Below, one piece after another: positions 1 to 25,015 of a stretch of DNA of 25,015 bases. This DNA is from a virus. Within the stretch, counting starts at the first letter, position 1. Every line of letters begins with the position of its first letter. Where the stretch lies: positions 1 through 25,015 of the IMG/VR virus record IMGVR_UViG_3300020190_000326, one strand, 5' to 3'. A program made the position numbers and the translations under genes. A model generated the notes under the pieces. That model saw only the letters and a list, made by a program, of their open reading frames with translations, was not told where the DNA came from and made no database searches.

Positions 1-1
1 T

Positions 2-454
2 TATGGTAGAGAGTTTAAAGATAAAAATACTAAAGAAAAGAAAATAGAAAATGCTTATTTTCCTAGAGAAGAAATGATGAACTTCAGGATGTATTTCTTA
101 TCCAAACAACTAGTGAGATTTACTTCATTCTCATTTGAGGATTCATCTCTTTATGAAGATTTAGAAGCAGGTGATGTTGTCTATTTTGACCCACCATATG
201 TTCCTGTATCAGATACAGCGAACTTTACAAGTTATGCGACTGATGGATTTACTTCTGACCAACAAGTTCATTTAGCACAACTTGCAGAATCTCTTGCATC
301 CAAAGGTATTCGGGTGATTGTATCTAATCATGATGTCCCTGTCACACGAGATCTCTATAAAAGTGCTACAATTTATCCGATTCAAGTAACTAGAACGATT
401 GCTGCGAAAGGTGGCAGTCGGAAGAAAGCAAGTGAGTTAATCGCAGTGTACTAA
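2..454 (+). CDS. dam: DNA adenine methylase, D12 (Dam) class, 3' part
   Basis: The reading frame is open from the left edge, so the N-terminal part, with the AdoMet-binding FxGxG motif, lies outside the window. The visible 150 residues include the catalytic DPPY motif (in YFDPPYVPVS), a following F-TSYATDGF segment, the VIVSNHD strand, and a C-terminal R-KAxEL ending, the order seen in D12-class N6-adenine methylases such as T4 and E. coli Dam. The enzyme would methylate adenine in DNA, typically in GATC for this family; the specificity cannot be read here. A terminator follows 33 bases after the stop. The family call is solid; GATC specificity is inference. Confidence 0.88.
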   Translation, partial: YGREFKDKNTKEKKIENAYFPREEMMNFRMYFLSKQLVRFTSFSFEDSSLYEDLEAGDVVYFDPPYVPVSDTANFTSYATDGFTSDQQVHLAQLAESLASKGIRVIVSNHDVPVTRDLYKSATIYPIQVTRTIAAKGGSRKKASELIAVY

Positions 455-486
455 ATAATGATGCTTATTCGTGGTTGTTTAAGCGG

Positions 487-512
487 AAGGGGGTCTTTGA
501 GACCCTTTTCTT
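487..512 (+). terminator. Rho-independent terminator after the methylase
   Basis: GGGTCT (491-496) and AGACCC (500-505) form a perfect 6-bp stem with a 3-base loop. It extends outward through two G-T and two A-T pairs and runs into TTTTCTT. It separates the methylase from the endonuclease gene downstream. Confidence 0.8.
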
Positions 513-513
513 A

Positions 514-521
514 TATAAATA
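514..521 (+). promoter_or_regulatory. T4-type late promoter (TATAAATA)
   Basis: This is an exact match to the T4-like late promoter octamer TATAAATA. It lies between the terminator and the GIY-YIG gene, 22 bases before the ATG at 544, so the endonuclease can be transcribed on its own late in infection. Confidence 0.75.
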
Positions 522-543
522 CATATAACCACGGATAAAGCAG

Positions 544-1233
544 ATGGAATACTACACTTACGCTTACCTGCGTGAAGATGGGACGCCTTATTATATTGGT
601 AAGGGGAAAGGAAACAGAGCACATAATCAACATAAAAGAAAAGGAATAGGTTTTTTGCCAGTTCCACCAAAAGATAGAATAATTAAACTCAAGCAGAATC
701 TCACCGAAGAAGAAGCATTTAAGCACGAAATCTATATGATTTTTGTTTTTGGTAGAAAAGATTTGGGAACTGGAATTTTAAGAAATCTTACAAATGGTGG
801 CGATGGGGCATCTGGCGTCATTCCTTGGAATACTGGGAAAAAACTTTCAAAAAAACATTGTGAAAAGTTATCTGCTGCTGGTAAAGGAAGAAAAAAAAGT
901 GAAGAGCATAAAAGAAAAATTGGGAAGGCAAATAAAGGGCATATTGGTTGGAATAAAGGTGGAACTATACCAGAACATCAAAAAGAAATAAATCGTCAAA
1001 TGATGAAAGACAGATATAAAAATGGATTAGATGTAAGTGGTGCTAATAATCCAAGAGCAAAAACTTGGAAAATTACTTATCAAGATGGCAGCGTTGAAAT
1101 TGTAAAAGCACTTCAACCTTGGAGAATAGAAAGGGGATATAATAAACTTGGATTGAGAAAATTACAACTGAAAGAATGGAAAAAATACAGAGACCTTGTG
1201 GCAGTAGAAGAAGTGTCACATGAGACCTTGTAG
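544..1233 (+). CDS. GIY-YIG homing endonuclease with NUMOD3 repeats
   Basis: This 229-residue protein starts with a GIY-YIG nuclease domain: YAYL then YYIGKGKG at residues 16-23, with R25 nearby and a likely metal-binding glutamate in FKHEIYMI (about residue 62). Residues 95-140 carry NUMOD3-type DNA-binding modules (NTGKKLSKKHCEKLS, RKKSEEHKRKIGKANKG, GWNKG). The architecture is that of free-standing phage homing endonucleases such as T4 Seg proteins, which cut an endonuclease-free allele so that the gene is copied in by repair. It has its own terminator upstream and its own late promoter, as expected for a mobile insertion between unrelated genes. The cleavage site is unknown. Confidence 0.9.
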   Translation: MEYYTYAYLREDGTPYYIGKGKGNRAHNQHKRKGIGFLPVPPKDRIIKLKQNLTEEEAFKHEIYMIFVFGRKDLGTGILRNLTNGGDGASGVIPWNTGKKLSKKHCEKLSAAGKGRKKSEEHKRKIGKANKGHIGWNKGGTIPEHQKEINRQMMKDRYKNGLDVSGANNPRAKTWKITYQDGSVEIVKALQPWRIERGYNKLGLRKLQLKEWKKYRDLVAVEEVSHETL

Positions 1234-1282
1234 GACGCTCTGGATGCCCTATAATGGCAAGGTATTCAACAAAACACCTTAA

Positions 1283-1708
1283 ATGTCTACAAGAGGACGA
1301 GTGGGTTTGGAACTTGCTGATGGAAGTATCCTCAGCATTTATAGCCATTACGATAATTATCCCGAGTGGGCAGGTCGTATTCTCCGCACACATTATAATA
1401 CCCGTGAGAAAGTTGAGGAACTTGTGGATGGCGGAGATGTGAGTTGCCTATGGACTGATGATGGATTCTACACTTCAGAAGGTAAAACTAAACGTGGTTA
1501 TTATGGTCCCCTTCATTATAGCGAAAGAGGCGAAGACTGCCCCCCACGTCTTGATTCTGACCTTTGTGAGTATCTGTTGCCTGATGGAGCAGAAGAGTAT
1601 CACTATGTCTTTCGTAACGGGGAATGGGTGTGCTATAATATGAATCAGTTTGATGATTCTAAACTTCCTGAAATCGTTGAAATCCATTCTGCTGCTCTTC
1701 ACGTCTGA
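1283..1708 (+). CDS. Conserved cyanophage hypothetical protein
   Basis: A 141-residue soluble protein without a domain I can name. It opens MSTRGRVGLELADGSILSIYS and is rich in aromatic and acidic residues. It reads YSHYDNYPEWAGRIL near residue 20, and HYNTREKVEELVDGGDVSCLW further on, which I recognise from memory as a family of cyanophage and cyanobacterial hypotheticals. An overlapping frame that starts at 1254 is shorter and less protein-like. A TATAAT sequence at 1250-1255 lies 27 bases upstream and may be its -10 element. The next gene follows after three bases. Confidence 0.85.
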   Translation: MSTRGRVGLELADGSILSIYSHYDNYPEWAGRILRTHYNTREKVEELVDGGDVSCLWTDDGFYTSEGKTKRGYYGPLHYSERGEDCPPRLDSDLCEYLLPDGAEEYHYVFRNGEWVCYNMNQFDDSKLPEIVEIHSAALHV

Positions 1709-1711
1709 ACT

Positions 1712-1903
1712 ATGAAAACTTCTACTGCTCTTGGTGTTGTCTTTGGTGCTGTTGTTATTGTAACAGCAAGTATTTTATTTGAAGTATGGTTGCTTGGACT
1801 GATTCTGTCTTGGTTTAGTGTATCTTTGACCTTCTGGCAAAATCTTGCTATTATCATCCTTGCCAATATGATCTTTAAGAACTCTGGAGTTTCTACAAAA
1901 TGA
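1712..1903 (+). CDS. Small membrane protein, two predicted helices
   Basis: This 63-residue protein has two hydrophobic segments, roughly residues 5-33 (ALGVVFGAVVIVTASILFEV onward) and 40-56 (FWQNLAIIILANMIF), separated by a short polar turn. Its last codons overlap the start of the band-7-like gene by four bases (ATGA), which suggests coupled translation. Function unknown; it probably sits in the inner membrane of the infected cell. Confidence 0.75.
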   Translation: MKTSTALGVVFGAVVIVTASILFEVWLLGLILSWFSVSLTFWQNLAIIILANMIFKNSGVSTK

Positions 1904-2319
1904 CTAAACAAAACGGATTTATTGACCCTGGTGTTGCTGTTCTTGGTCTTGTTGGGGTGATTGTGATTGCTGGTCTTGCTTTTGGACTTCCGCAATATGG
2001 TGTTTATACCAAATCCTTAAACGGGAAAGGACAACTATTGGAGGCAGAGTATACACGTCAAACCGCTGTATTAGAAGCACAAGCAAAGAAAGATTCTGCA
2101 CAACAACTTGCTGATGCTGAAGTAATTCGTGCTCAAGGTGTCGCCAAAGCAAACTCCATTATTGGCGATAGTCTAAAAGGTAATCCTGCTTATCTTCAGT
2201 ATTTGTGGATTACTCAAGGTGAAGAGAACACCAGTCGAACTGTTTATATGGTTCCCAGTAATGGTGGCGCTCCTGTTCCCACTTTTGACATTCAACAAGC
2301 ACCTGCTGTTAAAAAATGA
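1900..2319 (+). CDS. Membrane-anchored band-7/SPFH-like protein fragment
   Basis: A 139-residue protein with one N-terminal membrane helix (about residues 10-30, GVAVLGLVGVIVIAGLAFGL). An alanine/glutamate/glutamine-rich helix follows: LEAEYTRQTAVLEAQAKKDS, then ADAEVIRAQGVAKANSII. That pattern, then YLQYLWITQGEE and a VYMVPSNGG strand, is typical of the C-terminal half of stomatin/prohibitin (SPFH) proteins. The globular band-7 domain itself is missing, so it could only be a coiled-coil membrane scaffold or a partner for a host SPFH protein. It overlaps both neighbours by four bases, in a row of five short overlapping genes. Confidence 0.8.
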   Translation: MTKQNGFIDPGVAVLGLVGVIVIAGLAFGLPQYGVYTKSLNGKGQLLEAEYTRQTAVLEAQAKKDSAQQLADAEVIRAQGVAKANSIIGDSLKGNPAYLQYLWITQGEENTSRTVYMVPSNGGAPVPTFDIQQAPAVKK

Positions 2320-2474
2320 ACCGCAAGTACGTCGTCGCTGGATTGATTGGTTTTGCAGTCATTCTTGGTTGGAATGTCTTTCTAATCCAGCGTGATGATG
2401 CTCTCTATAAATCATACTATCGTCAACAAGCGATAGAAAATCTCAAAAATCCTCCTAGTTCTGAAATACGGTGA
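2316..2474 (+). CDS. Small membrane protein
   Basis: Begins at an ATG overlapping the previous stop (ATGA) and encodes 52 residues: MNRKYVVAGLIGFAVILGWN then VFLIQRDDALYKSYYRQQ and a polar tail. It has one N-terminal membrane helix (about residues 5-23) with a basic start, so it is probably anchored with the tail on the other side. Function unknown. It is too short for most gene finders, but the overlaps on both sides support it. Confidence 0.65.
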   Translation: MNRKYVVAGLIGFAVILGWNVFLIQRDDALYKSYYRQQAIENLKNPPSSEIR

Positions 2475-2596
2475 GTATTGGACTTGGTATAGCAATCTAC
2501 GCAGCACTTGTTGCGTTTGTATCATCCATCATGGCATATTACCTCAAGGTAATGTATCCACGCGAAGAACAACAACTCAAGGAGAAATCTAAATGA
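2471..2596 (+). CDS. Tiny membrane protein with GTG start
   Basis: A 41-residue frame starting with GTG that overlaps the upstream stop by four bases and ends in TGA overlapping the next ATG. The product (MSIGLGIAIYAALVAFVSSI, then MAYYLKVMYPREEQQLKEKSK) has one membrane helix over residues 3-24 and a charged tail. The overlaps and hydrophobicity argue that it is real; function unknown. Confidence 0.6.
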   Translation: MSIGLGIAIYAALVAFVSSIMAYYLKVMYPREEQQLKEKSK

Positions 2597-2730
2597 TCCC
2601 CAAACGACTACGCGACCTCATTAAACAAGCAGAAATGGACAAAGTAGCAGAAGAGTTCTGGAAAGAAGTTGAGCGTGAAGCAGCGGAAAAAGAAGTTACA
2701 GTTGAGTATTTTTTAGCGGAGTTCTATTGA
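2593..2730 (+). CDS. Small charged helical protein
   Basis: A 45-residue protein starting at an ATG that overlaps the previous stop. It opens MIPKRLRDLIKQAEMDKVAE and continues EFWKEVEREAAEKEVTVEYF. It is predicted to be almost entirely amphipathic helix with alternating K/E. It is the last member of the overlapping cluster 1712-2730. No recognised family. Confidence 0.6.
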   Translation: MIPKRLRDLIKQAEMDKVAEEFWKEVEREAAEKEVTVEYFLAEFY

Positions 2731-2778
2731 CATCTGAACCATTAACAACTAAACTTGAGAGGTATTTTACAAACACAA

Positions 2779-3021
2779 ATGGCACAAAAGTTTCTCTACA
2801 TCGTTGACCACTACATTCCATTTCCAAGTTCTGAATATGGTGGACTTTGGAATGTAATTGCTGAAGATGACGATGAGTGTTTTGATTTGATTTCAGCAGA
2901 TGATGATGATAATTTCTATGAGCAGCACTACACTGCTCTTCGTGAAAACATTCTGAACGCACGAACTTATGCTCTTGCTGAAGATGTAGAATCTGGTGTT
3001 GTTGAGTCCTTTACTACTTGA
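2779..3021 (+). CDS. Acidic hypothetical protein
   Basis: Start placed at ATG 2779 (MAQKFLYIVDHYIPFPSSEY); an upstream in-frame TTG at 2755 is possible but has a poor N-terminus. The 80-residue product contains clusters of aspartate and glutamate (IAEDDDECFDLISADDDD). It resembles small acidic cyanophage hypotheticals that I know only as uncharacterised proteins. Function unknown. Confidence 0.75.
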   Translation: MAQKFLYIVDHYIPFPSSEYGGLWNVIAEDDDECFDLISADDDDNFYEQHYTALRENILNARTYALAEDVESGVVESFTT

Positions 3022-3026
3022 GAATA

Positions 3027-3197
3027 ATGTCTGATATTACTTTTTATCGCATAGAAGAGTTCTTCACAAATGGATGGGGGTTGATTGATGATAGTTCATC
3101 CAAACTCACAAAAGAAGAATGTGATGCCAAACTTCAATACTACGTTGAAAAAGGATACAATCCCCAACGCTTACGGGCAGTCCGCGTCGTTGATTAA
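3027..3197 (+). CDS. Small hypothetical protein
   Basis: A 56-residue frame, MSDITFYRIEEFFTNGWGLI followed by DDSSSKLTKEECDAKLQYYV. It starts five bases after the previous stop. The pattern (ITFYRIEEFxTNGW, then LTKEECxxKLxxYxxxGxNPxxLR) matches a short cyanophage hypothetical family that I recall from memory. Function unknown. Confidence 0.75.
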   Translation: MSDITFYRIEEFFTNGWGLIDDSSSKLTKEECDAKLQYYVEKGYNPQRLRAVRVVD

Positions 3198-3214
3198 AAG
3201 AGTTTGATGCCGTG

Positions 3215-3508
3215 ATGTCTATTAAACTTATTCCACAATTCACACACAAAGCACCCGAAGGTTATTCCTATGAAGTTGAAGAGTTCAAACGTAATATCTT
3301 TTCTATTTGGTTGCGTTGTCACCGCCAGTTTGATTACAATAACGGCAAACCTACCCGTACAATCTGGGGATTCTACGATTACAAAAAGTGTCAATTCCAT
3401 AGTCCTGTAAATAGTAAGGAAATTGGCAAAGTTGTGGAGTTCAAAAATACACGAAACTACACAGCGATGCCTCTTCAGCAAACTCCACTAGAAGCAGCAT
3501 TTGTATGA
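3215..3508 (+). CDS. Conserved cyanophage hypothetical protein
   Basis: ATG at 3215 is chosen over the GTG three bases earlier. The 97-residue product reads MSIKLIPQFTHKAPEGYSYE, has basic and aromatic patches (FSIWLRCHRQFDY), and contains TRTIWGFYDYKKCQFHSPVN. Several well-spaced tryptophans and tyrosines suggest a compact fold. I recall similar proteins in T4-like cyanophages, all of unknown function. Its last four bases overlap the next start. Confidence 0.8.
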   Translation: MSIKLIPQFTHKAPEGYSYEVEEFKRNIFSIWLRCHRQFDYNNGKPTRTIWGFYDYKKCQFHSPVNSKEIGKVVEFKNTRNYTAMPLQQTPLEAAFV

Positions 3509-3768
3509 GTTACGAACCTCAGGTAAATGATTACGTCAAATGGAATAAAGGTGTTGAAGGATGGGTGTATTTCAAAAGCAAGGAATACATCACGATTGAG
3601 CAGTCTGTTAGACCAAAAGACGAAATAAATTATCGGTGTTGTAACATACACAGAAATGAGAGAGTTCTTGTAATTTGTTATCCTAATCAGTGGAATCAGT
3701 TAAAGTATGTTAAATCAAGAAAATCAAAATACGAAGAAGAAAAAGACTGTGTGGAGACTAATTGCTAA
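3505..3768 (+). CDS. Conserved cyanophage hypothetical protein
   Basis: An 87-residue protein beginning MSYEPQVNDYVKWNKGVEGW, with a central VYFKSKEYITIEQSVRPKDE and a C-terminal NERVLVICYPNQW. I recall a family with this pattern in cyanophages. The small beta-rich look (short strands, many aromatics) could suit an SH3-like fold, but that is a guess. It overlaps the upstream gene by four bases and the downstream one by 62 bases. Confidence 0.78.
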   Translation: MSYEPQVNDYVKWNKGVEGWVYFKSKEYITIEQSVRPKDEINYRCCNIHRNERVLVICYPNQWNQLKYVKSRKSKYEEEKDCVETNC

Positions 3769-3997
3769 GGCACTTGGAGAAAAGTCTGGTAAGAATGATA
3801 AAGAAGCGGATAAGATTGCTCTTATCCGTCTTTTCATGTTTTTGTCTATTTTAATCACTAACTGTTTTATTGTAGCAAACGCAATCAGACACTGGAATGA
3901 TGAAACTAAAATTGAAGTATTTGTTGAAACTTCTAATATTCCAGAGTATCAAACTCAACCCATGAAAGTATCTAATAAAACTTTTGAGTTTGAATAA
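3707..3997 (+). CDS. Single-pass membrane protein
   Basis: A 96-residue protein with a basic N-terminal region (NQNTKKKKTVWRLIAKALGE). One strong membrane helix follows at about residues 41-60 (LIRLFMFLSILITNCFIVAN), then an outer acidic tail. The IRLFMFL-x-LITNCFIVA-x-xIRHWND stretch matches a cyanophage small membrane family that I recall. It starts inside the preceding gene in another frame; no other start except an internal Met in the helix is available, so the 62-base overlap seems genuine. Confidence 0.78.
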   Translation: MLNQENQNTKKKKTVWRLIAKALGEKSGKNDKEADKIALIRLFMFLSILITNCFIVANAIRHWNDETKIEVFVETSNIPEYQTQPMKVSNKTFEFE

Positions 3998-4005
3998 AAT
4001 AAATA
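3998..4005 (+). promoter_or_regulatory. Late promoter (AATAAATA)
   Basis: AATAAATA fits the NATAAATA late consensus of T4-like cyanophages. It begins next to the preceding stop and ends 16 bases before the ATG at 4022, so it suits late expression of the putative packaged protein. The stretch is A-rich, so a chance match is possible. Confidence 0.6.
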
Positions 4006-4021
4006 ATCAAAAACAAAAAAG

Positions 4022-4270
4022 ATGCTAACATTCAGAGAGTTTTACGAAATCTGTGAGGGTAAAAAACCAGATACTCCACCACATGCAGTTCCTGGAACTT
4101 ACAAGAGGGACGCTGATGGCACCCAGACTTATACTCTTCAAAGATATGAGGGTCCATTAGGCAAACCAACAAAGAAAGAAGTTGATAAGTTAGTTGTTCA
4201 ACGTAGTGGTGGAAAAGAAGTAACAAAGAGACTGAAGAAGTTGGCAAAATCAGTCAAAAAGATTGACTGA
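4022..4270 (+). CDS. Putative capsid internal protein with targeting peptide
   Basis: An 82-residue lysine-rich protein. Its N-terminus MLTFREFYEICEG resembles the T4 capsid-targeting sequence of internal proteins (MKTYQEFIAEA in T4). Residues I10-C11-E12 then G13 fit the gp21 prohead-protease rule (I/L-x-E, cut before A/G/S). The mature part would be about 70 residues, ending in a basic helix (VTKRLKKLAKSVKKID). If correct, it is carried into the prohead, trimmed, and perhaps injected with the DNA. The late promoter just upstream fits. The targeting role is inferred from pattern only; a central GTYKRDADGTQTYTLQRYEG stretch has no family that I can name. Confidence 0.7.
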   Translation: MLTFREFYEICEGKKPDTPPHAVPGTYKRDADGTQTYTLQRYEGPLGKPTKKEVDKLVVQRSGGKEVTKRLKKLAKSVKKID

Positions 4271-4272
4271 AT

Positions 4273-4310
4273 TAAAGTTAGGATCGTCTAAAGTGTCCTA
4301 GTAATGTAAG
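4273..4310 (+). promoter_or_regulatory. Intergenic repeat element, copy 1
   Basis: This copy reads TAAAGTTAGGATCGTCTAAA, then GTGTCCTAG and a -10-like TAATGT at 4302-4307. The TAGGAT block sits exactly 17 bp upstream of that hexamer. The next ATG (4324) is 16 bases beyond it. Confidence 0.75.
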
Positions 4311-4323
4311 CACTCCATCAGTT

Positions 4324-4461
4324 ATGGAATCCTTTGACGACATTCAAGTTGAAGATCTCTCTTCCTTTGACTTTGTTGAAGAACTAAATGAAGGTCTCTT
4401 TGAGGAAGAGAGCGACGACAAATCTTTTAATGCTTTCTTAAACTCTAACTGGGACTTTTGA
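4324..4461 (+). CDS. Small very acidic protein
   Basis: A 45-residue frame, MESFDDIQVEDLSSFDFVEE then LNEGLFEEESDDKSFNAFLN. About a third of the residues are D or E and there is only one basic residue. It lies directly behind repeat copy 1. Strong acidity is a property of some phage DNA-mimic inhibitors, but nothing else here supports that role. Confidence 0.65.
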   Translation: MESFDDIQVEDLSSFDFVEELNEGLFEEESDDKSFNAFLNSNWDF

Positions 4462-4463
4462 TT

Positions 4464-4652
4464 ATGAACCCTGACACCTATACATTTGGCGGTGATGCTA
4501 TCACCTTCCTTGGTCTTGTTGGTGTTGTTTCGGCGCTTGTTATTGTTGTTACTGCTTTCCGCAGGTTCTTCAATTCTCCTTACAACATTCGTGTGACACC
4601 TTCGGAACTGACCACCGAAACCCCCACTGACCCCCAAACTCCTGTAAATTAA
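4464..4652 (+). CDS. Single-pass membrane protein
   Basis: ATG at 4464 follows the previous stop by two bases (TGATTATG). The 62-residue product starts MNPDTYTFGGDAITFLGLVG, has one membrane helix (about residues 12-32), and then a short basic stretch FRRFFNSP and a proline/threonine-rich tail. It probably inserts with the tail in the cytoplasm. Function unknown. Confidence 0.72.
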   Translation: MNPDTYTFGGDAITFLGLVGVVSALVIVVTAFRRFFNSPYNIRVTPSELTTETPTDPQTPVN

Positions 4653-4656
4653 GCAA

Positions 4657-4857
4657 ATGACTGAACAAATCCCTAACGTGCTGCCTCACATTCGTGAATT
4701 GAATGAAGCATGGCGCAAACAAGATTTTGTATTCACTAAACAACAGCAGGAGGAATACGATCTTTTGCTTGCTACTCGTCGTGAACGTGTGAAACAATTC
4801 TATGCTGAAGGACGTGTATTCAAAGGTTCCTATAAAGCAAAGGAAGAGGAGTTCTAA
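4657..4857 (+). CDS. Small hypothetical protein
   Basis: A 66-residue protein, MTEQIPNVLPHIRELNEAWR then KQDFVFTKQQQEEYDLLLAT and RRERVKQFYAEGRVFKG. It is predicted to be mainly helical and has a mixed charge pattern; I recall similar short proteins in cyanophages, with no known role. It is one of the short genes after the membrane protein at 4464. Confidence 0.78.
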   Translation: MTEQIPNVLPHIRELNEAWRKQDFVFTKQQQEEYDLLLATRRERVKQFYAEGRVFKGSYKAKEEEF

Positions 4858-4860
4858 ATA
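4853..4860 (+). promoter_or_regulatory. Possible late promoter variant (TCTAAATA)
   Basis: TCTAAATA differs from TATAAATA at one position and ends 25 bases before the ATG at 4886. The same variant precedes the HNH endonuclease gene. It overlaps the stop codon of the upstream gene, so chance is a real alternative. Confidence 0.4.
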
Positions 4861-4885
4861 CTAAAAAGAGTGTTTAGATACTAAA

Positions 4886-5503
4886 ATGAGAACCTTTCAG
4901 GAGTTTGTTTTGATTGCTGAAGCAGCATACGATGCTTCTTTTATGTCTGGAGCACAAGTCCGTAGGACTGGTGAAGGTGGTCGTATCGGTGCAGAACGCA
5001 AAAAGACTGCTCCTGAAAGGCGTAGAGTAAAAGCAATCGGGGGTGGACAAACTGCTCCCGCTAAAGAATACAAACCACGCTCAGATATTGGTCAACAACG
5101 CCAAGCATCTACAAGAACTCAGCAACCCGAACAAGAGCGTGGATCTGCTAGAGAAGCACAACTAGCAGCAGCAAAAGAAGAAAGAAGAAAAGCAGCACAA
5201 GCAAGAATTGCAGCAAAACAAGGTAAGAAACCTGCCGCAACAGCGGAGAAACCAACACCAACTGCATCACAACTTCTCTCTAAGAAAAAGAAAAAAGCAG
5301 TCTCTCCTGACTATAAACCAGCAAAAGCATCTGGACTTACAGCAAAGGAAAGAAATAAGCAAACCAGAGAAGGTGAAAGAATGCTCAGAGGTATAATGAA
5401 ACAGCAAGAAACTGAGAAGTATGAGAAGGCAACTGGTGAGAAACCAAAGGGTAAAGCAAAGACTAAAATCCTTGCTCACGTTGAGAAGAGGATGGCAAAC
5501 TGA
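4886..5503 (+). CDS. Putative basic capsid internal protein
   Basis: A 205-residue protein whose N-terminus, MRTFQEFVLIAEA, is close to the T4 capsid-targeting sequence MKTYQEFIAEA. I10-A11-E12 followed by A13 fits the gp21 protease site, the same residue position as in the protein at 4022. The rest is low-complexity and histone-like: about a quarter lysine or arginine, with much alanine and glutamine (AAAKEERRKAAQARIAAKQG, SKKKKKAVSPDYKPAK) and no cysteine or tryptophan. That composition suits a DNA-binding protein packaged with the genome. Family membership is unproven, and other MKTF-type N-termini in phages could arise independently. It is followed by repeat copy 2. Confidence 0.75.
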   Translation: MRTFQEFVLIAEAAYDASFMSGAQVRRTGEGGRIGAERKKTAPERRRVKAIGGGQTAPAKEYKPRSDIGQQRQASTRTQQPEQERGSAREAQLAAAKEERRKAAQARIAAKQGKKPAATAEKPTPTASQLLSKKKKKAVSPDYKPAKASGLTAKERNKQTREGERMLRGIMKQQETEKYEKATGEKPKGKAKTKILAHVEKRMAN

Positions 5504-5511
5504 CTTTGAAT

Positions 5512-5549
5512 TAAAGTTAGGATCGTCTAAAGTGTCCTAGTAGTATAAG
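5512..5549 (+). promoter_or_regulatory. Intergenic repeat element, copy 2
   Basis: Full-length copy with GTGTCCTAG spacer and TAGTAT at 5541-5546. The ATG at 5562 follows after 15 bases. Confidence 0.78.
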
Positions 5550-5561
5550 GACGACTTCATT

Positions 5562-5759
5562 ATGGACCGAATTGAAATCCAACGCAAACTCTATGATGCT
5601 CGCAACGAGTATCTGAAAGCAAAGAAATCTGTAGAGTTTTGGAAGCGTGAGATTGCTTTCTTGAAAGAGTGTGAAAGCAACCTCAACAAACCCGAAAACT
5701 GGTTGTTTAATGAAATGTTTGGTGATACTCCTATTGCTGAAGAAGTTTATGGCGGTTGA
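5562..5759 (+). CDS. Small helical hypothetical protein
   Basis: A 65-residue protein, MDRIEIQRKLYDARNEYLKA then KKSVEFWKREIAFLKECESN, with regular heptad-like spacing suggesting a coiled coil over residues 4-40. It is directly under repeat copy 2 and ends 13 bases before a strong terminator, so it is likely a single-gene transcription unit. Function unknown. Confidence 0.78.
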   Translation: MDRIEIQRKLYDARNEYLKAKKSVEFWKREIAFLKECESNLNKPENWLFNEMFGDTPIAEEVYGG

Positions 5760-5772
5760 TTAACCTCCACCA

Positions 5773-5810
5773 AGCACACCTAGAAGCGTCTCTAGGTGTG
5801 CTATTTTAGT
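5773..5810 (+). terminator. Strong Rho-independent terminator
   Basis: AGCACACCTAGA (5773-5784) pairs perfectly with TCTAGGTGTGCT (5791-5802) around a 6-base loop, giving a 12-bp stem followed by ATTTTAGTTTTT. It is the strongest terminator in the window and closes the unit started by repeat copy 2. Confidence 0.92.
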
Positions 5811-5836
5811 TTTTAGATACCAAACCACTGAGAACG

Positions 5837-6034
5837 ATGAATTACATTCAAATCCCTGATTATGCCTATGAGCGTATCCTCAAGACACTTCAGAAAGGCG
5901 TTGATGTATGCTATAATGTAGATTACAATTCGGATGACAGTGAGCAATCTCCAAGTTACGCAAATGGGTATAGTCGTGCCACGATGCAGAGCGTGATTGA
6001 AGACCTCAACCGATACAAAGATACAGCGAATTAA
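5837..6034 (+). CDS. Conserved cyanophage hypothetical protein
   Basis: A 65-residue protein, MNYIQIPDYAYERILKTLQK followed by GVDVCYNVDYNSDDSEQSPS, then YANGYSRATMQSVIEDLNRY. I recall the YxYANGYSRATMQxVIxDL pattern in cyanophage and cyanobacterial small proteins of unknown function. It starts 27 bases after the terminator with no repeat element in front; a 13-base motif shared with the region before 4886 (TTTAGATACCAAA, 5812-5824) lies just upstream and could carry its promoter. Confidence 0.8.
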   Translation: MNYIQIPDYAYERILKTLQKGVDVCYNVDYNSDDSEQSPSYANGYSRATMQSVIEDLNRYKDTAN

Positions 6035-6069
6035 AGTTAGGATCGTCTAAACTGTCCCTATATTATGAG
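6032..6069 (+). promoter_or_regulatory. Intergenic repeat element, copy 3
   Basis: Starts inside the stop codon of the previous gene. It has the variant spacer CTGTCCCTA and TATTAT at 6061-6066. The helicase's first ATG (6065) overlaps that hexamer; a second in-frame ATG lies at 6080. Confidence 0.78.
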
Positions 6070-7312
6070 CACAACTTCCATGCAAATCCAACTTCGCCCC
6101 CACCAAGAACGTGGTGTTGCTGCTATGCAACAGCATGATAAAGGTCAAGTCATTGTTCCTACTGGCGGCGGTAAGACGTTGAAGATGATCTATGATGCTC
6201 TGCGCGAGTTGCAGTCTGAAACTCCCCAGACGATTGTTGTTGTTGCTCCTCGCATCCTGCTTGCTGAGCAACTCTCTAGTGAGTTTCTGGAGTTTATCAC
6301 TAACGCCAAGGTTTTCCACGTTCATAGTGGAGAAACTCATCACGATAGTTCTACTCGCCCTCGTGAAATCCGCCGCTGGGTTGATGCTAACGCTGACAAT
6401 CATCGCCTGATTGTAACCACCTACAACTCTCTGGAGCGTCTTCAAGTAGCAGAAGTTGATGTGGATACCATCTACTTTGATGAGGCACATAATTCTGTTC
6501 AGCGTCACTTTTTTCCCGCAACTGAGCACTTCTCTGCTAACGCACGTCGCGCTTACTTCTTCACTGCAACTCCCAAACATTCCCTTGCTGTTGGCAAACC
6601 TGGGATGAATGATGTTGCTGTTTATGGTCAGGTCATCTGCAAAGTGCCTGCTCCTGAGTTGGTTGAGGGTGGTTATATTGTCCCCCCTAAAGTGATCGTT
6701 AAGCAACTGGAGATGGTGAAGGGCAAGCAGACCAACTTTGACCGCGACGCTGCTAACTTGTTGGAAACTATTGATGACAACAAGGTTGGCAAGGTTCTGA
6801 TCTGCGCTAAGGCAACCAAGCAAATCGTATCGCTAGTGTCTGAAACTGACTTCTGCTTTGAACTAGAGCAGCGGGGTTATTCTTGGATGTATATTACTGC
6901 CAAGACGGGCGCAGTTATTGATGGTCAGAAGGTCAACCGTGAGGTGTTCTTTGACACTCTGAGTGCATGGGGCAAGGATAACGACAAGAAGTTCGTTGTT
7001 CTTCACCACTCCATCCTCGCAGAAGGTATCAACGTCAGCGGTCTGGAAGCAGTTCTGTTCCTTCGCAATATGGATTTTATTGGTATCTCCCAGACAATCG
7101 GACGTTGCATCCGTTTGCATCACGATGACGCTAAAGGTATGCGCGATGGACGTATTGAACCTGGCAACCTGAGTCAGTATAGCAAATCGTTCGGTCTTGT
7201 GTGTATCCCTGTCTACAGCAAGGTTGGTATTGCTACCGCTCGCAGTGTGCAGGCAGTTGTTGATACCATCTTTGAGAAGGGCGAACCTGCCGTGTCGGTG
7301 GTGAGGCGGTGA
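6065..7312 (+). CDS. Superfamily 2 DEAH-type helicase
   Basis: A 415-residue ATP-dependent helicase or translocase. Visible motifs in order: Q-like LRPHQERG (10-17), Walker A PTGGGKT (32-38), Ia APRILLAEQ (61-69), Ib TTYNSLER (118-125), DEAH (139-142), TATP motif III (167-170), and motif VI QTIGRCIR (343-350). This is the restriction-helicase/UvsW-like layout of SF2 enzymes acting on DNA. It is shorter than T4 UvsW, and I do not claim orthology; cyanophages often carry such an extra helicase. It sits at the head of the DNA-metabolism group, behind repeat copy 3. The first five residues (MSTTS) come from sequence at the repeat, and translation might start at Met6. Confidence 0.9.
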   Translation: MSTTSMQIQLRPHQERGVAAMQQHDKGQVIVPTGGGKTLKMIYDALRELQSETPQTIVVVAPRILLAEQLSSEFLEFITNAKVFHVHSGETHHDSSTRPREIRRWVDANADNHRLIVTTYNSLERLQVAEVDVDTIYFDEAHNSVQRHFFPATEHFSANARRAYFFTATPKHSLAVGKPGMNDVAVYGQVICKVPAPELVEGGYIVPPKVIVKQLEMVKGKQTNFDRDAANLLETIDDNKVGKVLICAKATKQIVSLVSETDFCFELEQRGYSWMYITAKTGAVIDGQKVNREVFFDTLSAWGKDNDKKFVVLHHSILAEGINVSGLEAVLFLRNMDFIGISQTIGRCIRLHHDDAKGMRDGRIEPGNLSQYSKSFGLVCIPVYSKVGIATARSVQAVVDTIFEKGEPAVSVVRR

Positions 7313-7427
7313 GTCTCACAGTAGACTCAAGGCTACGACTGGGGCGAAAACCTCATTTTTTCGTGATTCTACCTGGCAGGTGTCATAGGTCATCTGCCGT
7401 AACAAAAACGACGATTTTTTGGAAAGT
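7310..7427 (+). ncRNA. Structured noncoding element, copy A
   Basis: Begins at the helicase stop with a perfect 7-bp hairpin TGAGTCT/AGACTCA (7310-7316, 7323-7329). It continues AAAACCTCATTTTTT, then a GGCAG/CTGCC stem (7375-7379, 7394-7398) whose loop holds AGGTCAT, and ends near a TTTTTT run before the gene at 7431. The same order of blocks recurs at 12927-13063, so it is probably an RNA or DNA element with a shared function rather than spacer. Confidence 0.5.
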
Positions 7428-7430
7428 GTA

Positions 7431-7607
7431 ATGAAAGAAGGATTTATTGTGGGCAAAGGAATATATGCGGCAGTTCCGTTTGGCAATCAACTTATGATAA
7501 TCCACAACGGTCAGCAACTCAAAGTGTGTAGGACCGAAGCATCAGCTAGGAAGTTTATTGATGACCACAAAAAAGGTAAATCACTAGGCAAACTTCCTGT
7601 AAATTAA
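7431..7607 (+). CDS. Small hypothetical protein
   Basis: Start placed at ATG 7431, five bases after GGAAAG (7421-7425 region) which could act as a ribosome binding site; an in-frame TTG at 7419 is less likely. The 58-residue product, MKEGFIVGKGIYAAVPFGNQ then LMIIHNGQQLKVCRTEASAR, is basic and looks like a small beta-then-helix protein. No family recognised. It follows the structured element copy A. Confidence 0.7.
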   Translation: MKEGFIVGKGIYAAVPFGNQLMIIHNGQQLKVCRTEASARKFIDDHKKGKSLGKLPVN

Positions 7608-7642
7608 AGTTATGATCGTCTAAAGTGTCCTAGTAGTATAAT
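7605..7642 (+). promoter_or_regulatory. Intergenic repeat element, copy 4
   Basis: TAAAGTTATGATCGTCTAAA, one base different from the usual core but with the GATC kept. TAGTAT at 7634-7639 is followed after 15 bases by ATG 7655. It begins within the preceding stop codon. Confidence 0.75.
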
Positions 7643-7654
7643 CAGTGTTTTAGA

Positions 7655-8035
7655 ATGGAACTATCAAGAACTTGCTCAAAGTGTGCAAAAACCTTTCCAC
7701 TGAATGAGCAATTTTTTGGTCGCAATCAGTCAACAAATACTGGTGGGGATAAGTATTTCCGACCAGAGTGTAAAGAGTGTACCAAGAAAGCAAATAAAGG
7801 TAAAACACAAGCATACAAACTAGCAGGGAAACCGAAGTATCCAGAACTAGGAACTCCGTGCTATAATTGTGGTAGAACTGATAAGAAATTGGTGTTCGAT
7901 CATGACCACGAAACTTTAGCACATCGTGGTTGGTTGTGTGATAATTGTAACCGTAGTATTGGTATGTTGGGTGATACGATTGAATCACTAGAGCGTGCTA
8001 TCCGTTATCTAAAGGAGGGAAATCTTCATGGTTGA
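7655..8035 (+). CDS. Endonuclease VII-like HNH nuclease
   Basis: A 126-residue protein of the recombination endonuclease VII family (T4 gp49 type), which resolves branched DNA or acts as a related HNH nuclease. It shows an N-terminal pair of zinc-type CxxC motifs (C7-C10, C39-C42) and a second pair, CYNC (69-72) and CDNC (95-98). Between these lies the ββα-metal core LVFDHDHETLAHRGWLC with D82/H83 and the conserved RGWLCDxCN. The tail IGMLGDTIESLERAIRYL is also typical. It is shorter than T4 gp49 (157 residues), so it may be a stand-alone nuclease rather than the true resolvase. It overlaps the methyltransferase gene by eight bases. Confidence 0.88.
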   Translation: MELSRTCSKCAKTFPLNEQFFGRNQSTNTGGDKYFRPECKECTKKANKGKTQAYKLAGKPKYPELGTPCYNCGRTDKKLVFDHDHETLAHRGWLCDNCNRSIGMLGDTIESLERAIRYLKEGNLHG

Positions 8036-8852
8036 GTTGTATCTGGGCGATTGTTTAATTGAGATGAATAAGGTCGCAGAACAGTCTGTGGACCTTATTC
8101 TTTGCGATCTTCCCTATGGTACAACTGACCGTAAAGGTGTTCAGGATAAAGGAAGCAATAGAGTTTTGGAGTGGGATACTGTCATTCCACTAGATGAGTT
8201 GTGGGAGCACTATCGCAGGGTGCTAAAACCAACGGGTGCTGTTGTATTAACTGCTGACCAACCATTCACCAGTCAACTTGTAGTAAGTAACCTTGAGTGG
8301 TTCAAGTATGAGTGGATTTGGAAGAAGAAAAGGACAACAGGATTTCTTCATGCAAATGCAAGACCTATGAAGGAAACTGAAGACGTTTTGGTATTCTCTC
8401 CCCTTGGTGCTAGCGGTGGGTCTAAGAAAGCAAACAAAAACATGACTTACAACCCACAAGGTTTGATTGAGAAACATGTTGTGAAAAAGAATAGTGCAAA
8501 ACGACTTGGCAAGTTTCTGCATCAACCAGAACATATGGGTGTTGGCAATAAACTACTACATGAAACTGTGTATGAGCAAAAATATACCAACTATCCATCA
8601 GAAATTATAGAGTTTGGACTCGATAAGGATACTGTTCATCCCACACAAAAACCAGTCGCTTTGATGGAGTATTTGATTCGTACATACAGCAACGAAGGTG
8701 AAACTATCCTGGATAATTGTATGGGTTCTGGAACAACTGGAGTCGCTGCTGTAAATTGTAACAGAAACTTCATCGGTATTGAGATGGATGAGCAATACTT
8801 TAAGATTGCACAGGAACGTATCAACAATCCCCTGCTAAATGCTATGAGTTAA
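8028..8852 (+). CDS. DNA N6-adenine/N4-cytosine methyltransferase, beta class
   Basis: A 274-residue methyltransferase with the beta-class order: catalytic motif IV DLPYG at 27-31 first, target-recognition region in the middle, then HPTQKP (204-209) and the AdoMet-binding motif I variant DNCMGSGTTG (229-238) near the end. It has a strong Shine-Dalgarno AAGGAGG (8012-8018) inside the preceding gene, nine bases before its ATG, one of the few clear ones in the window. Translationally tied to the HNH nuclease, the pair resembles a compact nuclease-plus-methylase cassette. The recognition sequence cannot be told. Its stop codon lies in repeat copy 5. Confidence 0.9.
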   Translation: MVELYLGDCLIEMNKVAEQSVDLILCDLPYGTTDRKGVQDKGSNRVLEWDTVIPLDELWEHYRRVLKPTGAVVLTADQPFTSQLVVSNLEWFKYEWIWKKKRTTGFLHANARPMKETEDVLVFSPLGASGGSKKANKNMTYNPQGLIEKHVVKKNSAKRLGKFLHQPEHMGVGNKLLHETVYEQKYTNYPSEIIEFGLDKDTVHPTQKPVALMEYLIRTYSNEGETILDNCMGSGTTGVAAVNCNRNFIGIEMDEQYFKIAQERINNPLLNAMS

Positions 8853-8887
8853 AGTTAGGATCGTCTAAAGTGTTCTGGTAGTGTAAG
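8850..8887 (+). promoter_or_regulatory. Intergenic repeat element, copy 5
   Basis: The methyltransferase stop TAA is the first part of this copy. The spacer is GTGTTCTGG and the hexamer is TAGTGT (8879-8884). ATG 8901 follows after 16 bases. Confidence 0.75.
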
Positions 8888-8900
8888 ACGCATCTAACCT

Positions 8901-9143
8901 ATGCCTCGCGCTCGCAAGCAAACCTCTGATGTTGTTGCTGTTGCGCCCGAAGTGTCCGTCCCACAGGTACTGATTACTCGGGAACAATACTTCCAAGACA
9001 TCAAGATTCGCTGGCAAATCCATCAGTATGAAGTCAACAAACTTCGTGAAGATGTGGTTAAGTTCACTCAAACTGTTTCGCCTTATGTGAAGCAAATTGT
9101 GACCTTTATTGAACAACTGACTGCCCGCCATGTGGCAGTCTAA
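8901..9143 (+). CDS. Hypothetical protein with basic N-terminus
   Basis: An 80-residue protein: MPRARKQTSDVVAVAPEVSV, then VLITREQYFQDIKIRWQIHQ and a helical region YEVNKLREDVVKFTQTVSPY. The basic flexible start and helical remainder give no family I can name; I recall similar small cyanophage proteins. It stands between repeat copy 5 and a terminator, so it forms a one-gene unit. Confidence 0.78.
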   Translation: MPRARKQTSDVVAVAPEVSVPQVLITREQYFQDIKIRWQIHQYEVNKLREDVVKFTQTVSPYVKQIVTFIEQLTARHVAV

Positions 9144-9153
9144 AAACTGACAC

Positions 9154-9187
9154 AGGAGCACTTGCTTTTTTGCTTGTGCTCCTTTAT
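9154..9187 (+). terminator. Rho-independent terminator
   Basis: AGGAGCAC (9154-9161) pairs with GTGCTCCT (9176-9183) across a 14-base T-rich loop, followed by TTATT. It ends the unit begun at repeat copy 5. Confidence 0.8.
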
Positions 9188-9211
9188 TGTACCTTTGTTC
9201 GTGAAACTCCG

Positions 9212-9415
9212 ATGATTTTTGTTACCTATCCCGACCACGGTTGTGTCTATACTCTCTCGCAAGAAGATGGCGATGAGTTGTATTATGCTCCCATCTATTC
9301 AAATGGTAATGTAAATCTAGAAGAGTTTGCTCCTGTAGATTTAGATGCTGCAGATATGGATGAGATGGAACTCTTTGATATTCGCAATCGTCTACGCAAA
9401 CTGGTGGAAGTTTGA
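9212..9415 (+). CDS. Small acidic hypothetical protein
   Basis: ATG at 9212 is preferred to the earlier in-frame start at 9170, which lies inside the terminator. The 67-residue product begins MIFVTYPDHGCVYTLSQEDG and has an acidic second half (LDAADMDEMELFDIRNRLRK). The pattern (VxYPDHGCVYTLxxxD) suggests a small beta-hairpin domain. Function unknown. Confidence 0.72.
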   Translation: MIFVTYPDHGCVYTLSQEDGDELYYAPIYSNGNVNLEEFAPVDLDAADMDEMELFDIRNRLRKLVEV

Positions 9416-9421
9416 TTGGAT

Positions 9422-9459
9422 TAAAGTTAGGATCGTCTAAAGTGTTCCAGTAGTATGAG
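9422..9459 (+). promoter_or_regulatory. Intergenic repeat element, copy 6
   Basis: Standard core with spacer GTGTTCCAG and TAGTAT at 9451-9456. ATG 9455 overlaps it; the second in-frame ATG is at 9470. Confidence 0.77.
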
Positions 9460-10372
9460 CAAGCAACCGATGCAAAACAAGCACCTTGAGCACCCTGAAG
9501 ATGAAATCTTGACGGGTAATCTATCTGTTCTTGATTGGTTCAGTGCTGATTCTACCATCAGTGTAAAGATGGATGGAAGTCCTGCTATTGTTTGGGGCAC
9601 AAATCCTGAAAATGGTAAGTTTTTTGTCTGTACTAAAGCAGCATTTAACAAGAAAAAGATTCGCCTTTGTTATACCGAAGATGACATCTTTACTCATTTT
9701 GGTGGTCAACCTCGTGTAACGCAAATCCTTATCTTCTGCCTGGAGTTTCTGCCTCGCACTAAGAAAGTGTATCAGGGAGATTGGATTGGTTTCGGTAAGG
9801 GTCTTGATACATTCAAACCACAACTGATTACCTATCGTTTCCCTGAGATTGTGCGTCAGGAGATTATCATTTGTCCTCATACTTACTACACTGGTGATAA
9901 ACTGCCTGAGATGGTAGCACACCCTATCACCAGCAAGTTTGTGAGCACTAAGGATTGCTTGTTTGTTCAACCTGCTGTGTCGTTGAACCCTTATCGTGAA
10001 GATTTGGAGGATGTGTGTAAGTTTGCCAAGCAAATGAGCACTCTTTGTGAGTTCGTGAATGTAAAACAAGCAACAGAACTCAAAAAAGTCATCAATTCCT
10101 GCATCCGTGAGGGTAAGGAGGTCTGCGAGCATGAGATTGCAGAAAATTATGATGTTGACATTAACCTGATGCGTCTGTGGAAGTTGGTGCAATCTATCAA
10201 GACTGATTTGTTCTTCTTCATTCATACTGACGACAGCATTTCATGTGAGATTGCTGGTGAAGAATCTGAGCATGAGGGATTTGTAATGTCCAACAAGTTT
10301 GGCACTTACAAGATTGTTGACAGGATGCAATTCAGTCGCTTGAACTTCACGCTCGCAAAGGATTGGGGTTGA
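9455..10372 (+). CDS. Putative nucleic-acid ligase-like nucleotidyltransferase
   Basis: A 305-residue protein of a cyanophage family usually left as hypothetical. It shows the ligase-superfamily pattern: motif I SVKMDGSPAIVWG with K38 as possible nucleotidyl lysine and D40-G41; a motif III-like CLEFLP (95-100) then QGDWIGFG; motif IV HEGFVMSN with E274-G275; and motif V TYKIVDR with K286. The order and spacing resemble RNA or DNA ligases without an extra C-terminal domain. If active it would form a covalent lysine-AMP and seal nicks or modify RNA ends. Between motifs III and IV there is a long insert with four cysteines, which is unusual. Catalysis is inference. Confidence 0.75.
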   Translation: MSKQPMQNKHLEHPEDEILTGNLSVLDWFSADSTISVKMDGSPAIVWGTNPENGKFFVCTKAAFNKKKIRLCYTEDDIFTHFGGQPRVTQILIFCLEFLPRTKKVYQGDWIGFGKGLDTFKPQLITYRFPEIVRQEIIICPHTYYTGDKLPEMVAHPITSKFVSTKDCLFVQPAVSLNPYREDLEDVCKFAKQMSTLCEFVNVKQATELKKVINSCIREGKEVCEHEIAENYDVDINLMRLWKLVQSIKTDLFFFIHTDDSISCEIAGEESEHEGFVMSNKFGTYKIVDRMQFSRLNFTLAKDWG

Positions 10373-10374
10373 AT

Positions 10375-10412
10375 TAAAGTTAGGATCGTCTAAACTGTAC
10401 CTATAGTATGAG
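10375..10412 (+). promoter_or_regulatory. Intergenic repeat element, copy 7
   Basis: First copy of the CTGTACCTA spacer class, with TAGTAT at 10404-10409. ATG 10408 overlaps it and a second in-frame ATG lies at 10423. Confidence 0.78.
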
Positions 10413-10845
10413 CAACACTACCATGCAAGCACAAGCACAACAAACCATCGCAGAGAATGTGTATAAGAACACTCTGCTGCTGATTGAAGCACTAAAGGAC
10501 AACTATCGTCAGTATTCTATTCGCGGTCATCAAAAGTTCGTGAATGATGCTGACAATCAAGAGTATCATCAACGCAAGATTGATGAACTTAAGTCTGGTA
10601 AGTGTGATATTGATTACACTATTGAGACTGGTAAAAAGTATCACAAAGTGATCATGATTACCAGTGGTATGTCTCGCTCTGTTCATGCCTTCATTGACAA
10701 GAACACTGGTGAAGTGTATAAGTCTGCCACCTGGAAATCTCCTGCCAAAGGTGTTCGTTATGATCTGCGATTGATTCAAGATCGTGAATGGTTATTTGAG
10801 AACGCATCGTGGTGTGGAGGATATTTATACAAAAGGTTTGTATGA
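10408..10845 (+). CDS. Conserved cyanophage hypothetical protein
   Basis: A 145-residue protein: MSNTTMQAQAQQTIAENVYK, a helical first half, then KKYHKVIMITSGMSRSVHAF and IDKNTGEVYKSATWKSPAKG. The DxxTGxVYKxAxWKxPAKGVRYDL segment looks like a small beta-sheet domain that I recall in phages and cyanobacteria as uncharacterised. Met6 is a good alternative start if the upstream repeat is a promoter. The HNH gene is inserted directly after it. Confidence 0.82.
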   Translation: MSNTTMQAQAQQTIAENVYKNTLLLIEALKDNYRQYSIRGHQKFVNDADNQEYHQRKIDELKSGKCDIDYTIETGKKYHKVIMITSGMSRSVHAFIDKNTGEVYKSATWKSPAKGVRYDLRLIQDREWLFENASWCGGYLYKRFV

Positions 10846-10857
10846 TGTTGATAACTG

Positions 10858-10905
10858 TGATTGGATGTGTTATATTTCTAAATAGAAATGTATCGCATCC
10901 AATCA
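10858..10905 (+). promoter_or_regulatory. Hairpin with embedded late promoter before the HNH gene
   Basis: TGATTGGATG (10858-10867) pairs perfectly with CATCCAATCA (10896-10905). Inside, ATTTCT (10874-10879) pairs with AGAAAT (10884-10889). The loop region contains TCTAAATA (10877-10884), one base from TATAAATA and 22 bases before the ATG at 10907. In T4, such hairpins keep read-through transcripts of homing endonuclease genes untranslated while the late promoter makes a translatable RNA; this arrangement suggests the same. Confidence 0.65.
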
Positions 10906-10906
10906 T

Positions 10907-11407
10907 ATGAAACTCATTCCAAATTATCCAGAATACTCTATTACAACTGATGGAAAAGTATTCTCTCACAAGAAACCTGGAGGAAACGGTAAAGGTAAAG
11001 TTCTTGACTATTCTTACAAAAGAGAGTTAGAACCAAGACTAGGTAGAGGTGGTTATCTAAAAGTCGTTCTTGAGGCAGGAACTGATAGGTCAAGACACAC
11101 AAGTATTCACAGATTAGTAGCAGAAACTTACCTTCCAAATCCTCACAACTATGATACAGTTAATCACATCAATGAGGATAAAACTGATAATAGAATTGAG
11201 AACTTGGAGTGGATGAGTAATGCCGATAATGTAGAATACTCGCAAGCAAAAACCCGTTTGATTGAAACTCCAAGTGGCGAAGTTATTGAGGTCTTTAATC
11301 TTACAAAATGGTGTCGTGAAGTTTTGGGTCTCAAATCCTCTGGAAATATGTTAAGGTCTCTGCGAAATCCTCAAATGCCTTGTAAAGGTTATCGTCTTAT
11401 TCGTTGA
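10907..11407 (+). CDS. HNH homing endonuclease (NUMOD4-HNH)
   Basis: A 166-residue endonuclease. Residues 1-40 match the NUMOD4 pattern (IPNYPEYSITTDGKVFSHKK). Residues 65-112 form the HNH_3 nuclease core: IHRLVAETYLPNP, VNHINEDKTDNRIENLEW and MSNADNVEYS, with H68, H87 and N95/N99 as likely catalytic or metal residues. The C-terminus (EVFNLTKWCREVLGL) looks like a NUMOD1-type DNA-binding helix. It sits between two small genes without a repeat element of its own and is probably a mobile insertion. Confidence 0.9.
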   Translation: MKLIPNYPEYSITTDGKVFSHKKPGGNGKGKVLDYSYKRELEPRLGRGGYLKVVLEAGTDRSRHTSIHRLVAETYLPNPHNYDTVNHINEDKTDNRIENLEWMSNADNVEYSQAKTRLIETPSGEVIEVFNLTKWCREVLGLKSSGNMLRSLRNPQMPCKGYRLIR

Positions 11408-11409
11408 TT

Positions 11410-11664
11410 ATGACTTACTCTAACCTCTCAAAGATTCGTCCTAAATTGAGGACATCTGGTAACGTTACAGGTAACTTCGGACGCCCAAAATCTAGGGCAG
11501 GTTCATCACTCAACGACATCGGTGGTGATGGTAACATAGGTGCCACACAAGATGAATACCTGAAACGATTGTATCTTGCTTTTGATAACACTACCGACCC
11601 TAAACTTCGACATTTTCTGCATCAGGAAGTCCGCAAAATCTACATTCAAAGAGGTATTTGGTAA
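11410..11664 (+). CDS. Hypothetical protein
   Basis: ATG at 11410 follows the HNH stop after two bases (TGATTATG). The 84-residue product has a glycine/serine/arginine-rich N-terminal half (SGNVTGNFGRPKSRAGSS) and a helical second half (DEYLKRLYLAFDNTTDPKLR, then HFLHQEVRKIYI). The flexible start and basic character may suit nucleic-acid binding, but no family is recognised. Confidence 0.72.
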   Translation: MTYSNLSKIRPKLRTSGNVTGNFGRPKSRAGSSLNDIGGDGNIGATQDEYLKRLYLAFDNTTDPKLRHFLHQEVRKIYIQRGIW

Positions 11665-11680
11665 GTCAATCCTTTTGAAT

Positions 11681-11718
11681 TAAAGTTAGGATCGTCTAAA
11701 CTGTACCTATAGTATGAG
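11681..11718 (+). promoter_or_regulatory. Intergenic repeat element, copy 8
   Basis: Identical to copy 7 through the start codon and on to ATGAGCAACACTACCATG, so the similarity extends into the coding region. TAGTAT is at 11710-11715; the inner ATG is at 11729. Confidence 0.78.
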
Positions 11719-11953
11719 CAACACTACCATGGATCAAGTCTTTCACTACACTACCAACTGGAAAGAAGGTATTGTGCGTCAAATGTTCATTCAGCAAGTT
11801 ACACCTGAATGGCAAGAATGTGACCACAAATACGTTGCTATTGCTCTCAACCCTGAAACTAACAAAAGCATGGTAATGTCTCACCCTCGTTCTCATTATG
11901 AAACTTTGCAATGGGTTCGTCGTTTCTGTGGTTCTTTCTGCCCCCTGTACTGA
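11714..11953 (+). CDS. Small hypothetical protein
   Basis: A 79-residue protein, MSNTTMDQVFHYTTNWKEGI then VRQMFIQQVTPEWQECDHKY, with several tryptophans and a C-terminal pair of cysteines (RRFCGSFCPLY). The first six residues match those of the gene at 10408 because the repeat supplies them; the rest is unrelated. Function unknown. Confidence 0.75.
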   Translation: MSNTTMDQVFHYTTNWKEGIVRQMFIQQVTPEWQECDHKYVAIALNPETNKSMVMSHPRSHYETLQWVRRFCGSFCPLY

Positions 11954-11955
11954 TT

Positions 11956-12123
11956 ATGAACAACACTCTCCGCTTTACATCTTTCAAGGAAGCAGTCAAT
12001 CACCTGATGGATCATTGCAATCTGAGTAATCAGGAAGCAACGCATTTTATCTGGGACAATCAATTTACAATCGGTACGGATCGTGCCATTTGGTTATCTA
12101 TTCCTGTCGATTTCGGTTGCTGA
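11956..12123 (+). CDS. Small hypothetical protein
   Basis: Starts two bases after the previous stop (TGATTATG). The 55-residue product, MNNTLRFTSFKEAVNHLMDH then CNLSNQEATHFIWDNQFTIG, looks like a helix-turn-helix-sized domain, but no DNA-binding signature is certain. It is the first of three genes linked by the same junction sequence. Confidence 0.7.
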   Translation: MNNTLRFTSFKEAVNHLMDHCNLSNQEATHFIWDNQFTIGTDRAIWLSIPVDFGC

Positions 12124-12125
12124 TT

Positions 12126-12293
12126 ATGAACAACTATCGCCTTCTGATTGAGTATTGGGTTCCTGACGAAGATGAGAACCTATATGAAGAAAAGTTCATT
12201 CAGTCTCGTTCATCTTGTGGCAAAATCGCTGATGATTACCTAGCACAAGACCGCACCAATCTTATCCGTTCTGTAGAAGTTACCCCTGTTTGA
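12126..12293 (+). CDS. Small hypothetical protein
   Basis: A 55-residue frame, MNNYRLLIEYWVPDEDENLY then EEKFIQSRSSCGKIADDYLA, also started by TGATTATG. The pattern of a beta strand, an acidic loop and a helix recalls the next few small proteins in this array. Function unknown. Confidence 0.7.
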   Translation: MNNYRLLIEYWVPDEDENLYEEKFIQSRSSCGKIADDYLAQDRTNLIRSVEVTPV

Positions 12294-12295
12294 TT

Positions 12296-12571
12296 ATGTT
12301 CCGCACACTTTCCGAACTTCGTGATTCAATCGACCAACTGATTGAGAGTCAAGGTGAGAACGCTGCTTGTGCTGCGTTTATATACACTGGAGAGGATGTT
12401 TTTGAGTTCGATGCTAACGATAATGAAGTGCATTTTTCTAAACAACTCACCGAAGATGTGCTCTGTGATGTAGGTGGTTCTTCCTACATTTACGAACAGG
12501 TTGGTGAGATGATTGGTGATTACATTTCTATGCGTAAGGGTATGTCAATCTACCAAGAATCGGTGAACTGA
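12296..12571 (+). CDS. Small acidic hypothetical protein
   Basis: A 91-residue acidic protein, MFRTLSELRDSIDQLIESQG then ENAACAAFIYTGEDVFEFDA, mixing predicted helices at both ends with a central beta portion (FSKQLTEDVLCDVGGSSYIY). It is joined to its upstream neighbour by TGATTATG and overlaps the next gene by one base. Function unknown. Confidence 0.76.
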   Translation: MFRTLSELRDSIDQLIESQGENAACAAFIYTGEDVFEFDANDNEVHFSKQLTEDVLCDVGGSSYIYEQVGEMIGDYISMRKGMSIYQESVN

Positions 12572-12732
12572 TGATGACTAACAAAACACAACTTTTTGAG
12601 TTTCTGTATGAAACCTGCCAAAAGAATAATGGTGTCTTAGTAGATACTTTGCACAACTACATTTCCTCCTTGGATGAGGTGGAACTTTGCGAACTTGAAG
12701 ACTTCCTTGTAAACAACTTTGGAGATGATTGA
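12571..12732 (+). CDS. Very small acidic protein
   Basis: Starts at an ATG sharing a base with the previous stop (a second ATG follows at once) and shares one base with the next gene. The 53 residues read MMTNKTQLFEFLYETCQKNN then GVLVDTLHNYISSLDEVELC and end in an acidic tail, ELEDFLVNNFGDD. The C-terminal helix resembles that of the protein at 14917. Function unknown. Confidence 0.65.
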   Translation: MMTNKTQLFEFLYETCQKNNGVLVDTLHNYISSLDEVELCELEDFLVNNFGDD

Positions 12733-12926
12733 TGACTGACGGTTACACTTTCAATCGTGTTAAGTTCACTGCTAATGAAGAAACTTGCATCCTTAAGTTT
12801 CTCAATCAAGCACGAGAATGTGGATACCCAAGTGCAAACGAAGAATGGTATCCTGTGATTGATTCTATCATTCAAAAGTTCTTTGATTCTAACATCAAAG
12901 AGGCACAAGACTGGCAGACCCTGTGA
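12732..12926 (+). CDS. Small hypothetical protein
   Basis: A 64-residue protein beginning MTDGYTFNRVKFTANEETCI, then LKFLNQARECGYPSANEEWY and a helical end. It starts in the ATGA of the previous stop, so it is tightly coupled with it. The structured noncoding element copy B starts right at its stop. Function unknown. Confidence 0.72.
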   Translation: MTDGYTFNRVKFTANEETCILKFLNQARECGYPSANEEWYPVIDSIIQKFFDSNIKEAQDWQTL

Positions 12927-13049
12927 TTCTCACTTGAGTCTCACTGAGAACCCTGTCCACCACTCAATCAAAAACCCGATTTTTCTGCAATTTCACTGCA
13001 CACGGGGCAAAGGTCATCCACTGCAGTGAAATTATCAATTTTTTTCAAA
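12927..13049 (+). ncRNA. Structured noncoding element, copy B
   Basis: Starts at the stop with TTCTCA/TGAGAA (12927-12932, 12945-12950), sharing the 10-mer TGAGTCTCAC with copy A. After AAAAACCCGATTTTT comes a perfect 12-bp stem, AATTTCACTGCA (12989-13000) with TGCAGTGAAATT (13022-13033). The 21-base loop contains AGGTCATC, as in copy A. A TTTTTTT run follows (13039-13045). It may be a terminator, but the conserved loop suggests more than that. Confidence 0.55.
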
Positions 13050-13063
13050 ATACAAACAAACAC

Positions 13064-13207
13064 ATGAAGTACATCGTTGAGTTATACGTTGGCGGCAAAG
13101 TCTTTAAAGAAGAAGTACAAGCAACCAACCCAAAAGATGCGCGTGAAACTGCACTCGCTCGCAATCCTACCGCAAAAGTTGTTGGAGTCAACGTAAGTTT
13201 CAAGTAA
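13064..13207 (+). CDS. Small hypothetical protein
   Basis: A 47-residue protein, MKYIVELYVGGKVFKEEVQA then TNPKDARETALARNPTAKVV. It has a beta-hairpin followed by a helix and a final strand (VGVNVSFK), a compact fold pattern common in cyanophage small proteins, and a net basic charge. It follows the structured element copy B. Function unknown. Confidence 0.72.
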   Translation: MKYIVELYVGGKVFKEEVQATNPKDARETALARNPTAKVVGVNVSFK

Positions 13208-13208
13208 T

Positions 13209-13246
13209 TAAAGTTAGGATCGTCTAAACTGTACCTATAGTATGAG
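13209..13246 (+). promoter_or_regulatory. Intergenic repeat element, copy 9
   Basis: CTGTACCTA class; TAGTAT at 13238-13243 with ATG 13242 inside it. No second in-frame ATG is near, so this gene seems to depend on the overlapping start. Confidence 0.77.
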
Positions 13247-13412
13247 CAACACTTTCACCGTCCGATTCTGGTCTGAATCTCTGGAATCTCCAGAGTATAT
13301 TGGACCTTTCTACACCGAAGATGAGGCACAAGACTATTGTGATTCTCGCAACGGTTCATTAGCACTTTCTGGGATTCCTTCCTGGGTTGCTTGTTACTCT
13401 GTCGTTGACTGA
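13242..13412 (+). CDS. Small hypothetical protein
   Basis: A 56-residue protein, MSNTFTVRFWSESLESPEYI then GPFYTEDEAQDYCDSRNGSL, with a beta strand, an acidic helix (TEDEAQDYCDSRN) and a final hydrophobic strand. This layout of strand, aromatic turn, helix and strand recurs among cyanophage small proteins. Only the ATG overlapping the repeat can start it. Function unknown. Confidence 0.7.
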   Translation: MSNTFTVRFWSESLESPEYIGPFYTEDEAQDYCDSRNGSLALSGIPSWVACYSVVD

Positions 13413-13418
13413 TTAGAA

Positions 13419-13553
13419 ATGCGAATTGCTTTTTTGATTGCTACACTTGCCCTCGGTCTTCGCGTTGGTCTTGCTGCTCATGCTACTGTGAATGAGTATC
13501 AAGAACAACAAGCAGATCGCTTCTGCCAAATTGACCCTAACTACTGCAAATGA
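13419..13553 (+). CDS. Small exported-type peptide
   Basis: A 44-residue frame, MRIAFLIATLALGLRVGLAA then HATVNEYQEQQADRFCQIDP. The first 22 residues look like a signal peptide with an AHA/T cleavage point; the mature part would be about 22 residues with two cysteines eight residues apart (C36, C43). It could also be a simple membrane anchor. Its stop overlaps the next ATG. Function unknown. Confidence 0.6.
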   Translation: MRIAFLIATLALGLRVGLAAHATVNEYQEQQADRFCQIDPNYCK

Positions 13554-13759
13554 TGCAATTTCAAGTTCTACAAATTGAGTTTGATTTCACTGATGATCTT
13601 GATGATGAAGCACTTGATGTAGAGTCACAAGATGAGATTTATGAGGAAGTCTTTGGTCAAATCTGGGAAGCATCTGATGAAGAAGATCTAGTCGAAGAGA
13701 TTACAACTGCCTACGGTTGGTGTATCAAATCACTTGATTATCGCCTTGTTTTGAAATGA
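13550..13759 (+). CDS. Very acidic small protein
   Basis: A 69-residue protein with runs of acidic residues (FDFTDDLDDEALDVESQDEI, then EASDEEDLVEEITTAY) and few basic ones before the tail. It starts in the ATGATG overlapping the upstream stop and overlaps the next start by four bases. Strong acidity is compatible with DNA mimicry but could be only a feature of this gene set. Confidence 0.72.
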   Translation: MMQFQVLQIEFDFTDDLDDEALDVESQDEIYEEVFGQIWEASDEEDLVEEITTAYGWCIKSLDYRLVLK

Positions 13760-13935
13760 TTGTCTACGGAATCTTTGCCCGTCTTGATGAATACGAACCA
13801 TCTGAACTTTATGGTTTGTATGCTAACGAAGAAGACGCAAATCGTCGCGCAGAGGAGATGAAACTAGAATACAACGAAGACTATAAATCTCCTGAATACT
13901 GCGACGTTCAAGTTCATCAACTCAAAGTTCAGTAA
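13756..13935 (+). CDS. Small hypothetical protein
   Basis: A 59-residue frame starting in the ATGA of the previous stop: MIVYGIFARLDEYEPSELYG then LYANEEDANRRAEEMKLEYN. The N-terminal strand, LYANEEDANRRAEEM helix and closing strand (DVQVHQLKVQ) match the recurrent cyanophage strand-helix-strand miniprotein layout, as also at 13242. Function unknown. Confidence 0.7.
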   Translation: MIVYGIFARLDEYEPSELYGLYANEEDANRRAEEMKLEYNEDYKSPEYCDVQVHQLKVQ

Positions 13936-13970
13936 AACTAATGATTTCCCTTCCTAATCCCACAAGCAAA

Positions 13971-14189
13971 ATGACACTTACTAACGAACAACTTTGTGCT
14001 CTGACTGAATCTTATGCAGAGATGGTTATTGATGGTATGGACATGGATGATCTTGTCACATTTGCCATCGAATCTCTAGTTGCAGAGTATAACAAATACA
14101 CGGAGGCAGAACTTCTATCTGAGATTGAAGAATTGTATGATGAAGAGGTGTTGAATGATTTGCTTGAAAGTGTAACACAAGAGTCCTAA
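13971..14189 (+). CDS. Acidic helical conserved hypothetical protein
   Basis: I place the start at 13971 (MTLTNEQLCALTESYAEMVI) because cyanophage relatives that I recall begin MxLTxEQLxxLTExY; the in-frame ATG at 13941 adds ten residues and cannot be excluded. The protein of 72 residues is almost all helix and acidic (YTEAELLSEIEELYDEEVLN). I know this family in several cyanophage small-gene arrays but not its job. Confidence 0.78.
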   Translation: MTLTNEQLCALTESYAEMVIDGMDMDDLVTFAIESLVAEYNKYTEAELLSEIEELYDEEVLNDLLESVTQES

Positions 14190-14200
14190 TTCATTTGAAT

Positions 14201-14238
14201 TAAAGTTAGGATCGTCTAAACTGTACCTATAGTATGAG
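14201..14238 (+). promoter_or_regulatory. Intergenic repeat element, copy 10
   Basis: CTGTACCTA class; TAGTAT at 14230-14235 with ATG 14234 inside. The second in-frame ATG is at 14249, thirteen bases beyond the hexamer. Confidence 0.78.
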
Positions 14239-14881
14239 CACAACCACGATGCAGAAACTGACTACGCTTGATGTTTATGGCAAACTGAAAGTAACTGATT
14301 TCAGTGTATATGAGAAACCTGGCAAGAACAAAGGTGCTCGCGGACAGTTACTAGAACTTGCGCTGGGAGTTCCTAACTCTTCCGACCTCAAAGATTTGGA
14401 GGATGGAGAGATCAAGACTTTTACAGTTGGACAATCTATTGCTGCCACACAGTTGAAGCACTGTTTGTCTGAAATCATCGAGGATCAAGTATCATTTGAT
14501 GAGAGCAAAGTTGGACAGAAACTGAAGCAAACTGTGTATGTTGCTTTTAGTCGCAACAACGATTATGTGGGAACTGAGATTCTGAATGAAGAAACTCATC
14601 CCGAACATTATCAAGAATTGCGTGAGGATTATGAGTTCATTTGTGAACAGATTCGCACTGCATTTGAGCGAGGTGTTGAACTTGACCAACTAGGATTTGT
14701 GAATCGTAAGGGTAAAGCATCGCACACGATTACAGGTCCAAACAAATTGCTTCAGATTCGCACCAAAGCATCTAAAACCAAGCGTAACGATTATACACCT
14801 TTGACCTTTGCAGATGTGACATTCAACAACAAAGGAATGGCATTTTATTTGTGTGGTCAATTCGGTCGCAATCTCTTTTGA
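14234..14881 (+). CDS. Putative MutH/Sau3AI-like endonuclease
   Basis: A 215-residue protein whose N-terminal part resembles the MutH/Sau3AI nuclease fold: NKGARGQLLELALG (residues 32-45) corresponds to the conserved KGxxGQLLE, and SDLKDLEDGEIKTF (50-63) gives acidic residues then E59-I-K61 as a possible PD-(D/E)xK catalytic set. The E41 to E59 spacing is near that of MutH (E56 to E77), but the D in D-x6-E-x-K is displaced. Members of this family cut at GATC or act in mismatch repair. The match is by pattern only; the C-terminal half has no named domain. It is preceded by repeat copy 10, and a Dam-type methylase is also present in the window. Confidence 0.65.
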   Translation: MSTTTMQKLTTLDVYGKLKVTDFSVYEKPGKNKGARGQLLELALGVPNSSDLKDLEDGEIKTFTVGQSIAATQLKHCLSEIIEDQVSFDESKVGQKLKQTVYVAFSRNNDYVGTEILNEETHPEHYQELREDYEFICEQIRTAFERGVELDQLGFVNRKGKASHTITGPNKLLQIRTKASKTKRNDYTPLTFADVTFNNKGMAFYLCGQFGRNLF

Positions 14882-14883
14882 AT

Positions 14884-14921
14884 TAAAGTTAGGATCGTCT
14901 AAAGTGTCCTAGTAGTATGAA
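14884..14921 (+). promoter_or_regulatory. Intergenic repeat element, copy 11
   Basis: GTGTCCTAG class, begun just after the nuclease stop. TAGTAT at 14913-14918 overlaps ATG 14917; no close second ATG. Confidence 0.77.
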
Positions 14922-15099
14922 CAACACTTCTCCTGACTTCCAAACCGACATCACTCCTGCACTTCTGGAGTTCATGTGCAACAATCACACAGATTTGAAT
15001 GATTGTGTAGATTTTGTCTGCAACGTTTTTGACCTTGATGCAACTGATGAATTGATTGATTTTGTTGCTGATGAGTTTGATGCTTTCTTCGGTAACTGA
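14917..15099 (+). CDS. Very acidic small protein
   Basis: A 60-residue protein: MNNTSPDFQTDITPALLEFM then CNNHTDLNDCVDFVCNVFDL and DATDELIDFVADEFDAFFGN. It carries three cysteines and many aspartates but almost no basic residues. The end resembles the protein at 12571 in spacing (L-x-x-F-x-x-x-x-F). It is directly under repeat copy 11. Function unknown. Confidence 0.72.
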   Translation: MNNTSPDFQTDITPALLEFMCNNHTDLNDCVDFVCNVFDLDATDELIDFVADEFDAFFGN

Positions 15100-15104
15100 T
15101 ACAA

Positions 15105-15287
15105 ATGACACACTACAATCCTTACGTTCAAAACCTGATTGAGATGGGTTATGATGAATCTGACTGTCGCATGGTTGCTGATGCTGGAAAGCAGAATGTA
15201 ACCTATCCGCGTAACATTCACGGTCGCATCTTTGAGACTGAAGCAGAATACAAAGAAGCACTTGCTGACTTTATCAATGGACTCTAA
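15105..15287 (+). CDS. Small hypothetical protein
   Basis: A 60-residue frame, MTHYNPYVQNLIEMGYDESD then CRMVADAGKQNVTYPRNIHG and RIFETEAEYKEALADFINGL. The IFETEAEYKEALADFxNGL ending matches a family that I recall in cyanophages. The NLIEMGYDESDCRMVADAGK section looks like a short UBA-like helix pair, which is speculation. Its end overlaps the next gene by 11 bases. Confidence 0.75.
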   Translation: MTHYNPYVQNLIEMGYDESDCRMVADAGKQNVTYPRNIHGRIFETEAEYKEALADFINGL

Positions 15288-15477
15288 ATTGACTGCATTT
15301 GTAACACCCAAAAGCAAGAAAGCACACAATCGTTTCTGTAACTTAATGAATCGCAATAATGAATGTATTGTGGAGCAACATCAAGGGAACAAAGTGTTTC
15401 TAACCTCTGCTAACGGTAAGAATCACTTTTGGGTGAATCTTAATGCAGATATTGATTGGAACATCACTTTGAATTAA
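15277..15477 (+). CDS. Small basic hypothetical protein
   Basis: ATG at 15277 (MDSKLTAFVTPKSKKAHNRF) is chosen over an upstream in-frame start at 15232 that lies deep in the preceding gene. The 66-residue product is basic, with NLMNRNNECIVEQHQGNKVF and NHFWVNLNADIDWNITLN; it has a beta-strand-rich look. Its stop lies in repeat copy 12. Function unknown. Confidence 0.76.
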   Translation: MDSKLTAFVTPKSKKAHNRFCNLMNRNNECIVEQHQGNKVFLTSANGKNHFWVNLNADIDWNITLN

Positions 15478-15512
15478 AGTTAGGATCGTCGAAACTGTAC
15501 CTATAGTATGAG
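15475..15512 (+). promoter_or_regulatory. Intergenic repeat element, copy 12
   Basis: One base change in the core (GTCGAAA for GTCTAAA), CTGTACCTA class. TAGTAT at 15504-15509 overlaps ATG 15508; no second ATG nearby. Confidence 0.76.
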
Positions 15513-15738
15513 CACTTACACTTCACCTCTCACCTCTAAAGTCTACGAAATCGTTGAGACTTCACATACACGAAATGCCTGGGATTCGCAAGGCAATCTA
15601 ACACCTTATGTGCAATCTGTGTTTTACATCTATCACGAAGGTAAAAAAGTTCAGTTTGCATTAACTGCTGAAGGTGTTGCTGAAAGTGTAGCACATCTTG
15701 AAAATCCTGGTCCTGATGTATCTTCTCGCTTCGACTGA
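15508..15738 (+). CDS. Small hypothetical protein
   Basis: A 76-residue protein, MSTYTSPLTSKVYEIVETSH then TRNAWDSQGNLTPYVQSVFY and IYHEGKKVQFALTAEGVAES. Alternating hydrophobic residues suggest beta strands in the first two thirds. The repeat-embedded ATG is the only available start. The next gene follows after three bases. Function unknown. Confidence 0.75.
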   Translation: MSTYTSPLTSKVYEIVETSHTRNAWDSQGNLTPYVQSVFYIYHEGKKVQFALTAEGVAESVAHLENPGPDVSSRFD

Positions 15739-15741
15739 ATC

Positions 15742-15957
15742 ATGAAACTGTTTATCATCAACAACGTCCTCTCTGATTATACCTCTGGCATGGCAGTGAT
15801 TGCTGCTGAGACTAAAGAACAGTGCCGCGAATTGTTTATCAAAGAGTTTGGCGAATATCATGCTGATGAGTTCGATAATTGTGCCAGGTTTACTGTCATC
15901 GAATCTGTAGGACTTGATGAAGCAGGTATTGTTGAATATGTGTACGGTGGTGGTTAA
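15742..15957 (+). CDS. Small acidic hypothetical protein
   Basis: A 71-residue protein, MKLFIINNVLSDYTSGMAVI then AAETKEQCRELFIKEFGEYH. It has the strand-helix-strand pattern that recurs in this gene array (FIINN strand, ETKEQCRELFIKEF helix, then CARFTVIESVG strand) and ends in a glycine tail. I recall cyanophage relatives with MKLFIINNVLxDYTSGMAVIxAxTxExCRxLF; no function. Confidence 0.78.
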   Translation: MKLFIINNVLSDYTSGMAVIAAETKEQCRELFIKEFGEYHADEFDNCARFTVIESVGLDEAGIVEYVYGGG

Positions 15958-15960
15958 TTA

Positions 15961-16116
15961 GTGGCATCAACCAAAAGACTTACTTTCAAGTCACCTGATA
16001 AAGTGAAGACAATCCTCCTCATTTTCATCGTTGCGTTTATACTCTCACCTGGAGTTCGCAACACAACCTCAAGCACATTACACACTGTAGCAGACATTAT
16101 CACACCCCATGATTGA
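15961..16116 (+). CDS. Single-pass membrane protein with GTG start
   Basis: A 51-residue frame from GTG 15961: MASTKRLTFKSPDKVKTILL then IFIVAFILSPGVRNTTSSTL. A basic start and one hydrophobic helix (about residues 17-28) suggest a membrane anchor, short for a full span. It overlaps the next gene by eight bases. There is no ATG that would serve better. Function unknown. Confidence 0.6.
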   Translation: MASTKRLTFKSPDKVKTILLIFIVAFILSPGVRNTTSSTLHTVADIITPHD

Positions 16117-16249
16117 GACTGATTTTTACATTCTTTCACAGGAACAATACGACCAACTTAACACTGAAGCAAAGAGTCTTGGTATTACTTTAGACCACTT
16201 TTTGTTAGAGTTTTGTGATGTTCAAGGACCGCTAATCAGTTCCTATTAA
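16109..16249 (+). CDS. Small acidic hypothetical protein
   Basis: A 46-residue frame, MIETDFYILSQEQYDQLNTE then AKSLGITLDHFLLEFCDVQG. It starts within the preceding gene and its TAA stop is the start of repeat copy 13. Helix-rich and acidic; the SQEQYDQLNTEAKSLGITLDHF stretch resembles antitoxin-like or ribbon-helix-helix tails, but this is too weak to name it. Confidence 0.65.
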   Translation: MIETDFYILSQEQYDQLNTEAKSLGITLDHFLLEFCDVQGPLISSY

Positions 16250-16284
16250 AGTTAGGATCGTCTAAAGTGTCCTAGTAGTATAAG
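16247..16284 (+). promoter_or_regulatory. Intergenic repeat element, copy 13
   Basis: GTGTCCTAG class with TAGTAT at 16276-16281. Here no ATG overlaps it; the ATG at 16311 comes after 29 bases, the longest such leader except copy 15. Confidence 0.77.
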
Positions 16285-16310
16285 CACAACAAACCTCCAA
16301 ACCTCTAACC

Positions 16311-16625
16311 ATGCGAGTCATCGAACGCCAAATGAATGATGCAATCACTGCATCACAAGATTGGAAAAAGGATAACACTGAAGTCATCACTTATTCTAAT
16401 GTTTCTGATGTCTACCTCTACAACAATCTCATCGCTCGTATAGGCGAAACCTGGATTGAATTGTTCGATGGTGGTTATCAATCAAACACCACAAAGTCGC
16501 GCCTTAATGCTATTCTGAAAGTGCATGGTTGCGATGGTGAGTATGTCTTTCAGAAGAATGGTCAGTGGTTCATTCAATACGAAGGTGCTCCAATTCCCTT
16601 CTTCTCAGGTATGCGTTTGAACTGA
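16311..16625 (+). CDS. Conserved phage/cyanobacterial hypothetical protein
   Basis: A 104-residue protein beginning MRVIERQMNDAITASQDWKK, with VYLYNNLIARIGETWIELFD and GGYQSNTTKSRLNAILKVHG. The M-R-x-I-E-x-Q-M ... LFDGGYxSNTTKSRLNAIL pattern is one I recall from many cyanobacterial phages and some cyanobacteria, where it is a domain of unknown function. The C-terminus DGEYVFQKNGQWFIQ is beta-rich. Confidence 0.85.
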   Translation: MRVIERQMNDAITASQDWKKDNTEVITYSNVSDVYLYNNLIARIGETWIELFDGGYQSNTTKSRLNAILKVHGCDGEYVFQKNGQWFIQYEGAPIPFFSGMRLN

Positions 16626-16626
16626 A

Positions 16627-16665
16627 TAAAAGTTACTCACCTTCAAAGTGTCCTAGTAGTATGAG
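16627..16665 (+). promoter_or_regulatory. Divergent intergenic repeat element, copy 14
   Basis: The flanks (TAAAAGTTA and CAAAGTGTCCTAGTAG) are kept but the middle GGATCGTCT is replaced by CTCACCTT, so the GATC and the TAGGAT block are gone. TAGTAT is at 16657-16662, overlapping ATG 16661. Confidence 0.6.
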
Positions 16666-16840
16666 AACTCAACTTCAACAAGATTGCCTCTCCCTTGCAG
16701 AACAAATCGCTGATGAAATCAATGGTAATTTGTTCTATGTTCCTGATGAAGATGTAGATCAACTGTTATCTCAACTCACTGAAGATAATGTAGAAGAGAT
16801 TGCATCTGAACTTGCGAACTTAGCGCATTGGTATAACTGA
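16661..16840 (+). CDS. Small acidic helical protein
   Basis: Start at ATG 16661 in the divergent repeat; an earlier in-frame start at 16565 would run through that repeat and the end of the previous gene. The 59 residues, MRTQLQQDCLSLAEQIADEI then NGNLFYVPDEDVDQLLSQLT and a C-terminal helix, are acidic and helical. It resembles the 13971 protein in character, not obviously in sequence. Function unknown. Confidence 0.72.
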   Translation: MRTQLQQDCLSLAEQIADEINGNLFYVPDEDVDQLLSQLTEDNVEEIASELANLAHWYN

Positions 16841-16879
16841 ATCTTTCCTCTTAACTAATCACAACTCTTCATTCCTTAA

Positions 16880-17014
16880 ATGTTCACAATCCGTTACTTT
16901 ACGCCTTATCAACAACAGTGGAGGACTCAATCATTCTCTACACTAGAGGAAGCAAATCGTATGATTGAGTTCTATAAATCATGTGGTAGTCCTGCTGAAC
17001 TCATTAACAACTAA
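16880..17014 (+). CDS. Very small hypothetical protein
   Basis: A 44-residue frame, MFTIRYFTPYQQQWRTQSFS then TLEEANRMIEFYKSCGSPAE. The strand, then TLEEANRMIEFYKSCG helix pattern (with A-x-x-M-I-x-F-x-x-x-x-G-x-x-A) is common in cyanophage miniproteins that I have seen. No promoter element is visible in the 39 bases upstream. Function unknown. Confidence 0.7.
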   Translation: MFTIRYFTPYQQQWRTQSFSTLEEANRMIEFYKSCGSPAELINN

Positions 17015-17033
17015 TACCAACAAAAAACAACAA

Positions 17034-17222
17034 ATGACTTACAAAGAACTTCTCTCACAACTGCAATCTCTCACTGAAGAACAACTCAATTCGGTCGTTT
17101 CTATTTGTTCTGTAGATGACGATCCTGATGAATATGGGTATATTCAACACGGTGTTGAGTTAGTGTTTGCGACTGATGCACAATCAGTTCTTAATGTAGA
17201 TCATCCTATCATTCGTTTCTGA
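17034..17222 (+). CDS. Small acidic hypothetical protein
   Basis: ATG at 17034 (MTYKELLSQLQSLTEEQLNS) is used; the longer frame from 16965 starts within another gene. The 62-residue product is acidic and continues VVSICSVDDDPDEYGYIQHG and VELVFATDAQSVLNVDHPII. The MTYKELLxQLxxLxxEQLxxxV beginning is a pattern I recall in cyanophage and cyanobacterial small proteins. Function unknown. Confidence 0.76.
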   Translation: MTYKELLSQLQSLTEEQLNSVVSICSVDDDPDEYGYIQHGVELVFATDAQSVLNVDHPIIRF

Positions 17223-17236
17223 TAATCAATTCCGTC

Positions 17237-17473
17237 ATGTTACTCTCTAAACAGTCATTCAACGATAACAAAGTTCTGCCTTTTATTGTAAAGAAAGAAG
17301 CAGAAAGAACAGAAGAAGGTAGTTACTCACTGCACCTATTCTCCAGAACTGTTATCACTAGGGAAGGTAAGAAGTATAGGTATCTGCCTCTTAAGTTTGA
17401 AGGAGAAGAAGCACGTTTCAAGAAAAGAAAGGATGCTGAGGATTATGCAAGGTACAGATTAGCGATTGATTGA
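17237..17473 (+). CDS. Small basic hypothetical protein
   Basis: A 78-residue protein, MLLSKQSFNDNKVLPFIVKK then EAERTEEGSYSLHLFSRTVI and YRYLPLKFEGEEARFKKRKD. It is basic and lies at the end of the plus-strand array; a terminator follows within 11 bases. Its DAEDYARYRLAID tail is helical. No family recognised. Confidence 0.75.
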   Translation: MLLSKQSFNDNKVLPFIVKKEAERTEEGSYSLHLFSRTVITREGKKYRYLPLKFEGEEARFKKRKDAEDYARYRLAID

Positions 17474-17483
17474 TATAGTATAG

Positions 17484-17508
17484 AGACTCTATCTACAGGG
17501 TCTTTTTT
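17484..17508 (+). terminator. Rho-independent terminator between convergent genes
   Basis: AGACTCT (17484-17490) pairs with AGGGTCT (17497-17503), seven pairs with one T-G, 6-base loop, then TTTTT. It ends the plus-strand array and overlaps the last codons of the minus-strand endonuclease gene. Confidence 0.7.
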
Positions 17509-18521
17509 ATTGTCTTTTCGTACCATTTGTAACCATAAGCATTACACCAAGTTTGTCCATTTTTTATACGTTGAATGTTATTTTTGATGTTAGCAACGCC
17601 ACTATAGTTACCATTACCTTTGATAAAGAATGATGCCTCACTCATACTACTAAACTCCACGATTTCGTTAGTTTTAATACTTACACCATAGACGGGTTTC
17701 TTTCTTTTTTCGTTGCTAATTGCAGCAATTTTTTTATAGTGTTCTATTGAATGTGCTTTTGTTGCTGGTGTCCAATCTGTTGGTTTTGATCTAAACAAAT
17801 ACCATCCAGATGCTTGTAATTTGTTATTGTCAGGACTGCGTATTGAAAGTAAAAGATTAGCATTTCTTTTGCGATTTCCAGATATTTCTTCTGCTGCATC
17901 TGCTTGTGACTTCCACATCTTTTTACGTCCTAATGTTGGATTGATACCATATACAACACCACGAACATTCACTCTGTTTTCTACTACTTTTGGTTGCTCA
18001 CCTTTCCATGCCCATCTATATCCAAGTGCTTGAAATGTTTTGCCTTTGATACAAAATATAATTGGCGATTTTCCCTTTTTATTGCCACAACTATCAGCAG
18101 CAATTCCTACGCTTTCATAGTCTCTAACCCATTCACCTTCTAATGTATAACAACTCACAGGTTTAGAATGTGGATGATTTGCCCAATACTTTTTTGGTTT
18201 CTTTACACCATCACCACCTAACGTAATGTTATATCCATTCTTACCACAAGTATCAAGTTTGTTTATCCAAAAGGTTTCACGTTCATTAACATCATCATCG
18301 TTACATTCTTCCAATACTCTAAACTTAAAGTTGTCTGCTCCGTATTTACATATGGCACGAACAATAGGCATAGAGTGAACCGAATTGTCCTCTTCTAAAT
18401 TATCCTTACTTCTTGCGTTTTGTAGGTGTTGCTTCCATCTATCATATGGGTTGGGTTGTGTAGTCTTTCCCACGTAGAGTTTGCTATTCTCAAGGTTGGT
18501 AATCGTATAGATGTATGCCAT
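17493..18521 (-). CDS. GIY-YIG homing endonuclease with repeated NUMOD-type modules
   Basis: The only confident minus-strand gene. The 342-residue product has an N-terminal GIY-YIG domain (MAYIYTITNLENSKLYVGKT, then RWKQHL; a likely catalytic E near ERETFWINKLDT at residue 80). The long C-terminal part has three DNA-binding modules of the NUMOD1/IENR type: KPVSCYTLEGEWVRDYESVG, VVYGINPTLGRKKMWKSQAD and KPVYGVSIKTNEIVEFSSMS, each followed by a helix and a tail such as GYRWAW or GYKWY. It is large for a free-standing phage enzyme, implying a long recognition site. It lies convergent to the gene array with its own late promoter, as expected for a mobile gene. Confidence 0.9.
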   Translation of the reverse strand: MAYIYTITNLENSKLYVGKTTQPNPYDRWKQHLQNARSKDNLEEDNSVHSMPIVRAICKYGADNFKFRVLEECNDDDVNERETFWINKLDTCGKNGYNITLGGDGVKKPKKYWANHPHSKPVSCYTLEGEWVRDYESVGIAADSCGNKKGKSPIIFCIKGKTFQALGYRWAWKGEQPKVVENRVNVRGVVYGINPTLGRKKMWKSQADAAEEISGNRKRNANLLLSIRSPDNNKLQASGWYLFRSKPTDWTPATKAHSIEHYKKIAAISNEKRKKPVYGVSIKTNEIVEFSSMSEASFFIKGNGNYSGVANIKNNIQRIKNGQTWCNAYGYKWYEKTIKKTL

Positions 18522-18547
18522 TAAATTGATGAAAAATATACTTGCGT

Positions 18548-18555
18548 TATTTATA
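18548..18555 (-). promoter_or_regulatory. Late promoter (TATAAATA) on the minus strand
   Basis: The complement of TATTTATA reads TATAAATA exactly. It ends 26 bases before the start codon of the minus-strand GIY-YIG gene, matching the 22-base spacing at the other two endonuclease genes. Confidence 0.7.
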
Positions 18556-18593
18556 TTTAAGAATAGATTAAATGATAATAGTTATTAACAACC

Positions 18594-18629
18594 CTGTGGA
18601 AAAGTATGTTGAAACTGTGGAAAAGTATG
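18594..18629. repeat. Direct repeat CTGTGGAAAAGTATG, two copies
   Basis: CTGTGGAAAAGTATG occurs at 18594-18608 and 18615-18629, 21 bp apart (two helical turns). TGTGGAAAA differs by one base from a DnaA box (TGTGGATAA). It lies in the 406-base gap between the minus-strand endonuclease and the gene at 18928. Confidence 0.8.
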
Positions 18630-18663
18630 GTTTATGAGTGATATATTGTCCTTCTAATCGTCT

Positions 18664-18776
18664 CTAAAACCTTTATAATGTGCTGAGGTATGTGTGCTAA
18701 AACCTTTATAATGTGCTGATGCCTTTTGCTTATGTCGTTATAAATGTGCTGGGTGCTTGTGGTCTTACCGAGCATA
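18664..18776. repeat. Tandem 33-bp repeats
   Basis: ATGTGCTG recurs at 18678, 18711 and 18744, exactly 33 bp apart. The first two units also share CTAAAACCTTTATA (23 bases identical at 18664-18686 and 18697-18719); the third is diverged. In the complement the period is 11 codons and a short open frame repeats QHI every 11 residues. The remaining part of the gap, up to 18850, shows nothing that I can name. Confidence 0.8.
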
Positions 18777-18851
18777 ACATAAGGACCGCACTTTGTCAAC
18801 TCCAAGGTCATAAAATTCCTCACAATCCCCGCACAAAAATCCACACCCGCC

Positions 18852-18859
18852 CATAAATA
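18852..18859 (+). promoter_or_regulatory. Late promoter (CATAAATA)
   Basis: CATAAATA fits NATAAATA and lies 12 bases before the -35 of a sigma-70-type promoter, giving a possible early/late pair ahead of the gene at 18928. Confidence 0.5.
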
Positions 18860-18871
18860 CTCCCCAGGACC

Positions 18872-18900
18872 TTGACATTTTTGCACACAAGACTTAGAGT
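18872..18900 (+). promoter_or_regulatory. Sigma-70-type promoter (TTGACA-17-TAGAGT)
   Basis: A perfect TTGACA (18872-18877) is followed by a 17-bp spacer and TAGAGT (18895-18900), four of six to TATAAT. It is the best host-type promoter in the window and would give a leader of about 20 bases to ATG 18928. Confidence 0.7.
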
Positions 18901-18927
18901 ACTCTCATAACACACAGGAGCGAACTT

Positions 18928-19101
18928 ATGTCAGTTGCATATCAACAAGCACAGAAGCAGCGTTATAGGGTCACTCTAGATCTATCAGTGTTCGGTGACT
19001 TCGACCCACACCAGATTGACTGGGAGAAGTTATTCAAGTTGGAACCTGCAGAGAAGTGTGATGCATATGTGGAAGACCTAAGTACACCCGACCGTTGGTA
19101 A
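18928..19101 (+). CDS. Small hypothetical protein with good ribosome site
   Basis: A 57-residue protein, MSVAYQQAQKQRYRVTLDLS then VFGDFDPHQIDWEKLFKLEP and AEKCDAYVEDLSTPDRW. AGGAG (18916-18920) sits seven bases before the ATG, clearer than at most genes here. With a consensus -35 upstream it is probably expressed early and strongly. The YRVTLDLSVxxDFDPxxIDW-xKLFxLEPxExCxAYVEDLS pattern is one I recall in cyanophages; function unknown. Confidence 0.8.
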   Translation: MSVAYQQAQKQRYRVTLDLSVFGDFDPHQIDWEKLFKLEPAEKCDAYVEDLSTPDRW

Positions 19102-19113
19102 GTTTCTGGGTAT

Positions 19114-19151
19114 TAAAGTTAGGATCGTCTAAAGCGTCCCTATAGTATGAG
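19114..19151 (+). promoter_or_regulatory. Intergenic repeat element, copy 15
   Basis: The last copy, with spacer GCGTCCCTA and TAGTAT at 19143-19148. The overlapping ATG (19147) is out of frame with the real gene at 19193, which starts 44 bases beyond. Confidence 0.77.
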
Positions 19152-19192
19152 GGGCACACATCACTTCCCCACTAACACTCAAGACGTACCAA

Positions 19193-19438
19193 ATGACAGT
19201 CACTTATCAACGCAACATCCTCTCTACTGAGTATAACGGTTGGGAGAATTATGAGACCTGGAATGTTGCACTCTGGTTGCAGAATGATGAGAGTTTGTAT
19301 CACCTTGCTATGGACTGTGGTGATTATGAAACCTTCGTAAAAGAGGTCGGTGTTGGATACTCTACTCCTGACGGTGTTAAGTATGCTGACCTCAAGGTAA
19401 ATGTCATCCAACTGAATAGCGATGTGTTCGACCTCTGA
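19193..19438 (+). CDS. Conserved cyanophage hypothetical protein
   Basis: An 81-residue protein beginning [20 protein letters not shown] and continuing [20 protein letters not shown]. The [15 protein letters not shown]-x-N-D motif belongs to a family that I recall widely in cyanophages and cyanobacteria, of unknown function. A start at ATG 19193 fits this family; a short out-of-frame reading frame from the repeat's ATG overlaps its first codons. Confidence 0.87.
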
Positions 19439-19474
19439 TTAACACTTAAGACCAGTACACTTCACTACACTTTC

Positions 19475-19756
19475 ATGCTGAACTTCATCCCCTACGCTAT
19501 TCGTCGTCCTTTCTACTATGTGTTCGACCTGATCGCATGTTCTGATTTTCGTAATGAAGAATTCGGTCGGATCTTCGATGCTTATGAGTATGAGCAATCA
19601 ACGCAAATCCTAGGGTTCATTAACTACTTGGGTATGTCAGGTCAGTTAGATCTACCTGAGGACTTTGACCTGTTCGCTGATGTTGAAACTCTAGAGCAAG
19701 CAGTAGAGAAGTGGAATGATTATCAGGACTTGATGAACACCTCCACACTCGCTTAA
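19475..19756 (+). CDS. Conserved hypothetical protein
   Basis: A 93-residue acidic protein, MLNFIPYAIRRPFYYVFDLI then ACSDFRNEEFGRIFDAYEYE and QSTQILGFINYLGMSGQLDL. Aromatic- and acid-rich, predicted to be helical, with no known domain. It follows the previous gene after 36 bases, without a repeat element, so it likely shares its transcript. Confidence 0.78.
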   Translation: MLNFIPYAIRRPFYYVFDLIACSDFRNEEFGRIFDAYEYEQSTQILGFINYLGMSGQLDLPEDFDLFADVETLEQAVEKWNDYQDLMNTSTLA

Positions 19757-19825
19757 GTAACACTCACTCCTGTCGCATGAGTATAAACTAGGCACACACA
19801 GTTCACAACACTTTTCTTCTTTATT

Positions 19826-19951
19826 ATGTCTAAATCCGTGATGCTTTCTCTTCTCGCTCAAGGTAACACTGGCAACGAACTTCTGTCGATTCTTGATGCT
19901 CTCGCTGCTGAAGCTGTGAGTGATACTGAGGAAGGCACTATCGAGTTCTGA
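19826..19951 (+). CDS. Very small conserved hypothetical protein
   Basis: A 41-residue frame, MSKSVMLSLLAQGNTGNELL then SILDALAAEAVSDTEEGTIE. The S-x-M-L-S-x-L-A-Q-G-N-T-G-N-E-x-L-x-I-L-D pattern matches short cyanophage proteins that I recall. It ends shortly before the folded noncoding region. Function unknown. Confidence 0.75.
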   Translation: MSKSVMLSLLAQGNTGNELLSILDALAAEAVSDTEEGTIEF

Positions 19952-19965
19952 TTGTTAACAACTGT

Positions 19966-20128
19966 GCGTCCCCTGGTTGACACTGGGGGGCGTTTATGTT
20001 ATGATTTGGCAGTGATGCTTATCGGCAGTTATATGCCGCCGATTTGTTATAACGCCGTGCGGCGTCGCCCCCCTAAAATAAAAAACGCAAACTACCCTAA
20101 CCTACAGAGGTGACAAAACGCGACCTCT
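19966..20128 (+). ncRNA. GC-rich folded noncoding region
   Basis: Several stems in 163 bases. GCGTCCCC (19966-19973) can pair with GGGGGCGT (19986-19993) and run into TTT. GGGGGGCG (19985-19992) can instead pair with CGCCCCCC (20066-20073), closing a domain with CGGCA/TGCCG (20023-20027, 20034-20038) and ACGCC/GGCGT (20052-20056, 20061-20065). AGAGGT/ACCTCT (20106-20111, 20123-20128) follows. The first pairing may be a terminator, the second an alternative fold. No frame in it looks coding. Confidence 0.55.
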
Positions 20129-20158
20129 ATCTCAATCTCAAAAAATTTTTCCGGAAGT

Positions 20159-20317
20159 ATGAGCACCCTTAGAAATCGCCGTCAAACTCCTTACTGGAAT
20201 TTTTGGAGAGTTGTACTTGCAGGTTGGACAATCAGGTATCCAAAGACGATGGGTAAAATAATATTCTTGCCCCTTGGATTTTTGATTGTGCTGATATATA
20301 ATGCAATAGTACGTTAA
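20159..20317 (+). CDS. Small membrane protein
   Basis: A 52-residue frame, MSTLRNRRQTPYWNFWRVVL then AGWTIRYPKTMGKIIFLPLG and FLIVLIYNAIVR. A basic, aromatic N-terminus and a C-terminal membrane helix (about residues 32-50). Its ATG lies two bases after GGAAG, too close for a normal ribosome site. It begins the right-hand late block. Function unknown. Confidence 0.68.
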   Translation: MSTLRNRRQTPYWNFWRVVLAGWTIRYPKTMGKIIFLPLGFLIVLIYNAIVR

Positions 20318-20354
20318 GTGCTGTCAAAAAAAATTCCGGAAAATATTTTTTTAT

Positions 20355-20573
20355 ATGGAAAAGATTTATCACATATACGCAAAGGACAGGTGTTTATTTC
20401 ATTCTCTAAAAGAGGAAGAATTTCATAATACTTGGAAAACTTTGAATAATATTGTAGGGTTAATGAAAACTGACTATAAGGAAGAAGATTTGAGTTTCAT
20501 AGAACTTCCAGTAAATATTGGAGGGGTTCATACAAGTTTGACAGCAGATCCTCCAGGGTCTCCGTCATATTGA
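20355..20573 (+). CDS. Conserved cyanophage hypothetical protein
   Basis: A 72-residue protein: MEKIYHIYAKDRCLFHSLKE then EEFHNTWKTLNNIVGLMKTD, followed by YKEEDLSFIELPVNIGG. I recall a family with MxKxYHIYAKDxCLFHSLxExEFxxTW in T4-like cyanophages, of unknown function. A second CCGGAA-containing A/T-rich leader (20326-20354) precedes it. Located among late genes. Confidence 0.82.
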   Translation: MEKIYHIYAKDRCLFHSLKEEEFHNTWKTLNNIVGLMKTDYKEEDLSFIELPVNIGGVHTSLTADPPGSPSY

Positions 20574-20623
20574 CAACACATATATAGACTGTTAAAATTG
20601 AATTTGAAGGTTCATTAAACTTT

Positions 20624-21388
20624 ATGGCAAAAGGATTTACTGTTAAAGCTGCTGCACCAAAACCCAAAGAAGAATGGGATATTGATGCAATCAAAGAAAG
20701 AATGCGTGGAAAGAGTATTGTATTCTGTCTACCTGGTAGAGGATGCTCTTTCATTTTTCTGAAGAACTTTGTACAACTGTGTTTTGATATGGTACAGAAT
20801 GGTATGAGTATTCAGATTTCTCAAGACTATAGTTCAATGGTGAACTTTGCACGTTGTAAGTGTCTTGGTGCAAATGTTCTTCGTGGACCTAAGCAAATTC
20901 CTTGGGATGGTAAACTACAGTATGATTATCAACTATGGATTGACTCGGATATTGTCTTTGACACAAACAAGTTCTGGCAACTCTGTGATTTAGCTCTTTC
21001 TGAAGATGGAACTGAGCGTGAAATTGTCGCTGGTTGGTATGCAACTGAAGATGGTCACACAACATCTGTCGCACACTGGTTGGAAGAAGATGACTTCCGC
21101 AAGAATGGTGGAGTGATGAATCATGAAACCGTTGAGTCCATTTCAAAGCGTAGAAAGCCTTTCACAGTGGATTACACTGGTTTTGGTTGGGTTCTGATTA
21201 AGAACGGTGTCTTTGAAAATCTTGAGTATCCTTGGTTTGCTCCGAAGATGCAAGTCTTTGAGTCTGGTAATGTTCAGGATATGTGTGGTGAGGATGTTTC
21301 ATTCTGTCTTGATGCAAAAGAGCAAGGATTTGATATCTGGTGCGATCCTCGTATTAGAGTTGGGCATGAAAAAACTCGCATTATCTGA
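20624..21388 (+). CDS. GT-A fold glycosyltransferase-like protein
   Basis: A 254-residue protein. Residues 31-40 (SIVFCLPGRG) start a nucleotide-sugar-type Rossmann half; YQLWIDSDIVFD (102-113) gives a DxD motif (D107, D109) with a hydrophobic lead, the metal and donor-binding signature of GT-A enzymes. A GEDVSFC segment near residue 224 could serve as the catalytic region, and IRVGHEKTRII ends it. Cyanophage relatives that I recall are annotated as glycosyltransferases. The substrate is unknown; the late position suggests modification of virion or host-surface sugars, or of phage DNA. Confidence 0.78.
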   Translation: MAKGFTVKAAAPKPKEEWDIDAIKERMRGKSIVFCLPGRGCSFIFLKNFVQLCFDMVQNGMSIQISQDYSSMVNFARCKCLGANVLRGPKQIPWDGKLQYDYQLWIDSDIVFDTNKFWQLCDLALSEDGTEREIVAGWYATEDGHTTSVAHWLEEDDFRKNGGVMNHETVESISKRRKPFTVDYTGFGWVLIKNGVFENLEYPWFAPKMQVFESGNVQDMCGEDVSFCLDAKEQGFDIWCDPRIRVGHEKTRII

Positions 21389-21543
21389 TGAAAACATTTA
21401 ACGTACTTTATAAAGGGCGTAAAATTTATACAAATCTCACTCCAGAAGAATGTAGTGAGATTCTTCAAGACTTCTCCGAATGTTTTTTCTCGGGTGAAGA
21501 CATTGATCCAAATTTAATTGAACTGGAGGAAATTTATGGATAA
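21388..21543 (+). CDS. Small hypothetical protein
   Basis: A 51-residue frame starting on the last base of the previous stop: MKTFNVLYKGRKIYTNLTPE then ECSEILQDFSECFFSGEDID. The pattern (TFxVxYKGRxxYTNLTPEECxEILxxF) recalls a short cyanophage family. Its end overlaps the next start by eight bases. Function unknown. Confidence 0.78.
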   Translation: MKTFNVLYKGRKIYTNLTPEECSEILQDFSECFFSGEDIDPNLIELEEIYG

Positions 21544-21679
21544 AGGCGGAAGTAACAAAACTCTTTTTGAACCTGGAGCACCTAAGAAGACACGTCAAGG
21601 ACGCTCGGCAAGAACACTGTTAAGCGCAACCTCTCGTAATGGACGTAAAAAAAGATATCGTGGACAAGGTAAAGGTTGA
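21536..21679 (+). CDS. Small basic protein, UvsY.-2-like
   Basis: A 47-residue very basic protein, MDKGGSNKTLFEPGAPKKTR then QGRSARTLLSATSRNGRKKR and YRGQGKG. The TLFxPGxPKKTRQG ... KKRYRGQGKG pattern matches a family conserved in T4-like phages, near genes uvsY and 25 in T4 (called uvsY.-2), from memory. Likely RNA or DNA binding by its composition, but no function is known. A strong terminator follows 16 bases after the stop. Confidence 0.75.
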   Translation: MDKGGSNKTLFEPGAPKKTRQGRSARTLLSATSRNGRKKRYRGQGKG

Positions 21680-21695
21680 TATTAATATTATAGAT

Positions 21696-21724
21696 AGAGC
21701 AGGGGAAATCCCTGCTCTTTTATT
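21696..21724 (+). terminator. Strong Rho-independent terminator
   Basis: AGAGCAGGG (21696-21704) and CCCTGCTCT (21710-21718) form a perfect 9-bp stem with a 5-base loop, followed by TTTTATT. It ends the unit 20159-21679 before the next gene. Confidence 0.9.
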
Positions 21725-21732
21725 ATCAACTT

Positions 21733-22428
21733 ATGGCATATCTCAATCACAATCTTCCAACGATTACCTGTTATATTCGTAATGAATTCCTCTACAATCA
21801 TAAAAAAGGTCATGGTGAGGTAACTTTATGTGATGTGCATTCCGTAGCGTCCTTAGAGAAGCACGTACCCCTCTTTGAGGCGTTTCTAGAGAATGGGGTT
21901 AATTGGACACGTAGACCCATTCATGCATTTTGTTGGAAACCTGATGCACCAGTTCCTCAACTAGAGGAGTGTATGTGGTGGGATTGCTTTTCTCCTTATA
22001 TTGATGTTCAAGTACGTTCAAGATTGGCTAACTTACGTGCGGAACTCATCAATTATCGTGGAGAAAAGAATGAAGGAACTTACTTATTCACTCTTGACTG
22101 GTCTTGGGAATCAAAATCAACTCTGAATACTAATTTTAGTGAAACTCCAGAGCATAAGTGTGCCCACTTCTTTAAGATGAATAACGGAAACTTCTATGCT
22201 TATCCAAATAATAAGATTTTGTGGTATGATGATGCATGGACAAAGAATAGAATTACCAAAAATCCAGGGTATGAAATTGATCTAACCGAATATTCTGTCG
22301 AAAATAGTCGTAAAATTGAGACATCTGACGATTTTATGTACGAAGTTACAAGTATTCGGGATAGCAACCCCGTAAAAAGTTCTGATTTAACAAATCAGGA
22401 GCAAAAAAATGACCAAACAAGTCGATAA
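21733..22428 (+). CDS. Conserved cyanomyovirus hypothetical protein
   Basis: A 231-residue protein beginning MAYLNHNLPTITCYIRNEFL and YNHKKGHGEVTLCDVHSVAS. I recall a family with AYLNHNLPxITCYxRNEFLYNHxKGHGEFTxCxVHSVAS in marine cyanomyoviruses, always near gene 25 and annotated as hypothetical. The middle has repeated tryptophans and cysteines (INAFCWKP-like PIHAFCWKPDAPVPQLEECM) and ENGVNWTRRP; the tail is polar. It is probably a structural or assembly protein given its place, which is inference. Its end overlaps the next gene by 20 bases. Confidence 0.8.
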   Translation: MAYLNHNLPTITCYIRNEFLYNHKKGHGEVTLCDVHSVASLEKHVPLFEAFLENGVNWTRRPIHAFCWKPDAPVPQLEECMWWDCFSPYIDVQVRSRLANLRAELINYRGEKNEGTYLFTLDWSWESKSTLNTNFSETPEHKCAHFFKMNNGNFYAYPNNKILWYDDAWTKNRITKNPGYEIDLTEYSVENSRKIETSDDFMYEVTSIRDSNPVKSSDLTNQEQKNDQTSR

Positions 22429-22663
22429 AGACCAAAATTTTATGCGAAACCAGTGGGGAACTGAGTTTTTGTCAAGCGAATATGGTTGGGAGACTAAAAT
22501 TGAGAAGCAAAAAATGCTTCGTGAGATAGCAAATGATGAATTAACACCCAAAAAGCATGACTTTTTTCATCAAAGCGAAATTCACTCACAAATTCGCAAT
22601 GATGAAGACTATGATGATTGGGAATATGGCACAGAACCAATCTATGAATCCAAAAATCCCTAA
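22409..22663 (+). CDS. Hypothetical protein upstream of gene 25
   Basis: An 84-residue acidic protein, MTKQVDKDQNFMRNQWGTEF then LSSEYGWETKIEKQKMLREI and ANDELTPKKHDFFHQSEIHS. The FMRNxWGTxFLSSxYGW pattern is shared by cyanophage proteins that I recall. It overlaps the previous gene by 20 bases and leads directly to the late promoter before gene 25. Function unknown. Confidence 0.76.
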   Translation: MTKQVDKDQNFMRNQWGTEFLSSEYGWETKIEKQKMLREIANDELTPKKHDFFHQSEIHSQIRNDEDYDDWEYGTEPIYESKNP

Positions 22664-22669
22664 TAAATA
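22662..22669 (+). promoter_or_regulatory. Late promoter before gene 25 (AATAAATA)
   Basis: AATAAATA ends 20 bases before the ATG of gene 25 and overlaps the preceding stop. Genes 25 and 6 are classic late genes, so this is the best-supported late promoter in the window. Confidence 0.78.
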
Positions 22670-22689
22670 AGGTAGAATTATACTATTCG

Positions 22690-23091
22690 ATGCCTCTAGA
22701 AAGGGTAAGCCAAGGTTTTAAAGACATTAGTATGACTTTTCAGAGTAATCCTCTGAACAGTGACTTGATAGCACTTAAAAATGAGAGTGCTATATCACGT
22801 TCAATCAGAAACATTGTGTTTACCCTTCCTGGTGAGAAATTTTTCAATCCAAATTTTGGATCGAGAGTAACAAAAATGCTTTTTGAGAATGTTGATGAAA
22901 TTACAGCATCAAACGTTAGGGATGAAATTGCAACCTCAATTGTGAATTATGAACCAAGAGTTGATTTAACAAACGTTGTAGTGACCCCTGATTATGATAA
23001 TAACTCTTTTGATGTATTAGTACAATATCAAATTATAGGAGCCAATGTTCCTGCACAAGAATTACAATTTGTTTTGCAACCAACTAGGTAA
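22690..23091 (+). CDS. 25: Baseplate wedge protein gp25
   Basis: A 133-residue protein, the same length as T4 gp25 (132). It has the gpW/gp25 fold signature: FKDISMTFQSNPLNSDLIAL, then ALKNESAISRSIRNIVFTLP, GEKFFNPNFGSRVTKMLFE and the final strand pair VVVTPDYDNNSFDVLVQYQI. In T4 it forms the core of each baseplate wedge next to gp6 and gp53 and is needed for sheath polymerisation and contraction. It lies two bases before gene 6, behind a late promoter. Family identification is firm. Confidence 0.93.
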   Translation: MPLERVSQGFKDISMTFQSNPLNSDLIALKNESAISRSIRNIVFTLPGEKFFNPNFGSRVTKMLFENVDEITASNVRDEIATSIVNYEPRVDLTNVVVTPDYDNNSFDVLVQYQIIGANVPAQELQFVLQPTR

Positions 23092-23093
23092 AA

Positions 23094-25015
23094 ATGCCAC
23101 TAGTAAACTTTTCTAACCTAGATTTCGATCAGGTTAAAGCAACGCTTAGAGATTATCTAAAAGCAAATCCCAATTTTACTGATTATGACTTTGAAGGGTC
23201 TAATCTTTCAACAATTTTGGATGTTTTGGCATATAACACATATATCACTTCATATAATGCAAATATGGTTGCAAATGAAGTGTTTATTGATAGTGCAACA
23301 CTAAGAGAAAATGTGGTTGCACTTGCAAGAAATATAGGATATGTACCCCGTTCGAGAAAATCTGCGTCAGCGACAGTATCTTTTTTCGTAGATCTCTCTA
23401 ATGTAACACCAGCTCCTTCATCCTTAACCTTAAAAAAGGGTATTGTAGCTACTTCATCTGGAAATTTTGGTAATCAATCTTTTGCTTTTTCAATATTAGA
23501 AGACATTACGGTTCCCGTCTTCAATCAGCAAGCAACTTTTACTAATGTAAAAATAAATGAAGGAATTCTGTTAACAAATAATTTTACTTATTCATCTAGA
23601 AACCCAAATCAAAGATTTATCTTACCGAATTCAGGTATTGACACTGAGTTAATATCAGTAGCAGTGCAAAGCAATGAAAATGCCACAACTTCGGTAAAAT
23701 ATGCATATCAAGATAGTCTATTTGATATAAATGGTTTCTCAAATGTATATTTCATACAAGAAATAGAAGATGAAAGATATGAATTAATTTTTGGTGATGG
23801 TATATTTGGTAGAAAATTAGAAGAAGGAAACTTTATTACTGCAAATTACATAACTTCAAATGGTGATAGTGCTAATGGAGTAAATTCTTTTACATTCTCT
23901 GGTAGATTAACTTATACAAGAAACTCTATTGAATACACTGTTACCTCTGGCATTTCTCTACTTACAACACAACTTCCTGCTAGAGGCGGAGAAAATATTG
24001 AAAGCGTAGAGTCTATAAAAAAGTATGCTCCAAGAATTTATGCATCTCAAAATAGAGCTCTTACTGCAAATGATTTTGAAACTTTGATTCCATCAAAAAT
24101 TTATCCAGAAACTGAGGCTATTTCTGTTTTTGGCGGAGAGGAACTGATACCACCACAATATGGAAAAGTTTTTATTAGTATAAAACCAAGATTTGGTGAC
24201 TTTTTACCAAATTTGGTAAAACAAAGTATAAAATTAAAACTAAAAAAATATGCGGTTGCCGGAATAGTCCCAGAAATTTTAGATCTAAAATACCTTTATG
24301 TTGAAGTGAACTCGAAAATTTATTATAACACGAATCTGGCACCATCATCTGCCTTTGTTTCAAGTATTATTCAAACAAATGTTACCAAATATTCAGAATC
24401 TACAGAATTAAATCGTTATGGAGCTAGATTTAAATATAGCAAATTTTTGAAATTGATTGATGACAGTCATGAGTCAATAACATCCAATATTACAACTATT
24501 CAAATGAGAAGAGATTTGAGAGTTGTCTTAAATACCTTCGCAGAGTATCAAATATCTTTTGGTAATGAGTTTCATATATCCAGTATGGACGGTTACAACA
24601 TTAAATCAACTGGTTTCCAAATTGCAGGAATATCTCAGACAGTTTACTTAGGAGATGTTCCAAATACAAATAGACAAACTGGTACTTTATTCCTATTTAC
24701 TGTTAATACAACTAATTCAAGAACTCCAAGTATTTTAAGGAGAGGAGTTGGTACAATAGATTATAAAAATGGTATCATAACCATCAATCCTATCAATATA
24801 TTAGCGTCTGCAAGAATTAAAGATGGTCAACCAATCATGGAAATTTCTGTAGTGCCAAAATCAAATGATGTTGTTGGAAAGCAGGATTTATATCTACAAC
24901 TAGATGTTAGTAATAGTGTTTTTGATATGGTTGTGGATAATATATCATCTGGGTTGGATCCATCAGCATCTACTTACATAACATCCTCAAGTTACGCAAA
25001 TGGTCTTCTTGTTCG
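23094..25015 (+). CDS. 6: Baseplate wedge protein gp6, 3' end missing
   Basis: An open frame of 640 codons running off the window; T4 gp6 has 660 residues, so nearly all is present. It begins MPLVNFSNLDFDQVKATLRD then YLKANPNFTDYDFEGSNLST and VLAYNTYITSYNANMVANEV, the typical gp6/J-like opening. Later landmarks are YELIFGDGIFGRKLEEGNFI, the AIS-FGGEELIPPQYGKVFI and TANDFETLIPSKIYPETEA stretches. gp6 links wedges into the ring around the baseplate hub; it is the longest gene here. The reading frame has no stop or frameshift that I can see. Its position after gp25 matches T4-like order. Confidence 0.95.
   Translation, partial: MPLVNFSNLDFDQVKATLRDYLKANPNFTDYDFEGSNLSTILDVLAYNTYITSYNANMVANEVFIDSATLRENVVALARNIGYVPRSRKSASATVSFFVDLSNVTPAPSSLTLKKGIVATSSGNFGNQSFAFSILEDITVPVFNQQATFTNVKINEGILLTNNFTYSSRNPNQRFILPNSGIDTELISVAVQSNENATTSVKYAYQDSLFDINGFSNVYFIQEIEDERYELIFGDGIFGRKLEEGNFITANYITSNGDSANGVNSFTFSGRLTYTRNSIEYTVTSGISLLTTQLPARGGENIESVESIKKYAPRIYASQNRALTANDFETLIPSKIYPETEAISVFGGEELIPPQYGKVFISIKPRFGDFLPNLVKQSIKLKLKKYAVAGIVPEILDLKYLYVEVNSKIYYNTNLAPSSAFVSSIIQTNVTKYSESTELNRYGARFKYSKFLKLIDDSHESITSNITTIQMRRDLRVVLNTFAEYQISFGNEFHISSMDGYNIKSTGFQIAGISQTVYLGDVPNTNRQTGTLFLFTVNTTNSRTPSILRRGVGTIDYKNGIITINPINILASARIKDGQPIMEISVVPKSNDVVGKQDLYLQLDVSNSVFDMVVDNISSGLDPSASTYITSSSYANGLLV

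Follow-up and report, generated by a model that had tools for sequence, protein, structure and literature searches.

The closest described counterparts of the two genes analysed here are the internal proteins of phage T4 (IPI, IPII and IPIII), which carry an N-terminal capsid-targeting sequence (CTS). In IPIII, residues 4 and 7 drive targeting, while residues 8 and 10 drive processing; T4 propeptides are 10-19 residues long, and the protease gp21 cuts them after L/I-x-E (PMC9026906). Targeting and processing are separable, as an Asp at position 10 stops the latter but not the former (PMC9026906). T-even internal proteins have little in common except the CTS (PMC3012670), and IPI, IPII and IPIII each act as inhibitors of type IV restriction enzymes (PMC12373910). 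Re-read as a control, the T4 genome gave MKTYQEFIAE/A for both IPII and IPIII, with the site at residue 10, and MKTFKEFTSTTTPVSTITE/A for IPI, with the site at residue 19 (a slash marks the cut throughout); variation in the distance from F7 to the cut is therefore normal in T4. As a separate observation in the same genome, gp61.1 (AF158101 18966-19130, 54 aa, hypothetical) starts with MKTFKEFIKE/D and is a candidate for an unrecognised T4 head protein.

Two small genes with a putative targeting tag in a cyanophage contig

The window analysed in this study is a 25,015-base viral contig, whose DNA matches are restricted to Synechococcus phages and whose right end carries gp25- and gp6-type baseplate genes. 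On these two grounds, we assign it, as a genome fragment, to a T4-like cyanophage (Kyanoviridae); its T4-like character is indicated by the gp25-like gene. The two genes of interest, ORFs A and B, are surrounded by small accessory genes. The relevant features are as follows:

3999..4005, + strand: late-promoter-like ATAAATA, starting 23 nt upstream of A (consensus match only)
4022..4270, + strand: ORF A, 82 aa, starting MLTFREFYEICEGKK; putative CTS and 80-residue head module
4022..4057, + strand: putative capsid-targeting propeptide of A, MLTFREFYEICE/G, predicted cut E12/G13
4854..4860, + strand: late-promoter-like CTAAATA, starting 32 nt upstream of B (consensus match only)
4886..5503, + strand: ORF B, 205 aa, starting MRTFQEFVLIAEAAYD; very basic, with a putative CTS and a long middle part modelled at low confidence
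4886..4921, + strand: putative capsid-targeting propeptide of B, MRTFQEFVLIAE/A, predicted cut E12/A13
22690..23091, + strand: gp25-like baseplate wedge gene; baseplate wedge genes are annotated in the matching stretch of SynMITS9220M01

The sequences that the initial annotation had seen just upstream of both ORFs were recovered as the two TAAATA-type boxes listed above. Such a box also precedes most relatives of B, and a third one is located 27 nt upstream of the gp25 gene (22690). On the whole + strand of the window, boxes of this type are not enriched (7 versus about 5.7 expected).

Several non-coding elements were observed around the two genes. The box upstream of B sits in an inverted repeat (4854-4882, CTAAATACT...AGTGTTTAG); at loci L023, L024 and L026 the repeat sequence differs yet pairs (ATAAATAAAC...GTTTATTTA), as judged by eye. 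An element of about 34 nt (AATTAAAGTTAGGATCGTCTAAAGTGTCCTAGTA) directly follows both A (4270-4303) and B (5509-5542), and a strong terminator-like hairpin, CACACCTAGA-AGCG-TCTCTAGGTGTG, lies at 5775-5800 between B and a helicase gene. Elsewhere in the window, two ORFs (544-1233 and 17493-18521) resemble GIY-YIG homing endonucleases, by eye only.

Conserved N-termini and the modular family of ORF A

Both ORFs start with a T4-like CTS pattern, as initially annotated. F4 and F7 are present in A and in B, and are followed at residues 10-13 by ICE/G in A and by IAE/A in B, in agreement with the I-x-E and subsequent G or A that had been assigned to these positions (G13 in A, A13 in B). The predicted site at residue 12 lies two residues beyond that of T4 IPII and IPIII and inside the T4 range of 10-19; A additionally carries a Tyr at position 8. 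Mature A is basic (pI 10.05) and lacks Cys and Trp. The earlier description of B as a 205-residue, K/R-rich protein without Cys or Trp is equally correct (pI 10.6 and 25% K+R for the mature part), and its designation as histone-like holds as a statement on composition and for nothing beyond that. The AlphaFold models are weak for both A (pLDDT 61, pTM 0.28, with a low-confidence helix at 4-11) and B (pLDDT 67, pTM 0.29, with predicted C-terminal helices at 153-183 and 190-204). Pfam, PHROGs and the PDB contain no match for A or B, and no homology of their mature parts to T4 IPI, IPII or IPIII was found (PHROG/Pfam for both proteins, a T4 profile search for B only).

Each ORF belongs to a conserved family. 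Relatives of A are found in viral contigs (72, of which 47 are distinct), with no relative in the isolate collection and no match in ten isolates. Their residues 1-12 are near-invariant, and F4, F7 and I10-x-E12 are retained in 47 of 47 distinct sequences (F4 is replaced by Y in one). Relatives of B occur in phages SynMITS9220M01, P-TIM68, S-SM2 and S-B05 and in 23 viral contigs, and their N-termini include MKTLGQFLAE/AYD, MKTLSQFLAE/ANYD, MKTFAQFVNE/VYD, MKTFQEFVSE/AYD and MRTFQEFVLIAE/AAYD. MKTLGQFLAE/A, from S-SM2, has the exact T4 spacing. A hydrophobic-x-E follows the aromatics in all 22 distinct relatives of B, while the position of the site ranges from residue 10 to residue 12. All aligned sequences have F7, and the pair at residues 4 and 7 is kept in 21 of the 22 as annotated (L4 in some); in the relative from P-TIM68 the aromatic pair is displaced by one residue. 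The B profile has no match in S-SM1, S-PM2, Syn9, S-CREM2 or T4. Where a locus of A leaves room, B is found at most 3 kb downstream in 25 of 51 cases.

Members of the A family are built from modules: their 80-residue head stands alone, as in the window, or is extended by one or two added modules. Longer relatives continue after K-[I/V]-x-E, and an [I/V]-x-E is present at the junction between head and module in 31 of 31 distinct long forms, with nine different residues at x and almost no other [I/V]-x-E in these proteins. Many short forms, that of the window included, end with KKI[D/N/S/E], where the cut would fall. The invariable junction site and the short forms ending at the predicted cut point would suit a polyprotein of cargo modules that the prohead protease separates, an inference from the sequences of the family. 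The longer relatives, with their second I-x-E at the module junction, would then yield two or more pieces. To our knowledge, these junctions would be the first sign of a packaged polyprotein that is processed inside the head.

Frequency of the tag, depletion of cleavage sites and virion content

Inside proteins, the relaxed N-terminal pattern occurs about 0.0005 times per position; for the roughly 40 genes of the window, about 0.02 tagged N-termini are expected, while two were seen (P about 2e-4). A motif scan across cyanophages, suggested in the initial annotation, was run in nine genomes (2,052 genes) with any Met in the first 25 residues accepted as start. The motif proved enriched, with 26 N-terminal matches versus 0.97 expected at one start per gene, and even allowing three starts per gene leaves the excess far above chance. 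The 26 include a few unrelated proteins, the portal (MSKLFGFxIE) among them, and the intron endonuclease MKELIDFSSLDE also fits the relaxed pattern. None of the literature searched, which comprised open-licence papers only, was found to describe a CTS in a cyanophage. Further small tagged proteins of unknown function were noted in S-SM2 (91376-91804), contig G001 (4814-5134 and 156168-156389), S-CREM1 (137282-137611 and 138886-139161) and P-TIM68 (118770-119267).

If A and B meet a gp21-type protease, internal copies of its site may be expected to be rare. Mature B contains no [LI]xE in 22 distinct sequences versus a mean of 23 by shuffling (minimum 11). In the long A forms, with the junction masked, two residue pairs are found at the L/I-x-E spacing versus 11-68 at spacings 1 and 3-7, and T4 IPI-III have none versus 4-6 at other spacings. 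The whole proteome of Synechococcus phage S-CREM2 has no dip at that spacing (557 versus 446-547). As the sequences are related, these counts are not independent events; the contrast persists after reduction to 80% identity. In the spacing comparison, the single B count comes from P-TIM68, whose start was left untrimmed there but was trimmed in the shuffling test. The depletion in A and B implies exposure to the protease. The large S-CREM2 enzymes lack such a depletion, and we therefore do not claim it as a general property of tagged proteins. A gp21 homologue (Peptidase_S77, PF03420) is encoded on two contigs that carry both A and B (G001 and G003), and PF03420 is also present in four isolates carrying B; this evidence is drawn from relatives, the window being a 25 kb fragment.

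Our search turned up no proteome for any phage with A or B; virion data are available for other cyanophages. In S-CREM2, mass spectrometry of virions detected 52 of 219 ORFs according to Table 3 of the report (PMC10665884). Set against that table, the pattern ^M..[FYL]..F[LIVMF].E picks out five proteins, all of them virion-detected, versus 52/219 overall (Fisher P 6.5e-4), namely gp6 (SAM hydrolase), gp13, gp14 (APH/ChoK-like kinase), gp136 and gp154 (cytidylyltransferase). The residue sets of the best-scoring expression had been broadened after cyanophage sequences were seen; with ^M..[FY]..[FY][LI].E, fixed from T4 alone, three of three matches are listed as detected (P 0.013). Two other proteins in the list are the Cas9-like gp12, with LRFASFMAE/A beginning near residue 18, and gp15, which begins with MNFSEFNES. 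In the parts of the article available to us, its authors consider that the detected enzymes are possibly carry-over, not separated from virions at purification, and a targeting sequence is not mentioned there (PMC10665884).

The cytidylyltransferase T4-GC190 of S-SM1, detected in virions (PMC3037559), starts with MKKFSAFLNE/A. In S-SZBM1, the only enzyme detected in virions is again a cytidylyltransferase, S-SZBM1_140 (PMC9146016), starting with MRFRQFIIE/A, a tag one residue shorter; S-SZBM1_191 (MKSFKSFLSE/S) fits the motif but is absent from the 30 proteins detected (PMC9146016). The S-SZBM1 proteome thus gives mixed support for the tag as a packaging signal. In S-CREM2 gp12 and gp14 and in the T4-GC190-type proteins of S-SM1, S-SM2, G001, G003 and S-CREM1, a second short stretch after the tag is common to different enzymes (A-x-K-A-x-x-L-G-L...G-x-G-x-Y/W-x-D); it is possibly a loading or ejection element.

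Interpretation and comparison with known systems

We propose that A and B are CTS-tagged head cargo of a T4-like cyanophage, packaged and cut by a gp21-like protease, with a probability of about 0.78; both packaging and cutting are inferred. The CTS and prohead-protease reading of the initial annotation thereby gains support from the non-chance occurrence of the tag, from two unrelated conserved families and from site shifts that keep the hydrophobic-x-E, as well as from the gp21 homologue in relatives, the depletion of L/I-x-E and the virion detection of other tagged proteins. In the proposed mechanism, a short N-terminal helix with aromatics at positions 4 and 7 would dock A and B onto the prohead core during late expression. 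A gp21-type prohead protease would then cut after I-x-E12 and remove the tag, and the basic mature proteins may remain amid the packaged genome and be injected along with it. Injection, and with it a function in the host, is likewise an inference. By analogy with T4 IPI-III, mature A and B might act against a defence that the host mounts early, such as restriction; this is the least certain step, for which we see slightly less than an even chance.

Other explanations of the same data have to be weighed. A and B may be head-core or DNA-condensing structural proteins that are targeted and cut without having any role in the host cell, as would suit their very basic mature parts (pI 10.05 and 10.6), the largely low-confidence model of B with its C-terminal helices, and the contact of T4 internal-protein lysines with packaged DNA (PMC3012670). 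However, both genes lie among small accessory genes and are missing from many cyanophages, and the swapping of modules in the A family fits cargo better than core, which makes a purely structural role unlikely. It is also conceivable that the proteins reach the prohead and retain their tag, I-x-E12 being a poor gp21 site: the site is at residue 12 rather than 10, and in T4 targeting can be uncoupled from processing (PMC9026906). Against this, the hydrophobic-x-E is retained in all relatives while flanking residues vary, T4 IPI is cut as far in as residue 19, and the depletion of other sites implies that the proteins do meet the protease; we give little credence to an uncut tag.

Finally, the F-x-x-F helix might be unrelated to head targeting: an amphipathic start that arose by chance or convergence, or a peptide that docks onto some other complex. 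The pattern is short, and portal proteins and the intron endonuclease match its relaxed form. Such an origin would nevertheless leave unexplained the 26 matches versus about one expected, the five of five S-CREM2 proteins in the published virion list, and the fact that A, B and the T4 internal proteins specifically avoid L/I-x-E at other positions, and we consider it highly improbable. We thus retain the reading of A and B as tagged and processed head cargo.

A broader proposal can only be made tentatively, and we would sooner expect it to fail than to hold. In Kyanoviridae, a T4-like CTS may be the common tag by which a diverse arsenal is loaded and then injected as infection begins, comprising a SAM hydrolase, a kinase, a Cas9-like nuclease, a nucleotidyltransferase and basic proteins of the A and B type, with the A family as a modular polyprotein that the prohead protease would split at its I-x-E junctions into separate peptides within the head. 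The larger point is that the tag marks virion-detected enzymes in other cyanophages. With a recognisable loading tag, true head cargo would become predictable from sequence, including cyanophage virion enzymes that have so far been left as possible contamination. Unknown small genes of abundant aquatic phages would likewise turn into a testable list, probably of proteins acting in the first minutes of infection. The findings also suggest that the T4 loading system serves cyanobacterial as well as enteric phages.

Several other systems can be compared. The S-CREM2 proteins detected in purified virions (SAM hydrolase, kinase, Cas9-like nuclease and cytidylyltransferase) share the type of N-terminus with A and B; their mature parts are not homologous, and S-CREM2 carries neither A nor B. 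T4 Alt, an enzyme packaged in the head and injected, parallels the cyanophage enzymes with a CTS (kinase, SAM hydrolase and cytidylyltransferase), but has a different N-terminus (MELITELFDE), whereas A and B resemble no known enzyme. The ejection proteins of phiKZ and SPN3US and the Dar proteins of P1 are also head cargo that assembles with the prohead or is processed there, and that is injected together with the phage DNA; they differ in propeptides and protease motif (S/A-x-E in phiKZ, PMC9026906), and the present analysis shows no sequence relation. T4 IPI-III share most with A and B: aromatics at positions 4 and 7 followed by L/I-x-E/A, small basic mature proteins without further L/I-x-E, and several such genes per phage in variable gene regions. 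Unlike the T4 proteins, A and B have a tag of 12 residues (10 in IPII and IPIII, 19 in IPI), come from a phage of a different family (Kyanoviridae) with no sequence relation detected between the mature parts, and include long A relatives with a second site at the module junction. A and B are therefore best read as a variant, in cyanophages, of the internal-protein system of T4 rather than as a new kind.
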